DNA of 64,000 nucleotides from Allobacillus saliphilus (GTDB lineage: Bacteria; Bacillota; Bacilli; Bacillales; Alkalibacillaceae), in contig NZ_JAGSIE010000015.1 in assembly GCF_018138385.1 (NCBI RefSeq), positions 1 through 64,000 of the forward strand, given 5' to 3'. Made by a program: the position numbers and the translations under genes. Under the pieces are notes generated by a model that was given only the letters and a program-made list of their open reading frames with translations, had not been told where the DNA came from and searched no databases. Numbering within the stretch: position 1 is the first letter of the stretch; the number at the start of each line of letters is the position of its first letter. Below are positions 1-64,000 of the stretch, piece after piece.

Positions 1-110
1 CTCGACACCCAATTGAGTTCATGAAGTAAGCGAAAAGTCATCGAGAGCTCGTCTCGACACCCAATCGAGTTCATAAAGTATAATAATTGTCATCGAGATT
101 TCGTTTCAAT
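1..110. repeat. Left-edge part of a 52-bp tandem repeat array
   Basis: Repeats of the unit beginning GTCATCGAGA start at 37 and 89 (52 bp apart), and a third partial unit enters from the left edge. Each full unit carries the inverted repeat TCGAGA-N5-TCTCGA followed by CACCCAA. The same unit forms the eight-copy array at 28531-28910, so this is a dispersed intergenic repeat family. It has no start codon or ribosome site, and the array probably continues outside the window. Confidence 0.85.
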
Positions 111-185
111 ACGTAAATGTTTTCGCCTCAATCGAAAACAGTCATCGATTATCTAAATACTCACCATCCGATCAAGTTGTTCTAG

Positions 186-703
186 CTATTTTCCACTAAT
201 TTCAGTAACATTCTGCAAAGCATTTTCATCATTATTTTCGGATTTTCTAATTATTGATAATGAGCCGTTTGTTTCCATGACGACAGCCTTCACTTGGTCC
301 AGCGATCCAATACCTTGTTCACGAACGGACTGTAAAATCTCAGATCGATGAACACGATTAACTTTCATGGCTTTTGTTTTATATCTTTCTTCGTAAAATA
401 ACAGAACAGGTGTTGATTTGATTAGGTTAAGAAATAATTTTGACCGAACAGACAACCAAGCAACGAGATATTGTAAAAACGTCAATAGAACGAGAGCTAC
501 AATTCCCTCAAATATGGATATTTTACTGTTTAGTATAATCGTCGCAAATGTGGAACCAATTGCAACGGTAATAATTAAGTCGAACATATTCATTTTAGAT
601 AACGTACGTTTACCGGAAATGCGCAAGAAAAAAATAAGAAAAAGCAACTCGTAATCCCTAAAATAAGGATACGTATGAGTGGTTCCCAGCCGTTGAAAAA
701 CAT
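186..703 (-). CDS. DUF421 (YetF/YcaP-like) membrane protein, frame broken at a T7 run
   Basis: The body of this protein (from a TTG at 647) contains LRISGKRTLSKMN, then FDLIITVAIGSTFATIIL and a C-terminal domain ending in VVMETNGSLSIIRK, all typical of the DUF421 membrane family. The usual first segment is missing from that frame. It lies just upstream in another frame: an ATG at 703, preceded by GAGGGGG, encodes MFFNGWEPLIRILILGITSC, the expected N-terminus. The frames join if the run of seven A on the plus strand (628-634) had eight, giving an intact protein of about 172 residues. This is therefore a frameshifted gene, a phase-variable tract or a sequencing slip. Function of the family is poorly defined; two or three membrane segments are expected. 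No partner gene is evident. Confidence 0.75.
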
Positions 704-850
704 AAAACCGCCCCCTCTATCTATTTCATTTCCTTGGAAATATCCTTTTAAACAATCCAAATGATTTTAAATCCATCCAATCCTATGTGAAAATGAAGAA
801 ATCAGTCATTCTACATACTAACGAAAGTGAACGAACGAGGAGGACAACAT

Positions 851-1969
851 ATGATTACTGTCATCGGAGCAGGTATACTCGGTGCATCCTGTGCGTATCA
901 TTTAGCTAAAAAAGGTGAAAATGTAACAATCATAGATCGAGAAGAACCAGGAAGAGCTTCACACGCAGCAGCCGGCATCGTCTGCCCATGGTTAACCCAA
1001 CGTCGAAATAAAGATTGGTACGTTCTTGTGAAAAATGGAGCACGCTACTATCCTGATTTGGTTGAACAATTAACTGAAGACGGAGAGTCAAATACGGGGT
1101 ATGAAAAAGTTGGTGCCCTTCATTTGCACCGCGACCCAGAAATTATTGAAAAAATGTACCAACGCGGTGTGGAAAGAAGGAAAGACGCGCCGGAAATCGG
1201 AGAACTTACGAAGTTAGATGAATATGAAACGCAGGCTTATTTTCCAGCGTTAGGAACAGAGTTTAAATCTGTACACATCGCCGGTGGAGCGAGAGTGAAC
1301 GGCAGGGCCCTGAAAGATTCTTTACTTCGGGCAGCCCAGAAACATGGAGCGAAGTATGTGAACGCAGATGCAAAGCTATTCCGAGATGAAAATCGGGTGA
1401 GTGCAGTTCAGGCCGGTCAAGAAACTATAGATGTCGACCAAGTAATTGATACGACGGGCGCTTGGTCGAATCAATTAATGAGTGATCTTGGGCTTCAATT
1501 TAATGTTCGATCACAGCGAGCACAAATACTTCATTTAGAATTACCTGAACAAGACCCAGGTAATTGGCCAGTAATTATTGGATTAAATAAATTGTATCTA
1601 TTAACAAACCGAAGCGGCAGAGTGATTGTCGGTGCAACGCACGAAGATGAAGTTGGTTTTGATCATCGTGCTACCGCTGAAGGCATTCATGAAATCTTGA
1701 ATAACGTTTTATCAGCAGCACCTGGGTTAAACGACGCGACGTTTAAGGAAGTCCGAGTCGGATTCCGTCCGTTCACTCCAAACTCGCTTCCATTAATTGG
1801 ACCTGCTCCTGAAATTGAAAATCTGTTTGTCGCGAATGGATTAGGTTCATCTGGTTTAACGAGCGGACCTTATTTAGGATATTTATTATCACAGTTAGCG
1901 ACAGGACAAGATGTAGATATCGATCTAACTCCTTACAATGTTGAACAAGCGATGGATAAAAATGAATAA
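851..1969 (+). CDS. FAD-dependent oxidoreductase of the DAO/glycine oxidase family
   Basis: A 372-residue flavoprotein. The N-terminus ITVIGAGILGAS is a Rossmann dinucleotide motif (GxGxxG at 6-11) with an acidic residue ending the second strand (IIDREEPG). The C-terminus has the DAO-family signature VGFRPFTPNSLPLIGP followed by NGLGSSGLTSGP, which closes the FAD site. Family members oxidise glycine, sarcosine, D-amino acids or D-proline; the substrate cannot be told from sequence. I chose the ATG at 851 because GAGGAGG lies 8 bases upstream; an in-frame GTG at 827 lies before that site and would be poorly placed. The gene stands alone, closed by a hairpin terminator, so it is probably not co-transcribed with the GntR cluster that follows. 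Confidence 0.85.
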   Translation: MITVIGAGILGASCAYHLAKKGENVTIIDREEPGRASHAAAGIVCPWLTQRRNKDWYVLVKNGARYYPDLVEQLTEDGESNTGYEKVGALHLHRDPEIIEKMYQRGVERRKDAPEIGELTKLDEYETQAYFPALGTEFKSVHIAGGARVNGRALKDSLLRAAQKHGAKYVNADAKLFRDENRVSAVQAGQETIDVDQVIDTTGAWSNQLMSDLGLQFNVRSQRAQILHLELPEQDPGNWPVIIGLNKLYLLTNRSGRVIVGATHEDEVGFDHRATAEGIHEILNNVLSAAPGLNDATFKEVRVGFRPFTPNSLPLIGPAPEIENLFVANGLGSSGLTSGPYLGYLLSQLATGQDVDIDLTPYNVEQAMDKNE

Positions 1970-1978
1970 AAAATAACG

Positions 1979-2025
1979 ACTTCCTCATATCACCAGAAAT
2001 CTGGTTGACTATGGGGAAGTTTTTT
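1979..2025 (+). terminator. Rho-independent terminator after the flavoprotein gene
   Basis: Stem ACTTCCTCATA pairs with TATGGGGAAGT (one G-U pair), an inner ACCAG/CTGGT stem caps it, and a T run follows. Confidence 0.8.
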
Positions 2026-2058
2026 GTGAATAAAGAGTTTACACGTGTCCGACAGGCA

Positions 2059-2215
2059 CTCTCAACTACGGAAGGGCGAGAAAAAAGGTAGCCTTCCGTG
2101 CTCGATAGCCGCTCTCAAGGACGGAAGCGAAAGAAATTGATCGCCTTCCGTGCTCGATAGCCGCTCTCAACGACGGAAGCGAAAGAAATTGGTAGCCTTC
2201 CGTACTCGATAGAGC
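2059..2215. repeat. Three-unit 52-bp tandem repeat with ACGGAAG/CTTCCGT arms
   Basis: Three units start at 2059, 2112 and 2164 (CTCTCAA). Each holds ACGGAAG, a short A-rich spacer and CCTTCCGT, which can pair as a hairpin, followed by a GCTCGATAG link. The layout and several words (CTCAA, ACGGAAG, TTCCGT, GATAG) match the larger array at 56811-57230, so they belong to one family. No coding signal is seen. Confidence 0.85.
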
Positions 2216-2334
2216 CTCGCAACATCAGAACAAACACCCACCCAATTGTATTCAGCAAATCCCCGAACTCAAAGTCTTACTCAGCCCAACGACCAGCTGA
2301 ATCCATCCTGAAAAAACTTTATGATTAAATTTAT

Positions 2335-2380
2335 TTGACAATTGTGAAGTATCTCATTTATACTGTATACATAGTACAGT
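2335..2380 (+). promoter_or_regulatory. Sigma-A promoter with overlapping palindromic operator (GntR target?)
   Basis: TTGACA (2335-2340) and TATACT (2359-2364) are 18 bases apart, a good vegetative promoter. Starting inside the -10 is the inverted repeat ACTGTA-N7-TACAGT (2362-2380), a likely operator. It lies directly upstream of the GntR-family gene, so autoregulation is the simplest reading. The downstream cluster through the cupin gene is tightly spaced and would share this control. Confidence 0.7.
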
Positions 2381-2464
2381 ACACATAGGAATTATTTTTA
2401 GTCTTTTCATGAAAGCGTTTTAACAACAAGAATTATATTTAACTAATTACTCGGAGTGAAACTA

Positions 2465-3160
2465 TTGGAACCCATCGCCAGAAGGAAAACGACAAAAGAA
2501 ATTGTATATGACCAGCTCAAACGATCTATTCTTAGCGGGGAGTTAGAGCCAAATGAAACGATGACAGAAACCTCTTTGGCTGAATCGTTACATATCTCCC
2601 GTACACCTGTTAGGGAAGCGGTAGGAGATTTGACGAAAGAAGGGCTACTCATCCAAATCCCAAGAAAAGGTTTTAAAGTTCGACGGATCGATGAGGATGA
2701 TATGGAACAAATTCTTTATTTGAGAATATCGATCGAAATGAGAAGCGTGAAAATGCTTATCGACCATATTACCGATGAAGAATTAGAGAAGCTAGATGCA
2801 TTGGTTGATGAACAACAAATAGCGATTCAAAATAATGATCGAATTCGTTATATCGAACTGGACCAAATGCTACATCGCCATTTACTTAAACTTTCGAATC
2901 AAAATATATTGGAGCAAATTTTGCAAGAGCTCTATAATTTAACCCGACTAATTGGGCATGCGGCCATCTCTAAAGAAGGACGGATGGAAGAAGTTATCCA
3001 GGAGCATAGGGATATTATTGATGCTTTGCGTGAAAGAGATGAAGAAAAGGCTGCCGATTTAATGAGACATCACTTGCTGACAACGGCATCATCTGTCAAA
3101 AAGCAGCGTGAACAATTGAAAAACAACAATGGAAAAAGCGATTCACTAGGAGGTCTTTAA
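2465..3160 (+). CDS. GntR-family regulator with FCD effector domain
   Basis: Winged-helix repressor of the FadR/FCD subfamily. The N-terminal DNA-binding domain (about residues 8-75) shows KEIVYDQLKRSILSGEL and the recognition region TSLAESLHISRTPVREA. The remainder is an all-helical FCD ligand domain with conserved D, H and H residues (ELDQMLHRHLL, EHRDIIDAL) that bind metal and a carboxylate ligand. Start choice: GGAGTGA lies 8 bases before the TTG at 2465, while the GTG at 2456 overlaps that site and has none of its own. The next gene begins one base after the stop, and the ones after that follow within 6 and 33 bases, so it very likely controls the amidohydrolase cluster and TRAP transporter. 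The ligand is unknown, probably the transported acid. Confidence 0.85.
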   Translation: MEPIARRKTTKEIVYDQLKRSILSGELEPNETMTETSLAESLHISRTPVREAVGDLTKEGLLIQIPRKGFKVRRIDEDDMEQILYLRISIEMRSVKMLIDHITDEELEKLDALVDEQQIAIQNNDRIRYIELDQMLHRHLLKLSNQNILEQILQELYNLTRLIGHAAISKEGRMEEVIQEHRDIIDALRERDEEKAADLMRHHLLTTASSVKKQREQLKNNNGKSDSLGGL

Positions 3161-3161
3161 T

Positions 3162-3845
3162 ATGTCTAAAACAACTTATCAACTCGATGTAGCCGGAGAA
3201 ACAAAACAGCTAACCATTCATAAAGCTTTCTGCATCGGCTACACAGGAAGAAGCAAAGAAAACACGTATGCTCATATTAAAGAGCTTGCTGAAATTGGTA
3301 TTCCTGAACCGAAAGAAGTACCAATGCTTTACCCAGTTAGCGGCAACACTATTTTTCAAAATGAAACAATGGAAGTCGTTGGTAAAGAAACAAGTGGAGA
3401 AGCAGAAGTAGTTCTTATTTTCGGAGAGTCTTCAGATGAAGTTTACGTAACCGTTGGAAGCGACCACACAGACCGAGGATTAGAAACAGTGGATATTAAT
3501 AAATCCAAGCAAGTATGTGGGAAACCATTTGCGACGAAAGCTTGGAAGCTTGAAGACGTTCTCGACCATTGGGACGAACTGGAGTTAACTTCCCAAGTGT
3601 TTATAAACGGTGAATGGGTTGATTACCAAGAAGATTCCTTGAAAGCTATTATGCCTTATGAAGAGATCATTCAGTACATTGATAAAGTAGAAGCGCCAAA
3701 GAAAAACAGTATCTTCTTTTCAGGAACTGTGCCATTAAAAGATGGCTTTAAATACGGTACAGCTTTCCGAATGACATTTAGAGACCCTGTCAAAAATGAC
3801 GAAATCACATCAGAATACGACATCATCAATATTGAAAGGGAGTAA
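3162..3845 (+). CDS. DUF2848 family protein (FAH-like hydrolase/isomerase fold)
   Basis: A 227-residue protein that I recognise as DUF2848 by the run VYVTVGSDHTDRGLE followed by SKQVCGKPFA and the HWDELEL segment. These proteins resemble the fumarylacetoacetate hydrolase fold, but no reaction is firmly assigned. The ribosome site AGGAGG is well placed before the ATG. It starts one base after the GntR gene and ends 6 bases before an amidohydrolase, so it acts in the same pathway. By family resemblance it may process a 2-oxo or acylpyruvate-like acid derived from the TRAP substrate; that is inference. The C-terminus is complete, with TAFRMTFRDPVKND matching the family's ending. Confidence 0.75.
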   Translation: MSKTTYQLDVAGETKQLTIHKAFCIGYTGRSKENTYAHIKELAEIGIPEPKEVPMLYPVSGNTIFQNETMEVVGKETSGEAEVVLIFGESSDEVYVTVGSDHTDRGLETVDINKSKQVCGKPFATKAWKLEDVLDHWDELELTSQVFINGEWVDYQEDSLKAIMPYEEIIQYIDKVEAPKKNSIFFSGTVPLKDGFKYGTAFRMTFRDPVKNDEITSEYDIINIERE

Positions 3846-3851
3846 ATAACA

Positions 3852-4637
3852 ATGAAATTCGCGATTTATCAAATGGAAGTTGTTGCTGGGAACCCGGAGA
3901 AAAATAGAGAAAAGGTCCAGCAGTGGATGAAAGAGCTAGCACAAGGCGAAAAGCCAGATACGATCGTTTTACCAGAGTTGTGGACGACTTCTTATACACT
4001 AGAGCAGCTTCAAGAAGTTGCAGATGAGGCTGGAGAACCAACTCGTTCTTTCCTAAGTGAATTGGCAAAAGAGTATGACGTAAATATCGTTGGAGGATCT
4101 GTAGCCAATAAAATTGATGGAAAAGTGTATAACACAAGCTTCGTTTTTAACCGAGAAGGTAAGCTCGTGCATGAATATAGCAAAATTCACTTAGTACCGA
4201 TGTTAAACGAACCACTTTATTTAAAGGGTGGACAAGAAAAGGTCAAAACCTTTGAGCTAGAAGGAGTAAAAATGGGCGTCATTATTTGTTATGACCTTCG
4301 TTTCCCTGAATTGGCTCGCCAACTAGCATTGGACGGTGCGCAAGTATTGTTCGTCGTCGCAGAGTGGCCTACACCAAGAAGAAGACATTGGACAAGCTTG
4401 CAAGTTGCGAGAGCCATTGAAAATCAAATGTATGTCGTTTCTTCTAATAACATCGGATCGTTAAATGGTGTTGAATACGCTGGAGCATCAATGATTATCG
4501 ACCCATGGGGAGATGTATTGGCGCAAGGATCTGATAACGAAGAAGAAACCCTTACAGGTTCATTGAATCCAGATAGAGTATTGGAAGTCAGAAAAGAAGT
4601 GCCGATTTTCGATAGTCGAGTACCACATCTTTATTGA
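3852..4637 (+). CDS. Carbon-nitrogen hydrolase (nitrilase superfamily, omega-amidase-like)
   Basis: A 261-residue nitrilase-superfamily enzyme that hydrolyses an amide or related C-N bond in the cytoplasm. The catalytic triad is visible: E42 in VLPELWTTSY, K111 in YSKIHLVPM and C146 in IICYDLRFPELAR. The last motif is that of the YafV/Nit2 omega-amidase branch rather than of true nitrilases. In that branch substrates are alpha-ketoglutaramate-type amides or carbamoyl acids. The position between DUF2848 and a cupin protein in a GntR-controlled operon with a TRAP importer suggests it deamidates or decarbamoylates an imported organic acid derivative. The exact substrate is not determinable. Confidence 0.85.
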   Translation: MKFAIYQMEVVAGNPEKNREKVQQWMKELAQGEKPDTIVLPELWTTSYTLEQLQEVADEAGEPTRSFLSELAKEYDVNIVGGSVANKIDGKVYNTSFVFNREGKLVHEYSKIHLVPMLNEPLYLKGGQEKVKTFELEGVKMGVIICYDLRFPELARQLALDGAQVLFVVAEWPTPRRRHWTSLQVARAIENQMYVVSSNNIGSLNGVEYAGASMIIDPWGDVLAQGSDNEEETLTGSLNPDRVLEVRKEVPIFDSRVPHLY

Positions 4638-4670
4638 TTAAAAAGAAATAATTTTGGGGGAGGTGATGGT

Positions 4671-5015
4671 ATGAGTCGGCCATCAGTGGAGTTCACAGAT
4701 TACCACCAATTTAAAAGAGAAAAAATTGATGGCAAGGTTGACGGACTATACCAACGAATGATTTCACAAGATGACCAAGGCAGAGATTTAGTGAGAATCA
4801 TGGAATTTGAACCTGGTACGGATACCACGCCAAATGGAGTCCAGTCACACGATTACTGGGAGGAAGTATTCATTATAGACGGTTCATTCATTGATTTGAC
4901 ATTAAACAAAGAATTCACCGCTGGGATGGTAGCATCAAGACCTCCAGGGATGAAACACGGACCTTGGAAATCACCGAACGGCTGTACAATGTATGAAGTC
5001 AGATACTATAAATAA
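4671..5015 (+). CDS. Small cupin-domain protein
   Basis: A 114-residue single-domain cupin. Metal-binding positions are visible in VQSHDYWEEVFIIDGSF (first cupin motif, H, E) and PPGMKHGPWKSPNG (second motif, H). It has no signal peptide. A GGGGGAGGTGAT site precedes the ATG. Proteins like this act as small dioxygenases, isomerases or metabolite sensors. As the last enzyme gene before the TRAP genes, it probably belongs to the same catabolic route. A 166-base gap, with no clear terminator, separates it from dctP. Confidence 0.75.
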   Translation: MSRPSVEFTDYHQFKREKIDGKVDGLYQRMISQDDQGRDLVRIMEFEPGTDTTPNGVQSHDYWEEVFIIDGSFIDLTLNKEFTAGMVASRPPGMKHGPWKSPNGCTMYEVRYYK

Positions 5016-5110
5016 TTTCTAGAAGATTTTTAACAAAATAGTAAGAAAAATGAGTTTATTTAAAAAGATAGTGTCAAATAATGCCCTAAATAAAATAGAT
5101 AGCGTCTCAC

Positions 5111-5132
5111 CAAGGAGTCTAATAAATCCTTG
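5111..5132 (+). promoter_or_regulatory. Inverted repeat in the dctP leader
   Basis: CAAGGA-N10-TCCTTG lies about 50 bases upstream of dctP. It may be an RNA stem or an operator; it does not resemble the ACTGTA/TACAGT element ahead of the GntR gene. Confidence 0.3.
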
Positions 5133-5181
5133 AAGAGCAGGGTGGTTGTAAATTAAATATACAGAGAAAAGGAGTTTTAAA

Positions 5182-6168
5182 ATGAAGAAATTTTTATTCA
5201 GTGCATTACTCGTAGTATTAATGGTAACGCTTGCAGCGTGCGGTGGATCCGATGATTCAGGAGATTCACAAACTTTGAAACTAGCACATACAGGTTCTGA
5301 GTCTCACCAATATCATTTAGCTTCTGAAAAATTCAAGGAATTAGTTGAAGAAAAAACCGATGGTGAAATTACTATCGAAATTCACCCGAACGCGACATTA
5401 GGTAGTGAAGGGGAAGCAGTTGAGCAAGTCATGGATGGTTCCATTGATATGACTACGGTTGCACCAGACAGTAATTTTTCGAACACGGTACCTGAAATGA
5501 ACGTTTTTGGTATTCCATACTTGTTTGAAGATCGTGACCACGCATACAGCACATTAGATGGTGAAATTGGTGAAGAATTACTCGCTCTTTCTGAAGAGCA
5601 CAACATGAAAGGTCTTGGCTGGTGGGAAATCGGCTTCAGACATTTGACGAACAACAAGAATGAAGTTGTTACACCAGAAGACGCTGAAGGATTACAAATT
5701 CGTGTACAGCCTTCTCCAGTTTGGGAAGAGCACATGAAAGCAATCGGTGCGAGCCCAACTCCAGTTGACTTTAATGAATTATACTCTGCACTTGACCAAG
5801 GAGTTGTTGATGGACAAGAAAACCCATTGCCAACTATTGATTCAATGAAGTTTTATGAAGTGCAAAAATATGTTTCGTTGACAGGACATACGTATAACCC
5901 AGCAATTACTGTAATGAACTTGGATCTATGGAATGAATTAAGCGAAGAACATCAGCAAGCGATTCAAGAAGCAACAGATGAAACAACGGATTATCATAGA
6001 GACTTGCTAGCTAACAAAGAAGAAGAAATTCTTCAAATGCTTAAAGACGAGGGAGTAACGATTACAGAGCCAGACCGTGAAGCTTTCAGAGAAGCAACAA
6101 GTGATGTAAAAAACATTGTTGAAGAAGTCCCTCAAGAGCTAATCGAAAAGATTGAAAACAATAAGTAA
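5182..6168 (+). CDS. dctP: TRAP transporter substrate-binding lipoprotein DctP
   Basis: Extracellular binding subunit of a TRAP transporter, anchored as a lipoprotein: hydrophobic leader ending in VTLAAC with the lipidated Cys at residue 20. The mature part begins LKLAHTGSESHQYHLASEKF and contains GSEGEAVEQVMDGSIDM and IRVQPSPVWEEHMKAIGASPTPV. The last stretch holds the arginine (IRVQ) that in DctP proteins grips the substrate carboxylate. A dicarboxylate or other organic acid is therefore the likely substrate. It is followed by a strong stem-loop and then the two permease genes. Linked by position to the GntR/DUF2848/amidohydrolase cluster. Confidence 0.9.
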   Translation: MKKFLFSALLVVLMVTLAACGGSDDSGDSQTLKLAHTGSESHQYHLASEKFKELVEEKTDGEITIEIHPNATLGSEGEAVEQVMDGSIDMTTVAPDSNFSNTVPEMNVFGIPYLFEDRDHAYSTLDGEIGEELLALSEEHNMKGLGWWEIGFRHLTNNKNEVVTPEDAEGLQIRVQPSPVWEEHMKAIGASPTPVDFNELYSALDQGVVDGQENPLPTIDSMKFYEVQKYVSLTGHTYNPAITVMNLDLWNELSEEHQQAIQEATDETTDYHRDLLANKEEEILQMLKDEGVTITEPDREAFREATSDVKNIVEEVPQELIEKIENNK

Positions 6169-6174
6169 TTGGAT

Positions 6175-6203
6175 TGCCCGGGAGGGATACTCTCTCCTGG
6201 GCA
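6175..6203 (+). terminator. Intercistronic stem-loop between dctP and dctQ
   Basis: TGCCCGGGAGGGA pairs with TCTCTCCTGGGCA over 13 positions (two G-U pairs) around a 3-base loop. Only a weak T-rich tail follows. It probably protects the 3' end of dctP mRNA or attenuates the permease genes, raising binding protein over membrane subunits. Confidence 0.7.
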
Positions 6204-6230
6204 TTCTACTTTAAAGTGAAGGTGATACGT

Positions 6231-6692
6231 ATGACTGCTTTTAAAAGCCTAGATAACTTTATCGGAAAATTACTTGAGGTAGTGATTACACTTTGCTTAG
6301 GGTCAGTGGTCATCATTACCTTCCTACAAGTAATCTTTCGATATGTTTTAGATCAACCTTTAACATGGTCACAAGAAGCTTTAATGATTGCGTTCGTCTA
6401 CAGCATTCTTTTTGGAGCAGCTTTGGCAATTCGCAATGGAGAACATTTAAAGGTTGATTTATTCGAGAAAGTTCCGAAAAGCATCAATATTGTTTTGAAA
6501 AGCATTGAATTTATCATTGTCGGGGTATTAATTGTCGTTCTGTTTCTTTATGGTACTGAATTGGTGCAAAATAATTTGAAATCAGGGCAGACGATGAGCA
6601 TGCTACCGGTGAAAATGGCGTATGTCTATATGGCACTGCCAATTAGCTCAGTATTCATGGCATACTATCATGTTAGGAAGGTGTTCACATGA
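6231..6692 (+). CDS. dctQ: TRAP transporter small permease DctQ
   Basis: A 153-residue integral membrane protein with four hydrophobic segments. The motif VIFRYVLDQPLTWSQEALMIAFVYSI is the hallmark of DctQ subunits. It pairs with DctM to form the membrane complex. The ATG at 6231 has AAGGTGAT upstream; the longer frame that opens earlier runs through the stem-loop and lacks a ribosome site. It overlaps dctM by four bases (ATGA), implying translational coupling. Confidence 0.88.
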   Translation: MTAFKSLDNFIGKLLEVVITLCLGSVVIITFLQVIFRYVLDQPLTWSQEALMIAFVYSILFGAALAIRNGEHLKVDLFEKVPKSINIVLKSIEFIIVGVLIVVLFLYGTELVQNNLKSGQTMSMLPVKMAYVYMALPISSVFMAYYHVRKVFT

Positions 6693-7966
6693 TATGGTTA
6701 ATCGGAGTATTATTCGTACTCATACTACTTGGAACACCAATTGCCTTTGCGCTAGGTTCGGTCACCATCCTTGGTATCGTATTATCTGACGCAGATCTAT
6801 TAATTAATGTTCCAAGACAAATATTCGGAGGCATTAATAATTTCACTTTAGTTGCAGTCCCGCTCTTTATTTTAGCGGGAGAGTTGATGACACAAGGTGG
6901 AATTTCAAAACGTCTAATTAATTTTTCGAAAACATTGGTTGGTCCACTACCAGGTGGTTTGGCGATGGTCGTTATTTTGGCGAGTATGTTCTTTTCAGCA
7001 TTAACAGGTACAGCCATTGCTGCAGCGGCGGCAATCGGTGGTATGATGATTCCTGCTATGGATAGAGAAGGATATGATAAACGATTTTCCGCCAGTATTG
7101 TTGCTACATCTTCAACAATCGGTCCGATTATCCCGCCAAGTATCGTATTGATTCTTTACGGAGTCATTGCTAGTGTATCCATTGGTGACTTGTTTATTGC
7201 AGGGGTACTTCCTGGTATTTTAATGGGCCTTGGATTAATGATTTACAGCTATTTCGTCGGCAAAAAAGAAGGGTATCGTGCGAGTGACCGCCGTGCGACA
7301 TTTAAAGAAATTATCGTCGGCGCAAAAGATGCTGTTTTGGCATTAGTAATGCCAATCATTATTATCGGAGGTATCGTCAGTGGAATCTTTACTGCAACTG
7401 AATCAGGTGTAATTGCCGTTGTCTATGCCATCCTAATTGGTATGTTTGTCTATAAAGAGATCACGATTAAAGACTTTTGGCCAATTTTACTCCAAACGGC
7501 TAAAACGACAGCGACGATCATTTTCTTAATCGGAACAGCGTCCTTATTTATCTGGTTCTTATCGTTTAATTCGATTCCGAACCAGTTATTGAATATGCTC
7601 GGACCGGTAGCAGATAATCCGATTTTGTTGCTCTTGTTGATTAACGTTATTCTGTTAATTGCGGGTACATTCATCGATACGATTAGTGCCGTTTCTATTT
7701 TTACACCATTATTCTTGCCACTAGCATTAGCGGCAGGCGTTGATCCAATCCATTTCGGAATTATTTTATCCGTAAACTTAACGATTGGAATGGTGACACC
7801 ACCACTTGGCGTTTGTTTATTTGTTACATCTTCCATTGCGAAAATTACAGTTCCGAAGATGTTCAAATATTTATTCCCTCAAGTCGGTGTACTCATCTTA
7901 GTATTGATTATTGTCACGTATATCCCAGAATTGATTCTATTCCCTGTTGAATTGTTTGTAGACTAA
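6689..7966 (+). CDS. dctM: TRAP transporter large permease DctM
   Basis: A 425-residue membrane protein with about 12 hydrophobic segments. Conserved DctM features include VAVPLFILAGELM, the FFSALTGTA segment and ATSSTIGPIIPPSIVLILYG. It carries the ion-coupled transport path (normally sodium-driven, fitting a saline habitat). It starts inside the dctQ stop and ends just before a strong terminator, so dctPQM form one unit downstream of the amidohydrolase genes. Confidence 0.9.
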   Translation: MIWLIGVLFVLILLGTPIAFALGSVTILGIVLSDADLLINVPRQIFGGINNFTLVAVPLFILAGELMTQGGISKRLINFSKTLVGPLPGGLAMVVILASMFFSALTGTAIAAAAAIGGMMIPAMDREGYDKRFSASIVATSSTIGPIIPPSIVLILYGVIASVSIGDLFIAGVLPGILMGLGLMIYSYFVGKKEGYRASDRRATFKEIIVGAKDAVLALVMPIIIIGGIVSGIFTATESGVIAVVYAILIGMFVYKEITIKDFWPILLQTAKTTATIIFLIGTASLFIWFLSFNSIPNQLLNMLGPVADNPILLLLLINVILLIAGTFIDTISAVSIFTPLFLPLALAAGVDPIHFGIILSVNLTIGMVTPPLGVCLFVTSSIAKITVPKMFKYLFPQVGVLILVLIIVTYIPELILFPVELFVD

Positions 7967-7970
7967 ATGA

Positions 7971-8019
7971 AAACCCTTGAACTGATGTACGGATGTCCGT
8001 CTGTTGTTCAAGGGTTTTT
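7971..8019. terminator. Terminator after dctM (serves both strands)
   Basis: AAACCCTTGAAC and GTTCAAGGGTTTTT form a 12-bp stem with T run on the plus strand and A run on the other side. It separates the convergent dctM and the small membrane gene. Confidence 0.85.
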
Positions 8020-8023
8020 GAAT

Positions 8024-8266
8024 CTAATTAATGACTTGAATAATCTCAAAAACTGCAACGAATCCTGTAATAATAGCTACAATCAAAACAAATAGACTTA
8101 ACCCGACTCGTTTATCCTTCCAATACGTAAAGGAAACGATCAATAGGAAGAACATACCTACTATGTAATAAAGAAAAGAAGGAATCTGTAAGTGGTCATT
8201 AAACAGACGAATCATAAAAAGAACTAGGAGTATACCCGCTAAAAGTTTCGTCAAATTTTGTGTCAA
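8024..8266 (-). CDS. Small three-helix membrane protein, unknown function
   Basis: An 80-residue protein of unknown family with three hydrophobic segments: LLAGILLVLFMIRLF, FLYYIVGMFFLLIVSFTYW and LSLFVLIVAIITGFVAVFEI. A TTG start is chosen because GAGGTGAT lies at the right distance upstream. It sits between the TRAP terminator and the divergent sensor kinase gene. The context gives no clear role, but the shared upstream region with the kinase gene is notable. Confidence 0.6.
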   Translation of the reverse strand: MTQNLTKLLAGILLVLFMIRLFNDHLQIPSFLYYIVGMFFLLIVSFTYWKDKRVGLSLFVLIVAIITGFVAVFEIIQVIN

Positions 8267-8329
8267 TTGTTATCACCTCAATCGGAAAACGGAAAACAAA
8301 AATAAGTTTCAAAATATTGAAAGCTTACT

Positions 8330-8373
8330 AACATGTACAGGCTCACCATGTTAATCTATTGATAATAGATTAA
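8330..8373 (+). promoter_or_regulatory. Two inverted repeats upstream of the sensor kinase
   Basis: AACATG-N11-CATGTT (8330-8352) is followed by the perfect repeat TTAATCTATT-GAT-AATAGATTAA (8351-8373). The second palindrome abuts the AAGGAAGG ribosome site of the kinase gene. They may be operators (for autoregulation) or an RNA hairpin that masks the ribosome site. Confidence 0.5.
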
Positions 8374-8388
8374 GGAAGGAACAAGACT

Positions 8389-9987
8389 ATGGCAAGTAAA
8401 TTTTCGTTGCAAACAAAAATTATGACGATGCTCATTACCCTTTTGTTTATCGTTACTTTTTCATTGACGGCTATTAATTCATACATAGAATACAATCAGA
8501 TCAAAGATCATATGGGGCAAAGGGCGCTTGATGTAGCTACTTCCATCTCTTTAATGCCGGAAGTAATCAATGCCTTTGATGATCAAAACCCGACAGAAAC
8601 AATCCAACCAATTGTGGAAGATATCCGGAAGCGAATTGGTTCTGAATTTATTGTCGTCGGTGATACAGAAAGTACTCGAATTGCTCACCCTGAAACACAT
8701 AAAATCGGTAAAAAGATGGTCGGTGGAGATAACGACAAAGCTTTAATTCATGGTGAATACTATAAATCGGAAGCAGTAGGTTCATTAGGACCATCGCTAC
8801 GCGGAAAAGCGCCGATCATTAATCAAAACGGACAGATTATCGGAATTGTCTCAGTCGGTTTTATGATTGAAGATATTAAAGGAAAGATTTTTGACCGATT
8901 GAATGACTTGTTTTTATTTTCTGTACTCGTACTATTAATTGGAGCAATAGGCGGGTTATTCCTTGCTAAGAGCATTCGAAAGGATATATTAGGTCTTGAG
9001 CCACGTGAAATCGTCAGCCTTTATCGAGACCGGAAAGCCGTTTTGCGTTCAGTGAAAGAAGGGATTATCGCAATAGATCAAAAGGGAATGATTACACTTT
9101 TAAATCATTCAGCGAGAAAGATGCTCGGTCTTGATGAACGTGCCAAATATAAACATATTGAAGAAGTCTTACCGAATACAAAAATGCAAGATGTCTTACA
9201 AAGTGGAGAACCACACATTGATGAAGAAATTATTTTGAGAGACCGGCATGTGATTGTCAACCGAATTCCACTGTATGAAAATGACAAGACGGTAGGTGTT
9301 GTAGCTAGTTTCCGAGATAAAACTGAGATGCAACAAATGATTAATGCACTATCAGAAGTGAAAAGTTACTCGGAAGATTTGCGTGCACAAACACATGAAT
9401 TTACGAATAAACTATACGTTTTGTCTGGATTATTACAGCTTGGTCATTATCAAGAAGCCATCGATTTAATTCAAGAGGAGTCTTATTTTTATCAACAACA
9501 GACAAAAAGCTTATTTGAACATATTAAAGATGAACCTGTACAAGCGATTTTACTTGGAAAACTTGGAAAAGCTTCTGAGAAAAAGATTGAATTCACTGTA
9601 GACGAGAATAGTCAGCTTGACCAATTGCCAGAGCATTTGACGACATCAAAGCTAACGACCATTTTAGGGAACTTATTCGATAACGCAATGGATGCCGTGC
9701 AAGCTCAAGAAGATCGGCGTGTGACGTTTTTTGCGACAGATCTTGGGAATGACGTTATTTTCGAAGTCAGTGACAACGGCCCAGGTATTCCAGAAGATAA
9801 GCAATCAGATATTTTCTCAAGAGGATTTTCAACAAAAGAAAGAGATAGAGGTTTTGGGTTGCCAATTGTCGAAGAAGTAGTCGCGGATTTACAAGGTACA
9901 ATTAGTTTTGATACGGATTCAAAAGGGACTGTGTTTACTGTTTATTTACCGAAAACGTTAAGTGATCGACAAAGCGAGGTGGGTTAA
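8389..9987 (+). CDS. Sensor histidine kinase, CitA/DcuS/DctS family
   Basis: A 532-residue membrane kinase for an extracellular di- or tricarboxylate. Order of parts: membrane helix (about 12-32), extracytoplasmic PDC/Cache-type sensor domain (about 35-170), second helix (about 173-195), cytoplasmic PAS domain (KAVLRSVKEGIIAIDQKG onward) and kinase core. The phosphoacceptor H336 lies in LRAQTHEFTNKLYVLSGLLQLG, the H-box typical of this family. The ATP-binding domain shows NLFDNAMDAV, DNGPGIP and GFGLPIV. The partner regulator gene starts right after the stop. Position ahead of tctCBA points to citrate/tricarboxylate-induced control of that transporter. Confidence 0.9.
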   Translation: MASKFSLQTKIMTMLITLLFIVTFSLTAINSYIEYNQIKDHMGQRALDVATSISLMPEVINAFDDQNPTETIQPIVEDIRKRIGSEFIVVGDTESTRIAHPETHKIGKKMVGGDNDKALIHGEYYKSEAVGSLGPSLRGKAPIINQNGQIIGIVSVGFMIEDIKGKIFDRLNDLFLFSVLVLLIGAIGGLFLAKSIRKDILGLEPREIVSLYRDRKAVLRSVKEGIIAIDQKGMITLLNHSARKMLGLDERAKYKHIEEVLPNTKMQDVLQSGEPHIDEEIILRDRHVIVNRIPLYENDKTVGVVASFRDKTEMQQMINALSEVKSYSEDLRAQTHEFTNKLYVLSGLLQLGHYQEAIDLIQEESYFYQQQTKSLFEHIKDEPVQAILLGKLGKASEKKIEFTVDENSQLDQLPEHLTTSKLTTILGNLFDNAMDAVQAQEDRRVTFFATDLGNDVIFEVSDNGPGIPEDKQSDIFSRGFSTKERDRGFGLPIVEEVVADLQGTISFDTDSKGTVFTVYLPKTLSDRQSEVG

Positions 9988-9988
9988 T

Positions 9989-10660
9989 GTGTTACGGATT
10001 GGAATAGCTGAGGATGATTTCCGGGTCGCTTCGATCCATGAAGGATTTTTATCTAAAATGAATAACGTAAAGATCGTATTCAAAGAATTAAATGCGGAAG
10101 CTACGATGGAAAAAATTAAATCCGAAGAAATTGACTTGTTGTTGTTGGATATTTATATGCCTGATCGCCTCGGAACGGAATTGATTAATGATATTCGAGA
10201 AATTAAACCAGAACTTGGTATTATCATGATTAGTGCAGCCACTGAAAAAGAAGTCGTGAGGCATGCACTTCAGTTAGGTGTTTTTGATTATATAATAAAG
10301 CCTGTTACGATGGAACGCTTTATTGAAACGATTGAGAAATATCGAAGGTTCCAGATGGAATTAGAACAAAAAAGTGAAGTCGATCAAACGTTTCTCGACC
10401 AGTATTTTGGCTTCCAATCAAAAAGTGAACTGAAAGAAGATACACCAAAAGGAATCGATCCCTTGAGCCTGCAAAAGGTGAACAAAATTCTAAGAGAAGA
10501 AAAAGGGATTACAGCAGAAGAAATGGGGAAGCGAATGGGAGCGTCGAGAACGACTGCAAGAAGATATTTGGAGTATTTGATTTCGATTGGTGAATGCTAC
10601 GCAGAATTGGAATACGGAATTGTAGGCCGACCAGAAAGACGTTATTACTCAAATAACTAA
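9989..10660 (+). CDS. Response regulator, CitB/DcuR family
   Basis: A 223-residue regulator. The receiver domain has the acidic pair in GIAEDDFRV, the phosphorylated D54 in LLLLDIYMPD and the conserved K in DYIIKPV. The C-terminal DNA-binding region contains ITAEEMGKRMGASRTTARRYLEYL, a helix-turn-helix of the CitB type. The GTG start at 9989 has GAGGTGG upstream and lies one base after the kinase stop codon; an in-frame GTG further up is inside the kinase gene. With the kinase it probably activates tctCBA, whose promoter is about 100 bases downstream. A terminator follows. Confidence 0.88.
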   Translation: MLRIGIAEDDFRVASIHEGFLSKMNNVKIVFKELNAEATMEKIKSEEIDLLLLDIYMPDRLGTELINDIREIKPELGIIMISAATEKEVVRHALQLGVFDYIIKPVTMERFIETIEKYRRFQMELEQKSEVDQTFLDQYFGFQSKSELKEDTPKGIDPLSLQKVNKILREEKGITAEEMGKRMGASRTTARRYLEYLISIGECYAELEYGIVGRPERRYYSNN

Positions 10661-10682
10661 TCATTAGATATACGAAAGTTTA

Positions 10683-10714
10683 CCTCAACCAGTTGTTCGG
10701 GTTGAGGATTTTTT
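10683..10714 (+). terminator. Terminator after the two-component genes
   Basis: CCTCAACC-loop-GGGTTGAGG with a following ATTTTTT run. Confidence 0.85.
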
Positions 10715-10767
10715 ATGGCCCCCGTGAACAAAATGAACAAAAACAACTTTATAGATTTAATTTTACT

Positions 10768-10786
10768 TATAATGAAAACGGTTACA
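10768..10786 (+). promoter_or_regulatory. tctC promoter -10 overlapped by a perfect CcpA cre site
   Basis: TATAAT (10768-10773) is joined to TGAAAACGGTTACA (10773-10786), which fits the cre consensus TGWAANCGNTNWCA at every position. The -35 region is weak, as expected for a promoter needing an activator. CcpA bound here would block initiation when preferred sugar is present, so the transporter is likely under both two-component activation and carbon catabolite repression. Confidence 0.8.
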
Positions 10787-10864
10787 ACAGAAAAACTCAG
10801 TGCTAATATAAGCAATAGTGAACATATTTTGTGAATTTAACAAAAATTATTAGGGGGTAAAAGC

Positions 10865-11926
10865 ATGAAGAAGTTTTTAGCAATTTTATTATTTGTATTC
10901 TTGCTTGGTTTCCTAGCTGCTTGTGGTGGCGAGGATAATGAAGAATCTCAAAAAGACTCGGATAGTAATGAGGAAAACACGGAAGAAAGTTCAGAAGGTA
11001 GTGCAGAAGGTGGCGAATGGACACCTGAGCAAAACATTGAAATGGTTGCACCAGCAGGAGCAGGCGGTGGATGGGATACGACTGCACGTATGGCTGCAAA
11101 AGTATTGAATGAAGAAGGAATTATTGAAGAAAGCATTGGGGTTGTGAACAAAGAAGGTGCTGGAGGAGCTATTGGTTGGTCATACATTGCAAACCAAGAA
11201 GGAGATCCACATAGCTTATTCGTATCATCGTCTCCAATCTTATTAGTACCATTAAGTGGTCAATCCGATCATGGGCACGAAGACTTCACACCAATTGCAA
11301 ACGTCATTGCTGACTATGGTGCATTTGCTGTACGTGAAGATGCTGAATGGGAAAATTTAAGTGAGTTATTCGAACAAATGAAAGAAGATCCTTCTAGTGT
11401 AACGGTTGTAGGAACTTCATCTCCAGGAAGTATGGACCATATCCAATTTGTACGCTTTGCGAAAGCAGCGGGTGTTGATATTACAAAAATTAAGTACGTA
11501 TCTGCTCCAGACGCAGGAGGAATCACTCAAGTTCTTAACGGAAGTGCTGACGTCTTCTCAACGGGTGTTGGTGAAGTAGTTGAACAAGCGAGAGCTGGCG
11601 AAATTCGCGTACTTGCCGTGACTTCTGAAGAAAGACTTGAAGGAGAAACTCTATCTGAGTTCCCGACGGCGAAAGAGCAAGGAATTGATGAGAAGTTCAT
11701 TAACTGGCGTGGCTTCTTTGGACCGGCAGGTATGACGGATGAGCAAGTAGCATACTATGAGCAGAAGTTCAAAGAGTTAAGTGAATCCGACGCATTCGCT
11801 GAAATTCGTACGAACTACGGATGGAATGAAATGTACATGGGCAGCGAAGAATACAAAAACTTTTTAGATGAAGAAAAAGAGAACTTAAAAGGATTATTGG
11901 AAGAGCTAGATTTATTGAATGAATAA
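10865..11926 (+). CDS. tctC: Tripartite tricarboxylate transporter binding lipoprotein TctC
   Basis: A 353-residue extracellular binding protein. The leader ends in GFLAAC with lipidated C20, followed by a very acidic linker (residues about 24-50) that tethers the domain. The TctC domain begins PEQNIEMVAPAGAGGGWDTTAR and includes VNKEGAGGAIGWSYIA and KYVSAPDAGGITQVLNGSADVF. It captures citrate or a similar carboxylate for TctAB. AGGGGG precedes the ATG. It is first in tctCBA and followed by an intercistronic stem-loop. Confidence 0.9.
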   Translation: MKKFLAILLFVFLLGFLAACGGEDNEESQKDSDSNEENTEESSEGSAEGGEWTPEQNIEMVAPAGAGGGWDTTARMAAKVLNEEGIIEESIGVVNKEGAGGAIGWSYIANQEGDPHSLFVSSSPILLVPLSGQSDHGHEDFTPIANVIADYGAFAVREDAEWENLSELFEQMKEDPSSVTVVGTSSPGSMDHIQFVRFAKAAGVDITKIKYVSAPDAGGITQVLNGSADVFSTGVGEVVEQARAGEIRVLAVTSEERLEGETLSEFPTAKEQGIDEKFINWRGFFGPAGMTDEQVAYYEQKFKELSESDAFAEIRTNYGWNEMYMGSEEYKNFLDEEKENLKGLLEELDLLNE

Positions 11927-11958
11927 TAGATTTCAATAACAATCATTTATGATCCTAT

Positions 11959-11987
11959 GAAGTCAGCAGGGGGTTCCCTGTTGACTT
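11959..11987 (+). terminator. Intercistronic stem-loop between tctC and tctB
   Basis: GAAGTCAGCAGGG pairs with CCCTGTTGACTTC around a 3-base loop. No long T run follows, so partial attenuation or mRNA protection is more likely than full termination. Confidence 0.7.
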
Positions 11988-12035
11988 CTGATTGTTTATT
12001 TATCTAAGTTCAAAGTGTGAGGGGAGGCGAATCCT

Positions 12036-12494
12036 ATGTTGAAAAACGTGAACCAACGTATTGCAATCGTATTGGCAGTTCTATCGGCTTTTTATCTCGT
12101 ATTGAGTTATCAATTACCAACATATCCATATATTCCTGTAGATGCCGATGCTGTCCCAAAAGCACTTGGCTGGTTATTGCTAGCTTTATCAGTAGGTTTG
12201 TTTTTCGCTAAGGATCGGGATTCCGAAGAACAAAAAGCTAAAAGACATATTCCGAAAAAAGATGTGATTAGTTTGTTGGTCGTTTTCTTATTGGTCTTTT
12301 TATATATTACGTTTTTCGAATCACTCGGATTTATTTTAGCGACGGTATTATTTGTTTTTAGTAGTACATGGTATTTAGGCTATAAAAAACATTGGGTAAA
12401 TGCGATTGTTTCAATTTTATTTCCAATCATTTTATATAGTATTTTCGTTTATATGCTTCAAATCAGATTGCCAGCAGGAATTTTACCATTCTAA
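12036..12494 (+). CDS. tctB: Tricarboxylate transporter small membrane subunit TctB
   Basis: A 152-residue protein with four hydrophobic segments, including IVLAVLSAFYLVLSYQL and VISLLVVFLLVFLYITFFES. The segment YIPVDADAVPKALGWLLLALS matches TctB proteins. It is the small subunit of the TctCBA system, with a GAGGGGAGG ribosome site and 12 bases separating it from tctA. The role of TctB in the complex is thought to be structural. Confidence 0.85.
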   Translation: MLKNVNQRIAIVLAVLSAFYLVLSYQLPTYPYIPVDADAVPKALGWLLLALSVGLFFAKDRDSEEQKAKRHIPKKDVISLLVVFLLVFLYITFFESLGFILATVLFVFSSTWYLGYKKHWVNAIVSILFPIILYSIFVYMLQIRLPAGILPF

Positions 12495-12506
12495 AGGAGG
12501 GATATA

Positions 12507-14000
12507 ATGGGAGCGCTTGAGGGAATTGCGACTGGTTTTCAAGTCGCATTGAGTTTAGAAGGAATTATGTTTGTTTTAATTGGTGTGTTTGTCGGTACGT
12601 TCATTGGAATGCTGCCAGGCTTAGGGCCAATTAGTGCGATAGCCATTATGATCCCGATTACTTATGGGATGGATCCGACGATGGCATTAGTCATGATGGC
12701 AGGTGTCTACTATGGTGCTGTATTTGGTGGTTCGACATCTTCCATTCTATTAAATGCACCAGGTATTTCCGGGACAGTGGCATCAGCATTTGATGGTTAT
12801 CCGATGGCCCAACAAGGAAAAGCAGGAAAGGCATTAGCCATTGCTGCGATTTCTTCTTTCGTCGGTGGAACAATTAGTGTTGTTCTGTTGATGATCTTTG
12901 CGCCAATGCTCGCAAGTGTGGCTATTTCATTTGGTCCACCGGCTTATTTTGCATTGATGTTATTAGGTTTATCGGCAATCGCTAGTCTATCAGAAGGTTC
13001 GACGATTAAAGCGATGATTTCAGCTGTTGTCGGATTTATGATTGCAACCATTGGAATTGATCCACAAACGGGAACAGCACGATTTAACTTTGGAAGTGCA
13101 AATTTATTAGATGGAATCGATTTTCTCGTCATCGCATTAGGATTATTTGCGATTGCCGAAGTTTGCTATTTGATTATGAATCGAGCGAAGAAATCCGTCG
13201 GTTCTGCAAAGGAAATCGGAAGCCTTCGTTTGAGTAAAGATGATATGAAAGAGATGAGTGGTCCAGTAGGCAGACAATCCTTTTTAGGGTTCATCCTAGG
13301 TATTTTACCAGGTGCTGGAGCAACGATTGCATCTTTCATTAGTTATATCACTGAGAAGAAAATTGCGAAAAACCCAGATGAATTCGGAAAAGGTTCTGTT
13401 AAAGGACTGGCTGCACCTGAAGCATCAAATAACGCGGCGACGAGCGGGGCATTCGTTCCATTACTTAGTTTAGGTATTCCAGGTTCAGGAACGACGGCAG
13501 TCATGCTCGGTGCTTTTCTCGTTCTTGGTCTACAACCAGGACCGATGATGATGACGGATCGCCCGGAAGTATTTTGGGGCATTATCGCGAGTATGTATAT
13601 CGGTAATATTTTTCTATTAATCTTAAACTTACCGTTAATTCCGTATATCGCAAGGCTGTTGACAATTCCGCGACCGATGTTAATTTCATTGGTCATCATG
13701 TTTAGTTTTATCGGTGTCTATGCAATCAGTTTTAGTGTCTTCGATTTGTATCTATTATTAGCTTTCGGTGTACTTGGGCTGTTAATGCGGATGTTTGCAT
13801 TCCCTGCACCACCATTTATTCTTGCATTCATCCTTGGTGGCATGATGGAACAATCATTCAGACAGTCGATGACTATTTCTGGTGGAAATATTTCCATCTT
13901 TTTTCAGAATAACATCTCACTCGTATTGATTATCCTGTCCGTACTATCTTTCATCTTCCCAATCATTAAAACGATTCGGACGAAGAAGAAAGAAGCTTAA
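12507..14000 (+). CDS. tctA: Tricarboxylate transporter large permease TctA
   Basis: A 497-residue membrane protein with about 11-12 hydrophobic segments. The TctA family signatures are FVGTFIGMLPGLGPISAIA near the start and its second-half counterpart FILGILPGAGATIASFISY, the inverted-topology pair that shapes the transport path. LSLGIPGSGTTAVMLGAFLVLGLQPGP is also diagnostic. AAAGGAGGG precedes the ATG. It closes the operon; no strong hairpin follows immediately, and a 21-bp repeat array begins within ten bases of the stop. Confidence 0.9.
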   Translation: MGALEGIATGFQVALSLEGIMFVLIGVFVGTFIGMLPGLGPISAIAIMIPITYGMDPTMALVMMAGVYYGAVFGGSTSSILLNAPGISGTVASAFDGYPMAQQGKAGKALAIAAISSFVGGTISVVLLMIFAPMLASVAISFGPPAYFALMLLGLSAIASLSEGSTIKAMISAVVGFMIATIGIDPQTGTARFNFGSANLLDGIDFLVIALGLFAIAEVCYLIMNRAKKSVGSAKEIGSLRLSKDDMKEMSGPVGRQSFLGFILGILPGAGATIASFISYITEKKIAKNPDEFGKGSVKGLAAPEASNNAATSGAFVPLLSLGIPGSGTTAVMLGAFLVLGLQPGPMMMTDRPEVFWGIIASMYIGNIFLLILNLPLIPYIARLLTIPRPMLISLVIMFSFIGVYAISFSVFDLYLLLAFGVLGLLMRMFAFPAPPFILAFILGGMMEQSFRQSMTISGGNISIFFQNNISLVLIILSVLSFIFPIIKTIRTKKKEA

Positions 14001-14006
14001 ACGGAT

Positions 14007-14168
14007 TCGACGGGTGGACATGATTAATCGACGGCTCGCGCTCAGAATTCGATGTCTAGCTGTGTTAATTCGACGGCTTCTGCACAGAAATCGATGTCTC
14101 GGCACGATTATTCGGCGTCTGGAACGAAAAATTCGATGTCTCGCACGCAAAATTCAACGGCTAGTCTC
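14007..14168. repeat. Tandem array, 21-bp period, eight units
   Basis: The word TCGA (or TCGG/TCAA) recurs at 14007, 14028, 14049, 14070, 14091, 14112, 14133 and 14154, exactly 21 bases apart. Alternate units read TTCGACGGCT and TTCGATGTCT, so a 42-bp higher-order period is present. The frame is open on both strands, but no ribosome site exists and the predicted peptides are low-complexity heptads rich in Arg. Treated as a non-coding structured array. Confidence 0.85.
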
Positions 14169-14238
14169 GATGAAACAGCTGCTATTGATGAGGAATCCGT
14201 CGACTAAACATATGAGAAAAATGAATACGTACAATAAT

Positions 14239-14300
14239 AATCCCGGTAATATATAAAATTTCGCTTCGCCGAAATTAGCGTAGATTACCGGGGTTGTTTA
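14239..14300. terminator. Branched terminator between tctA and the GNAT gene
   Basis: AATCCCGGTAAT pairs with ATTACCGGGGTT around an inner AATTTCG/CGAAATT stem. Convergent genes flank it, so it can serve both strands. Confidence 0.7.
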
Positions 14301-14331
14301 TATGCATTGCAATGCTGTCAAATGAGTACTA

Positions 14332-14814
14332 TTATAAGTACTTCCTCATCCGAATCGTGTGCAAGTCATAGTCAAAAAATTGTTCAACATACTTTTCGAC
14401 TTCAATAAATTCTTTTCTTTTATAAAAACGTTTTGCAGCTTCATTTTCTTCTTCGACTTCAAGCGTAATCGTTCGTATCCCGTTGAGTTGTTTTATTCCC
14501 TCCTCCAATAGCTTACTTCCTACTCCTTTGTTTTGAACAGAAGGGAGAAGGTAGATTGCTGCCAGTAATGAATCCCCGTTTTCATCTACAGGGGTAAAGT
14601 GAGCGTATCCAATGACATTCTCCTCGTCAGTAGCAACGAAAATGATACTATTCTCTAACTTTTTCTCTAGCATCGGTTTGTTGTAAGCTTTTTCTAAAAA
14701 AACATTCCGAACCTTTTTTGGAATGATTCCTTCATATGTATCATGCCAACTCATATGTGCAACATGCTGGACGCTTGGTATATCTTTCTCTTCCATTAAA
14801 CGAATGGTAGTCAT
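14332..14814 (-). CDS. GNAT-family N-acetyltransferase
   Basis: A 160-residue acetyltransferase. The acetyl-CoA binding region is IYLLPSVQNKGVGSKLLEEGI (motif A, Q/RxxGxG/A), preceded by the beta-strand segment FVATDEENVIGYAHFTPVDENG. The end, LEVEEENEAAKRFYKRKEF, is motif B. The substrate is not predictable; this branch acts on small amines, amino acids or protein N-termini. GGAGGGAT lies upstream of the ATG. It is a single-gene unit facing the tct operon. Confidence 0.85.
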   Translation of the reverse strand: MTTIRLMEEKDIPSVQHVAHMSWHDTYEGIIPKKVRNVFLEKAYNKPMLEKKLENSIIFVATDEENVIGYAHFTPVDENGDSLLAAIYLLPSVQNKGVGSKLLEEGIKQLNGIRTITLEVEEENEAAKRFYKRKEFIEVEKYVEQFFDYDLHTIRMRKYL

Positions 14815-14946
14815 GTCGATCCCTCCAAGTGAAACGATGTTAATCGTTAGTATACAAAAAACAAATGAAAAAAGAAATAAACTGTTCTTTCTTTTCAGAA
14901 CAATCTTTCATATACTAAAGAAAATCAATGATTGTGGGGGATTTAC

Positions 14947-16608
14947 ATGCTAAATACACGGGAGGACGTTTTGTCGTTGACAAAGCGGTTAGTACAGATG
15001 GATAGCATCGTCAATACACCAGGTGAAAGGGCGATTGCTCACTCCCTTTATGAGCTGATTTCTACTTTTGACTACTTCACGAAAAATCCTGACCAGGTCA
15101 TGTTGGAACAAACGGTGAATGACGATCAAGAAAGATATAATGTACTTTGTTTTGTTAGAGGGACGAAAAAGAAGAGTAATCGGACAGTGATTTTGTTTGG
15201 TCATATGGATACTGTCGGTGTCGACGATTTCAATCAACTGAAGGAGCTTGCGTTTTCTCCCAATCAATTAATGGAAGCATTCGGTGATCAAGAGTTACCG
15301 TCGCCAGCCCAAGAACATCTGGCATCCGGTGAATGGTTGTTCGGTCGAGGAGCACTTGATATGAAAAGCGGATTAGCCAGTCACATATATCTATTGCATT
15401 ATTATTCGATGCACCCAGATCAATTGGAAGGGAATTTAGTTTTTGTATCGGAATGTGATGAGGAAGACGGTTCAATCGGGATTCTATCAAGTTTGAAAAC
15501 GTTAAAGCGTTGGAAAGAGGAACAAGAATTTGAATACGTCGCTTCCATAAATGCTGATTTTGTCTCTCCGTTATATGAAGGAGATGAAAATCGTTATATA
15601 TATAAAGGAACTGTCGGAAAGCTACTGCCTTCATTTTTTATTACGGGGCATGAAAGCCATGTCGGTGCGGCTTTTGAAGGATTGGACCCGAATTTCCTGG
15701 CAGCTGAATTAACGCGGCAAATCCAGTATAATCCAGCGCTCAGCAATGAAGCGTTAGGGGAGATGACAATACCACCAGTTTCCCTAAAACAGACCGATTT
15801 AAAGCCAAGTTACACGGTTCAGACAGCTCTGTCTGCTTATGTGTATTACAATTTCTTCATTCATTCATGGTCACCGAAAGACGTCTTAAAAAAATTAAAA
15901 AAGCATGCAGAAATTGCTTTCGGTAATGCGCTTGAATTATATGAACAACGGTATCGTCTTTTTTGTGAAATCAGTGGCCATCCTTATCGAGAGCTACCTT
16001 GGAAAACGCGTGTGATGACGTATGAAGAAATGGAAGATGAGCTAATCAAGTTACATGGAGATGAGTTTACCGACCATATGAACAAGTTCCATCAAGAGCT
16101 CGTAGATAATCATGACTTGGATACGCGCATGTATGCAGCTCGTATTGTTGAAGAAGCTTGGAAGTGGATGGATGATAAATCGCCAGCCATGATTTTATTC
16201 TATTCGTCTCTTTATTCACCACGCATTGAATTGAGCGGGAAAACGGAAGATGAGCGAGTCCTTTTGTCTGCTTTAGATGAAGCCGTTGAAAAAATTCAGC
16301 CGCATTATAAACATCCAATTGTCACAAAAAACTTCTTTCCCTATATTTCGGATATGAGTTTCTTGGCAATGAGTGATGATTTGGCAGGGATTGAAGCGGT
16401 TGAAAACAATAATCCAAGTTGGGGTAAAAAGCATTTTGTTGACTATCAAGATATTCGTGATTTGAATGTTCCGGTCATCAATATCGGACCTTACGGAATG
16501 GATGCGCATGCCAAGTTGGAACGACTCGAAATAAAATATTCTTTAGAGATTGTTCCAAATTTAACGAATGAAGTGATCTTGAATGTATTAAATCGGTCTA
16601 AAGAGTGA
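14947..16608 (+). CDS. M20-family peptidase, RocB-like
   Basis: A 553-residue metallopeptidase-like protein close to Bacillus RocB in length and layout. Metal-site segments are ILFGHMDTVGVDD (H, D), GRGALDMKSGLA (D) and FVSECDEEDGS (E-D-E). The C-terminal part INIGPYGMDAHAKLERLEIKYS supplies the last histidine. RocB is tied to arginine/ornithine use, although its reaction is unproven. GTGGGGG lies before the ATG at 14947; an in-frame ATG 15 bases earlier overlaps that site. It is a single gene, and no other roc genes are in view. Confidence 0.75.
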   Translation: MLNTREDVLSLTKRLVQMDSIVNTPGERAIAHSLYELISTFDYFTKNPDQVMLEQTVNDDQERYNVLCFVRGTKKKSNRTVILFGHMDTVGVDDFNQLKELAFSPNQLMEAFGDQELPSPAQEHLASGEWLFGRGALDMKSGLASHIYLLHYYSMHPDQLEGNLVFVSECDEEDGSIGILSSLKTLKRWKEEQEFEYVASINADFVSPLYEGDENRYIYKGTVGKLLPSFFITGHESHVGAAFEGLDPNFLAAELTRQIQYNPALSNEALGEMTIPPVSLKQTDLKPSYTVQTALSAYVYYNFFIHSWSPKDVLKKLKKHAEIAFGNALELYEQRYRLFCEISGHPYRELPWKTRVMTYEEMEDELIKLHGDEFTDHMNKFHQELVDNHDLDTRMYAARIVEEAWKWMDDKSPAMILFYSSLYSPRIELSGKTEDERVLLSALDEAVEKIQPHYKHPIVTKNFFPYISDMSFLAMSDDLAGIEAVENNNPSWGKKHFVDYQDIRDLNVPVINIGPYGMDAHAKLERLEIKYSLEIVPNLTNEVILNVLNRSKE

Positions 16609-16696
16609 TCAATAACGAAAACAAATGACTCATGCTTGGTTTGAATTGTCGCCACAAGTGATATGCATATTAGTAGTAAGGAAGGGTGGGACAATC

Positions 16697-17944
16697 ATGA
16701 CAGCCGAAGTATCAATTATGAATAAGCATGGAATGTCCATGGCTGCCGACAGTGCCATTACAAGTGGTTTTGATGGTGTGCCAAAAGTTTATAATTCTGC
16801 AAACAAGTTATTCCCGTTATCAAAAGAGCATCCGATTGGCTTTATGGTATACGGTTCTGCCTCTTTTATGGAAATTCCATGGGAGGTTATCATAAAATCG
16901 TATCGAGATTATTTAGGCAATAAACATTTCAATAATGTGCAAGATTATTTCGATGATCTCATGGACTTTTTGCGCCAAGATTCACGGTTTAAAAATGAAG
17001 AACTTGAAGATATCATTGTTTATCGAACTTTTTCTGATTTACTGAAGCAAATGATTCGTCGCGTCGAGACGGAGATTGAAGAAGATGGCGATGAAACGGA
17101 CGATGAACGAAAAGTGAGAAAGTTACTTGAAAAAGAAGTTGATCGGCAAACGAAGGCCTTCTTAACGGAAGAAGCATTACTCGAAATCGACTATAAATCA
17201 TTTGAAGCTACCTTCTTTGATACGATTCAAGAGATTAAAGATGAATACATTGAATTTGAAACGTCCAAAACATTTTCCAAGAAACTATGTCGGCTTGCAT
17301 TTGAAAGTGTGAAAAATGACTTTTTCAGTCGTGGGAGCACAGGTTTTGTGATTGCTGGATATGGAGAAGAAGAGATTTTTCCACATCTGTTGAATTATCG
17401 ACTGGAAGGATTCGTTTTAGGTACGTTGAAATATAAATTACTGAAAGAACGAAAAATCGATTACCGACAAAATAAGCAGGATGGTACCGCAGTCATTGAG
17501 GCGTTTGCTCAACGCGAAATGGTCGATTCTTTCATGGTAGGCATTGAACCACATATGGAAGAGACGATGTTTGGAATTATTGACCGCGTATTATCGGAAT
17601 ACCCTGAACAGATTCAACGTCATTTAGGCATTGATTTGGATGAAAAACAGGTTAGTAACTTGAAGGAAATGGGTAATGAACTATATCACTCCATTAAAGA
17701 CGCATTAGACGATTACCAAAAACGAAACTACTTACAACCACTCTTAGGAATCGTACGATCTTTGCCGAAGGATGAACTCGCCAATATGGCAGAAACATTG
17801 ATGAATTTGACGTCGTTCAAACGAAAATTAACACGTGCCACGGAATCGGTTGGCCCGCCGATTGATGTAGCGGTCATATCGAAAGGTGATGGATTCGTTT
17901 GGGTGAAAAGGAAAAGCTACTTTAATAAGGAGCTGAATGAGTAG
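16697..17944 (+). CDS. Hypothetical protein with Ntn-hydrolase-like N-terminus
   Basis: A 415-residue soluble protein I cannot place firmly. The start, MTAEVSIMNKHGMSMAADSAITSG, resembles the beta-sandwich opening of HslV/proteasome-type Ntn hydrolases (AxDSxxT pattern), and FMVYGSASFMEIPWE resembles the second strand pair. However, the expected Thr/Ser/Cys at position 1-2 after processing is only a Thr at residue 2. The middle is helical and highly charged (residues about 110-190). The ATG at 16697 has GAAGGGTGGG upstream; the longer frame has no ribosome site. It is followed 42 bases later by a 51-codon gene. The role is unknown; a peptidase-like activity is only a suggestion. Confidence 0.6.
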   Translation: MTAEVSIMNKHGMSMAADSAITSGFDGVPKVYNSANKLFPLSKEHPIGFMVYGSASFMEIPWEVIIKSYRDYLGNKHFNNVQDYFDDLMDFLRQDSRFKNEELEDIIVYRTFSDLLKQMIRRVETEIEEDGDETDDERKVRKLLEKEVDRQTKAFLTEEALLEIDYKSFEATFFDTIQEIKDEYIEFETSKTFSKKLCRLAFESVKNDFFSRGSTGFVIAGYGEEEIFPHLLNYRLEGFVLGTLKYKLLKERKIDYRQNKQDGTAVIEAFAQREMVDSFMVGIEPHMEETMFGIIDRVLSEYPEQIQRHLGIDLDEKQVSNLKEMGNELYHSIKDALDDYQKRNYLQPLLGIVRSLPKDELANMAETLMNLTSFKRKLTRATESVGPPIDVAVISKGDGFVWVKRKSYFNKELNE

Positions 17945-17986
17945 TCGTGTAGGGGTGAGTAAATTCTTCAGAAAGGAAGAACACAA

Positions 17987-18142
17987 ATGCCAAAAGAACA
18001 ACAGAGAAATGAAAAGAAGTTTTTTTCTCTTTCTTCAGAAGAGCGACATGAGTTAGAAGCCGAAGCCGTGAAAAGTAAAGAAAAAAAAGACGTGGCAAAT
18101 CAAGTATTTGATAACTTAGATAAGAAAATGACGAGAAAATAA
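17987..18142 (+). CDS. Small charged protein, 51 residues, unknown
   Basis: An ATG with AAAGGAAG upstream opens a 51-codon gene, MPKEQQRNEKKFFSLSSEER at its start and NQVFDNLDKKMTRK at its end. It is very rich in Lys and Glu and looks helical, without a membrane segment. It lies 42 bases after the Ntn-like gene and ends just before a shared terminator, so the two are probably co-transcribed. The function is unknown; such small basic-acidic proteins are common in spore formers. Confidence 0.6.
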   Translation: MPKEQQRNEKKFFSLSSEERHELEAEAVKSKEKKDVANQVFDNLDKKMTRK

Positions 18143-18162
18143 TTTTTGAATAGATATACAAA

Positions 18163-18189
18163 TCCCCAGCTCTCTCACTAAGCTGGGGA
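18163..18189. terminator. Terminator between convergent genes
   Basis: TCCCCAGC and GCTGGGGA form an 8-bp stem with an 11-base loop between the 51-residue gene and the anti-sigma gene. Confidence 0.75.
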
Positions 18190-18194
18190 CTTCA

Positions 18195-19118
18195 TTATTC
18201 ACTAAACTCCATTTTTTGAACAAACTGATCAATAATCCACGGGAAAGAACCATCACCCATGGCGCCAAAAAGCTGGGAGTCAATTGCATACATATTGTTT
18301 CCGTCTTCAACAATCGTTACATATCTCGTTAAATCTTCGTTTATATACATCGCGTGATAAGAAGACATGCCGATTTGTTCGTGTATATTTTGTTCTTCGA
18401 ATCCTTGATTCAAAATGATCTGTTCGCGCTCTTCAACTACTTGATCAACCGTCATACCTTCAAACTTTTCTACACGGATAAACGCATTTTCAAATTGGAT
18501 TTCTCCTGTTTCTGCAAAATCAGGGTAGAAGTAATCAATCGATTTTGCGTCTTCTTCTTTATTTTGATGAATCATCGGTTGATGAACATAAGAAGAATAA
18601 CCTAACTCTTCATTGACAATCAATCGCATAGTAATTTGCTCTTCCATACCTTCTGGATATACCGTTTCTGTAATCGTATTTTCTCTTTCTTGGTAGGGTT
18701 GAATCTCGGTTGTTTCATCAGCATTATCTTCGGTATTTTGTTCATCTTTTGCAGTATCCGTTTCTTCAGATTTATTTGGTGTATCATCGTTTGATTGCTC
18801 TTCTTCATTCGGTTTAGACGTTTCGTTATCGCCTTCATTTGCGGTTTCCTTATCTTCGTCCTGATCACCTGGCGTACTTGTTTGTTGAGGTTCATTGTCA
18901 CTCGCTTCATCGGAGAAAAACAAAGAGCTAAAAAAGATGCCTCCAGCAAGTAAAGCGACAATTGAAGCGGCGATGACAGGAAGAAGTGTTCGGTTTTTTC
19001 GGCGGTCGTTTTCTTGCATAACCGCTTGGAAAATCTCGTTTGTAGAAGTTTTACTTTCTGCTTGTTTATATTTATCGTCCAACCGCTCCATACGTTTTTC
19101 AAAGAAATCATCCTTCAT
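18195..19118 (-). CDS. Membrane anti-sigma factor-like protein
   Basis: A 307-residue single-pass membrane protein. Residues 1-45 are cytoplasmic and charged, a hydrophobic helix follows (LLPVIAASIVALLAGGIFF), then an acidic Asn/Glu/Asp/Thr-rich linker of about 70 residues, then a globular outer domain (from about 140). It starts 11 bases inside the end of the ECF sigma gene, the classic layout of a sigma/anti-sigma pair. It should hold the sigma factor at the membrane until an envelope signal releases it. The outer domain belongs to no family I can name. Confidence 0.75.
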   Translation of the reverse strand: MKDDFFEKRMERLDDKYKQAESKTSTNEIFQAVMQENDRRKNRTLLPVIAASIVALLAGGIFFSSLFFSDEASDNEPQQTSTPGDQDEDKETANEGDNETSKPNEEEQSNDDTPNKSEETDTAKDEQNTEDNADETTEIQPYQERENTITETVYPEGMEEQITMRLIVNEELGYSSYVHQPMIHQNKEEDAKSIDYFYPDFAETGEIQFENAFIRVEKFEGMTVDQVVEEREQIILNQGFEEQNIHEQIGMSSYHAMYINEDLTRYVTIVEDGNNMYAIDSQLFGAMGDGSFPWIIDQFVQKMEFSE

Positions 19119-19659
19119 AAATGAAACCTCCTTCCTTTAACGCATTTTTGAGCCTTTCCTTACCTCTTTTTAAGTGCGTTTTGATTGTTGCTTCCTTTGT
19201 TTTCGTAATCGCTGCTATTTCGGTAATCGACTGATCGTGAAAATAAAACAAGACGATTGGAATACGGTATTTATCTTCCATTTGTAAAATTGTGCTGTGT
19301 AAAATTCGTTCATCCTCAGTGAGGCTATGGTTTTCTAAATATGATTCAGTCAATGGTTCATGCGTTAATTTTTTGTGTTTCTCCAATTCGCGCTTTTGTT
19401 TTTTAAAGAGGTCTTTCGAGACATTCAGTGTGATGCTATAAAGCCACGTCGTAAACTTTCCGCGAGAGTATTTGTTTAAAAATCGATATACTTTAATGAA
19501 AACATCTTGAGTAACATCCGCCAGGTCGTTCTCTTGCACGCCAATTTGCCTAGCGAATCGTTCTACTGTTTTGTAATAAGCTTCGATTAACTCGCGGAAC
19601 GCTAACTCATTTCCTTCTAATGCCTGGCGAATCAATCTTTTCTCCTGAATCTCTGTCAC
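19108..19659 (-). CDS. ECF-type RNA polymerase sigma factor
   Basis: A 183-residue sigma-70 family protein with only regions 2 and 4. Region 2 includes LAFRELIEAYYKTVERFARQIG, DLADVTQDVFIKVYRFLNKYS and FTTWLYSITLNVSKDLFKKQ. Region 4 is YRIPIVLFYFHDQSITEIAA followed by TKTKEATIKTHLKRGKERLK. The size, sequence and downstream anti-sigma resemble the SigX/SigM/SigV envelope-stress group, but I do not assign one. A GTG start is preceded by a GGGGGACA site. A candidate self-recognised promoter (TGAAAC) lies about 50 bases upstream. Confidence 0.88.
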   Translation of the reverse strand: MTEIQEKRLIRQALEGNELAFRELIEAYYKTVERFARQIGVQENDLADVTQDVFIKVYRFLNKYSRGKFTTWLYSITLNVSKDLFKKQKRELEKHKKLTHEPLTESYLENHSLTEDERILHSTILQMEDKYRIPIVLFYFHDQSITEIAAITKTKEATIKTHLKRGKERLKNALKEGGFIYEG

Positions 19660-19683
19660 ATTCTGTCCCCCTCTCGCTTATAA

Positions 19684-19710
19684 GACTTTCATCACTAACA
19701 ATAAGTTTCA
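19684..19710 (-). promoter_or_regulatory. Candidate ECF autoregulatory promoter
   Basis: On the minus strand TGAAAC (19705-19710) is followed after 17 bases by AGTC (19684-19687). ECF promoters in Bacillus usually have GAAAC and CGTC about 16 bases apart, so the -10 differs by one base and the spacing by one. Confidence 0.35.
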
Positions 19711-19743
19711 TTTTCATTTCAGGATGGTCTTTTACCCAATAAT

Positions 19744-19773
19744 AAAAAAAGTGCCGACAGCTGTCAGCACTTT
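19744..19773 (-). terminator. Terminator after the helicase gene
   Basis: On the minus strand AAAGTGCTGACAGC pairs with GCTGTCGGCACTTTTTTT: a stem of about 12 bp and a strong T run, starting seven bases after the helicase stop codon. Confidence 0.85.
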
Positions 19774-19779
19774 CGATGT

Positions 19780-21276
19780 TTAGCGAGTGAATTTTCGTTG
19801 ATTTTTAGATGTTCTGCCGCGACCTTGTCCGCCGCCACTGCCACCACGGTTACTACCACCGCGTCGGTCATTACGTCCTTGGTTCCCTTTACCACGGCCG
19901 CCACCACGATTTCCTCGGTAGCTATTTTTGCGATTACCACCGTAAGACTTCTTCGCACGGATCGGTTCTACTGCGGTTAATTTAACCGGTGCTTGATTTG
20001 GTTCTTTCGTTAGTAGTTTAATCGCTGCTGCGACGACGTCCACTGCATCTTCTTTAGATAAGATTTCTTCAGCGGAACGATGATATTTTTTGCTTTCATC
20101 TGTCCAAATCGTTTGCAGGAGATCTTCTACTGCTGTTTCTTGAAGTCCTTCTACGACGTCAGAATAAGATGGAACTGCTTTTTCCTCAATTTTACGCTTA
20201 ATCAATTTTTCGATGGAACGTAAATGATCAATCTCTCTCGGTGTTGCAAAAGAGTAGGCTTGACCTTTCTTACCTGCACGACCAGTACGACCGATTCGGT
20301 GTACATAGCTTTCTGGATCTTGAGGCAAGTCGAAGTTATACACATGTGTAACCCCGGATATATCAAGACCACGCGCTGCAACGTCGGTAGCGACAAGAAT
20401 TTCTGTCGTTTGTTCTTTAAAACGAGAAATAACTTTTTCACGTTTTGACTGTTGAATGTCTCCGTGAATTCCTTCTGCAGAATAACCCCGTTTCAGTAAA
20501 CCACTTGTCAATTCATCAACACGTTTTTTCGTCCGACCGAAGATGATTGCTAAATCCGGTGACTCCGTATCTAATAATCTACATAGCGCATCGAATTTTG
20601 CGTTCTCTTTTACGACGAAGTAAAACTGATCGATATGATCGACTGTGAGCTGTTTTGCTTTTACACGGATCATTTCTGGTTCATTCATGAATCTTTCTGC
20701 AAGATTCTGAATCCGTTTCGGCATCGTTGCTGAGAAGAGCAGTGTTTGGTGTTCTTGTTTAATTTCCGCTAAAATCGCTTCGATATCTTCAATGAAACCC
20801 ATATTTAACATTTCATCTGCTTCATCCAATACTGCTGTACGGATGCCTTCCAAACGAATGGTTTTGCGACGAATGTGATCCAATAAGCGGCCAGGTGTTG
20901 CTGCGACTAATTGTGGACGGCGTTTCAACGCACGAATCTGTCGTTGAATATCTTGTCCTCCATAAACTGGAACAGTGTGCACATTTTTATGCTGTCCAAT
21001 CCGGTTTAATTCCTCAGCCACTTGAATCGCTAACTCACGTGTTGGGGCAATGACAATTCCTTGAATAGAACGGTTGCTTGGATCAATATTTTGAATCATC
21101 GGCACCCCGAAAGCAGTCGTTTTACCCGTACCCGTTTGCGCTTGTCCGATCAAGTCTTTACCAGCTAGAGCGGTTGGGATTGCTTGCTCCTGAATTGGCG
21201 TAGCTGACTCAAATCCCATCTCGGCAAGCGACTTCAAAACACTTGCTTCAATGTTTAATTCGTTAAATGTTTTCAA
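19780..21276 (-). CDS. cshA: DEAD-box RNA helicase, CshA type
   Basis: A 498-residue ATP-dependent RNA helicase. Motifs in order: Q motif ([14 protein letters not shown]), I (AQTGTGKT, 46-53), Ia (PTRELAIQ), Ib (TPGRL), II (VLDEADEML), III (FSATMP), IV ([13 protein letters not shown]), V ([10 protein letters not shown]) and VI ([10 protein letters not shown]). A Gly/Arg/Asn-rich tail (about 435-498) binds RNA, as in CshA proteins linked to ribosome assembly and the RNA degradosome. AGGAGG is upstream of the ATG. The 253-base gap to the next gene may contain a long 5' leader typical of cold-inducible helicase genes, but I see no defined motif there. Confidence 0.9.
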
Positions 21277-21529
21277 ACTTTTTCCTCCTATAATGTAAAA
21301 TGCCTAATATCTATTATCTCCATAAAAAAATAGCACATGCTGAATTAGGCGAAAAAGTGTTACTTCCGTTTCAGCTGTAACTATCCAATCGTTGTTGTTA
21401 AGAATCTATCAGACGTCTAAGTATAACCTGGCAAGTGATGGAAAGTCAATTAAAAGGATTTGTTCGTACTTCACTGCAATCCAATCATATCGGGCACAAT
21501 TTTAATCAAAATTATGGAGGGTCCTCATA

Positions 21530-21643
21530 ATGAATTCAGTGAAAAGAAAATTGGATTGTATTATCTGTCTCAATACGCTGCTTATTGTCTTAACAATCGT
21601 TCACCACTTATTTGTATGGGATCGGCTTCGTAAAAGTAAGTAA
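21530..21643 (+). CDS. Small single-pass membrane protein, 37 residues
   Basis: GGAGGG sits 8 bases before an ATG that opens MNSVKRKLDC, then a hydrophobic helix IICLNTLLIVLTIVHHLFVW and a basic tail DRLRKSK. The form is of a small membrane peptide with a positive end on both sides. It has no recognised family. A gene of unknown function follows 52 bases later, and the two may be co-transcribed. Confidence 0.5.
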   Translation: MNSVKRKLDCIICLNTLLIVLTIVHHLFVWDRLRKSK

Positions 21644-21695
21644 CACGGATAAGCTGTTCGCATAAGATAGTATAAGAAAAGGGAGGTCGATAAGA

Positions 21696-22052
21696 GTGGT
21701 TATCCATGGGAATCCTACGTATTGGACACCTGTTTTCCGGCAACAAAATTCTAATCATCAATACCCTGAAGTTCAGCCACAAGCATTTCAGACTTCGGCC
21801 TCCCAAATGGCTCGATTGATTGAGGAAGCTGGTCGTCTGACAACGTCCATTTTTGATTCAGAATCTCATGCTCGTGCAATTATGGGAGCTGCTCAGAAAA
21901 ATGACCATAAAACAGTGGTTTCTTTATTGGATCAATCACTCGACTTTTCTGTTAGCTCGGTGACTTACACGCCGACTGGCTTAAAAGTACAGCTCAATGC
22001 CAAAGAAGAAATGGAACGAGGAAGCCTGACGCTACAGTATATATGGGAATAG
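21696..22052 (+). CDS. Hypothetical protein, 118 residues
   Basis: A soluble 118-residue protein with a Gln/Asn/Pro-rich start (residues 1-35) and a helical middle, ARLIEEAGRLTTSIFDSESHARAIMGAA, followed by strands (SVSSVTYTPTGLKVQLNA). A GTG start with GGGAGGT upstream is the best choice. I do not recognise the family. The extended N-terminus of the type QxPEVQPQAFQ is often seen in spore-associated Bacillus proteins, which is weak evidence only. A terminator follows directly. Confidence 0.6.
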   Translation: MVIHGNPTYWTPVFRQQNSNHQYPEVQPQAFQTSASQMARLIEEAGRLTTSIFDSESHARAIMGAAQKNDHKTVVSLLDQSLDFSVSSVTYTPTGLKVQLNAKEEMERGSLTLQYIWE

Positions 22053-22057
22053 CAAGA

Positions 22058-22094
22058 AAAAATCTCGCTGAAGATGACAGAGCGAGATTTTTTT
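22058..22094 (+). terminator. Terminator
   Basis: AAAAATCTCGCT pairs with AGCGAGATTTTTTT around an 11-base loop. Confidence 0.85.
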
Positions 22095-22165
22095 GTGAGC
22101 AGAAATTCAGCCATAAATAAGGTATGATAGGAAGTAGGATAATTTTACATACTAAGGGGGATATT

Positions 22166-23350
22166 ATGAAACAAATTTATTTGGTTGATGGTGCACGCAC
22201 GGCTTTTGGAACATTTGGTGGTTCATTGAAATCCGAACAGGCGGACGACCTAGGTGCTGTTACGGCAAAGGAAGCGTTGAAGCGGTCAAAAGTAAAAGAA
22301 GAGCATATCGATCATATTGTTTATGGAAACGTTATTCACTCCCACACGAATGCGGCTTATTTGGCAAGGCACATTGGCTTGAAAGCAGGAATCCCACAAG
22401 AGGTACCAGCACTAACGTTAAATCGCTTGTGCGGATCAGGGGCTCAGTCGATTATCTCGGCAGCTCAATCGTTAATGGTCGGTGATGGAGAAATTGCCCT
22501 AGCTGGCGGAGCGGAAAATATGTCAATGGCCCCTTTTGCGAATTTCGAACAACGATTTGGTGGCAAAAAAATGGGGACGTTGAAATTCGAAGACATGTTG
22601 ATGAGTACGTTAACAGATGAGTATGCTGGAAGCGGCATGGGTTTGACAGCTGAAAAGCTTGCAGAGCAGTATGAAATCTCTCGCGAAGAACAAGATGCTT
22701 TTGCACTTGAAAGTCAGCAAAGAGCCGATGCAGCGAGAGATTCAGGGCGCTTTTCTGAAGAAATCGTTCCTTATGAAGTAAAAACGAGAAAAGGATCGAT
22801 TATTTTTGAACAAGATGAACATATCAAAGCGGATGCAACGGCAGAGAGAATGGCTCAGCTTAGAACATCCTTTAAAAAAGACGGCACAGTAACAGCTGGT
22901 AACGCAAGTGGTATCAATGATGGAGCAGCTTCTGTCATCGTTGCAACTGAATCAGCTGTAGAGAATCATCAATTACAGCCAATGGCAAAAATCGTTTCGT
23001 GGGGTATTGCAGGGGTGGACCCAACCGTTATGGGAATCGGACCAGTACCTGCAATCAAGCAAGCGTTGAAGCGTGCCGATATGAGTCTGGAGGATATGGA
23101 TTTAATTGAAGTGAACGAAGCGTTTGCTGCTCAATATTTAGCTGTCGAAAAAGAACTCGGATTGGATCGCATAAAAACCAATGTGAATGGTGGAGCGATT
23201 GCACTCGGGCATCCGGTAGGTGTGAGTGGAACACGATTAGTGTTGAGCTTGGCATATGAATTAAAGAGACAAAACAAGCGTTATGGCGTTGCTAGTTTAT
23301 GTATCGGCGGTGGTCAAGGAATTGCAGTCGTTATTGAGAATGTTCAATAA
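22166..23350 (+). CDS. Acetyl-CoA acetyltransferase (thiolase)
   Basis: A 394-residue thiolase that condenses or cleaves acyl-CoA. The nucleophile is C89 in LNRLCGSGAQSI; the second-half motifs are NVNGGAIALGHPVGVSGTR (catalytic His) and SLCIGGGQGIA (catalytic Cys). The ATG at 22166 with AAGGGGG upstream starts the conserved KQIYLVDGARTAFGTFGG; a longer frame opens 14 codons earlier without a site. It is close to AtoB/MmgA-type enzymes. No other fatty-acid or butanoate genes are adjacent, so the pathway cannot be stated. Confidence 0.9.
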   Translation: MKQIYLVDGARTAFGTFGGSLKSEQADDLGAVTAKEALKRSKVKEEHIDHIVYGNVIHSHTNAAYLARHIGLKAGIPQEVPALTLNRLCGSGAQSIISAAQSLMVGDGEIALAGGAENMSMAPFANFEQRFGGKKMGTLKFEDMLMSTLTDEYAGSGMGLTAEKLAEQYEISREEQDAFALESQQRADAARDSGRFSEEIVPYEVKTRKGSIIFEQDEHIKADATAERMAQLRTSFKKDGTVTAGNASGINDGAASVIVATESAVENHQLQPMAKIVSWGIAGVDPTVMGIGPVPAIKQALKRADMSLEDMDLIEVNEAFAAQYLAVEKELGLDRIKTNVNGGAIALGHPVGVSGTRLVLSLAYELKRQNKRYGVASLCIGGGQGIAVVIENVQ

Positions 23351-23387
23351 GAAAGATATCTAAAGCTTTTAATGAAGGAGAGTTCAT

Positions 23388-24614
23388 GTGAAGATTTTGA
23401 AGCCCGTTCTCTTCCTGCTCACATCTGTCATGCTCGTTGCTTGCCAATCGGAAACGGAAGTGGACTTTTCCGATCAACAGTTGGAAGAAGCAATCCGAGC
23501 TGAAGTAGATCAACAGGAAGATGAATTATATTTATCGGACGTACGTGATTTAAAAACGTTAGATCTGTCTGAAGAAGCAATTGAAGATTTAGAAGGCATT
23601 GAAGCGCTTGAATCAATCGAAGAAATCAATTTAACCGATAATGAGATTACCAATGTTGAGCCGTTAACAACGTTGCCGGAATTGAAAGAAGTTAATTTGA
23701 CCGGTAATCCATTGGAAGAAGAAGCAATCACAAAATTGGAAGAGAAAGGTATTAAAGTAACTTTCGAAATAGAACAAGTCGGTTTGCTTGATGGACCGGG
23801 AGGATTTCTATGGAAGGTCGAGAATGGTGACACTACAGTTTACCTTCAGGGGACGGTCCATTTAGGTGATTCGGACCTCTTCCCGATGCATGAAAAAATC
23901 GAACAAGCTTATGTGGATTCTGATGTTGTTGTTCCTGAAATTGATTTATTCAATTTAGACATGGCTGAAATGAACCAGTTACAGATGGAGTTGGGGACAT
24001 TTCAAGATGGCACAACGCTCGAAGACCATCTTCCTGAAGACACCTACAGGGAAGTAAAAGCATTTTTCGAAGGCAAAGGTTTTCCGATGGCTGTTATCGA
24101 TACGTACAAACCATGGCTTGTCTCTACTATGGTCTCTCAATTGATGGTGCAAGAACTTGGGTTTACAGAAGGAGTCGATATGTACTTCCTATCAAAAGCG
24201 CAAGCAGATGATAAAGAAGTTATTGCTTTAGAAACAGCGAGAGACCAACTTGGAATTTTTGCAGACTTATCGATGGATTACCAAGTGCAACTGTTAGAAG
24301 AGTCATTGATTGATATTGACACATATGAAAAAGATTTGCGACAGTTAATCGACATATACAAAACTGGGAACGTCGATGAATTATTGGATGTTTTATTTGA
24401 AACAGACGCTGCTATGAGTGTAGAAGAAGAAGCTTATATGGAAGCATTGAACGATAACCGAAACTATGGAATGGCAGAAGAAATCACGAAATTCCTTGAG
24501 TCTGGAGAGGACCAAACATACTTTGTCATCGTCGGGAGCTTACATTTAATACTAGAGCCTCATGTCGTCTCCATTTTGGAAGATGAAGGTTATGAGGTAG
24601 AACATATTCATTAA
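23388..24614 (+). CDS. Lipoprotein with leucine-rich repeats fused to a TraB/GumN domain
   Basis: A 408-residue exported lipoprotein (leader ending LVAC, C19). Residues about 45-125 hold two to three leucine-rich repeats of the internalin kind (LKTLDLSEEAIEDLEGI, LESIEEINLTDNEITNVEPL, LPELKEVNLTGNPLEEE). Residues about 135-408 are a TraB/GumN domain: GFLWKVENGDTTVYLQGTVH plus LG, and the end YFVIVGSLHLILEPHVVSIL carries the paired histidine motif. The TraB superfamily is related to Tiki-type metalloproteases. GTG start with AAGGAGAG. Fusion of the two domains is unusual. pgi follows 20 bases later, so co-transcription is possible. Confidence 0.8.
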   Translation: MKILKPVLFLLTSVMLVACQSETEVDFSDQQLEEAIRAEVDQQEDELYLSDVRDLKTLDLSEEAIEDLEGIEALESIEEINLTDNEITNVEPLTTLPELKEVNLTGNPLEEEAITKLEEKGIKVTFEIEQVGLLDGPGGFLWKVENGDTTVYLQGTVHLGDSDLFPMHEKIEQAYVDSDVVVPEIDLFNLDMAEMNQLQMELGTFQDGTTLEDHLPEDTYREVKAFFEGKGFPMAVIDTYKPWLVSTMVSQLMVQELGFTEGVDMYFLSKAQADDKEVIALETARDQLGIFADLSMDYQVQLLEESLIDIDTYEKDLRQLIDIYKTGNVDELLDVLFETDAAMSVEEEAYMEALNDNRNYGMAEEITKFLESGEDQTYFVIVGSLHLILEPHVVSILEDEGYEVEHIH

Positions 24615-24634
24615 AAACAGCCGGAGGGAATAAG

Positions 24635-25912
24635 ATGATTCAACTGACTTATTCAGGTGATGAACAACAAATTTTGAAGGAACGCAAAGATTCTCTACAA
24701 CAAATCCATGCGAATTTATATGATAAAAAAGGTGAAGGATCGGAATTTCTCGGTTGGTTGGATTGGCCAAGTCGAATGAGCGAGCAGTTCTTAAAAAGAA
24801 TGAACGAAACAGCTGAAACTATTCGTAAACAAGCGGATGTGTTAGTCGTTATCGGTATTGGTGGTTCTTATTTAGGGGCAAAGGCAGTGATCGAAGCTTT
24901 GTCTCCTCATTTTTCCAATGACAATGATTTTGAAGTTCTTTTTGCGGGTCATCAGGTAAGCGGTGCGTACGTAAAAGAACTTTTGGCATACATTGATGAT
25001 AAAGAAGTCGCTGTTAATGTCATCTCGAAATCAGGTACGACGACAGAGCCGGCGATTGCCTTTCGTTTTCTTCAGCAGTATATGGAAGAGCGTTATGGTG
25101 ATGAAGCAGCTTCGCGAATTTATGTCACAACGGATGAGAACAAGGGCGCATTGCTCGAAGTTGCGAAAGAAAAAGGCTATGACCGTTTTGTCGTTCCAGA
25201 CGATATCGGTGGACGGTATTCCGTATTTACAGCAGTTGGCTTATTGCCAATTGCCAGTGCAGGATTTTCAATCGATGAGCTGATTGCTGGTGCGAAGGAA
25301 GCGGAAGAAGCATACAAGTCGTTTGATTTGAAACAAAACTCAGCAATCCGCTATGCAGCAATCCGTCATGCTCTTTACCAAGAAGGATTCAAGACGGAAG
25401 TACAAGCAACCTTTGAACCAAAAATGAATTATGTCCAAGAATGGTGGAAGCAACTATTCGGCGAGAGTGAAGGCAAGCAAGGGAAGGGTATTTTTCCTGC
25501 ATCTGTTACTTATACGACAGATTTGCATTCGCTTGGGCAATATATTCAAGACGGAGAAAGAAATCTCTTTGAGTCCTTTATCGTATTCGATGAAGTCGAG
25601 CAAGATATGACGATTGTTGAGAAAGACAATGACGCAGATCAGCTCAATTACTTAGCAGGACGCAGCTTACATGAGTTTAATGAAAAAGCTTATCAAGGTG
25701 TTTCTGAAACACATCTAGCTGGAGACGTTCCGCAAATTGGCTTACGCGTGAAAAAATTAGATGCCCACCACATCGGCCATTTACTTTATTTTTACATGCT
25801 CGCGTGTGCGTATTCCGGTTATTTATTGAATGTTAATCCGTTTGATCAACCGGGCGTTGAAGATTATAAAACGAAAATTTTTGAATTGCTCGGGAAGCCA
25901 GGGTACGCGTAA
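24635..25912 (+). CDS. pgi: Glucose-6-phosphate isomerase
   Basis: A 425-residue phosphoglucose isomerase interconverting glucose-6-phosphate and fructose-6-phosphate. Signatures include VIGIGGSYLGAKA, VISKSGTTTEPAIAFR, GGRYSVFTAVGLLPIA and the C-terminal NVNPFDQPGVEDYK, where the catalytic Lys is found. It is about 25 residues shorter than Bacillus subtilis Pgi (450), mostly at the N-terminus, which starts MIQLTYSGDEQQ. A GGAGGG site supports this ATG, so the short start appears real. It is flanked by two TraB-domain genes. Confidence 0.92.
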   Translation: MIQLTYSGDEQQILKERKDSLQQIHANLYDKKGEGSEFLGWLDWPSRMSEQFLKRMNETAETIRKQADVLVVIGIGGSYLGAKAVIEALSPHFSNDNDFEVLFAGHQVSGAYVKELLAYIDDKEVAVNVISKSGTTTEPAIAFRFLQQYMEERYGDEAASRIYVTTDENKGALLEVAKEKGYDRFVVPDDIGGRYSVFTAVGLLPIASAGFSIDELIAGAKEAEEAYKSFDLKQNSAIRYAAIRHALYQEGFKTEVQATFEPKMNYVQEWWKQLFGESEGKQGKGIFPASVTYTTDLHSLGQYIQDGERNLFESFIVFDEVEQDMTIVEKDNDADQLNYLAGRSLHEFNEKAYQGVSETHLAGDVPQIGLRVKKLDAHHIGHLLYFYMLACAYSGYLLNVNPFDQPGVEDYKTKIFELLGKPGYA

Positions 25913-25942
25913 ACAACTTGATAAATGAGAAGATTTTTTAAA

Positions 25943-25977
25943 AAAGAGTCCATTCCTTTCTAGGGACGGGCTCTTTT
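25943..25977 (+). terminator. Terminator after pgi
   Basis: AAAGAG(T)CC and GG(G)CTCTTTT pair, with a T run. Confidence 0.75.
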
Positions 25978-26026
25978 ATGGTAAAATGAAGAAGTTATTT
26001 GAAATTTTATTTAAAGGAAGTCGCTT

Positions 26027-27199
26027 ATGTCAGAAGAAAATATAACGCGAATCGATTTGGACGGAAAAGAGATCATCCTCATCGGTACTGCACACGTATC
26101 GAAACAAAGTGCCTTACAAGTTAAAGAAGTAATCGAAGCAGAGCAGCCGGATTCTGTTTGTGTCGAGTTAGACGAACAACGCTATGAATCCGTGAAGGAT
26201 AAAAACAAATGGGAAAACATGGACATTTTTAAAGTCGTCAAGGAAAAGAAAGCGACGTTACTATTAATGAACATGATGATTTCATCATTTCAAAATCGAG
26301 TTGCCAAGCAATTTGGAATTCAACCAGGACAGGAAATGATCCAAGGGATAGAATCCGCCAGTGAGATCGGTGCTGAGCTTGTACTTGCCGATCGAAATAT
26401 TCAAACGACCTTTTCACGCATTTGGCGCAATATTGGTCTTTCAGGACGCGCCAAGTTAATGATGAGTATCTTTTACAGTATATTTAATAAAGAAGAGATC
26501 TCCGAAGAAGAGTTAGAAAAAATGAAATCCCAAGACATGTTGAATACTGTCATGGAAGAGTTTACGAGAGAGTTTCCGCGATTGAAGAAGCCATTAATTG
26601 ATGAACGGGATCAATATTTGGCTCAAAAAATCAAAAAAGCTCCTGGTGACAAGGTGGTTGCTGTGTTAGGTGCAGCGCACGTTCCTGGGATTAAAAGAGA
26701 AATTTATCAAGAAAATGATTTTGAAAAACTTTCTGCTGTTCCGAAAAAGTCGAAAGTGCCTAAGATGATCGGTTGGACGATTCCAATTATTATTTTATCC
26801 GTGATTGCTTATACATTTTATATGAATCCATCAGCCGGTTGGCAGCAAACGATCAGCTGGGTGTTATGGAACGGTGGATTATCTGCTCTAGGTGCAGCGA
26901 TTGCTTTAGGCCATCCGTTAACAGTAATAACAGCCTTTTTAGCAGCGCCATTCAGTTCATTGAACCCGTTGCTCGCAGCTGGGTGGTTTGCAGGGATTGT
27001 CCAGGCATTCATTCGGAAACCACACGTGTCAGATTTTGAAAGCCTTCCAGATGACGTGCTTTCCGTTAAAGGTTTCTGGGATAATAAAGTCACGCGAATT
27101 TTATTAATTGTAGTACTTACGAACATTGGAAGCTCGTTAGGCACGTTCATCGGTGGCGCTGACGTCTTACGTGTTTTCTTCGATAATTTACTTTCATAA
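26027..27199 (+). CDS. TraB/PrgY-type membrane protein
   Basis: A 390-residue protein. The cytoplasmic N-terminal TraB domain starts ITRIDLDGKEIILIGTAHVS and has SVCVELDEQRYESV and the partner motif VAVLGAAHVPGIKREI, conserved in PrgY/TraB proteins. From about residue 245 there are three to four membrane helices (IPIIILSVIAYTFYM and LLIVVLTNIGSSLGTFIGG among them). PrgY and TraB shut down self-response to peptide sex pheromones in Enterococcus. Most chromosomal homologues have no known role. A second TraB-domain gene lies just across pgi. Confidence 0.85.
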   Translation: MSEENITRIDLDGKEIILIGTAHVSKQSALQVKEVIEAEQPDSVCVELDEQRYESVKDKNKWENMDIFKVVKEKKATLLLMNMMISSFQNRVAKQFGIQPGQEMIQGIESASEIGAELVLADRNIQTTFSRIWRNIGLSGRAKLMMSIFYSIFNKEEISEEELEKMKSQDMLNTVMEEFTREFPRLKKPLIDERDQYLAQKIKKAPGDKVVAVLGAAHVPGIKREIYQENDFEKLSAVPKKSKVPKMIGWTIPIIILSVIAYTFYMNPSAGWQQTISWVLWNGGLSALGAAIALGHPLTVITAFLAAPFSSLNPLLAAGWFAGIVQAFIRKPHVSDFESLPDDVLSVKGFWDNKVTRILLIVVLTNIGSSLGTFIGGADVLRVFFDNLLS

Positions 27200-27204
27200 T
27201 GGTG

Positions 27205-27244
27205 AAATTCCTGGTGATCCATGTTGATTTCCAGGGATTTTTTA
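27205..27244 (+). terminator. Terminator
   Basis: AAATTCCTGG pairs with CCAGGGATTT around a 20-base loop, with TTTTTT after. Confidence 0.65.
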
Positions 27245-27322
27245 TTTACTATCAGTTGATTATTCACGTAACTTTCAGTAGTATTGACAAAGGAAATACG
27301 CAAATTTGAAAAGAGGGTAAGC

Positions 27323-28408
27323 ATGCAAAAACCATCTATTTATGGTTTGACATATAATGATCTGCAGGATTGGTTAGTTGAAAATGGAGAAAAACGCTTT
27401 CGTGCATCCCAAGTGTGGGATTGGCTATATAAAAAACGAATCAAGCGTTTTGAAGATATGAAAAATGTAAATAAAGAATGCATTGAACTGCTTGAAGAAA
27501 ACTTTGAAGTGCAAGCATTGGAACAAGTTATTAAACAGGAATCTAAGGACGGCACTATTAAATTCCTCTTCGAACTCCCAGATGGAAACCATATCGAAAC
27601 GGTTTTAATGCGTTTCAGCTATGGACTGTCTGTATGTGTCACGACACAAGTAGGTTGTAATATTGGCTGTTCGTTTTGTGCGAGTGGATTGCTTCGCAAA
27701 AACCGTGATCTAACGAGCGGTGAAATCGTTGAGCAAATTATGAATGTCCAGCACCATCTCGATCAACAACAAAAAGATGAGCGCGTCAGCCATATTGTTG
27801 TCATGGGAATCGGTGAGCCATTTGATAACTATGACAACACGATGAAATTCTTGAATATCGTGAACGATCAAAAAGGTTTATCAATTGGAGCGCGTCACAT
27901 TACTGTTTCAACAAGTGGTTTGGCTGATAAGATCTATCAATTCGCTGATGAACAATCGCAAGTGAACTTGGCATTGTCCATTCACGCGCCAAATAATGAA
28001 CTTCGCACACGGATCATGAAGATTAATAAAGCGTATCCGCTAGAAAAGTTGATGCCAGCCATCGATTACTATTTAGAAAAAACGAATCGACGCATCACGT
28101 TTGAATATATTTTATTGCATGATGTGAACGATCATCCTGAAGAAGCAAGACAGTTAGTCAAACTGTTAAAGGATAAAAAGCATTTGTCCTATGTTAACTT
28201 GATTCCTTACAATCCAGTTGAAGAGCACAACCAATACGAACGAAGCCGCAAAGAGAACATTCTTAAGTTTTATGAAATCTTACTTGAAAATGGGATTCAA
28301 TGTGGTGTGCGTGTTGAACAAGGGACAGACATCGATGCCGCATGCGGCCAATTACGAAGCAAGCAAATTAAAAAAGAAAAAGCACGCAAGAAAAAAGAAA
28401 CCGTGTAA
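27323..28408 (+). CDS. rlmN: 23S rRNA (adenine-2503-C2) methyltransferase RlmN
   Basis: A 361-residue radical SAM enzyme that methylates C2 of A2503 in 23S rRNA and A37 of some tRNAs. The iron-sulfur cluster ligands are C112, C116 and C119 in [24 protein letters not shown] is the family glycine motif, and the methyl-carrying cysteine is in [19 protein letters not shown] basic tail follows. The ATG at 27323 opens the conserved [15 protein letters not shown], and GAGGG lies upstream. A terminator is immediately downstream. Confidence 0.93.
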
Positions 28409-28412
28409 GAAG

Positions 28413-28440
28413 AAAAACAGCCGATTGCTCGGCTGTTTTT
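28413..28440 (+). terminator. Terminator after rlmN
   Basis: AAAACAGCCGA-TTGC-TCGGCTGTTTTT, an 11-bp perfect stem with T run. Confidence 0.9.
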
Positions 28441-28530
28441 ATATTTACTAGTCATAAATACTAAAATGCAACTTGAGTTTAGAATGATCTTTGTCTCAAC
28501 ACATGAAAGAATCCAGAACCGAGCGGAAAC

Positions 28531-28910
28531 GTCATCGAGAGCGCGTCTCGACACGCATATGTAGTAAAAAGTGAGTGAAAATGTCATCGAGAGTGCGTCT
28601 CGACACCCAAATGAAATAAAAATGAGTAGAATTGTCATCGAGAGTGCGTCTCGACACCCAAATGAAATATAAAATGAGTAGAATTGTCATCGAGAGTGCG
28701 TCTGGACACCCAAATGAAATAAAAATGAGTAGAATTGTCATCGAGAGGGCGTCTCGACACCCAAATGAAATAAAAATGAGTCGAATTGTCATCGAGAGTG
28801 CGTCTCGACACCCCAATGAAATAAAAAATGAGTAGAATTGTCATCGAGAGTGCGTCTCGACACCCAAATGAAATAAAAATGAGTAGAATTGTCATCGAGA
28901 AAGCGTCTCA
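28531..28910. repeat. Tandem array, 51-52 bp period, eight units
   Basis: Units beginning GTCATCGAGA start at 28531, 28583, 28634, 28686, 28737, 28788, 28840 and 28891. Each contains TCGAGA-N5-TCTCGA, then CACCCAAATGAAAT and a short A-rich link ending GAGTAGAATT. Middle units are nearly identical while the two ends diverge, the mark of tandem expansion. There are no unique spacers, so it is not a CRISPR. Frames on both strands stay open through it but lack ribosome sites. The same unit is found at 1-110. Confidence 0.92.
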
Positions 28911-28923
28911 CCAAATGAACATA

Positions 28924-28957
28924 AAAAATCTAGGCCGAAATCAGCCCAGATTTTTTT
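28924..28957 (-). terminator. Terminator, probably of sspH
   Basis: AAATCTAGGC and GCCCAGATTT pair (one mismatch) with A and T runs on both sides. Confidence 0.65.
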
Positions 28958-28989
28958 ATATGAACTCAAGGGGGAGAGAGAACATAACA

Positions 28990-29175
28990 TTATGATTCTT
29001 TTTCGTCTAAGTCTTGCACTTTCACTTCGACATCTTTATCAACATCTTCTAAATAGTTGATGACGGCTGTTTGGTTGTCTTCGTCGACATGTTTGATATA
29101 GACACGTTCGCCGTTATATTCAACATGCTTCATATCCGGTAAATCGGAAATCTCTTGTGCACGGATTACATTCAT
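28990..29175 (-). CDS. sspH: Small acid-soluble spore protein, SspH family
   Basis: A 61-residue protein. The start MNVIRAQEISDLPDMKHVEY and the run VYIKHVDEDNQTAVINYLE match the SspH family (compare NxxRAKEIS and VxIQHVDExxxTARI). These minor SASPs are made in the forespore and packed in the spore core. It is highly acidic at the C-terminus. AGAGGAGG precedes the ATG. The upstream 40 bases contain TGAATA on the coding strand, a possible sigma-G -35, but no convincing -10 is paired with it. Confidence 0.85.
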   Translation of the reverse strand: MNVIRAQEISDLPDMKHVEYNGERVYIKHVDEDNQTAVINYLEDVDKDVEVKVQDLDEKES

Positions 29176-29401
29176 GCATTAGCCTCCTCTAAAAGATGTT
29201 AAAGATAGCTTTCCATGATCTTAATCACTATATTCATTAATTACCCATTATTTGCGTTTCTAAAACAGCAATATTTTATTATGTATCACTTTTAAACATT
29301 AAAGTAAAAGTGAGTTCGGAGTATATGGCAGAATGGTGACGAAAATGGAACAAATGCTACGTATGTGAGCAATAAGATTGTAATAATGGCCAAATTTGGT
29401 A

Positions 29402-29410
29402 TGATATAAT
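29402..29410 (+). promoter_or_regulatory. Extended -10 promoter for the small membrane gene
   Basis: TGATATAAT is a perfect extended -10 about 45 bases upstream of the small gene. The -35 is poor, as is usual for this promoter type. Confidence 0.55.
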
Positions 29411-29452
29411 TAGAAACAAAAATATATAAAGCTTAAGGAAGAAAGGGGTTTG

Positions 29453-29629
29453 ATGATAATGACAACATCATTAATCATTGTATCGCTCTCAGTATTTTCC
29501 ACACTATTTGTGTTGTACGCGGTGGACAGCTTGGTGACACAAGTAAGAAATCGCAGAAATGATACCAATGCAACACTTCCAATAGATCAAGCACCTCAAA
29601 ATTTAGATATGAAACTAGGGCATCGATAA
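29453..29629 (+). CDS. Small single-pass membrane protein, 56-58 residues
   Basis: A gene too short for most callers, with an AAAGGGG site, extended -10 promoter and a perfect terminator, so it is a complete transcription unit. Starts at 29453 or 29459 are both possible. Protein: MTTSLIIVSLSVFSTLFVLY is one membrane helix, followed by a basic stretch (QVRNRRN) and a polar tail ending LDMKLGHR. No family is recognised. The three signals together make it likely to be a real gene. Confidence 0.65.
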   Translation: MIMTTSLIIVSLSVFSTLFVLYAVDSLVTQVRNRRNDTNATLPIDQAPQNLDMKLGHR

Positions 29630-29648
29630 ATATAAAGATAATATAGAG

Positions 29649-29682
29649 AACTGGACTGATACAAAATCAGTCCAGTTCTTTT
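29649..29682 (+). terminator. Terminator of the small membrane gene
   Basis: AACTGGACTGAT pairs perfectly with ATCAGTCCAGTT around a 5-base loop, followed by CTTTT. Confidence 0.9.
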
Positions 29683-29700
29683 AGTTAATAGATTAACTCA

Positions 29701-30213
29701 TTAGCAATCATCCGCTTTATGGTGGTGTAAAGGAGGTGGGACAAGCCATCCTTTTTCTTTGGTCAAACGGAGAACCTTTGCACCGAGTTGTGCCTTTTGC
29801 GTATGGAATTGTCCAAATAGCATAGCGATATCTTCTCGAATTGACTGACCCATGATCGTACTGCAGGCTACTAACCCAGCAGCAATGTTTGTTGATAAAG
29901 CAGTTGCAATTTCTGGGTCAAGAAAGCGTGCTCCAGTAGGAATATCATTTAACGAAGCTTTTGGACGCTCAGGCGGGGTTGGAGGCAGTCCGATTCCATT
30001 TTCCTTTAATAAAGCTTCAATTTCTTTACTTTCACGCTGCCCTGCCTCTATTGCTTCCTCCAATATCTTTTTTAGGTCTGCATCACCAGCATGATTTAAT
30101 TGAGTCTGATATCCCGCAATTAACCCCTTAGATACTGAAAGAAATGACCAAACAGCGAAAACTTCACCATAATGCATCGGTTCATTTGTTGGATTACCAC
30201 TTAAAATTCCCAT
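29701..30213 (-). CDS. DUF3231 family protein
   Basis: A 170-residue helical protein. The start MGILSGNPTNEPMHYGEVFA is characteristic of DUF3231, and RKL-like helices follow (LKKILEEAIEAGQRESKEIE). The ending WLVPPPLHHHKADDC is His/Pro-rich. I prefer the ATG at 30213, preceded by AAGGAG; another at 30243 also has a site and would add ten residues. DUF3231 proteins are found mostly in spore-forming Bacilli and resemble ferritin-like bundles, but the function is unproven. The nearness of sspH and a CotF-like protein elsewhere is consistent with sporulation. Confidence 0.8.
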   Translation of the reverse strand: MGILSGNPTNEPMHYGEVFAVWSFLSVSKGLIAGYQTQLNHAGDADLKKILEEAIEAGQRESKEIEALLKENGIGLPPTPPERPKASLNDIPTGARFLDPEIATALSTNIAAGLVACSTIMGQSIREDIAMLFGQFHTQKAQLGAKVLRLTKEKGWLVPPPLHHHKADDC

Positions 30214-30367
30214 AAACACACTCCTTAATTTACTGAGATCCATGTACCTTTCTCCTAACTGAAAAAGAAATACGGTTATATTATTTGGATAAACATAAAA
30301 ACTATTCGAAAGATATTTGAGCATAAAAAAGGACGAAGAATTTTTTCTTCGCCCTTAATACGTAAGT

Positions 30368-31621
30368 TTATGAACGTAACCATTTCCAAATTTCAGGTAA
30401 TGTAGCGTTTTTACCGTAAATTAAGATACCAATTCTAAAGATCTTACCGGCTAACTTCATGAGTAACCAAATCGATACGATTAAGATGACAATACTGATA
30501 AGAATTTGCAACCATGGCCATTCGTCCAAGATGGATAATCGAAGGATCATGATTCCTGGTGATGTGAATGGTACATAGGATAGAACTTGAGATAATGTAC
30601 TCTCTGGATTTGAAATGACTGGTCCCATGAAAATGAATGGCAACCAAGGGATCATGAAAACAAATCCTTGGAAGTTGCTTCCGCTCGATGAGTCTTCTAA
30701 TGTTGCGCCCAGTCCGACAAATATCGATGCAAACATCAAGTAACCTAATACAGCGATAAGTAGGAATAGCAATGTTTCAGGAACAAGTAAGTATTGGATA
30801 ATCGGGTAATCGACTAAAGCTAGCGCAACTGGTAACGCCATGCCGATCCAAACGGTCACTTGTAAAATTCCTAGAACGAAATAACCGATAATCTTACCTT
30901 GCATCAACTCGCCAGCCGTAACGGAAGATAAAATGATCTCCGCGACTTTTTCTTTCTTTTCCTCTGAAGCGCTTTGGAAAACCATCATACCGGTAATGGC
31001 GATGGAGAAGAGGACAAGTCCAGCAAAGACACCTGGAACAAATTTTTCTAAAAAGGCTTCCACCCCTTGTGCTTGTTCTTCCCCAACGTCATCCCCTGCT
31101 TCCATTGTCACTTCATTTTGATTGAATGAAATGGGGATCATGGCTGATTGGATCTCTGATTCGTCTAGACCTGTTCGCTCAAGCTGAACATAACGAAGAG
31201 GTTGCTCAAATAGCTGCACTTCATATTGAAAACTGTCTGGAACTTCTTCAGATGTATAATAATCCACTTTTCCACTCTCTAAAGCAGATTCATCAAGGTG
31301 GATATAAACGGATTGTGTTTCTTCTTCAAGTGTAGCAGTCATCTCAACAGATGATTGGTCAGTTAATTCGACATCCCAATGGAGGTCACCGCCTTTACTG
31401 ACCATCGGTTCCAGTTGGTCCCATATGCCAATCTCGTCATTTAAGTAGACGGTTGTCTGTGCCGGTTCGCTGTCGTGGTCTTCACCTGAATCACTAAGCA
31501 ATGTTGGCACGGTTGCGAAGATCGCAAAGATAATCGGTGTTAAAAACAATGATATTAAAAAAGATTTACTTTTAAGGTTTCTTTTAATTTCCCACTTGGC
31601 GACTTTCCAACTATTTCGCAT
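30368..31621 (-). CDS. ABC transporter permease, NatB/YhaP type
   Basis: A 417-residue ABC-2 type permease. An N-terminal helix (KSKSFLISLFLTPIIFAIFA) and a large external loop (about 45-215) precede five to six helices, among them VFAGLVLFSIAITGMMVF and LLFLLIAVLGYLMFASIFVG. The conserved segment SEEKKEKVAEIILSSVTAGELMQGK is typical of NatB/YhaP. The ATG at 31621, with AGGTG upstream, overlaps the ATPase gene by 11 bases. Such pairs extrude sodium or an antimicrobial agent. Sodium efflux is plausible here but unproven. Confidence 0.85.
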   Translation of the reverse strand: MRNSWKVAKWEIKRNLKSKSFLISLFLTPIIFAIFATVPTLLSDSGEDHDSEPAQTTVYLNDEIGIWDQLEPMVSKGGDLHWDVELTDQSSVEMTATLEEETQSVYIHLDESALESGKVDYYTSEEVPDSFQYEVQLFEQPLRYVQLERTGLDESEIQSAMIPISFNQNEVTMEAGDDVGEEQAQGVEAFLEKFVPGVFAGLVLFSIAITGMMVFQSASEEKKEKVAEIILSSVTAGELMQGKIIGYFVLGILQVTVWIGMALPVALALVDYPIIQYLLVPETLLFLLIAVLGYLMFASIFVGLGATLEDSSSGSNFQGFVFMIPWLPFIFMGPVISNPESTLSQVLSYVPFTSPGIMILRLSILDEWPWLQILISIVILIVSIWLLMKLAGKIFRIGILIYGKNATLPEIWKWLRS

Positions 31622-32546
31622 CAACGACACCTGCTTCCTGTGCCAAACTTCGATCTGTTGCGATGTCGACAAAAATTTCATGAAGCGAAATTCGATCGAC
31701 AGACAACTCTTGAATATCTAATGTACTCGGTAATTGTTTAATCCAATCGCTGATTACAACATCAGAAGATAAGTATAAGATGGAAATATCATCTTTCTGT
31801 TCAACTCGCTCAACTTGATCGATTTTTTCTAGCATAGAGCGATCATTATCTCCATGAATTGTACACTTAAAGTTAGCATACTGTTCTTTCACTTCGTCCA
31901 TAGAACCGTAAATGACCTTTTGACCGCGGTGAATTAAAAACAGACGATCGCACATTTCTTCTACTAAGTTCATTTGGTGAGAACTTAGTAAGATGGCGGT
32001 CCCTTTTTTGGCAAGGTCTTTGATTTCTTGTTTGAACACTTCTTGACTGACAGGGTCCAACCCGGAGAACGGTTCATCTAAAATCAATAACTCCGGTTCA
32101 TGAATAACAGATCCGATAAACTGAACTTTTTGTCCCATCCCTTTGGAAAGTTCATCGACAGAAACATTCTCTTTTCCTTCAAGGTCAAATTTTTTCAAAT
32201 ACTCAAGCGCACGTTCTTTCGCCCGGTCCAGCGGATAATCCTTCAACTCTGCAAAATACAGAAGGATATCCATCACCTTTACTTTTTTATAAAGTCCACG
32301 CTCTTCGGGTAAATAGCCGATTTTGTGTCTCGGCACCCCTTCTTCAGCATGGTTATGGAATGTGACACTACCTTCATCAGGCAATAAAATTCCCATAATA
32401 CTACGGATTGTCGTTGACTTACCAGCTCCGTTTGGCCCAAGAATGGCCATGATTTCGCCTTTATGTACATCAAAGTCGATATTCTTCACGACACGAGTAT
32501 CCTTGAACGACTTACCAAGCCCTTTTACACTTAATACTTCATTCAT
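31611..32546 (-). CDS. ABC transporter ATPase, NatA/YhaQ type
   Basis: A 311-residue ATPase. Walker A is GPNGAGKST, the Q loop follows, the signature is DELSKGMGQKVQF (a SKGM variant of LSGGQ seen in YhaQ-like proteins), Walker B is LLILDEPFSGLDP and the H-switch is LLSSHQ. A C-terminal domain of about 90 residues follows. The ATG at 32546 has GGAGGAGGG upstream; an upstream in-frame ATG overlaps that site. It pairs with the permease by overlap. Bacillus YhaQP and NatAB are the nearest known systems. Confidence 0.88.
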   Translation of the reverse strand: MNEVLSVKGLGKSFKDTRVVKNIDFDVHKGEIMAILGPNGAGKSTTIRSIMGILLPDEGSVTFHNHAEEGVPRHKIGYLPEERGLYKKVKVMDILLYFAELKDYPLDRAKERALEYLKKFDLEGKENVSVDELSKGMGQKVQFIGSVIHEPELLILDEPFSGLDPVSQEVFKQEIKDLAKKGTAILLSSHQMNLVEEMCDRLFLIHRGQKVIYGSMDEVKEQYANFKCTIHGDNDRSMLEKIDQVERVEQKDDISILYLSSDVVISDWIKQLPSTLDIQELSVDRISLHEIFVDIATDRSLAQEAGVVDAK

Positions 32547-32690
32547 ACACTTTCCCTCCTCCAACACTATTTCTAAAAATCTTTATGTTATGAATGTATG
32601 TCTCTAAATAAATATTGTATCAAAGAATACGAATCTTTAGGTAATTTTTATGGAATAATTATTTTTATGTAAATACACTAGGTTTTTGAC

Positions 32691-32720
32691 AAAAAAATCT
32701 CCTCTGAACCTTCAGAGGAG
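32691..32720 (-). terminator. Terminator after the cysteine hydrolase gene
   Basis: CTCCTCTGAA and TTCAGAGGAG pair perfectly around two bases; the minus-strand T run is seven long. Confidence 0.9.
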
Positions 32721-32728
32721 ACCATAGA

Positions 32729-33295
32729 TTATTGCTTTGTTTGCTGAAAGGCATTTTCGATACTCGTTTCCGAAGTGGGTTGTATATTCGCGAACATTGA
32801 TCGTTTCATCAACCGGAGAGCGTTATCATTGTCTTCGTCAGTTTCTGAAGCGGTACAATCACTTGGTACCCATAAATTGTATTCACGCATGTAAGCATCA
32901 TCTGCTGTAAACAGTACACAGATATCTCCAGCAACCCCTGTTAAAATTAAGTTCTTGACGCCTAAATGGCTGAGCAGAATATCTAGCTGGGTACTATAAA
33001 AACCGCTGTGTTTTGGTTTGATGATGAAAAAGTCATCTTTTTCAGGAAGAACTTGCTCAACGACTTCTTGTCCACGTTCATTTCTGCATACTTCAATGAC
33101 ATTTTCAACGCTTTCTTGCCATAAACCAAAATTATCGTTTACATAAATGACAGGTAAACCTGACTCTTTAGCCTGCCTTTTTAAATTGATGATGGAATCT
33201 ACAATCGGTTTCGTGTTTTCAAGTAGATCCTCACCACCTTCAAAATCCATTTTATTGATCATATCAATTAAAATTAGTGCTGTGTTGTCTTTCAT
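32729..33295 (-). CDS. Isochorismatase-family cysteine hydrolase
   Basis: A 188-residue cysteine hydrolase. The triad is D11 (ALILIDMIN), a Lys in IIKPKHSGFYST (93 or 95) and C126 (VAGDICVLFTADDAY). The zinc-binding DxHxxxxH of true nicotinamidases is not evident, so PncA activity is doubtful despite the neighbour. It lies 18 bases after the NAD synthase gene and is probably co-transcribed, so a role near NAD or amide metabolism is inferred. Substrate unknown. Confidence 0.8.
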   Translation of the reverse strand: MKDNTALILIDMINKMDFEGGEDLLENTKPIVDSIINLKRQAKESGLPVIYVNDNFGLWQESVENVIEVCRNERGQEVVEQVLPEKDDFFIIKPKHSGFYSTQLDILLSHLGVKNLILTGVAGDICVLFTADDAYMREYNLWVPSDCTASETDEDNDNALRLMKRSMFANIQPTSETSIENAFQQTKQ

Positions 33296-33313
33296 AGGAA
33301 CTCTCCTTCAAGC

Positions 33314-34060
33314 TTACGCGTCTAGTTTAGGTGGCCCAGGTGGCAGATGGCGTTTATGCTCTGAAGATTTGTGTAGCCTCATAAGTGTTTTTTCATCTTC
33401 GGGTGGAATTTCCTCACCACGAAGATATTTATCAATGGCAGCATAGGAAATGCCCATTTCCTTTTCATCCGTCTGTCCTTCCCACAAGTCTGCGCTTGGA
33501 GCTTTATCTAGGATACGATCAGGTACACCCAAGTATTTTGCCATTTCTTTCACTTGTTCTTTTCTGTAATTAACGAGTGGATTGACATCGACACCTTCAT
33601 CACCATATTTCGTGAAATAACCGGTAAAGAGCTCCGAAGCGTTTCCGGTACCGATGACTAGATATTGATTATTTTGAGCAATCGCATATAAAGTAGACAT
33701 ACGTAATCTCGCTTGGAAATTCGCACCGACCAATTGAGCGGAATCTTTATTCCACTGGTCACCAAGTGCTTTTTCAATTTGACCGAAACCTTCTTTAAAA
33801 GTATCCGTCAGTTCAATACCAATATGATTAATTTGTGAGTCCCTCGCGACGAGTAGTGCGTCTTTTTCTGCCTCAACAGAATTGTGGATTGGTAATAGCA
33901 CGCCTAGAGCGTTGTCGCCGAAAGCACGTTTCATGAGGTAAGCGACAACAGTGGAATCAAGTCCACCACTTAGCCCAACGACACCACCTTTTGCACCGGC
34001 TTGGTCTTTATATTCTTGTAACCAATGAACAATATGCTGTACATGTTTTTCTGTATCCAT
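33314..34060 (-). CDS. nadE: NH3-dependent NAD(+) synthetase
   Basis: A 248-residue enzyme that amidates nicotinate adenine dinucleotide to NAD with ATP and ammonia. The PP-loop is SGGLDS (31-36), and QARLRMSTLYAIAQNNQYLV plus IGTGNASELFTGYFTKYGD match the NadE active site. The ending KAPSADLWEGQTDEKEMG is also diagnostic. It lacks a glutaminase domain. It is shorter than Bacillus subtilis NadE (272) but all motifs are present. The ribosome site (AAGAGGTGA) is well placed. First gene of a two-gene unit with the cysteine hydrolase. Confidence 0.9.
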   Translation of the reverse strand: MDTEKHVQHIVHWLQEYKDQAGAKGGVVGLSGGLDSTVVAYLMKRAFGDNALGVLLPIHNSVEAEKDALLVARDSQINHIGIELTDTFKEGFGQIEKALGDQWNKDSAQLVGANFQARLRMSTLYAIAQNNQYLVIGTGNASELFTGYFTKYGDEGVDVNPLVNYRKEQVKEMAKYLGVPDRILDKAPSADLWEGQTDEKEMGISYAAIDKYLRGEEIPPEDEKTLMRLHKSSEHKRHLPPGPPKLDA

Positions 34061-34322
34061 GAAAAATCACCTCTTGAAAAACATTATATACATAAGCATT
34101 CCTTCATTGGAAGTAAACTAAACGCGAGAGGTTCAAGTATTTTGTTATCACTTTAGATAAAGTGGTTTACGTGAGAAATAGGAGCATGGCTTATGATGGA
34201 GTGTTGATTTTCGAAAGATTTGCAAGCGAACCGGTAAGTTCAATTGGTTGATTTTTAAAGGGATTTCTTAAATAATGTTTAGAGAAATGATTGAACGAAA
34301 ATGAAGACGGAGGTATAAATAG

Positions 34323-35027
34323 ATGAGAGTTGATATTTACTCAGATATGGTCTGTCCTTTTTGTTATATAGGAAAAGTGCGTTTTGAAACGGCGTTGAAG
34401 AAATTTTCTGGTCAATCGGATGTTAAAGTATCTTATCGAAGTTTCCAATTGGATCCGAACAGCCCGAAAGAAACAGACTTGAGCCTTGATGAGGCTTTGG
34501 CTAAGAAATATCAAATGTCCGTTGAAAAAGCGAGAGAGATGAATGCCTCGATTAGCGAACAAGCAAGAGAAGTAGGTTTAGAATTTAATTTAGATCAAGC
34601 TCGTCCAGCGAATACGGAAAATGCTCATCGCCTTAGCCATTATGCAAAAGAGCAAGGAAAGATGGAAGCATTCGTTAACCGGACGTTGAAAGCTTACTTT
34701 ACGGAAGGCAAAAATATTAACGACCAAGATGTTTTGCTGGAACTCGCAGAAGATGTGAGTCTTGATAAAGAAGAATCGTTACAAGTTTTAGAAAGCGACC
34801 GGTTTAAAAATGAAGTAATTGCAGATCAACAGACAGCTTCACAAATCGGAGCGCAAGGTGTTCCGTTTTTTGTATTTAACGATAAGTATGGCGTTTCTGG
34901 TGCACAACCGAGTGAGACATTCTTGGAAGTGTTACAAAAAGTACAGGAAGAAGAGAATCAAGAATCGAAAATTCAAGTGCTAGGATCCAAAACCGAATAT
35001 TGTGATGACGATTCGTGCAATATGTAA
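34323..35027 (+). CDS. DsbA-family oxidoreductase, FrnE-like
   Basis: A 234-residue cytoplasmic thioredoxin-fold protein without a signal peptide. The active site CPFC is at 11-14, and the cis-proline region is GAQGVPFFVFNDKYGVSGAQ. The C-terminus carries a second cysteine pair, YCDDDSCNM (C227 and C232), a CX4C motif. A CX4C near the C-terminus is also described for Deinococcus FrnE, where it takes part in disulfide exchange. A role in oxidative stress or polyketide-type isomerisation is possible. It stands alone, with GGAGG upstream and a terminator after. Confidence 0.87.
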   Translation: MRVDIYSDMVCPFCYIGKVRFETALKKFSGQSDVKVSYRSFQLDPNSPKETDLSLDEALAKKYQMSVEKAREMNASISEQAREVGLEFNLDQARPANTENAHRLSHYAKEQGKMEAFVNRTLKAYFTEGKNINDQDVLLELAEDVSLDKEESLQVLESDRFKNEVIADQQTASQIGAQGVPFFVFNDKYGVSGAQPSETFLEVLQKVQEEENQESKIQVLGSKTEYCDDDSCNM

Positions 35028-35032
35028 AATGA

Positions 35033-35064
35033 ACCGCATGGCTATGATAGCTATGCGGCTTTTG
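35033..35064 (+). terminator. Terminator after the FrnE-like gene
   Basis: CCGCATGGCT pairs with AGCTATGCGG (one mismatch) and is followed by CTTTTGCTTTC. Confidence 0.75.
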
Positions 35065-35071
35065 CTTTCAA

Positions 35072-35653
35072 TTAATAAAAAAATGGAGTGAACAATCTAA
35101 GAATATTAATGAATGGATATCGACGGCGACGGAAGCGGCTGAATCTTCTCGGGTAATAGCCACCGTAACCATAGCCACCGTGTCCATAACCAGGTCCATA
35201 ACCACCATAACCGCCATGTCCGTAACCAGGTCCATAGCCGCCATATCCACCGTATCCATAATTCTGTCGAGTAGCATCAAACGACTCTTCGGCTGAATCT
35301 CTCATGTCATCACCACAAGGTATAATCAACGTGACACCATCTTCATCATATTCATCTAAGATACCTTCTACCATTGAACCATCTTTTAATTGTGCGTGCA
35401 TGAAATGGAGTTTGTGCTTGTTGCAGTGGTCATACATATACTTCTTATGTTGTTTTTCATCCATTTGTTTCGGCATACTACCATGATGCGCAGGCATCAT
35501 TTGTTGATTGCAATCCATTCCAGGGCCCATATACTGCTGTCCTTGAACCATGCTTGGATTTCCTTGATGTCCATACATCATGCCAGGTTGATTATAATTT
35601 CCGCACATCCCTTCTGGTTGTTTTGGCTGATAAGCATCTTTATGACTCATCAT
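35072..35653 (-). CDS. Gly/Tyr-rich protein with Sm-like core, probable spore surface protein
   Basis: A 193-residue protein of three parts. Residues 1-65 are Gln/Met/Pro-rich (repeated GMMYGHQG, GQQYMGPGM). The middle, about 75-115, is FMHAQLKDGSMVEGILDEYD followed by EDGVTLIIPCG, which looks like a small beta-barrel of the Sm-like kind seen in Bacillus coat-type proteins. From about 130 there are near-exact repeats YGGYGPGYGHGG, then an Arg-rich stretch (RRFSRFRRRRYPF). GGAGGGA precedes the paired ATGs. Its composition is that of spore coat or crust proteins; no direct family assignment is made. Confidence 0.65.
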   Translation of the reverse strand: MMSHKDAYQPKQPEGMCGNYNQPGMMYGHQGNPSMVQGQQYMGPGMDCNQQMMPAHHGSMPKQMDEKQHKKYMYDHCNKHKLHFMHAQLKDGSMVEGILDEYDEDGVTLIIPCGDDMRDSAEESFDATRQNYGYGGYGGYGPGYGHGGYGGYGPGYGHGGYGYGGYYPRRFSRFRRRRYPFINILRLFTPFFY

Positions 35654-35848
35654 AAATCCCTCCTTTAGTCTTCACCCATAAGGTATTCATTCAATAGGCA
35701 AATGTGCTTGATAGTTTTTTAGTCTGATTATAAAAAAGTGGGGAGGCTGTAGCATTATTCAATGAAAAGTCATTTTAAAGGGTTTTTGCAGTTTTTGTTG
35801 AATATAGTCATTAGAGTGTGAAATCATTTTAAAAAAAGGAGCGATAAA

Positions 35849-36811
35849 ATGTCGATCATCACAGACTTGGGTGACAAGATTTCAATGGTTGATTTACATG
35901 ACTTGTTTGTTCCAGAAAGAACAGGGAGCTATATTCTCCATGAAGACCAACCGTCGATTATCGAGACAAGTGCGAGTCCGTCAGTCCCATACTTATTAAA
36001 CGGTTTGGAACAGTTGGAAATTCAGCCAGAAGAAATCCAATATATTATTGTGACACATATTCATTTGGACCATGCTGGAGGAGTCGGTGTTTTACTTGAG
36101 CACTGTCCGAATGCAACGGTCGTCGTTCATCCACGTGGTGCTAGACATATCGCTAATCCGACGAAATTGATTCAAGGAGCACGAGCGGTTTACGGTGACC
36201 AATTCGATCGATTATTTGATCCCATTAAACCTGTTCCAGAAGATCGAATCATTACAATGAAAGACAGTGAACAACTTCGACTAAGTGAAGATCGAGTGTT
36301 AACTTTTTACGATACACCAGGCCATGCAAAGCATCACTTTTCTATACATGATTCCGTTAGTAACGGTATGTTTACAGGAGATACGATCGGTGTCCGTTAT
36401 GCTCAAATAGCAGATGAACATGAGTTTATTTTGCCTTCTACTTCGCCAAATCAATTTAACCCTGACGCGATGATTCAGTCGATGCAACGGATCAAAGATT
36501 TGGGTGTTTCAAGAATTTTCTTTGGCCATTATGGCGTGTCAGAGGACCCCGAAAATGTTTATCGCCAAATCAATTATTTTTTACCTATTTTTATGGACCG
36601 GGGAAGAAAGGTCGAGCAAGAATATGAAGAACAATCATCGTCTGAAAAAGCCGAGCGGCTCTATGAATTACTGATCGAATCTGCTGCTTCCCATTTAGTT
36701 GATCGTAAAGTGAGTGATGATCACCCTGTTTATCAATTGTTAGAAGTTGATTTGAAAGTTTGTGCGCAAGGAATTATAGATTATTTAGAAAAAAATAAGT
36801 CTAAACAATAA
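35849..36811 (+). CDS. MBL-fold metallo-hydrolase
   Basis: A 320-residue metallo-beta-lactamase fold enzyme. The zinc ligands are in VTHIHLDHAGG (HxHxDH), FYDTPGHAKHH (His) and GMFTGDTIG (Asp), with FFGHYGV as the last His. It resembles YqjP/glyoxalase-like hydrolases more than lactamases. GGAGC precedes the ATG. A terminator separates it from the sulfur transporter. The substrate is unknown, possibly a thioester or persulfide given the neighbours. Confidence 0.85.
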   Translation: MSIITDLGDKISMVDLHDLFVPERTGSYILHEDQPSIIETSASPSVPYLLNGLEQLEIQPEEIQYIIVTHIHLDHAGGVGVLLEHCPNATVVVHPRGARHIANPTKLIQGARAVYGDQFDRLFDPIKPVPEDRIITMKDSEQLRLSEDRVLTFYDTPGHAKHHFSIHDSVSNGMFTGDTIGVRYAQIADEHEFILPSTSPNQFNPDAMIQSMQRIKDLGVSRIFFGHYGVSEDPENVYRQINYFLPIFMDRGRKVEQEYEEQSSSEKAERLYELLIESAASHLVDRKVSDDHPVYQLLEVDLKVCAQGIIDYLEKNKSKQ

Positions 36812-36836
36812 TTTATAAAAAATATGGATCCGTTTT

Positions 36837-36864
36837 AAAACCGAGATAAATGCTCGGTTTTTTT
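36837..36864 (+). terminator. Terminator after the MBL gene
   Basis: AAAACCGAG-N6-CTCGGTTTTTTT, a 9-bp stem with T run. Confidence 0.88.
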
Positions 36865-36881
36865 ATTTTGGAAAATTTTCA

Positions 36882-36943
36882 TTGACAAAAAGCCGACAGG
36901 AGAATAATATAGACAATATGTTAAACCCGATTAAATCAATCGG
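36882..36943 (+). promoter_or_regulatory. Promoter and operator-like palindrome for the YeeE gene
   Basis: TTGACA (36882-36887), 17 bases, TAATAT (36905-36910). Shortly downstream, in the early transcribed region, CCGATT-N5-AATCGG (36927-36943) forms a palindrome just before the GGAGG ribosome site. A repressor bound there would block transcription, so induction by a sulfur species is possible. The binding protein is unknown. Confidence 0.65.
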
Positions 36944-36960
36944 AAATGGAGGAATTTAAA

Positions 36961-38214
36961 ATGGAAACAAAAGTACAGCCCGTTAACGAGGCTTTAGATC
37001 CAATAAAAAAAGAAGATAAACAGTTAAATCGGCCACAAACTCCTTTGATTGTAGCTGGTTTGGTTGTAACAGCAATACTGATGGTGTATTTACTGTTCAC
37101 ACAAGTTGCGATGCAACCAATTTTATTAATTCTCGGTTTATTACTCGGATATACGCTGTTTCATGCGCGTTTTGGTTTCACGTCCGCCTTTCGCCGCTTA
37201 GCATCAGTAGGGAACGGGCAAGCCGTTCGCGCCCATATGGTGATGCTTGCGGTAGCCGTCACGCTATTTGCACCAATACTTGCATTTGGTGTCTCTTTCT
37301 TCGGGACAGGAGCGTCAGGCTATGTTGCTCCTGTCGGTGTTAGTGTTATTTTAGGAGCATTTTTATTTGGGATTGGTATGCAGTTAGGAGGAGGCTGTGC
37401 CTCTGGTACGCTATACGCAGTTGGTGGAGGACGCACAGTCATGTTGTTTACATTACTGTTTTTCATCGTAGGATCAACAATCGGTGCGTATCATTTGCCG
37501 TTTTGGACGGATGAAACTCCATCTTTTGAACCGATCTCACTGGCGACTTCAACAGGCTTAGGCTATGGTGGTGCATGGATCGTTTCGTTAGCACTATTCG
37601 GATTAATTGCATGGATTACGTTAGTCATTGAAAGAAAAAAACAACCACCACGTATGGCTCCATTGCCAAAGACAGCTGGATGGAAACGAATTTTGCGTGG
37701 TTCATGGCCACTATTCGCAGCAGCAATCGGCTTAGCGGTTTTAAATGCTCTAACATTAATGACAAGAGGCCAACCATGGGGAATCACATCAGCATTTGCA
37801 TTATGGGGTTCTAAGACAGCACAATTTCTTGGATTTGACGTTGCAAGCTGGGGGTATTGGCAAGGAGCAAATGCGGAAGTTTTACAGTCCAGCATTTTTA
37901 CAGATTCAACGACCGTTTTGAATCTTGGTGTCATTTTAGGTGCTTTTCTCGCATCAGCCGCGGGTGGATTATTTAAGTTTTCCAAGTTGACGAAAGGGAA
38001 TGTTGCAGCATCAATCATCGGTGGACTATTAATGGGATATGGTGCACGTCTTGCATTTGGATGTAATATCGGTGCTTATTTCGGTGGCATCGCATCGTTC
38101 AGTGTGCATGGTTATGTTTGGGGATTACTTGCACTTGCAGGAACCTTTGTCGCGCTATATTTACGGCCATTGTTCGGGCTATCCGTTCCAAAACCGAAAG
38201 ATTCATTCTGTTGA
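36961..38214 (+). CDS. YeeE/YedE family sulfur (thiosulfate-type) transporter
   Basis: A 417-residue membrane protein with about ten helices in two repeats. Each half contains the conserved cysteine motif: GMQLGGGCASGTLYAVGGG in the first and YGARLAFGCNIGAYFGG in the second. In TsuA/YeeE these cysteines pass thiosulfate through the membrane. The ATG at 36961 follows GGAGG; an in-frame ATG 15 bases earlier overlaps that site. It lies ahead of a sulfonate-type ABC importer and suggests a sulfur-scavenging block. Confidence 0.88.
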   Translation: METKVQPVNEALDPIKKEDKQLNRPQTPLIVAGLVVTAILMVYLLFTQVAMQPILLILGLLLGYTLFHARFGFTSAFRRLASVGNGQAVRAHMVMLAVAVTLFAPILAFGVSFFGTGASGYVAPVGVSVILGAFLFGIGMQLGGGCASGTLYAVGGGRTVMLFTLLFFIVGSTIGAYHLPFWTDETPSFEPISLATSTGLGYGGAWIVSLALFGLIAWITLVIERKKQPPRMAPLPKTAGWKRILRGSWPLFAAAIGLAVLNALTLMTRGQPWGITSAFALWGSKTAQFLGFDVASWGYWQGANAEVLQSSIFTDSTTVLNLGVILGAFLASAAGGLFKFSKLTKGNVAASIIGGLLMGYGARLAFGCNIGAYFGGIASFSVHGYVWGLLALAGTFVALYLRPLFGLSVPKPKDSFC

Positions 38215-38221
38215 CGACCAT

Positions 38222-38335
38222 AAAATAGCTACTCTTAAAAACAAGTAGTTCAGTTCTGGAATACAAAATTGAAATTTGTACCTTTAATTGAACTACTTAT
38301 CTTAAAAAGAGTGCTTTTTATTTTGCCAAAAATCG
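38222..38335. repeat. Three-tier imperfect inverted repeat of about 110 bp
   Basis: Outer arms TAGCTACTCTT and AAGAGTGCTTTTTA, middle arms AAGTAGTTCA and TGAACTACTT (10 bp perfect), inner arms TACAAA and TTTGTA. The T-rich right end could terminate yeeE transcripts. The size and nesting are also those of a small non-autonomous transposon remnant, but no target duplication is clear. Confidence 0.6.
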
Positions 38336-38430
38336 TATTTTTCTCGATTAAACAGTCAGGCAATGAATGTCCTGATAAATCAACTATTATCTTAGGTAAA
38401 AGAATATTTTCATGAAACCTAAACAAATAA

Positions 38431-38460
38431 TTGACACACTTTCAGTTACCACTGTATAAT
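38431..38460 (+). promoter_or_regulatory. Sigma-A promoter of the sulfonate-type ABC operon
   Basis: TTGACA and TATAAT with 18 bases between, both perfect, about 58 bases before the ATPase start. Confidence 0.8.
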
Positions 38461-38518
38461 CTATTATTGCAATATAAAACATAGTAAGTTTATCGGATTA
38501 ATAAGGAATGGTGGATAT

Positions 38519-39304
38519 ATGTTTTTGGAATTAAAGCAAGTAGGTAAAAGTTATGAAGATCAACAAGGACGTTTTGAAGTCTTTTCCGATATTGATTTAT
38601 CTATCGAGGAGAATCAGTTTGTTTCCATTCTAGGTCCCTCGGGTTGTGGAAAGTCCACCTTGCTTTCGATGATTGCAGGATTAGAGAAGATAACGGATGG
38701 CACCATCTTGTTGGAAGGGGAAGAAATCAGCAAACCAGGTTCCGACAGAGGGATGGTTTTTCAGGAACCTTCATTGTTTCCTTGGTTGAATGTGAAGAAT
38801 AATGTCCTTTATCCGATTAAGAAACAATTGCCAAAGAACGAAGCGGAAGACCGCGTCAAGCACTTTTTGAAGATGGTTCATTTAAGTAAGTTCACGGATC
38901 ATTATACCTATGAATTGTCGGGTGGAATGCAACAGCGCGTTGCGATTGCCAGAGCATTGTCAATGGATCCAAAAGTGTTGCTGATGGATGAACCATTTGG
39001 CGCGTTGGATGAACAAACGCGAGATTTGATGCAAGATGAATTGACAAAGATCTGGCAAGAAACGAATAAAACGATTCTGTTCGTGACCCATAGTATTCAT
39101 GAAGCCATTAAGCTTTCCGATCGCGTTATTGTCATGGGCATCCGGCCAGGTCGCATCATTGCCGATATCAACGTCGATTTGCCTAGACCAAGGAAGCGGA
39201 ATAACCCGGATGTCGTTGAGTTAGAAACCCAAGTCATGGACTTACTGAAAGTAGAAATCGATAAAGTATTAAAGGAAGAAATAGACTATGAAGCTAGCAA
39301 TTAA
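38519..39304 (+). CDS. ABC importer ATPase, SsuB/TauB/NrtD family
   Basis: A 261-residue ATPase. Walker A is [10 protein letters not shown]-loop FQEPSLFPWLNV (LFPW is typical of sulfonate/nitrate/taurine ATPases), signature YELSGGMQQRVAIARAL, Walker B VLLMDEPFGALDEQ and the H-switch FVTHSIHEAIKLSDR. It energises import with the next two genes, overlapping the permease by 17 bases. The family uses sulfonates, taurine, nitrate or thiamine precursors. Its place beside YeeE favours sulfonates. Confidence 0.88.
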   Translation: MFLELKQVGKSYEDQQGRFEVFSDIDLSIEENQFVSILGPSGCGKSTLLSMIAGLEKITDGTILLEGEEISKPGSDRGMVFQEPSLFPWLNVKNNVLYPIKKQLPKNEAEDRVKHFLKMVHLSKFTDHYTYELSGGMQQRVAIARALSMDPKVLLMDEPFGALDEQTRDLMQDELTKIWQETNKTILFVTHSIHEAIKLSDRVIVMGIRPGRIIADINVDLPRPRKRNNPDVVELETQVMDLLKVEIDKVLKEEIDYEASN

Positions 39305-40046
39305 ACGGACACTGTTTCTCGTTGTCGTTGTTGGGATTTGGCAGTTGGTTGTATCAATGAATATTTTCCCGGAAGTTGTTTTGCCTGGTCCGGTGAAAGT
39401 AATGCAAGCTTTATTTGACGGTTTTGCAAGTGGGAGTTTACTCGTAGCACTCGGAGCAAGTTTTAAACATCTGCTGATTGGTTTGTCGCTAGCCTTGCTT
39501 TTCGGGACAATTCTAGGAGTTATTCTCGGAAAATCCCGTCAAGCGGATGAAACGGCTGGAATGTACTTAATTGCTCTTCAAAGTATTCCAAGTATCGTTT
39601 GGGTACCTTTGTCCCTGATGTTATTTGGCTTTACAGAGTTCGCCGTCATCTTTGTTGTCGTACTAGGTGGTACATTCGTTATGGCTTTGAATGTCCGGTC
39701 GGCGATTCAAAACGTTCCACCGCAATTGGTGAAAGCTGCCCGAACAATGGGCACGAGTGGAGCAGAGTTGTTTTATCGGGTTGAGATTCCTGCGAGTATC
39801 CCGTATTACATGACCGGTGTCCGACTTGCTTGGGCCTTCAGCTGGAGAGCGTTGATGGCAGGGGAATTATTGAGCAATGGTCCAGGACTGGGGTATTCCC
39901 TACAATTTGCCTCGGATTTTGCCCGGATGGATCAAGTCATTGGCATCATCATTATCATCGGTACGATTGGGGCCGTCGTCGATCAGTTGGTATTTTCGAA
40001 ATTAGAGAAAAATGTTCTCAAACGTTGGGGCTTATTAAAATCATAA
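39288..40046 (+). CDS. ABC importer permease, SsuC/TauC family
   Basis: A 252-residue permease with six hydrophobic segments. The EAA loop is in AARTMGTSGAELFYRVEIPAS, and WAFSWRALMAGELLSNGPGLG matches the SsuC/TauC end. The segment SMNIFPEVVLPGPVKVMQAL near the start is also typical. It is coupled to the ATPase by overlapping reading frames and followed 17 bases later by the binding protein. Confidence 0.88.
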   Translation: MKLAIKRTLFLVVVVGIWQLVVSMNIFPEVVLPGPVKVMQALFDGFASGSLLVALGASFKHLLIGLSLALLFGTILGVILGKSRQADETAGMYLIALQSIPSIVWVPLSLMLFGFTEFAVIFVVVLGGTFVMALNVRSAIQNVPPQLVKAARTMGTSGAELFYRVEIPASIPYYMTGVRLAWAFSWRALMAGELLSNGPGLGYSLQFASDFARMDQVIGIIIIIGTIGAVVDQLVFSKLEKNVLKRWGLLKS

Positions 40047-40062
40047 AAAGGAGAGTCATCTT

Positions 40063-41058
40063 ATGAAAAAAATAATCTTATTCGCAATGGTCGTATTGTT
40101 AGGTGCGTTCATGGCAGCTTGCGGTAGTTCCAATGCGGAAGAAGGTTCAAATAGTGAAGAAGTAACAATCGGTTACTTTCCAAATATTAATCACGTTGCA
40201 GGCATGGTTGCAGAGGAAAAAGAACTATATTCAGAGTCATTACCAGACGGCACAACTGTTAACTATCAGTATTTCCCGGATGGTTCAGCGTTCATGACAG
40301 CGCTTGAAACCGGAGATATTGAAGCAGGTATTGTCGGACCCGGTCCTGCAATGAACCACTACACAAGTGGTGCTGAAGTAAGTGTTGTCGCAGCAGGTTC
40401 GGCTGGTGGAACGGTCATTATGGCAAGAAAAGATGCAGGCATTGAGTCACCTGAAGATCTTGCCGGAAAAAACTTCATTTCACCACGTGTAGGTTGCACA
40501 CATGATGTTCAATTCGAAACGCAAATGAAAGAAGACTTTGGCATGACAACGGATCGTGTGAATGGTGAAATCAAACACGTTACAGGTAAACCAGCGACTT
40601 ACTCCAATATGTTTGCGACAGGAAATGTCGATGTCGCGACGGTTCCAGAGCCGTGGGCGTCATTCATTGAAGAGGAAGGAACAGGTGAAGTGTTGATCGA
40701 TACACCGGAAGTCGCCTATGGTCAGACATTACCGGCTGCTGTGTTTGTTACTTCGAATGAGTTGATTGAAAATGATCCCGAGCTGGTTCAAAATATCGTT
40801 GACGCACACAAGAACGCAACAGAATTTATTCAAAACAATCCAGATGAGGCCAAGACAATCGCGATTGAAAAAATCAAAGACATTACCGACCAAGAACTTT
40901 CCTCAGAGGTCATCGATCGAGCTTGGGAAAGAATTGATTTCACCTATGAAGTTGACGCAGAAGTGTTGCAGGAGTTCGCAAACTCTTCTTACGACTTAGG
41001 TTTCTTGGATGAACAGCCTGATTTATCAGGATTAGTCGATAAACAATTTATTGAATAA
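40063..41058 (+). CDS. ABC importer substrate-binding lipoprotein, SsuA/NrtA-like
   Basis: A 331-residue extracellular binding protein. The leader ends MAAC (lipidated C20). The mature part VTIGYFPNINHVAGMVAEEK is the SsuA/NMT1-like opening, and VDVATVPEPWASFIEEEG is a conserved hinge segment. A cysteine in ISPRVGCTHDVQFE is unusual for the family and may face the ligand. It is last in the ATPase-permease-binding protein order. AAAGGAGAG lies upstream, and a terminator follows. Confidence 0.87.
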   Translation: MKKIILFAMVVLLGAFMAACGSSNAEEGSNSEEVTIGYFPNINHVAGMVAEEKELYSESLPDGTTVNYQYFPDGSAFMTALETGDIEAGIVGPGPAMNHYTSGAEVSVVAAGSAGGTVIMARKDAGIESPEDLAGKNFISPRVGCTHDVQFETQMKEDFGMTTDRVNGEIKHVTGKPATYSNMFATGNVDVATVPEPWASFIEEEGTGEVLIDTPEVAYGQTLPAAVFVTSNELIENDPELVQNIVDAHKNATEFIQNNPDEAKTIAIEKIKDITDQELSSEVIDRAWERIDFTYEVDAEVLQEFANSSYDLGFLDEQPDLSGLVDKQFIE

Positions 41059-41068
41059 GATGATTGAT

Positions 41069-41095
41069 AGCCACTCGGTTCATCGGGTGGCTTTT
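41069..41095 (+). terminator. Terminator of the ABC operon
   Basis: AGCCACTCG pairs with CGGGTGGCT (one mismatch as G-U) followed by TTTTCG. Confidence 0.8.
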
Positions 41096-41153
41096 CGTTT
41101 TCAATAAACGTATAAAGTTTTCAAGAAAGTTATGGTAATATAAAAAATTCGTT

Positions 41154-41609
41154 GCATCTGAATAGAAAGAAGAATCTGCTAATGAAGTAACTAATTAAAT
41201 TAATACAGATTCTTCAGCACAAGAGTTAAAAAAGTTAGTCGAGAAAACCCTAATGGAAAATTTTCGTTATGCTGAAGAAGAAAATTTCGAAGCCTAAACG
41301 GCTACTCTCGTAGAGTCAGTTCGAACGGACGAACGTCAGACGAATGTATAAGGCTTGCTCAATAACTACGACATGGATTATGCGATTTTGGATCTGTCTG
41401 TTCAATCGATTTCCCACGAAGAAGCAGAAGTTGAAATCATACAACAAAGTATTGCAACAGAACTGGCTGAAGTATATGAATACAATAACAATCAAGTAAA
41501 GGCTATTCATCAATTAGTGGTTGAAGAAAGTGAGTATATGATCAGCGTGACAGAAACATTGACCGACACAATCGTACAGGTTGAACAAAATGGCAATCCA
41601 ATTCAATAG
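41154..41609 (+). pseudogene. NTF2-like protein remnant with in-frame stops
   Basis: One frame reads coherently for about 150 codons but holds stops at 41163, 41196, 41295 and 41349. Around the last two it gives ELKKLVEKTLMENFRYAEEE, NFEA-stop-TATLVESVRTD, ERQTNV-stop-GLLNNYDMDY and then AILDLSVQSISHEEAEVEII. This is the layout of NTF2/SnoaL-like domain proteins, in which a Tyr typically stands at EAY. Both late stops (TAA) can be single-base changes of Tyr codons. The intact 84-codon tail beginning with TTG at 41355 has no proper ribosome site. It is therefore a decayed gene, probably once a small exported protein. Confidence 0.7.
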
Positions 41610-41732
41610 AAATTTGGTGGCATTCGAAGTTCATTTATTGAATGTCCTTTTTTCATTTAATATAAAGAAGGAATTCTTCACACCAACCGAGAAACCTATT
41701 TATTGTAGAAGAGAATACAATTTAGAGGTGAG

Positions 41733-42218
41733 ATGATGGAAGAAGTAAAGTATGCGATTCAAGATGACTATCCAAATGATTTTGCTCATTGCTTTGGCTG
41801 CGGTCATCAAAACAAAGAAGGACATTTATTTCGAACAGGATGGAAAGGTGATCAGTCGGTGACGGTTTATCAACCTGAACCAAAACATACAGCGATTCCT
41901 GGTTTTATCTATGGGGGACTACTTGCTTCCTTGGTAGATTGCCATGGTACTGGGTCAGCAGCACTCTTTTTACATAGGAAGAATGGTCATGAGCCAGGTG
42001 ATGGCGTACCAGCACCACGCTTTGTGACAGCCTCATTGCACGTAGATTATTTAAAGCCCACACCGCAAGGCATCCCGTTAAAAGCGGTCGGTGAGATTGA
42101 AGAAATCCATCCGAAAAAATTCAAGGTGACGACGAATGTATATGCAAATGATGAAGTAGTTGTAAAAGGAGAAGTTGTAGCTGCAGTTATGCCTGATACA
42201 TTTGTGAAAAAGGGATAA
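41733..42218 (+). CDS. PaaI/hotdog-fold thioesterase
   Basis: A 161-residue hotdog-fold protein. The segment IPGFIYGGLLASLVDCHGTG is the PaaI-type active-site helix (D in LVDCHG), followed by ASLHVDYLKPTPQG, the central strand. The N-terminus HCFGCGHQNKEG has two close cysteines, common in this branch. It hydrolyses acyl-CoA thioesters of unknown chain type. Two adjacent ATGs have a GAGGTGAG site. It stands alone and is followed by a terminator shared with the convergent regulator. Confidence 0.82.
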   Translation: MMEEVKYAIQDDYPNDFAHCFGCGHQNKEGHLFRTGWKGDQSVTVYQPEPKHTAIPGFIYGGLLASLVDCHGTGSAALFLHRKNGHEPGDGVPAPRFVTASLHVDYLKPTPQGIPLKAVGEIEEIHPKKFKVTTNVYANDEVVVKGEVVAAVMPDTFVKKG

Positions 42219-42227
42219 AATATAAAG

Positions 42228-42259
42228 TGAACCCTGGCTGATGAAGGGGCTAGGGTTCA
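42228..42259. terminator. Terminator between convergent genes
   Basis: TGAACCCTGGC pairs with GGCTAGGGTTCA (one mismatch). Confidence 0.75.
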
Positions 42260-42332
42260 ATTTGTGTTGTACAGGAAAAAAGTTTTTAAAATAGTAAAAT
42301 AATTGTAAACAACGACGAGAATTTGTGGTATA

Positions 42333-43229
42333 TTAAACTTGTTTATGTAAATTTTGCAGCTCGTCTAATTTGAACAATGCTTTTTGGTAATACTGATTTT
42401 CTTCGGTCAAATCAAAAACTTGCTTTGCTTTTCGAAAGAATTCAAGTGCTTGAACGGTTTGCTCAATTTCTTCATATGCTCTTCCAATAATGAAATATAA
42501 ATGGCCCATTCCATATAAAGATCGATTATTTCTACAAGAAGTTAGCCCTTTTTTCGCGTGATCGATCGTTTTTTCGTAATTTGAGATCATTAGGTTACAA
42601 CGAGCCAGATTATATCGAATCATAATTTCAATATTATGATTACGAATGATTGGTAGTTTTTTAACAGAGAAAAGCAGATCTTCATAAAGGTCAATTGCTT
42701 GCTTATATTGTTTAAAGTCTACTAATATATTTGCTTTATTGATTAAAATTTCGATCTCTCGCTCGGATTTGACCTTTTGGTTTGTGTTGAATAAAAATAA
42801 CGCTTCATTAAGTAAATCTAGCGAGGCGTCCAGGTCTTTATCAACATACCTTTTACACAGAGCCTTATGCCATAGAATGAATTGTTTGAAACGTCTATTT
42901 TCATATAAGGGAGTTTTTTCTTCTTTCTCAATTAAAGCTTTCAATCCTGTGTAATTATCTTGAATGACCATTTCCCTTGCTTGGATTTCCACTTCAAGCG
43001 AGTAATCCATGCGTTCAGGAAAAGTCGTATCATAAAAGTAATTGACATCCACACCGAGCCGTTCGGCAATTTTGAATAAAATATCTGCAGCGATGGCGAG
43101 AGATCCATTTTCAATTTTACTAATATAGGCTTGTGTACATATCCCATCACATAACTCCTTCTGTGTCATATGAAAGTATCTTCGTAAATCATAGATTTTT
43201 GATCCGATATCCTCTCGATTATCTATCAA
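42333..43229 (-). CDS. XRE-HTH regulator with TPR domain (RRNPP / PlcR-NprR-like)
   Basis: A 298-residue cytoplasmic regulator. Residues 8-65 are an XRE helix-turn-helix (KIYDLRRYFHMTQKELCDGI, then TQAYISKIENGSLAIAADIL). The rest is helical repeat: about five TPR units, such as FKQYKQAIDLYEDLLFSVKK, ISNYEKTIDHAKKGLTSCRN and GMGHLYFIIGRAYEEIEQTV. This is the architecture of peptide-sensing PlcR, NprR and related RRNPP proteins. A TTG start with GGGGGTG upstream is used. A small exported-peptide gene is divergently encoded 182 bases away, which supports peptide control. Confidence 0.85.
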   Translation of the reverse strand: MIDNREDIGSKIYDLRRYFHMTQKELCDGICTQAYISKIENGSLAIAADILFKIAERLGVDVNYFYDTTFPERMDYSLEVEIQAREMVIQDNYTGLKALIEKEEKTPLYENRRFKQFILWHKALCKRYVDKDLDASLDLLNEALFLFNTNQKVKSEREIEILINKANILVDFKQYKQAIDLYEDLLFSVKKLPIIRNHNIEIMIRYNLARCNLMISNYEKTIDHAKKGLTSCRNNRSLYGMGHLYFIIGRAYEEIEQTVQALEFFRKAKQVFDLTEENQYYQKALFKLDELQNLHKQV

Positions 43230-43324
43230 AATTCTGCACCCCCTTACAAAATTTTCTTAAAAATATTCCGATGTTTATACTTTTTGAGAAAAACGTAGAA
43301 AACGAAAGGAAATCACCTCTTATT

Positions 43325-43346
43325 CGGCTCAAATCGGGCTCAATCG
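43325..43346. promoter_or_regulatory. Direct repeat in the regulator-peptide gap
   Basis: CGGCTCAAATCG is followed at once by GGGCTCAATCG. The two halves lie between the divergent genes and could be a regulator binding site. A PlcR-box (TATGNAN4TNCATA) is not present. Confidence 0.35.
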
Positions 43347-43411
43347 CAAATCCATCTAATTTGATAGTATGATAGATTTAATTTAAATCAACTAACAAAG
43401 GAGGGTCTCGA

Positions 43412-43561
43412 TTGAAAAAGTTTTTGAGTCTTGTCGCTGTTGTTCTTATTGTCTCTAGTCTCTATGGCTTTGACGTCAGCCAAGAAAACACGTCTGAAGA
43501 AGCATTTGTTACCATTCAAGGCATTGGAAAGGATAACAATGATCTCGGTTCGCTTGACTAA
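43412..43561 (+). CDS. Secreted pro-peptide, 49 residues, candidate RRNPP signalling peptide
   Basis: A TTG start sits 6 bases after AAAGGAGGG, one of the best ribosome sites in the window. The product opens MKKFLSLVAVVLIVSSLYGF, a Sec signal peptide (basic N-region, hydrophobic core), followed by a short acidic linker (DVSQENTSEE) and a tail AFVTIQGIGKDNNDLGSLD. Size, signal peptide and short C-terminal tail match the pro-peptides PapR and NprX. It diverges from the XRE-TPR regulator, and its transcript ends at a terminator 40 bases later, so it is a separate mini-gene. The mature peptide is probably within the last 5-10 residues; this is inference. Confidence 0.7.
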   Translation: MKKFLSLVAVVLIVSSLYGFDVSQENTSEEAFVTIQGIGKDNNDLGSLD

Positions 43562-43601
43562 TTGTTAGTTGCAATCTACAAAAGATACAACCATCCATAT
43601 C

Positions 43602-43636
43602 GGGCTACCCCGCAGTTTTGGTAGCCCTCTTTTTTT
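43602..43636 (+). terminator. Terminator of the peptide gene
   Basis: GGGCTACC-N10-GGTAGCCC followed by TCTTTTTTT. Confidence 0.9.
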
Positions 43637-43739
43637 AAAAAACTGAATTTTCATTTATACATAAATATATTATACACTGTTTAACTAAAAACGAAAAATG
43701 GTCATCTACTAATCATTCATAGCGAGGGAGGGAGCTTTT

Positions 43740-45116
43740 ATGGTTCACCAGCAAGTGAAGAATCGATTAAAGGTTTCGCCAGAAGAATTCTTGGAAGGTT
43801 ATCGTTATATCGAGGAAGCGATGAATCAATCAGACTCCTACGAAGACGCTCTACAACACATATTAAAATACTTTGACCGAAAACTGACTGGCACATACAG
43901 TGCAATTATGATTGTCGATGAGAAGAAGGAATTTATTCAAGAGTGTATCTCGAATGGGTTATCTGAAGAATTCAAGAAGGCCTTTTGCGGGATGCTTATT
44001 GATGAAGGCATTGTCTCTAATGCTACCTCCATTCGGACAGGCAGCGTAACTTATACAGAAAACATTTCGAATGACTTACGTGGGGATGTTTTCAGTGATC
44101 TTCCTGATTTACTTAAGTTGAGCTCTTGTAGATCTATACCGATCTTCGACTACCGCGATAATGAAGTGCTTGCTGTATTTACTATTTTTTCGAAGCAATC
44201 TCATTCACCTACCAATCGTGAAGTAGAAATCGTCAAATCCTTCCGTTCGCTATTAACATTGTTAATTACAAATTATATACAGTCCGAACTAATGCGAGTT
44301 GATTTTCCGTGGATGAATAAAATTAAAGAACCAAAATCACAAGCTGAAGAGGAATTTAAATGTGAACTATTAAAAGCTATTGAAAATAAAGAAATCAAGC
44401 CATTCTATCAACCTCTATATCAGATGGATACGAACCGAATCTATGGTTTTGAAGCGTTAGCTCGATGGGATCACCCACAAAAAGGAATCCTCCCGCCAAG
44501 TGAATTTATCGAGTATGCAGAAGACCATCATATCATCGATTTAATCGACGACCTCGTAGTAGAGCAGGCTTGTGAAGATATCCAGCAGTTAAAGGAAAAA
44601 TATAACCAGGATTTCATCTTGTCTGTAAATATTTCAGCTCTTCATATTACACAATTAAACTTTTCAACAAAGTTAAAAAACATTTTACTGAAAACAAACT
44701 TTTCTGGAGAACAGTTGGCACTCGAAATTACTGAGACGGCTTTAATGCAACAAATTGGTTATGTTTCAAAAACAATTGATCAAATTAAACAGCTTGGGGT
44801 ACAAATCTCAATTGATGATTTTGGAACTTCGTACTCGTCATTGAATTATTTGAAGTATTTATCCGTTGATATGATTAAACTTGACCGTTCCTTTGTGCGA
44901 GATGTCGTCGACAACCCAGTCGATCAACGAATTTGTAAAACGATTATACAGCTTGCTGAAGATTTGAACTTAGAACTATTGGCTGAAGGAATTGAAACAA
45001 AGGAGCACTATGAAATCATTCGTAATTACGGATGCAAGATATTCCAAGGCTTTTACTTCAGTCACCCAGTCAAATTGGATGAAGTGAAGCAGCAGATTAT
45101 TAAACAACTAGCATGA
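43740..45116 (+). CDS. GAF-EAL protein, probable cyclic-di-GMP phosphodiesterase
   Basis: A 458-residue protein with no membrane segment. The N-terminal half (about 25-180) looks like a GAF sensor domain. The C-terminal EAL domain (about 205-455) has all catalytic motifs: GFEALARWDHP (EAL), LSVNISA (Asn), ALEITETAL (Glu), SIDDFGTSYSSL (DD), MIKLDRSFV (Lys), LLAEGIET (Glu) and FQGFYFSHP (Gln). It should cleave cyclic-di-GMP. GAGGGAGGGAG lies before the ATG. It is downstream of the peptide gene but has its own space; control by the RRNPP pair is a possibility. Confidence 0.88.
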   Translation: MVHQQVKNRLKVSPEEFLEGYRYIEEAMNQSDSYEDALQHILKYFDRKLTGTYSAIMIVDEKKEFIQECISNGLSEEFKKAFCGMLIDEGIVSNATSIRTGSVTYTENISNDLRGDVFSDLPDLLKLSSCRSIPIFDYRDNEVLAVFTIFSKQSHSPTNREVEIVKSFRSLLTLLITNYIQSELMRVDFPWMNKIKEPKSQAEEEFKCELLKAIENKEIKPFYQPLYQMDTNRIYGFEALARWDHPQKGILPPSEFIEYAEDHHIIDLIDDLVVEQACEDIQQLKEKYNQDFILSVNISALHITQLNFSTKLKNILLKTNFSGEQLALEITETALMQQIGYVSKTIDQIKQLGVQISIDDFGTSYSSLNYLKYLSVDMIKLDRSFVRDVVDNPVDQRICKTIIQLAEDLNLELLAEGIETKEHYEIIRNYGCKIFQGFYFSHPVKLDEVKQQIIKQLA

Positions 45117-45168
45117 AAATCGCTAATTACCTAACTATTGGTTTATATATTACTCCCTTTTTCGATTT

Positions 45169-45202
45169 GTCCTAACCTTACTGGAGGTTAGGACGTTTTT
45201 TT
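45169..45202 (+). terminator. Terminator after the EAL gene
   Basis: GTCCTAACCT-N6-AGGTTAGGAC followed by GTTTTTTT. Confidence 0.9.
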
Positions 45203-45284
45203 GAGGATTGCTTCTAAGATGAGTCCTCATTTGGTAAATGATATAATGATGTAAATAAGATAAGGGGATGGGGGAAGAGCTTAA

Positions 45285-45722
45285 ATGGCAATTCAATTAG
45301 AAACGGTCATTGAAGCACCAATCGAACAAGTTTTTGATGTAGCATCAAATTATCGATATACGGAGAATATGAGTCATATTGAAGATATCGAAGTAATAAC
45401 CGATGGACCAGTCGGTTTGAATACTGGCATTAAAGAAACAAGAAATATTCGAGGATTCAAAGTGGAAAACATTTTGAAAGTAACTGAATATGAACCGAAC
45501 AAACGATTCACAGTTGAAAGTCAGCAACATCAATTGTTTGTGAAATACACATACCTTTTCTCAGAAGTGGATCACGGAACAAAAGTCGAATTTATTGGCA
45601 AATTGAAACCATCTGGAATTAAAAACAAGTTATATAAACCGTTCATTACGAAGATGATCAAAAAAGAGGATGGCGACCAATTGCAAGCGATGAAACAATA
45701 CATTGAGGAAAACGCTCAATAG
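45285..45722 (+). CDS. SRPBCC (START-like) family protein
   Basis: A 145-residue protein of the SRPBCC/polyketide-cyclase fold. It begins AIQLETVIEAPIEQVFDVAS, the usual first strand and helix, with VKYTYLFSEVDHGTKVEFIG in the middle. The fold holds a hydrophobic ligand in a deep cavity. The ligand is unknown. GGGATGGGGGA is upstream. Genes of this type are often lipid or stress related. Confidence 0.8.
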   Translation: MAIQLETVIEAPIEQVFDVASNYRYTENMSHIEDIEVITDGPVGLNTGIKETRNIRGFKVENILKVTEYEPNKRFTVESQQHQLFVKYTYLFSEVDHGTKVEFIGKLKPSGIKNKLYKPFITKMIKKEDGDQLQAMKQYIEENAQ

Positions 45723-45799
45723 TCCTTTATTGATCACATTTCGTTTTTGTTATTAATTTTCTCTATAGATGGGTAAACAAGAATTAGGAGGGAGAAGTT

Positions 45800-46096
45800 A
45801 TGGAATTATTGTCGGAAGAAAAGATCGAACAAGAGCTTGAGAAACTATCGACGTGGAAACGCATCGATGAAAAATGGATTCGCCGTCGCTACAAATTTGA
45901 TAACTACTTATTAGGTGTTGAATTTGTCAGCAAAGTGGCGGCATATGCAGAGGGGAAGCAACATCATCCGAATATTGCAATTGATTATAAGGTGGTAACG
46001 CTTAAGATTTCATCTTGGGAAATGCAAGGCATTACAGATTTAGATATTGAAATGGCACATTATTTTGATGAATTATATGAGCAGTCAGACAAATAA
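45800..46096 (+). CDS. 4a-hydroxytetrahydrobiopterin dehydratase (PCD/PhhB family)
   Basis: A 98-residue pterin carbinolamine dehydratase. GVEFVSKVAAYAEGKQHHPN is the conserved active-site region (HHPN), with IDYKVVTLKISSWEMQGITD following. It recycles the pterin cofactor of aromatic amino acid hydroxylases. No hydroxylase gene is in this window. AGGAGGGAG precedes the ATG. The role is likely in phenylalanine use or in molybdopterin-like repair. Confidence 0.88.
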   Translation: MELLSEEKIEQELEKLSTWKRIDEKWIRRRYKFDNYLLGVEFVSKVAAYAEGKQHHPNIAIDYKVVTLKISSWEMQGITDLDIEMAHYFDELYEQSDK

Positions 46097-46114
46097 TAAC
46101 ATGAGTGATTTATG

Positions 46115-46143
46115 CTGCCCCGCAAGCGATTCTTGCTGGGCAG
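46115..46143 (+). terminator. Stem-loop after the dehydratase gene
   Basis: CTGCCCCGCAAG pairs with CTTGCTGGGCAG (one mismatch). There is no T run, so termination is uncertain. Confidence 0.55.
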
Positions 46144-46192
46144 TTACTAATTGGAGCGTAAAATTATGGTTATGTAAATTGGAGTGATTATG

Positions 46193-46528
46193 ATGGAATA
46201 TTTCGAGCGATTGGCAACCGTTGAAGAAGCAGAACAGTTCATAGAAGAAAACGATGTGGCTTTTTTGTACATTTCACAAGAAAACTGTAGCGTATGTCAT
46301 GGTCTGAAGCCGCAAGTCAAAAAAGTAATGGATCAGTATCCAAAAATCCAAACGGCTGAGATTCGTACAGATGATGCTCCCGAAGTGGCAAGTAAATTTC
46401 ATATTTTTACGGTGCCCGTTCTTTTACTATTTGTAGACGGTAAGGAATATCATCGGGAAGCTCGTTCGGTTTATATGCAAAAATTTGATGAGAAAATCAA
46501 AGAGCTTTACGAAAATTATTTTGATTAA
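46193..46528 (+). CDS. Thioredoxin-family protein (YtpP-like)
   Basis: A 111-residue thioredoxin fold. The active site is CSVC in SQENCSVCHGLKPQV, and the cis-proline is in FHIFTVPVLLLFVDG. The dipeptide differs from the usual GP, so its redox potential will differ. GGAG lies 8 bases before the ATG at 46193; a second ATG three bases earlier is also possible. It is a lone gene, probably repairing or reducing thiols. Confidence 0.82.
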   Translation: MEYFERLATVEEAEQFIEENDVAFLYISQENCSVCHGLKPQVKKVMDQYPKIQTAEIRTDDAPEVASKFHIFTVPVLLLFVDGKEYHREARSVYMQKFDEKIKELYENYFD

Positions 46529-46841
46529 CTTATATTAGTCATTGCCCATGTATAACTAGTTATGCGGTAATCTTTTTTAGGATAACAATTAGATGGAATT
46601 TATCTGCTTCAATAATAAGATTTTTGAGCCTCCTACCTTCACCATTGTATCTTGTGATTTTTTTCTCTGTATAAATAATTTCTACTTTAATTACTGTTAA
46701 TAAAACGACACGAATTCTTTAGAATAGGACATTCGACTAACAAGCGAACAAGGTCTTTTTACTTAATCGTTAAGATTAGTTTTTAAAACGAACCATTGAG
46801 GGTAAACTATACAAAATTACCGTGTCATTTTGGAGGCAGTC
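46529..46841. other. Gene-free stretch of 313 bases
   Basis: AT-rich, with no ribosome site plus start pair other than that of the Mur ligase at the right end. I see no convincing promoter, hairpin or repeat. Confidence 0.5.
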
Positions 46842-48296
46842 ATGAACATCGAAAAGATCCTTAATGGAATATCATATAAAAATCCATATAATGAGCCGTT
46901 AGATCACATAGATATCCTAGGGATTACAGACGATTCACGTGAAGTGCAAGAAGGGTTTATGTTTATTGCTGTCAATGGCGAGAAAATCGACGGGCATCAA
47001 TACATTGACGAAGCGATTCAAAACGGAGCATCAGTGGTTGTCGGTGAACGACCTGAACCGTTGGAGAAAAGTGTCTATTTATCTGTAGAACAGTCAAAAT
47101 CAGTTTTAGGAATTATAGCGAAAAACTTTTATGACACAACTAATAACAAACAGCAGATCATTGGAATTACAGGAACAAATGGAAAAACGACGACAAGTTA
47201 TATGTTGAAGGCAGCATTGGAGGCTCAAGGTTATCAATGTGGCGTAGTAGGGACAATTCAAAACATTGTTAACGGACAAGCCTTTAAAACGATTAATACA
47301 ACTCCGAACCCACTTAAGCTACACCAACTACTTCATAAAAGTGAAGATGATGTGATGATCGTTGAAGTATCATCGCACGCGTTAAAGCAAGACCGTGTCA
47401 AAGGCGTCATCTTTGATGTGGCTATTTTTACGAACTTGGAAAAAGAGCACTTAGATTACCATGCAACAATGGAAGACTACTTTGAAACAAAGTATCAGCT
47501 TTTTAAACAGTTAAAGAAAAATGGACTAGCAATTGTAAATCGAGACAATTCATGGGGAGAAATTGTTTATCGCAGATTGAAAGAACAATCATATGTATTA
47601 AAGACGATTAGTACTGAATCGGACGCATCCATACTGTTAAATATTGAGCAGTCGACCATTCAATTTTCAGGCGGAAAAGCTATCCCATTTGAGTTGAAGA
47701 TGCCTGGTGAACATAATCGATTAAATGCTGCGATGACTTTACTCGTTTGTGAGCACTTTCGGTTGAATCGTGAGAAGTCGATGGATGTTCTCCGTCATTT
47801 TGCATCATTACCAGGTCGATTTGAGTCGATTCATTTCCCAGGAAATAAACGAATCGCCATCGATTATGCTCATACGACAAAAGGTATTATTTATTGCTTG
47901 AAAGCTGCTCGTGAATGTAACGCCAAACGGGTAATTCATGTGTTTGGATTTCGAGGGAATCGAGACGAGTCGAAACGAGCTGATATGTTAATAAATTCAG
48001 CGATATACAGTGACCAATATATCTTGACTTTAGATGACCTCAATGAACAAACTGAGGAAGAAATGATACAAGTGTTGTATGATTACCATGAAAAGTATGG
48101 CCATTCACAAGGAAAGATCATACCAGACCGAACGCTTGCGATCAAAGAAGCCATTGAAGCTGCGGATGAAGGAGATATTGTCCTAGTAACAGGAAAAGGC
48201 CACGAGTCATACAATCAAGCGTTTCAATTAGGAACAAATTCTGACAGAGAGACCGCTGAGAAGATAAAACAAGCGGTTAAAGATATGACTGTATAA
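46842..48296 (+). CDS. Mur ligase family protein, MurE-like
   Basis: A 484-residue ATP-dependent amide ligase of the UDP-MurNAc-tripeptide synthetase type. Domains: N-terminal UMT-binding (DILGITDDSREVQEGFMFIA), ATPase with GITGTNGKTTT (109-119) and TTPNPLKLHQLL, the carbamoylated Lys region FETKYQLFKQL, and C-terminal domain with GFRGNRDESKRADML. The motif that picks the third residue is DNPR in diaminopimelate enzymes; here it is TLDDLNEQ. The substrate amino acid is thus unclear. It lies away from other cell-wall genes, so it is probably a second MurE-like ligase. GGAGG precedes the ATG. Confidence 0.85.
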   Translation: MNIEKILNGISYKNPYNEPLDHIDILGITDDSREVQEGFMFIAVNGEKIDGHQYIDEAIQNGASVVVGERPEPLEKSVYLSVEQSKSVLGIIAKNFYDTTNNKQQIIGITGTNGKTTTSYMLKAALEAQGYQCGVVGTIQNIVNGQAFKTINTTPNPLKLHQLLHKSEDDVMIVEVSSHALKQDRVKGVIFDVAIFTNLEKEHLDYHATMEDYFETKYQLFKQLKKNGLAIVNRDNSWGEIVYRRLKEQSYVLKTISTESDASILLNIEQSTIQFSGGKAIPFELKMPGEHNRLNAAMTLLVCEHFRLNREKSMDVLRHFASLPGRFESIHFPGNKRIAIDYAHTTKGIIYCLKAARECNAKRVIHVFGFRGNRDESKRADMLINSAIYSDQYILTLDDLNEQTEEEMIQVLYDYHEKYGHSQGKIIPDRTLAIKEAIEAADEGDIVLVTGKGHESYNQAFQLGTNSDRETAEKIKQAVKDMTV

Positions 48297-48341
48297 AAAG
48301 CATTCCAACGTCGATTATATCGATGTCGGAATGCTTTCTTT
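48297..48341. terminator. Terminator between convergent genes
   Basis: AAAGCATTCC and GGAATGCTTT arms (10 bp) enclose a second short stem, TCGAT-TATA-ATCGA. Confidence 0.85.
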
Positions 48342-48344
48342 GTG

Positions 48345-49544
48345 TTATTCAATTTGTCCTACTGGATCGCTGTCTGTTTCGATTCTTTTTTCAGTTAAGG
48401 ACAATAAATAGATAGAAAGGAATGGTAGCAAAAGTAGTAGTGCCAAAATGATAAACAAAACATGAATGGAGTAATGGTCGACAATCAGACCGCCAAATGC
48501 GGGGCCAGTCATCCGACCAGCTGTAGCAACACTATTAATGATTCCTTGGTAAAAACCAGTTCTGCCTTCCGGTGCTAAGCTTCCAGCTATTGTCGGGACG
48601 GCAGGCCAAACAAACATTTCACCAAAAGTGAGAATAACCATGCCTATCGCGAACTCAGCAAAAGACTCCGCTTTAAGAATATAAATAAAGGAACTAAGGA
48701 AGATGGCATTTCCTACGACGATTTGCATCTTAGGACTTGTAATCCAACGCGTGATTAGCTTCATCAACGGCTGGCCCGCGATTATCATTGCTCCATTAAT
48801 TGTCCATAAAATACTATACCGATCAATCGGAATTCCTAAGTCTTGGGTGTATGAAGCGATTGTTGTTTGCCACTGAGTATATGCAACCCAAGCGATAAAG
48901 AACCCAATACTTAAAAAGCCAAGAGCTAAGAAAGACTTTCTGTTTTTAATCGTAATTCCTGTACTGAAAACCGTTGAGTAAGCATTCGCATCGACTTTCT
49001 TTTCCATCGGCTTAAAGGTAAAATACACAAGCAAATAAAACAAAATGAAAAGGGAAGCATTTGCCCAAAAAATATACGAAAAGGAATAGTAGGCAACAAA
49101 ACCTCCAAGTGAAGCTCCGAGTGCGACACCGACATTTTGTGCCACATAGATTGCATTAAATGACCTTCTTCCACCTTCAGGCCATACCGAAGTTGCCATA
49201 GCATACATCGCAGGAACGATTACACCTGAACCTAATCCCATCGTAATTAATAAAATCGAGTAAGGTACAAGAGAATGGAATTGAGTTAACATAATTGCGG
49301 AAATTAGCGTTAAAGCTCCGCCACTCAATATTGTTCGATATCCTCCAATTTTATCAAAAAGCGTTCCGCCGATTAAATTACCAACAATCGCAGCTCCTTG
49401 ATTAAACATCAAAATAAGCCCAGCAAAAGTTAGCGACTCGCCAAGCTCGTTATGCATATAGATTGTATTTAACGGCCAGATGAATGAAGCACCTGTGACA
49501 TTAATAGATGTAGCGATAATTAAAATCCAAACCTGTTTCGGCAT
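48345..49544 (-). CDS. MFS transporter
   Basis: A 399-residue membrane protein with 12 predicted helices. The signature GGTLFDKIGGYRTILSG follows the second helix (the MFS D-R/K-x-G motif region), and its second-half image is weaker. The family exports drugs or metabolites; substrate unknown. GGGGTAAC is upstream of the ATG. The C-terminus (RIETDSDPVGQIE) is acidic. It faces the Mur ligase and has no partner gene. Confidence 0.85.
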   Translation of the reverse strand: MPKQVWILIIATSINVTGASFIWPLNTIYMHNELGESLTFAGLILMFNQGAAIVGNLIGGTLFDKIGGYRTILSGGALTLISAIMLTQFHSLVPYSILLITMGLGSGVIVPAMYAMATSVWPEGGRRSFNAIYVAQNVGVALGASLGGFVAYYSFSYIFWANASLFILFYLLVYFTFKPMEKKVDANAYSTVFSTGITIKNRKSFLALGFLSIGFFIAWVAYTQWQTTIASYTQDLGIPIDRYSILWTINGAMIIAGQPLMKLITRWITSPKMQIVVGNAIFLSSFIYILKAESFAEFAIGMVILTFGEMFVWPAVPTIAGSLAPEGRTGFYQGIINSVATAGRMTGPAFGGLIVDHYSIHVLFIILALLLLLPFLSIYLLSLTEKRIETDSDPVGQIE

Positions 49545-49688
49545 ATGTTGTTACCCCTAATTAGAAAGAATCCCATTACTTTATTCCACGTATTTTATCA
49601 TGATTAGTCGAAAAAAACTATGGCCGGACTTTAATTAGTCGTTACTATATGAAAGTGTGTTAGTGAGCGTTGAGAGGGCGCGTGACTG

Positions 49689-49835
49689 TTCAAACGATCG
49701 CGCTTACCGTTCAAAGAATCACGCTATCCATTCAAAGCACCGTTCTTACCGTTCAAAGAATCACGCTATCCGTTCAAAGCACCGTTCTTACCGTTCAAAC
49801 GATTCCGCTTACCGTTTAACCGCCATTCCAAATAT
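49689..49835. repeat. Tandem array, 21-bp period, seven units
   Basis: TTCAAA (last copy TTTAAC) recurs at 49689, 49710, 49731, 49752, 49773, 49794 and 49815, always 21 bases apart. Units alternate GAATCACGCTATCC and GCACCGTTCTTACC tails, a 42-bp higher-order period as at 14 kb. It fills most of the gap between MFS and channel genes. Open frames exist but have no start signals. Confidence 0.88.
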
Positions 49836-49921
49836 ACATAATTAACACAATTATTTTCTCCAAAATGACAAGCTGTTTATGATAAAATAAAGCAGGCATA
49901 ATTAAAGGTGGGGGATTGGGA

Positions 49922-50722
49922 TTGTTGCAAACATTTAGTAGAAAAATTGTGGAACATTCGTTGTTTCAACCGATTGTAATCGGCATTATATTATTGAATG
50001 CTATCTTTGTCGGCGTTGAAACGTACGGAAGTTTATATGAAAAATATAGAGAGTTGTTTTTGACTTTTGATATCATCGTTTTAGTTTTATTTACGATTGA
50101 AATTATACTAAAGATGATTGCAGAAGAGAAAACCTTAAATTTCTTTAAAGATAATTGGAACGTCTTTGACTTTTTGATTGTTGCTGCAAGTTATATTTTT
50201 ATCGGGTCACCATTTATTACGGTGTTACGGGTTTTACGTGTACTGCGGGTTTTCCGTACGATATCCGTCATACCATCATTACGAAAATTAGTGAATGCTT
50301 TATTGATGACCTTACCTTCTTTAGGAACGATCATGTTACTGTTATTCATCGTATTTTATATTTTCAGTGTCATCGGTACAATGCTCTTCCAAGATGTCAG
50401 CGCGGAGTACTTTGGGAATCTGCAACTGACAGCATTGACATTATTTCAGATGATTACACTAGAGTCATGGGCAAGTGGAGTTATGCGTCCAGTTATGGAG
50501 ATAACGCCGTGGGCATGGATCTATTTTGTTGTCTTTATTCTTGTCGGCGCTTTTGTTGTGCTTAACCTCTTTGTTGGTGTCATCGTCAATAACTTCGAAA
50601 AGATTGATGCATGGGAGAAAGAAGAAGAGGATGAGGCGGACCAAAAGCTTGTCCGTAGCGAAATAGCTGAATTGAAACAGGAAATTCGGGAATTAAAAGA
50701 ATTAATTAAAGAGAAAAACTAG
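49922..50722 (+). CDS. Voltage-gated sodium channel, NaChBac family
   Basis: A 266-residue, six-helix ion channel. S4 carries the arginine ladder VLRVLRVLRVFRTISVIPSL, and the pore filter TLESWAS (179-185) is identical to that of NaChBac, the sodium-selective channel of alkaliphilic Bacillus. The C-terminus is a charged coiled coil (EIAELKQEIRELKELIKEKN) that assembles the tetramer. A TTG start at 49922 stands 9 bases after AAGGTGG; an earlier TTG is too close. In alkaliphiles these channels support motility, chemotaxis and pH balance. Confidence 0.92.
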   Translation: MLQTFSRKIVEHSLFQPIVIGIILLNAIFVGVETYGSLYEKYRELFLTFDIIVLVLFTIEIILKMIAEEKTLNFFKDNWNVFDFLIVAASYIFIGSPFITVLRVLRVLRVFRTISVIPSLRKLVNALLMTLPSLGTIMLLLFIVFYIFSVIGTMLFQDVSAEYFGNLQLTALTLFQMITLESWASGVMRPVMEITPWAWIYFVVFILVGAFVVLNLFVGVIVNNFEKIDAWEKEEEDEADQKLVRSEIAELKQEIRELKELIKEKN

Positions 50723-50754
50723 AGAAAAGCTGGGAAAAGTTTATAAGTAAAAAT

Positions 50755-50797
50755 AAAAACCCGAACAATTTAGATGTAAATAAATCGTTCGGGTTTT
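50755..50797 (+). terminator. Terminator after the channel gene
   Basis: AAAACCCGAAC and GTTCGGGTTTT arms with a short inner stem. Confidence 0.85.
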
Positions 50798-50810
50798 CTA
50801 TTTGGAAAAC

Positions 50811-50934
50811 GCTCCATCAAAACACTTCGCTTGCCGCGGGCACGACTCGAGCCTCCTCGGCTCAAAACCATGGCCTGCGGGGTCTCGAGTAACGTGCTGT
50901 TCCCGCAGGCGTCTACGTGTTTTGATTCCGCTCC
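50811..50934. repeat. GC-rich palindromic repeat of a type common in Bacillaceae
   Basis: A 124-base element, much more GC-rich than its surroundings, with terminal arms ATCAAAACAC and GTGTTTTGAT. Internal words TGCCGCGGGCACGAC and CGTGCTGTTCCCGCAGG also pair. I recall near-identical elements (TTCCCGCAGG, GTCTACGTGTTTTGATTCCG) in many Bacillus genomes, usually between genes. It can fold as one long hairpin in RNA. The function is unknown. Confidence 0.75.
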
Positions 50935-50996
50935 TATACATTAACTTTATTGTTATTTAGATATTCGTCTTTTACATTAAAATTTTTCTTATAAAA

Positions 50997-51614
50997 TTAA
51001 TGCTGCTGCGGATTCGGGATAGCTGTGAAACTGTTCAGTAATTGAGTCATCGACTGATCATCAAACTGCGGCACTTGGTAGTAGCTACGATCGTTTTGAT
51101 ACAAAAACAGCTCATAAGCCATTTCACATAAGTTTGGTACACTATCTTGCAAAACACGACGCATGACTGGGTTTGTTGCTTCCAATGCAGATGTCGTACA
51201 AGCTGTAGCACATGCTTTAATATGACCCATCATATAACTTGAGTAATTTTGTTCATTCAATGATTGTGGAGATTGCTGCGGTTGTGTCGGTTGGCTGGGA
51301 CTTAAACCATACGTGACGTCATTTGAAAGTTCAAAGTTATATGTCGTTGTTGGTTGTGGTGGACGTGTTCCAGATTGATACGTATTTACCATCGTGTTAT
51401 ACAGTTGATTCAAATACTGAGTTTGTCTAGATAAAATACTTTTAAGCTGTTCACATTGAATATTTGGTTGGTACATTTTATAATGCTCCAACGTGCCGGT
51501 AAGAGTAGACAACGTTTCATGAACATCCATGATTTCATGGGCGCCATGACTTTTGTTTGCAGCTAAATTGCTCGAATTCTGCATTTGGCTGTTCGGGTTT
51601 TGTTGCTGTTGCAT
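50997..51614 (-). CDS. CotF-like spore coat protein
   Basis: A 205-residue helical protein. AHEIMDVHETLSTLTGTLEH is the CotF-type motif (ExxDVHExL), and MMGHIKACATACTTSALEAT plus PVMRRVLQDSVPNLCEMAYE match the second half. A Gln/Pro/Ser-rich segment (about 90-125) links the halves. The start QQQQNPNSQMQNSSN is a Gln/Asn-rich tail. It is expected in the spore coat. GGAGG lies upstream. It shares no operon with the adjacent genes. Confidence 0.8.
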   Translation of the reverse strand: MQQQQNPNSQMQNSSNLAANKSHGAHEIMDVHETLSTLTGTLEHYKMYQPNIQCEQLKSILSRQTQYLNQLYNTMVNTYQSGTRPPQPTTTYNFELSNDVTYGLSPSQPTQPQQSPQSLNEQNYSSYMMGHIKACATACTTSALEATNPVMRRVLQDSVPNLCEMAYELFLYQNDRSYYQVPQFDDQSMTQLLNSFTAIPNPQQH

Positions 51615-51678
51615 GAAAGAATCCTCCTTTGTGTAAAGTACATTTATAAGGTGGTTCTTTCTGATTGGAATTATTCAT

Positions 51679-51718
51679 AAAAAAACTGCCCTCGAATGCT
51701 TCCATTCAAGAACAGTTT
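51679..51718 (-). terminator. Terminator after the pyrimidine/pyridoxine kinase gene
   Basis: On the minus strand AACTG...CTTGAAT pairs with ATTCGAG...CAGTT and ends in TTTTTTT. Confidence 0.75.
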
Positions 51719-51724
51719 GTCGTG

Positions 51725-52519
51725 TTATTTGCGGTTTGCATATTGTTTAACGGAGCCGACATACTCATTCAGCTTTTCTGCGCCTTTGATGGCATTGAAA
51801 ACAAATTCTTTTGCAAATTCAACAGCTTCTCGAGGAGATTTACCGTTAACGTAAGAACCGGCTATAGCTGAGGCGAATGTACAGCCTGCGCCATGTGTAT
51901 AAGCTGACTGAATAACCTCACCTTCTAAAACAGTGAGTTCACTACCGTCGTAGAAAACATCAACAGCTTTGTTCTCATCGATATCTGATCCACCCTTAAT
52001 GACAACGTTTTTCGCCCCGAGATCATGGATTTTCTTAGCTGCTTCTTTCATTTCGTCAACCGTTCTCAATAAAGGCATTTCTGTTAACTGACTAGCTTCG
52101 AAAAGGTTCGGTGTTGTAATAACAGCTTTCGGTACAAGGATTTTACGTAGAGCAATCGCGTTCTCTGGATGAACGGGCTCATCAACACCTTTACAAGCTA
52201 AAACGGGATCGACTACAGCTTCAAGGTTATATTGGTCAATAGTGTCTGCAGCCAATTGAATGGATTCGGTTGTTGGAATCATCCCTGTTTTCATTAAGTC
52301 TACACCAATTCCATCTAAAATCGTACGAAGCTGTGCTTTGACGGTGTCAATTTCAATTGGATAGACATCGTGTGCCCAATTATTTTCTGGGTTTTGTGCA
52401 ACCATTGTCGTCAGCGCGGTCATTCCATACACACCTAGTTCTTCCATTGTTTTTAGGTCTGCTTGGATACCTGCACCACCACTTGTATCGGATCCTGCCA
52501 TAATAAGAACTTTTTTCAT
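51725..52519 (-). CDS. thiD: Hydroxymethylpyrimidine/pyridoxine kinase (ThiD/PdxK type)
   Basis: A 264-residue ribokinase-family enzyme. GSDTSGGAGIQADLKTMEEL is the ThiD/PdxK opening; VVDPVLACKG and SAYTHGAGCTFASAIA hold the ATP and catalytic Cys (GAGC). The Cys in LACKG is of the type seen in Bacillus PdxK, which phosphorylates pyridoxine as well as HMP. I use thiD but pdxK is equally likely. It is separate from pst by 265 bases and has AAGGGGGAAGAAAAAA upstream. No TPP riboswitch is seen there. Confidence 0.87.
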   Translation of the reverse strand: MKKVLIMAGSDTSGGAGIQADLKTMEELGVYGMTALTTMVAQNPENNWAHDVYPIEIDTVKAQLRTILDGIGVDLMKTGMIPTTESIQLAADTIDQYNLEAVVDPVLACKGVDEPVHPENAIALRKILVPKAVITTPNLFEASQLTEMPLLRTVDEMKEAAKKIHDLGAKNVVIKGGSDIDENKAVDVFYDGSELTVLEGEVIQSAYTHGAGCTFASAIAGSYVNGKSPREAVEFAKEFVFNAIKGAEKLNEYVGSVKQYANRK

Positions 52520-52725
52520 TTTTTTCTTCCCCCTTAGTATGTGTAGCTAAATTCCACAGACGGGAAAAATGATGATTTGATTATTGATGTATCATTTTTA
52601 AAGTCTGATAAATCGTTAACATTTGTTGCATAAGTAAAGAATAATTTTATTTTACACGTTTCGATTTATCTTGACAATTAGATGATACTGAAAAAACATC
52701 CTTTAATTTTAAAATAGCTAAATGC

Positions 52726-52757
52726 AAAAATGCCCATAAAGCAACTGCTTCATGAGC
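52726..52757 (-). terminator. Terminator of the pst operon
   Basis: On the minus strand GCTCATGAAGCA pairs with TGCTTTATGGGC (two G-U pairs) followed by ATTTTTG. Confidence 0.75.
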
Positions 52758-52784
52758 GAAAGAACAACATACTCAGTTTGGAGT

Positions 52785-53615
52785 TTACCCAAATCGGCCG
52801 TTGATATAATCCATTGTTCGGGAATCTTTAGGTTCGGTAAATAGTTCATCGGTTTTGCCGAACTCGACGACTTCACCATTTAAAAAGAAGGCCGTTTGAT
52901 CGGAAATTCGAGCTGCTTGTTGCATGTTATGGGTGACAATGACAATGCTATATTGCTTTTTTAATGATTGGATGAGCTCTTCCACCTTTGTTGTGGAAAT
53001 TGGGTCAAGTGCAGATGTAGGTTCATCCATTAAAATGACTTCAGGTTCGATGGCAAGACAGCGAGCGATACATAATCGTTGTTGCTGTCCACCAGATAAA
53101 CCGAATGCATTTTCCTTTAAACGATCTTTTACTTCATCCCAAATGAATGCGTCTTTAAGGCTTTTTTCGACGATGTCATCGAGGATACTTTTCTTCTTGA
53201 TTCCATGAATACGTGGTCCATAGGCAACATTATCATAAATGGATTTCGGGAAAGGGTTTGGTTTCTGGAATACCATGCCAACATCCGTACGCAAAGCTTC
53301 AGCTGAATAATCCTTACTTAAAATATTGCTTCCTTTATAATGGATATCGCCTTTCGTTTGAACAGAGGGGATGAGTTCAACCATTCGATTTAATGTTTTA
53401 ATAAACGTTGACTTTCCGCAGCCCGACGGACCGATAATCGCTGTAATGCTCTTTTCAGGTATCTTAAGATCAATATTTTTTAAAGCTTGCGTTTCTCCGT
53501 ACCATAAGTTTAAAGACTTTGTTTCAAAAATCGATTCCTTTTCGACTTCATTTTTATTCTTAGATTCTTTCTTTTCAATCGCTGGAACAGCATATAATTG
53601 CGTTTGAACAGCCAT
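52785..53615 (-). CDS. pstB: Phosphate ABC transporter ATPase PstB
   Basis: A 276-residue ATPase. Walker [11 protein letters not shown]-loop [20 protein letters not shown] (PstB-specific), signature [17 protein letters not shown], Walker [14 protein letters not shown] and H-switch [13 protein letters not shown]. The first 25 residues (charged) exceed the usual PstB. It powers PstAC in high-affinity phosphate uptake. GAAAGGAGAT precedes the ATG. It is last in pstSCAB; no phoU follows. Confidence 0.93.
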
Positions 53616-53630
53616 ACATTGATCTCCTTT

Positions 53631-54515
53631 CTAAAAACGATGTTGGAATTTATTGCGAATGTAAATCGCTATTGAATTTAGAATGAATAACATCAACAAC
53701 AAAATGATAATCGAAGCAGCAGCTAGATTCGCATATTCTTCAACGAGCGCTGCATCCAATGTCCAGTAATAAATTTGCATCGGCAGTGCTGTGAACCGGT
53801 CCATAAATCCACCTGGAAATGGAATCAGTAATGCCGGAATACCTAATACGACGAGTGGTGCTGTTTCTCCGATTGCACGAGATAAAGCGAGAATCGAACC
53901 TGTTAAAATACTCGGCAACGCTGTTGGTAAAATAATGCTTTTAATGGTTTGCCATTTGCTTGCCCCTAATCCATACGATGCTTCACCAAGTGTTTGAGGG
54001 ACCGCACGCAATGCTTCTTGAGAAGAGACGATGACAATTGGTAAAACGAGCAAAGATAAGGTTAAGCCACCAGCCAATACCGTACTGCCGAAATCCATTA
54101 AGCGAACAAATACAGTTAGCCCAAGAATCCCGTAAACAATGGATGGGACACCTGCAAGGTTGGCAATGTTTGTTTGAATCAAGGAATGAATTCGTCCTTT
54201 CTTCGCATACAGCTCAAGGTAAATGGCAGCACCCATACCGAGAAACAGTGTGAAAAATACAACGACAAGCATCAACCAGAACGTTCCGAGAATTGCACCC
54301 ATAATTCCTGCTTTTTCAGGGTCCATGGATAAATGCCCTGTTATAAAGTTCCAATCAATCCAAGCGAAGCCTTGTGAAACAGTGCGTATTAATAGAATTG
54401 CCAATACGACTAAGCCGGAGAGAGTAGCTCCAAGAAAAACATATTTGAGAATACTGTTAAGCCTTAGGCGAAAATTAATTCTCTTCCTTACTTGTAAACG
54501 ATCGATATATTGCAT
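53631..54515 (-). CDS. pstA: Phosphate ABC transporter permease PstA
   Basis: A 294-residue permease with six hydrophobic segments. The EAA region is ALGEASYGLGASKWQTIKSI, and SRAIGETAPLVVLG is the PstA-specific end. The ATG lies one base after the pstC stop, with GGGAGG inside the end of pstC, so translation is coupled. Confidence 0.92.
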   Translation of the reverse strand: MQYIDRLQVRKRINFRLRLNSILKYVFLGATLSGLVVLAILLIRTVSQGFAWIDWNFITGHLSMDPEKAGIMGAILGTFWLMLVVVFFTLFLGMGAAIYLELYAKKGRIHSLIQTNIANLAGVPSIVYGILGLTVFVRLMDFGSTVLAGGLTLSLLVLPIVIVSSQEALRAVPQTLGEASYGLGASKWQTIKSIILPTALPSILTGSILALSRAIGETAPLVVLGIPALLIPFPGGFMDRFTALPMQIYYWTLDAALVEEYANLAAASIIILLLMLFILNSIAIYIRNKFQHRF

Positions 54516-54516
54516 T

Positions 54517-55473
54517 TTAATATTCCTCCCTGAAACGGCGGGCTATTTTTTTGGCGAGTAAATTCATTAAAAATGTCATTGTAAATAGCGTCAGAGCAAC
54601 AGCATAAATACTGTAATAAACAGTCGTTCCGGCTGCGGCATCACCACTGGAGACTTCAACAATATACGCAGTCATCGTTTGCATCGATTCGGTAACATCG
54701 AAAGAGAAGTTTTTCGTACTACCACTCGCAATCGTGACAATCATCGTTTCACCAATCGCTCTTGAGATTGCCAAGACAAATGACGCAACAATTCCTGAAA
54801 TGGCTGCAGGGATGACGACTTTGATTGCCGTTTCTAACTTCGTTGCGCCTAATCCATAAGCGCCTTCTCGCATTGTATTCGGAACAGAGTTCATTGCGTC
54901 TTCCGATAACGAAGCAACCATTGGAATAATCATGATTCCCATGACGAGACCAGGGCTTAGAATGTTCGTCAATTCGATTTCTGGCCAAATGGATCGTAGT
55001 AATGGAGTGACGAAAGTAAAAGCAAAGAACCCATAAACAATAGTCGGAATGCCAGCCAATAATTCAAGCATCGGTTTTAATAATTTACGGACGCGATCAC
55101 TAGCATATTCACTTAAATAGATAGCAGCCATCAAGCCGATGGGACCTGCAACAACCATGGCAATAATCGTGGACAAGAGCGTTCCGCTTAATAATGGTAG
55201 CAACCCGAAAGATGGGTTTTGACTTAGTGGTTTCAGATTCGTACTCGTAAAAAATTCCGTAAACGATACACGTTGGAAGAAATGAATAGCTTCTGTGATG
55301 AGTGTATACAGAATGGCAATTGTCGTTAGCACGGAAACAGCTGCGAATAAAAATAAAACGGCAGGAACCATTTTTTCAAAAACATTTTTAATTGAGGCCG
55401 CTGATTTCTTTTCATTCATTAACTGTTTCGTTGAAAGGTTTGCAGTGTTAACGGACACATTTTTTGTCGTCAT
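54517..55473 (-). CDS. pstC: Phosphate ABC transporter permease PstC
   Basis: A 318-residue permease with six hydrophobic segments. The EAA region is TMREGAYGLGATKLETAIKV, and AISRAIGETMIVTIASG is typical of PstC. The N-terminal 35 residues are polar. GGAGGTT is upstream. A stem-loop lies between it and pstS. Confidence 0.92.
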   Translation of the reverse strand: MTTKNVSVNTANLSTKQLMNEKKSAASIKNVFEKMVPAVLFLFAAVSVLTTIAILYTLITEAIHFFQRVSFTEFFTSTNLKPLSQNPSFGLLPLLSGTLLSTIIAMVVAGPIGLMAAIYLSEYASDRVRKLLKPMLELLAGIPTIVYGFFAFTFVTPLLRSIWPEIELTNILSPGLVMGIMIIPMVASLSEDAMNSVPNTMREGAYGLGATKLETAIKVVIPAAISGIVASFVLAISRAIGETMIVTIASGSTKNFSFDVTESMQTMTAYIVEVSSGDAAAGTTVYYSIYAVALTLFTMTFLMNLLAKKIARRFREEY

Positions 55474-55504
55474 GATGATGAACCTCCAATCGAAAAAAAG
55501 ATGG

Positions 55505-55539
55505 GAACGATGAGAGGGAACAGTTGCCTCTCATCGTTC
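55505..55539 (-). terminator. Intercistronic stem-loop between pstS and pstC
   Basis: GAACGATGAGAGG pairs perfectly with CCTCTCATCGTTC (13 bp), followed on the minus strand by CCATCTTTTTTT. It probably ends a share of transcripts, leaving pstS more abundant. Confidence 0.85.
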
Positions 55540-55582
55540 AATCAATGGGGGTAAAACAATTTATTAATCAGTTAAGATTCTT

Positions 55583-56584
55583 CTACTTTAGCTCTTCCAA
55601 TTCAGACTTTAGTTGTTCAGCTTCTTCATCCGGAATTGGAGCAAAACCAGCTTCACCTGCCACATCGTTTACCGTGTTCATCACATAGATTGCATAGTCT
55701 AGTACTTGTGGTTTCTCTTTTGCATGGTTCATATTCAAATAAGTGAACACTGGACGGGTAAATCCTGCATAATCACCATTTTCATCAATCGTGTCTAATG
55801 ATGGTTCAACAGGGCCGTCACCGAAGTCAATGCTGACAGCTTGTACTTGATCTTTATTGTTATCGTAGTAACCGAAGCCGAAAAACCCAATGCCGTTTTT
55901 GTCTTCTGAGATTAAGTTAACTAACTGAGAATATTCTTGTTGTAAATTGACATCATCTCTTAAATCTTGCTCACCCATGATCTCTTCATAGAAAAATTCA
56001 TAAGTTCCATGGTTTTCATTTGGACCATACGTTTGGATTTTTTCTTCTGGCCAATCAGCGTTAACATCAGACCAAGTTTCAATACCGCCATCGGCTAAGA
56101 AAATGTCGATGACCTGTTGTTCTGTAAGTTCCGTTGCCCAATCGTTTTCTGGATGTGTGACGATGGTTAAACCGTCTAGGGCGACTTTCAGTTCTTTCAC
56201 TTCAATATTCAATTCGTCAGCTTTCTCTTGTTCTTCCGGTTTGATTTGTCGAGACGCATCGTTGAAATCTGTTCCGTCTTCAATTAAAAATTTCTCAAAA
56301 CCTGCGCTCGTTCCTGCGCGACCTACTTCAACGGAAACGCCTTGTTGTTCATTCGTCATGTAATTTTCAGCAAGTAAGGCCATTAAGGGATAAACCGTGC
56401 CTGAACCATCAACGACGACGCTACCTTCAATGTCTTCGTTTGTAGCTGATTCTTCGTCTGAAGAGCCTGACGTATCAACCTCTTCAGCGTCGCTTTCTTC
56501 TTCTGAATCACTTCCGCAAGCTGCTAATGCAACAAGCAATAATACGAATCCTGACAAAATAAAATACTTGAGTGATTTCTTCAT
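55583..56584 (-). CDS. pstS: Phosphate-binding lipoprotein PstS
   Basis: A 333-residue lipoprotein (leader ending VALAAC, C23; acidic Ser/Glu/Asp linker about 24-50). The PstS motif VVDGSGTVYPLMALLAENYM starts the domain, with TSAGFEKFLIEDGTDFNDAS and the DGLTIVTHPENDW segment. It binds phosphate outside the cell and feeds PstCAB. GGGGGAG is upstream. The promoter region has a four-repeat Pho box. Confidence 0.93.
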   Translation of the reverse strand: MKKSLKYFILSGFVLLLVALAACGSDSEEESDAEEVDTSGSSDEESATNEDIEGSVVVDGSGTVYPLMALLAENYMTNEQQGVSVEVGRAGTSAGFEKFLIEDGTDFNDASRQIKPEEQEKADELNIEVKELKVALDGLTIVTHPENDWATELTEQQVIDIFLADGGIETWSDVNADWPEEKIQTYGPNENHGTYEFFYEEIMGEQDLRDDVNLQQEYSQLVNLISEDKNGIGFFGFGYYDNNKDQVQAVSIDFGDGPVEPSLDTIDENGDYAGFTRPVFTYLNMNHAKEKPQVLDYAIYVMNTVNDVAGEAGFAPIPDEEAEQLKSELEELK

Positions 56585-56630
56585 TTGTAAAACTCCCCCT
56601 CTGGATATGTTTTATTCGTCTTACAAATTC

Positions 56631-56696
56631 ATCATAGTTCGTATTCTTAGAAATGTCTGTAAAGTTCATGTAAAGAAATCGTTAAGAGTTTGTAAA
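56631..56696 (-). promoter_or_regulatory. PhoP box and -10 of the pst operon
   Basis: Reading the minus strand: TTTACA, TTAACG, TTTACA, TTTACA, each followed by 5 bases, so an exact 11-bp spacing (plus-strand positions 56691, 56680, 56669 and 56658). This is the TT(A/T/C)ACA direct repeat bound by PhoP in Bacillus. TATGAT (56631-56636) lies 21 bases further on and may be the -10. Induction by phosphate limitation is expected. Confidence 0.88.
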
Positions 56697-56810
56697 TTGC
56701 TTTCGTGACGGGGGTTGGAGCATGTCCTCTGTGGTTGAATCTTTGGTTTTTTCTGCTTTTTTGGTAGAAGATTCGTAGAAATTTTTTAGAGCTCGTATCC
56801 TATTGTGATT

Positions 56811-57230
56811 GTCGATAGCGCTTCTCAAACGGGGAAGATCACAAGAATTGGGTTTTCGTGTTTGATAGCGTGTCTCAAAAAATGTGTTCCTCCGTGTTTG
56901 ATAGGCTGTCTCGAGAACGGAAGACCGCGAAAAATGTGTTCTTCCGTGTTTGATAGCGTGTCTCAAGAACGGAAGCTCGTAGAAAATGTGTTCTTCCGTG
57001 TTTGATAGCGTGTCTCAAGAACGAAAGGTCGCGAAAAATGTGTTCCTCCGTGTTTGATAGGCTGTCTCGAGAACGGAAGACCGCGAAAAATGTGTTCCTC
57101 CGTGTTTGATAGGCTGTCTCAAGTACGGAAGGTCACGAAAAATATGTTCTTCCGTGTTTGATAGGCTTTCTCAGGAACGGAAGACCGCAAAAAATGGAAT
57201 CTTCCGTGTATGATAGCGCGACTCAACTCA
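56811..57230. repeat. Tandem array, 52-bp period, about eight units
   Basis: TTTGATAG recurs at 56861, 56897, 56949, 57001, 57053, 57105, 57157 and (as TATGATAG) 57209. Apart from the truncated second unit (36 bp) the step is exactly 52. Each unit has TGTCTCAAGAACGGAAG and a CTTCCGTG partner that can pair (ACGGAAG/CTTCCGT). It is related to 2059-2215. It fills the gap between the pst promoter and the MFS terminator. No gene is supported in it. Confidence 0.9.
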
Positions 57231-57250
57231 GAAAGAGGAATATCAAACGC

Positions 57251-57284
57251 AAAAAAGCTCCACCCGCGAATAGCGAATGGAGTC
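57251..57284 (-). terminator. Terminator after the MFS gene
   Basis: On the minus strand GACTCCA pairs with TGGAGCT, followed by TTTTTT. Confidence 0.7.
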
Positions 57285-57297
57285 ATTAAAATATCTA

Positions 57298-58551
57298 TTA
57301 ATTATTTTGGTTCCGAAGTCTCGTGCTCGTTCGAATTGTACGTCTTGTTTTTGCTTCACTTTCTTTCCATTTTGTGAATAGCAAAGCAAATCCGCTAAGG
57401 ATAAGAAGCGTACTTGTAATAATAAATACAAAACTAATGCCATAGAAACCGGCGACGACGCCACCGAGCACTGGACCGATGACGTTTCCGAGGAAGCGGA
57501 GGCTCGTGCTATAACCAAGAACCTCACCTTGAATCGCCACTGGTGCAGCTTGTCGAATATAAGCCATACGAACAGGCATAATTCCACCTAGCGTGACACC
57601 AAGCAAGAAGCGGATAATGACAAGTTGCCAAACTTCTGTAACGAAGGCGCCTGGTAAATAAACGATTCCAGCTAGCATGAGCAAAAGAATAATAATTTTT
57701 TCATAGCCGACTTTGTCAGCGATCATTCCCCACTTTCTAGTCATCAGCAAGTTACCGAGTCCGGTGATGGAAAAGGCGATACCCGAGATAAAGGCCAAAT
57801 TCGCAGGTCCATTCAATTCACTCACATACAGTGCTAAAATTGGCTGGACAGAAAAATGGGCGATTTGAATGAACATGGAAATGACGATGACCATAATCAA
57901 CATCGGTTTACTGAAGATGTGCTGGAGTACTTCTTTTTTTGTATAGGATGTTTTTGTGGATTCCTCATCCTTCACACGCTGCTCTTTCACACCGAACGTT
58001 ACGAGAAATCCGGAAATTAACATGATGAGAGCAGTAATCATGAAGGCCTGTGAGAAGCCGACTGTATCGGCAAGCATGCCACCAAGTAGTGGTCCCATCA
58101 ATGTTCCTGTGACGTTACCAGTTTGAAGCGTACCTAATACTCGACCAGAGATGTTCTTCGGAGTTTGTGTAGCAATTAATGCTTGAGATGTAGATATAAA
58201 TCCAGCGAAAACACCCATGAAAAATCGTAGAATGAACAGTTGGAGAACTGAATCAACGATCCCCATTAAAAATATACTACCGGCGAGTCCGAATCCCATA
58301 ATGGCTAAGATTGGCTTTCTGCCAAACTTGTCGCCGAATCTTCCCCAAAAAGGGGAGAAGGCAAATGCTGTTAAGAATGTAATGGCAAATACCCAACCAG
58401 ACCAATTACGTACATAGGTTTCTGAGAAGTTACCGAAAGTTTCTATATAAAGAGATAGAAACGGCATTACCATCGTCATGCTACCAGCAATAAAAAAATT
58501 GGCGAACCACATGATCGCCAAATTCCGTTTTGCTTGTTTGTCTTGATCCAA
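57298..58551 (-). CDS. MFS multidrug-type transporter
   Basis: A 417-residue membrane protein with 12 helices. FSPFWGRFGDKFGRKPILAIMG is the MFS motif A after helix 2, and the second-half copy is LMTRKWGMIADKVGYEKI. Motif C (LGPLLGGMLADTVGFSQAF) marks the drug/H+ antiporter group. A TTG start at 58551 has AAGGA upstream at the right distance; the ATG six codons earlier lacks a site. Substrate unknown. Confidence 0.85.
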   Translation of the reverse strand: MDQDKQAKRNLAIMWFANFFIAGSMTMVMPFLSLYIETFGNFSETYVRNWSGWVFAITFLTAFAFSPFWGRFGDKFGRKPILAIMGFGLAGSIFLMGIVDSVLQLFILRFFMGVFAGFISTSQALIATQTPKNISGRVLGTLQTGNVTGTLMGPLLGGMLADTVGFSQAFMITALIMLISGFLVTFGVKEQRVKDEESTKTSYTKKEVLQHIFSKPMLIMVIVISMFIQIAHFSVQPILALYVSELNGPANLAFISGIAFSITGLGNLLMTRKWGMIADKVGYEKIIILLLMLAGIVYLPGAFVTEVWQLVIIRFLLGVTLGGIMPVRMAYIRQAAPVAIQGEVLGYSTSLRFLGNVIGPVLGGVVAGFYGISFVFIITSTLLILSGFALLFTKWKESEAKTRRTIRTSTRLRNQNN

Positions 58552-58662
58552 TGTACATCCTTCTTTCATTTTATTTCGATACCCGTTTCTTTCGACTACC
58601 TAAATAATAGCAAACAATGCAAACCGAGTCGATTGATTTGCTCACTGTCCGCCCGGGGAACG

Positions 58663-58698
58663 AAAAAAACCCCCAGCAAACAGTTTGCTGAGAGGTTT
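58663..58698 (-). terminator. Terminator after cysK
   Basis: On the minus strand CTCTCAGCAAACTG pairs across a short loop with TTTGCTGGGGG, followed by TTTTTTT. Confidence 0.85.
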
Positions 58699-58719
58699 AG
58701 CCTATGTCATAAGCTTGTA

Positions 58720-59649
58720 TTAGAAATCGAATAAATCACCAGAAAGATAACGTTCTCCCGTATCAGGAGCTATGCAGACAACGATCTCACCAGGATTTTT
58801 CCGTTTAGCAACTTCAATCGCGGTATACACAGAGGCGCCGGAAGATGGACCGACCAAAATTCCCTCTTCGCTCGCTAAGCGACGTGTCGTATCATAAGCT
58901 TCATCGTCTTCAATTAACATAATTTCATCATAAACTTCTTGGTTCAAAATTGGTGGAATGAAGCCTGGGCTTGTTCCAACTAATTTATGCTTTCCTGGCT
59001 TTCCACCCGTTAATACAGGGGAGCCAGCCGGTTCAGCGATATGAACGGTCACATCAGAGAACATCTTTTTCAACTCTTCACCAGTGCCAGTGACTGTACC
59101 ACCAGTTCCAGATGTACAAACGAAAGCGGAAAGAGGCTTATCTAGCTGTTCCATCGCTTCTTGAATTTCTACAGCTGTTGTTGTTCGGTGAGCATCTGAG
59201 TTTGCTTCGTTTTCAAATTGCATTGGCATAAAGCTGTTCGGTGTTTCTTCAACGAGCTGCTTCGCTTTTTCAATAGCTCCAGGCATTTTTTCATCACCCG
59301 GGGTCAAAACAACTTCAGCACCATAGGCCTTCAATAAGTTGATACGCTCTTTTGTCATCGTATCTGGCATTGTCAAAATTGCTTTATAACCACGCGCTGC
59401 GGCATTCATCGCAAGTCCGATGCCGGTGTTACCACTCGTCGGCTCGATGATTGTTGAACCTTCTTTTAAATGCCCGGCTTTTTCTGCTTCAAGAATCATA
59501 TTAAAAGCAGCCCGGTCTTTTACACTTCCACTCGGATTAAACAATTCCAACTTCACGTAAACATCTGCACCATCGGCAGGACTTAATTTATTCAACTTAA
59601 CTAACGGTGTATCTCCGATTAATTCGGCAATATTATTTACGACACGCAT
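58720..59649 (-). CDS. cysK: Cysteine synthase A
   Basis: A 309-residue PLP enzyme making cysteine from O-acetylserine and sulfide. The PLP lysine is K44 in NPSGSVKDRAAFNM; EPTSGNTGIGLAMNAAARGY and TSGTGGTVTGTGE bind the substrate and phosphate. The ending APDTGERYLSGDLF is typical. AAAGGAAGTGA precedes the ATG. The upstream region contains no recognised S-box or T-box. It is a single-gene unit. Confidence 0.92.
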   Translation of the reverse strand: MRVVNNIAELIGDTPLVKLNKLSPADGADVYVKLELFNPSGSVKDRAAFNMILEAEKAGHLKEGSTIIEPTSGNTGIGLAMNAAARGYKAILTMPDTMTKERINLLKAYGAEVVLTPGDEKMPGAIEKAKQLVEETPNSFMPMQFENEANSDAHRTTTAVEIQEAMEQLDKPLSAFVCTSGTGGTVTGTGEELKKMFSDVTVHIAEPAGSPVLTGGKPGKHKLVGTSPGFIPPILNQEVYDEIMLIEDDEAYDTTRRLASEEGILVGPSSGASVYTAIEVAKRKNPGEIVVCIAPDTGERYLSGDLFDF

Positions 59650-59746
59650 GCTGATTCACTTCCTTTTCATTTTGATAAGCTTTAATCCTAGTTTACCAAT
59701 AGACTTTATTATAATTCAACTGATTGAACCGACAATATCCTTCTTA

Positions 59747-59770
59747 TACTGTATGATAAAATAAACAGTA
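59747..59770 (+). promoter_or_regulatory. Inverted repeat before kynA
   Basis: TACTGT-N12-ACAGTA lies 16 bases upstream of the kynA start and overlaps a probable -10 (TATGAT). A regulator of tryptophan breakdown might bind here. Confidence 0.4.
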
Positions 59771-59786
59771 GAAGGAGGCGAACGAT

Positions 59787-60614
59787 ATGGTGTTTGAAAA
59801 TGAAAAAGAAATTCATACAGATTTTAAAAAACGAATGACTTATGGTGATTATTTATCATTGGATTCAATATTGGCGAGTCAGAACCGCTTATCTGACCAT
59901 CATGATGAGATGTTATTTATCGTGATCCACCAAGTAAGCGAACTTTGGATGAAGTTAGCACTTCACGAAGTAAACGCAGCGATTAAGGCGATTCAGCAAG
60001 AGGCCTACCAACCGTCATTTAAAATGTTGGCGCGCGTATCTTCTATTCAACGACAGATCATCCAAGCATGGGATGTTCTTGCGACGATGACGCCTTCTGA
60101 ATATATGGAGTTTCGTGATTATCTTGGCCAAGCTTCCGGATTTCAATCCTATCAATATCGTATGCTTGAATTTGCGCTCGGTTATAAAACCAAACACGTG
60201 TTAAAAATTTATGAAAAAGACCCAGAACTTCATAAGACTTTACAAAAAGCTTATGAAGCACCAGGTCTTTACGATGTAAGTATTAAAGCATTGGAAAAAG
60301 AGGGCTTTGAAATCGATCAAGAAGTTTTGACACGAGACGTCAGAAATTCATACGAAGTGAACGAAAGTGTTCAAAGAGCTTGGGAAGAAGTGTACCGAGA
60401 CACAGAGCGGTATTGGAACCTTTATCAATTAGCCGAAAAATTAGTCGATATAGAAGATGCCTTTCAACAGTGGCGATTTCGACATATGAAAACTGTCGAA
60501 CGAATCATCGGCCATAAAAAAGGAACGGGCGGATCTTCCGGTGTCGGTTATTTGAAACAAGTGCTGGATCACTATTTCTTCCCAGAACTATGGAGTTTAC
60601 GCACGACGCTATGA
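59787..60614 (+). CDS. kynA: Tryptophan 2,3-dioxygenase
   Basis: A 275-residue heme dioxygenase that opens the indole ring of tryptophan to N-formylkynurenine. [20 protein letters not shown] and [20 protein letters not shown] are the family start with the conserved His; [16 protein letters not shown] binds heme. [20 protein letters not shown] at the end is diagnostic. AGAAGGAGG is upstream. It converges on kynB, with the two stop codons overlapping by six bases. The length is normal. Confidence 0.93.
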
Positions 60615-61235
60615 TTGGTCGATGGTCTCTAAAATTGCACGAACAGGACTTCCATCCGCACCTTCGATAAATAGTGGCAATGCAGTCAACCGGTAATCAC
60701 CAGGCTCGACTGCAGACAAATCAAGCCCTTCCAAAATATGAATATGATTTTCTTCCAATGCGTGGTGCATATCGAGTGCTTTGCTGTCTAACGGATCAAC
60801 AGAAGGCAAGTCAACACCAAGTAATTCCACCCCATGCCGATTCAAATATTCACCTAAACTTGGATCTAATTGGGGAATTTCTTTCGGAAAGGTAGATGGG
60901 TCCGACCATGCATTGGTTTTTAACAACAACCGCTTCGTCTGTGAGAAATCGATGAAAGCAAGATCCTCGGGTTTAATTAACCATTTAGTTGAAACATCAA
61001 CAACTTTTGCTCGACCAATAAACAACTCAAGTGGCAACTGATCGATGGTTGTCCCATGCGAATTAAAGTGAAAAGGAGCATCAACATGCGTTGCTGTATG
61101 GCAACTTGATGCGATTTGACCGACATTGACGGACCCGGTATCTTCCTTAGACCAGGTGAGGTCATAAGAAAAAGGACGGTCTCCTGGCCATGTCGGCGTA
61201 TGGGCATTCAACTTTCTAGAAATATCGATAATCAT
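60609..61235 (-). CDS. kynB: Kynurenine formamidase
   Basis: A 208-residue enzyme that hydrolyses N-formylkynurenine. [15 protein letters not shown] is the start signature; [19 protein letters not shown] carries the metal ligands (HxxxHxD), and [15 protein letters not shown] follows. The ATG with GGAGGAATT upstream is used; a longer frame extends upstream without a site and runs into kynU. The kynU stop is 31 bases upstream, so kynU-kynB form an operon with kynA on the other strand. Confidence 0.92.
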
Positions 61236-61266
61236 GGAATTCCTCCTCTGGACTAAATCCGAATCG

Positions 61267-62544
61267 TTATGCAATCGTTCCACGCTCGTTAGGGAATGCT
61301 TTATATGTTTCTTTTTCCATAATAGACTGCAACCGTTCAACCGCTTCATAAATATCTGCATAAGACGTGTAAAACGCAATCGGCGCTACTCGAAGAACGT
61401 TCGGTGCACGGAAATCAGGAATCACGTTTTGTTCTTTTAAGGCTTTCGCTATTTTCGCGGCTTCTGGGTGTTCCAAACAAATATGGCCACCACGACGTTC
61501 ATCTTCAACTGGGTTCCCAAGCTCGAAACCATAAGCCATTAATTTTTCTTCAACAAGCGCCATCATATACCGAGTCTGTTGCAAAGACTTTTCACGAATT
61601 TTTTCAATCCCACCAGCTTCTTCAAATAGCTGCAAAGATCCGATTAACGGGGCGATGCTGAAAATATGCGGTGTTCCGATTTGATAAGCACCAGCCGTGT
61701 GGGCTTTCGTAAACGTATGCTCCATATCAAATTGACGGTCTTTATCCGAACCGAACCAACCCGTCAGGCCAGGGCGCTTGTCCAAATGTTTTTCGTGAAC
61801 AAATAAACCGGCAACACCACCAGGGCCACTGTTGACATATTTATAATGGCACCAATACGCAAAATCTACATCAAGATCATGAAAATGATGAGGAATCGCG
61901 CCGACCGAATGGCATCCATCCCAGCCAATAGGAATTCCACGTTCATTTGCTGCTTTGGTCACTTTTGCAATATCCAATAGCTGACCGCTCCGGTAAAGGA
62001 CTGTCGGTAAAATAATTAATGCAACCTCATCAGTCATCGATTCAATAATTTTGTCTTCATCAATCGTACGACCATCATCACTCTTTACTTGAATGAGATG
62101 CTCGTCAGGGTCATAACCATGCAATAAAAGCTGGCTTTGCAATGCATAAATATCGGAAGGAAAATTCAACTCATCTGCTAAAATTTTTGTGCGCTTTCCT
62201 TCCGGTCGGTAAAAAGTAGCAGCAAGTTGATGCAAGTTCGTTGTCGTCGAACCCGTCACGATGACTTCTTCTGGTTTGGCCCCAATCAATGAAGCCACTT
62301 GTTTTCCTAGATTTTCAGATAAATAGTACCAAGGGTATTTCCCTTCAGACCAGCCATCAATGCCAAAATTCTTCCAAGAATCAATGACCTCGTTCAATGT
62401 ATCTTCTGCGCGTTTTGGCATTAATCCTAGAGAGTTACCATCTAAGTAAATTTGACCTTCTTGTACATAAAATTCTTTTTTCATATCTCGTAAAGCATCT
62501 TGTTGATCTAGTTGTTCAGCGTACTCTTTTGTCGGTTGAACCAT
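61267..62544 (-). CDS. kynU: Kynureninase
   Basis: A 425-residue PLP enzyme cleaving kynurenine to anthranilate and alanine. The PLP lysine is in [14 protein letters not shown]; the N-terminal [18 protein letters not shown] and [19 protein letters not shown] also match. The ATG at 62544 lies 6 bases after AGGAGGT; the ATG two codons earlier touches that site. It is first in kynUB. Together with kynA this gives tryptophan to anthranilate. Confidence 0.93.
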
Positions 62545-62636
62545 TTTCATACCTCCTATGACTACGTTAAATATATCATATATTCAGATAAAATTTAGCG
62601 TTCATGAATGAGAAAGTGAGTCTACTAAGAAATGTT

Positions 62637-62665
62637 AAAAAACGTGACGAATGAAGCACGTTTTT
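62637..62665 (+). promoter_or_regulatory. Inverted repeat in the kynU-lytic transglycosylase gap
   Basis: AAAAACGTG-N10-CACGTTTTT is a perfect 9-bp palindrome just before TATGAT (62670-62675), the likely -10 of the transglycosylase gene. It covers the -35 region, so an operator is more likely than a terminator. Confidence 0.45.
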
Positions 62666-62708
62666 GTGGTATGATGAATGTATTAATTAGTTAAAGGTAG
62701 TGAAGACC

Positions 62709-63344
62709 ATGCTAGAGTCTCGACTATTCGAAATGATGATGAATTATCGTCAAGCAACTTCAAGAACGAATCATTTTTCTTCGGTCAATCAATCGGGGAA
62801 TCACACGTCAACCGGCCAATTATTCCAACAACTTTTTTCTACATATATGCAACCGAGTAACAACCAATCGCTTTACTTAAATCAGCCGAGTCCTCAACAA
62901 CCAGGATTCGCAGTTGGTCAACTACCGTATACACATCAGACGACACCCATTCCAACGATGAATGAAGGCGATCAAAAAACGAGCAGCTTCGATGAGTTGA
63001 TCCAACAAGCAGCAGATAAGTTCAATGTCGACATCTCATTGATTAAGCGTGTCATCCAAGCAGAGTCTAACTTTAACCCGAACGCAGTCAGCTATGCCGG
63101 AGCGTCCGGCCTAATGCAACTGATGCCTGCCACCGCAAAAGGCTTAGGCGTTACAGATTTATTTGACCCGAAACAGAACATAGAAGGTGGGGTCAAATAT
63201 TTAAAGGATATGCTGAATCGTTATGATGGCAATGTCACACTCGCCCTAGCTGCCTATAATGCAGGTCCAGGAAATGTTGACCGCCATAACGGCGTCCCAC
63301 CTTTTGAAGAAACACAGAAATACATCAAGAAAATATTAGGATAG
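62709..63344 (+). CDS. Lytic transglycosylase (SLT domain), YjbJ-like
   Basis: A 211-residue protein. Residues about 95-205 are the SLT domain: KRVIQAESNFNPNAVSYAGA (catalytic Glu), SGLMQLMPATAKGLG, VKYLKDMLNRYDGNV and ALAAYNAGPGNV. The first 90 residues are Gln/Asn/Ser-rich with no clear signal peptide, as in Bacillus YjbJ. It cleaves peptidoglycan. The ATG at 62709 is 10 bases after AAAGGT; a GTG nine bases earlier is too close. A terminator follows. Confidence 0.87.
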   Translation: MLESRLFEMMMNYRQATSRTNHFSSVNQSGNHTSTGQLFQQLFSTYMQPSNNQSLYLNQPSPQQPGFAVGQLPYTHQTTPIPTMNEGDQKTSSFDELIQQAADKFNVDISLIKRVIQAESNFNPNAVSYAGASGLMQLMPATAKGLGVTDLFDPKQNIEGGVKYLKDMLNRYDGNVTLALAAYNAGPGNVDRHNGVPPFEETQKYIKKILG

Positions 63345-63347
63345 GAC

Positions 63348-63375
63348 ACGTTCGCGTAGTTGCGAACGTTTTTTG
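63348..63375 (+). terminator. Terminator after the transglycosylase gene
   Basis: ACGTTCGC-N4-GCGAACGTTTTTTG, an 8-bp stem with T run. Confidence 0.9.
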
Positions 63376-63394
63376 TTGGATTTCTCTTAAACGT

Positions 63395-63688
63395 TGAAGC
63401 ATTGTGAATTAATGTTGAAGCATTGTGAATTAATGTTGAAGCATTGTGAACTAATGTTGAAGGTTTGCAAATTAATGTTGAAGCATTGCAAATTAATGTA
63501 GAAGCTCCGCAAATCAACATTGAAGCATCGCAAATGAAGACTGAAGCCGTACGAATAAACACTGAAGTATCGCAAATGAACACTGAAGCCGCGCAAATGA
63601 ACACTGAAGCCGCGCAAATGAACACTGAAGCTCAGCAAATAAACACTGAAGTCACGCGAAATAACACTGAAGCGCTACTAAAGATTGA
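63395..63688. repeat. Tandem array, 21-bp period, fourteen units
   Basis: TGAAG (or AGAAG once) recurs at 63395 and then every 21 bases to 63668, with no slippage over 14 units even though the unit drifts from CATTGTGAATTAATGT to CCGCGCAAATGAACAC. From 63465 on, the plus frame is open and gives heptads such as TEAAQMN, but the earlier units contain TGA stops and no ribosome site is present. It is the longest 21-bp array here. It fills the gap between two terminators. Confidence 0.9.
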
Positions 63689-63701
63689 CTCGAAATTATT
63701 T

Positions 63702-63732
63702 AAAAAAGGACCCATAGATTCGCTATGAGTCC
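63702..63732 (-). terminator. Terminator after the gamma-lyase gene
   Basis: GGACCCATAG and CTATGAGTCC pair (one G-U); six T follow on the minus strand. Confidence 0.85.
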
Positions 63733-63744
63733 TCAATGATTTAT

Positions 63745-64000
63745 TTATGAAGAATGGGCGTGTTCGCCAACAAGGTTCAAGCTTGCTTGTAGATCTTCCC
63801 AAATATCCTCCCAATTTTCTAGGCCGCAAGACATCCGAATCAACGAATTACTAATACCCATTTTCAATCGTTCTTCTTCCGGAATGACTGCGTGTGTCAT
63901 CGTTGCCGGGTGTTGAATAATCGTTTCAGCATCACCTAAGCTGACGGCAATTTTCATAAAGGTCAACCGATTCAACAATGCCTGTGCCTCTGCTTTATCG
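63745..64000 (-). CDS. Cys/Met metabolism PLP enzyme, C-terminal part only
   Basis: The gene runs off the right edge; 84 C-terminal codons are present. MKIAVSLGDAETIIQHPATM followed by THAVIPEEERLKMGISNSLI, then RMSCGLENWEDIWEDLQASL, is the ending of cystathionine gamma-lyase / methionine gamma-lyase / O-acetylhomoserine sulfhydrylase proteins. SLGDAETIIQHPATMTHA is closest to methionine gamma-lyase types. The PLP lysine is outside the window. The exact enzyme cannot be decided. Confidence 0.85.
   Translation of the reverse strand, partial: DKAEAQALLNRLTFMKIAVSLGDAETIIQHPATMTHAVIPEEERLKMGISNSLIRMSCGLENWEDIWEDLQASLNLVGEHAHSS

Follow-up and report, generated by a model that had tools for sequence, protein, structure and literature searches.

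Background

The nearest characterised relatives of the system analysed here are PlcR of the Bacillus cereus group and its paralog PlcRa. The signal of PlcR, the PapR heptapeptide, is given as ADLPFEF, and its glutamate is reported to be bound by residues K89, Q237 and Y275 of the receptor, with K87 named in an earlier structure (PMC6568020); the DNA element of the system, the PlcR box, is given as TATGnAnnnnTnCATA (PMC2464732). An asparagine, conserved across the RRNPP family, is reported to hold the peptide backbone (PMC3601957). For the paralog, the signal CSIPYEY of PapRa is reported to align with the PapR heptapeptide, and papRa is described upstream of plcRa in B. cereus (PMC3519770).

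According to a 2022 survey, the pheromone gene of Bacillales systems, among them PlcR, lies directly downstream of the receptor gene (PMC9765709); a 2024 paper reports that, in the family as a whole, pheromone genes may be found on either side, downstream or upstream (PMC11343458); and a 2023 survey gives the layouts per cluster in a figure (PMC10075063). Because papRa lies upstream of plcRa, downstream placement is not a defining character of the PlcR-like subfamily.

Results

A PlcR-like receptor beside a divergent mini-gene

The window is a stretch of 64,000 nucleotides from Allobacillus saliphilus (contig NZ_JAGSIE010000015.1, positions 1 to 64,000 of the forward strand). The features analysed are the following.

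42333..43229, minus strand: regulator gene (298 aa, TTG start), for a PlcR-like receptor that is also a transcription regulator, with an XRE helix-turn-helix ahead of a TPR domain
43264..43279, no strand assigned: candidate operator TATTCCGATGTTTATA, of the form TAT-N10-ATA, 34 bp before the start codon of the regulator
43362..43370, plus strand: possible extended -10 TGATAGTAT of a mini-gene promoter, a tentative reading made by eye
43397..43405, plus strand: ribosome-binding site AAAGGAGGG of the mini-gene
43412..43561, plus strand: candidate pheromone propeptide gene, or mini-gene (49 aa, TTG start, Sec-type leader, tail DNNDLGSLD)
43562..43601, plus strand: 3' untranslated stretch before the terminator, nearly constant in Allobacillus, with a strongly conserved counterpart in four other genera
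43602..43636, plus strand: stem-loop followed by seven T, predicted to be an intrinsic terminator of the mini-gene, with a counterpart in 8 of 8 genomes (6 genera)
43740..45116, plus strand: GAF-EAL gene for a predicted cyclic-di-GMP phosphodiesterase, with synteny conserved in 6 genera

The start codons of the regulator and of the divergent mini-gene are 182 bp apart. An earlier, sequence-only reading of this DNA had described, at that distance from the regulator, a divergent gene of 49 codons with ribosome site, leader, tail and terminator, and all of these elements were confirmed in the sequence. It had also called the regulator PlcR/NprR-like: the likeness to PlcR holds by both sequence and structure, whereas the structural match to NprR is weaker.

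Pfam assigns to the regulator the domains HTH_3 (40.0 bits), RNPP_C (40.7 bits) and TPR_12 (40.3 bits), all above the curated cut-offs. Taken together with the helix pattern of the model, these place the XRE helix-turn-helix at the N-terminus and the TPR domain at the C-terminus, as expected of such a receptor. The protein is 98% identical to its counterpart in Allobacillus salarius and 94% to that in A. halotolerans. Its best solved sequence relative is PlcR (2qfc; 2.7e-21 by phmmer and 1.2e-39 with a profile), and the match spans its full length. An AlphaFold model (pLDDT 89.3, pTM 0.72) runs, over the 298 residues, from the helix-turn-helix through a linker helix to about 5 to 6 helix pairs. 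PlcR entries are the best Foldseek matches of this model (3u3w, 8.4e-12, TM 0.67); in VIA-align the best row is again PlcR (2qfc, Z 25.9, rmsd 10.8 over 282 residues), and 3u3w, also PlcR, gives Z 25.1, with an rmsd of 6.2 over 276 residues. Given the large whole-chain rmsd to PlcR, the domain orientation of the modelled regulator is tentative.

The family asparagine corresponds to N207 of the window regulator and is kept in at least 90% of 58 rows. By a hand count on one alignment, K89, Q237 and Y275 of PlcR correspond to D91, H243 and Y280, and K87 to I89, so that one of the three residues is kept; at the position of Q237, where the window has H243, glutamine is kept in four sister genera (L038-L041). 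That the glutamate-binding residues are mostly changed fits a changed peptide, and weakens the transfer of the PlcR binding mode to this receptor. Loss of the PlcR lysine would be expected if the peptide had lost its glutamate, as far as the single alignment can tell. Inspection of receptor pocket residues against tail type, by eye, gave no clear rule.

The mini-gene and its 3' stretch

The mini-gene codes for a peptide with the leader MKKFLSLVAVVLIVSSLYG, in which an N-terminal lysine is combined with a hydrophobic stretch; export of the Sec type was judged from charge and hydrophobicity. The locus thus shows, with predicted export, the RRNPP feature of a small propeptide with a C-terminal signal beside the regulator. 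The possible extended -10 at 43362..43370 is absent from the scan listing, and the stem-loop at 43602-43636 was not listed by a simple terminator scan; folding of the 36 bases preceding the T run gave -14.6 kcal/mol (a value taken without shuffle control).

When the mini-genes of the window, A. salarius and A. halotolerans are paired, 10, 13 and 14 base differences are found, 8, 10 and 11 of them at third positions. The last six residues of the peptide are constant across the three genomes, and positions 40, 41 and 43 of the propeptide differ between the window and A. salarius. Third-position changes and a constant tail speak against a reading in which the conserved unit is RNA, that is, a short transcript acting through its 3' part, with an incidental frame. 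What suggests such a reading is that, in four genera (L038-L041), the 3' untranslated stretch is on average 86% alike, compared with 73.5% for the frame. The frame, however, is open and ends in the same tail register in all six genera, and Rfam returned zero matches in six loci, so that we consider an RNA unit extremely improbable. Within the same four genera, this 3' stretch contains TCGTCCATA twice. As an addition to the pheromone role, the 3' untranslated stretch of the transcript is, by its sequence, a possible RNA element.

Layout of the pair in relatives

Regulator and mini-gene stand together in 8 genomes from 6 genera, in which the most distant regulators are about 50% identical and the mini-peptides retain both a leader and the tail (DLGSLD, DPGSLD, DLGAMD or DLGALD). 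Outside Allobacillus, the regulator has a divergent mini-gene next to it in Tenuibacillus, Aquisalibacillus, Filobacillus, Piscibacillus and the genome labelled G010, where the regulators are 50-56% identical to that of the window. The receptor profile was matched at 1e-30 by 184 of 397 genomes drawn from the order.

A scan of relatives, with one genome per species, yielded 79 distinct loci, corresponding to the best 80 of 232 confirmed stretches. Mini-ORFs were identified by a strict detector, which required a length of 30-60 aa, a ribosome site, K or R near the N-terminus and a hydrophobic stretch. A Sec-type mini-ORF was found divergently upstream in 43 of the 79 loci (the match at L053 being taken as a chance one), whereas shuffling of the upstream stretches gave 9 in 1580. 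Convergently downstream, one was found in 12 loci, against 17 of 1580 shuffles. On the same strand, mini-ORFs were found downstream in 2 of the 79 loci and upstream in none. For the tree and the tail counts, we discarded the upstream match of L053 and the downstream matches of L041 and L094 as chance events, and included L046, L105 and L110, which came from a search relying on the tail pattern itself. With the window and two G010 receptors also included, the tree holds 82 regulators: 45 divergent, 11 convergent, 3 same-strand and 23 for which no mini-gene was found.

The layout follows the receptor tree: the four layout classes need 6 changes on it, compared with a shuffled mean of 32.8. The tree was built by a quick method, which gave long-branch warnings, and its same-strand group is weakly supported (69); many rows are near-copies (seven, for example, of the Peribacillus type), so that the counts are not counts of independent events. 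In the smallest well-supported groups round the window, 8 of 9 and 11 of 12 rows are divergent, the sole other row being a second receptor copy in G010, and the Salirhabdus-Salinibacillus branch is divergent in 4 of 4. Conserved divergent neighbours with conserved tails had been put forward by the sequence-only reading as a test of the pair, and this is the pattern that these groups show.

Several other arrangements were observed. The second receptor copy of G010 (L128:6527-7492) lies beyond the EAL gene; the search for a mini-gene belonging to this copy gave none, and it may therefore listen to the pheromone of its neighbour. A branch of 16 rows (L057, L069, L071, L077 and others; 10 named Rossellomorea) contains PlcR-like receptors with no mini-gene found nearby: the pheromone may have been lost, be encoded at a distance or have a form that the detector misses. 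Convergent downstream mini-genes form one branch of eleven receptors, from Pseudalkalibacillus, Alkalihalobacterium and kin (L046, L047, L049, L051-L053, L055, L058, L061-L063), with the tails DLPYCH, DLPWCH or DLPHRH. At L022 (genome G015, of the same genus as G014), the receptor match is broken by stop codons while the divergent mini-gene is intact; the genome is 82% complete, and a sequencing error is possible. In the ELP branch (L054, L066, L073, L089, L114), similar proteins of about 100 aa (like MKIQPSF..ECAIVFSFYF) are encoded beyond the mini-gene on its strand, and may be the output there. In Salirhabdus and Salinibacillus (L045, L080, L018, L019), the mini-gene is followed by a 35-aa ORF with one hydrophobic span (MGTPERDVITLG..).

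A common register of the peptide tails

In the six EAL-linked genera the mini-peptides end in NDLGSLD, KDLGSLD, YDPGSLD, DDLGSLD, DDLGAMD or NDLGALD, in Alkalibacillus in DDLGTLD, DDLGSID or DDLGTID, and in Salinibacillus and Salirhabdus in DPGPVY, DPGPMF, DLGPRY, EPGPRH or DPGPVHG. Throughout the window branch, glycine replaces the proline of PapR, and in the EAL-linked genera and Alkalibacillus aspartate replaces the aromatic end. Among the wider relatives, the pattern [DE][LP][PG]xxx ends 43 of the 50 distinct mini-peptides; it is seen in 0 of 25 controls, mini-ORFs obtained by the same detector from 523,640 bases away from receptors. If L046, L105 and L110, selected by the tail pattern, are excluded, 42 of 47 distinct peptides are in register. 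Seven peptides are exceptions: three same-strand ones (L064, L067, L110) have LP with a different preceding residue, L060 and the Peribacillus type (two entries, one of them typed without its first residue) carry one extra end residue, and in L070 the motif is internal. Within some mini-peptides the signal is repeated (L066, L072, L089, L107 and L114, with ELPPMLTELPPML, ELPGLYAELPGLYK, ELPTVYHELPTVY and KELPTQF twice); these may be tandem pheromones of Peribacillus and relatives.

The leader and the neighbourhood, taken alone, would fit any small exported peptide, such as a bacteriocin or a stress peptide, controlled by the TPR regulator but not sensed by it. The tails make this very unlikely: the last six residues are the constant part of the peptide, they share the register of PapR, and from branch to branch the tail varies along with the receptor. 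The locus is thus very probably a conserved RRNPP receptor-pheromone pair of the PlcR-PapR kind.

A candidate operator between the divergent genes

An element of the form TAT-N10-ATA lies near the regulator, between the divergent genes, in 32 of the 33 regions first tested, compared with a mean of 2.4 and a maximum of 8 in shuffles, within an offset range (34-77 of the region as cut) that was fixed after the matches were seen. The remaining 12 divergent regions, looked at directly while the shuffle control covers the first 33, all carry it as well, giving 44 of 45; the one divergent pair without the element is that of Alkalibacillus aidingensis (L042). Convergent and same-strand receptors have TAT-N10-ATA in 3 of 14 cases and the CC core in none of 14. 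Receptors without a mini-gene show some TAT-N10-ATA match in 14 of 22 cases, and the CC core in two (L048, L050). The difference between 44 of 45 and 3 of 14 indicates that the element goes with the divergent layout.

In all 8 genomes of the six EAL-linked genera the 16-mer is TATTCCRATGTTTATA. Compared with the PlcR box, it keeps TAT, T11 and ATA, whereas T4, C6 and T13 replace G4, A6 and C13; since its interior is unlike the box, the system is classed as PlcR-like rather than as PlcR. Perfect copies of the 16-mer number one per genome in 6 of 7 genomes, the own genome among them, and two in Tenuibacillus (8 in total). Allowing up to 2 mismatches in the 7 genomes, 98 sites were found, these 8 included, against 82 for the reversed control; an 18-base pattern with up to 3 mismatches gave 13 sites in the own genome, against 8 for its reversed control, and no regulon is claimed from either search. 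Degenerate sites within the window occur at chance level, for two patterns, one of which does not match the element itself. Few perfect copies, with near copies about as frequent as in the control, point either to a circuit confined to the locus or to targets whose sites have diverged. The second perfect Tenuibacillus copy (L173; contig 8 of G021, near 247020) lies upstream of a gene whose product, about 370 aa long, has a leader-like N-terminus.

The GAF-EAL neighbour

The protein encoded beyond the mini-gene scores 248.7 bits with the Pfam EAL domain. The catalytic motifs of EAL phosphodiesterases, EAL, N, E, DDFG, K, E and Q, are retained by the 8 proteins aligned, except that G010 has EVL in place of EAL. 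In 6 of 6 genera (8 genomes), the mini-gene has a GAF-EAL gene behind it in the same orientation, which makes a cyclic-di-GMP output plausible. There is also precedent for a link between receptors of the PlcR kind and cyclic-di-GMP: PlcR of B. cereus is reported to control a GGDEF-family protein that also bears a phosphodiesterase domain (PMC2464732), and a B. thuringiensis mutant without three phosphodiesterases is reported to have a raised plcR transcript (PMC5816809).

Whether the gene is a target of the pair was weighed on several observations. It stays directly behind the mini-gene although identity of the EAL proteins has dropped to 38-41% in the five genera outside Allobacillus; the own genome encodes just two EAL proteins, beside three GGDEF proteins; and further perfect operator copies are absent in 6 of 7 genomes. 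Against this, a predicted terminator separates mini-gene and EAL gene in 8 of 8 genomes examined. Operator-like sites before the EAL gene, searched in 7 of the 8 gaps (A. salarius left out), are at chance level in 6; the Tenuibacillus gap has a site at three mismatches, equalled by 6 of 200 shuffles. Beyond the EAL gene lies a pterin dehydratase gene. Both Salinibacillus loci have this gene on that side too, although no EAL match was found there within 4 kb, so that gene order appears to be conserved here in general.

The link to cyclic-di-GMP, which the sequence-only reading had thought conceivable, is therefore backed by synteny in six genera, but neither an operator nor a shared transcript supports it. 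Control of the phosphodiesterase gene by the pair is quite possible, at somewhat less than even confidence. That the pair is real and the GAF-EAL gene is not its target, with adjacency reflecting inherited gene order and a regulon made of the pair itself or of distant genes, is a reading to which we give a modest degree of belief, somewhat above even. A wider proposal, according to which receptor, divergent pheromone gene and GAF-EAL gene form one inherited module of halophilic Bacillaceae, with a nearly private operator, through which cell density would set cyclic-di-GMP, with an RNA element perhaps at work in the 3' part of the pheromone transcript, is tentative and rather unlikely.

Discussion

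Proposed mode of action

The sequences show the gene pair with its conservation and tail register, and the element with its near uniqueness in the genome; the model shows the fold. From these we infer the steps that follow, from export and processing through import to the binding of peptide and DNA, and the sign of control. The mini-gene would give a propeptide exported by Sec, from which extracellular proteolysis would free a C-terminal peptide of about 6-8 residues, ending in DLGSLD. This would be brought back into the cell by an oligopeptide permease (six SBP_bac_5 proteins, of the oligopeptide-binding type, are encoded in the own genome), and would sit in the TPR groove of the regulator, held by N207. 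The peptide-bound regulator would then alter its binding to the TATTCCGATGTTTATA element between the divergent genes, the signal thereby controlling its own production and that of its receptor. Regulation of the GAF-EAL gene would be a further and weaker step.

The control is assumed to be activation, by analogy with PlcR. The opposite sign, with a regulator acting at low cell density and relieved by the peptide, is unlikely though worth considering: both signs are reported within the family, where PlcR and NprR are activated, and Rap and PrgX inhibited (PMC3601957), the two are not distinguishable from sequence, and the element, 34 bp from the regulator start codon, may overlap the regulator promoter. 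Yet the nearest characterised relatives, PlcR (PMC6568020) and PlcRa (PMC3519770), are both reported to be activated by their peptides, and activation remains the sign that we adopt.

Compared with PlcR-PapR, the pair is new in layout, tail and operator. The sequence-only reading had suggested a possible new pair; the pair itself is well supported, but it is one of many of the PlcR-PapR kind, and its layout has a precedent in PapRa. A full-text literature search with six tail strings gave nothing relevant, and the pair does not appear in titles or the first parts of abstracts dealing with divergent PlcR-like, PlcRa-like or Allobacillus systems; supplements and figures of the large surveys may list it.

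A salt-tolerant relative of Bacillus thus appears to hold an intact cell-to-cell signalling pair, in a back-to-back layout that recurs in its relatives. This divergent layout, with an operator-like element of its own, is the commonest among the PlcR-like receptors analysed (45 of 82, an uneven sample of the window's nearest relatives). For dozens of species the sequence gives the six C-terminal residues of the candidate signal, and the resulting series of receptors and peptides is suited to working out how specificity changed, from proline to glycine and from an aromatic residue to aspartate. The pair is also a candidate, open to direct test, for a connection between peptide quorum sensing and cyclic-di-GMP.

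Comparison with known systems

The Rgg-SHP systems of streptococci, which include divergent pheromone genes, share with the window an RRNPP regulator. They differ in export by PptAB and in a TPR sequence reported as not recognisable (PMC9765709), and their Foldseek fold score against the window regulator is below that of PlcR. NprR-NprX shares an RRNPP receptor with HTH and TPR and a small propeptide. NprR is, however, described with nine TPR and an extra three-helix bundle (PMC3601957, PMC9765709), which the window regulator does not have, and its structural match is weaker (4gpk, Z 17.7 in VIA-align, against 25.9 for PlcR).

PlcRa-PapRa shares the position of the propeptide gene, upstream of the receptor gene, and a PapR-like signal; PapRa differs in being 93 aa long, with the internal signal CSIPYEY, and a palindromic operator is reported as not found for PlcRa (PMC3519770).

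From PlcR-PapR, the window differs in a pheromone gene that is divergent upstream rather than immediately downstream, in the tail, where P is replaced by G and the final aromatic residue by D, in the residues reported to bind the PapR glutamate, mostly changed, and in the element, which is TATTCCRATGTTTATA instead of TATGnAnnnnTnCATA and lacks a set of perfect sites round the genome. The two systems share the domain order and fold of the receptor, its RNPP_C domain and the family asparagine, a 16-bp element of the form TAT-N10-ATA, and a small propeptide with a C-terminal signal, the tails of which are in the same register, ADLPFEF in the one and NDLGSLD in the other.
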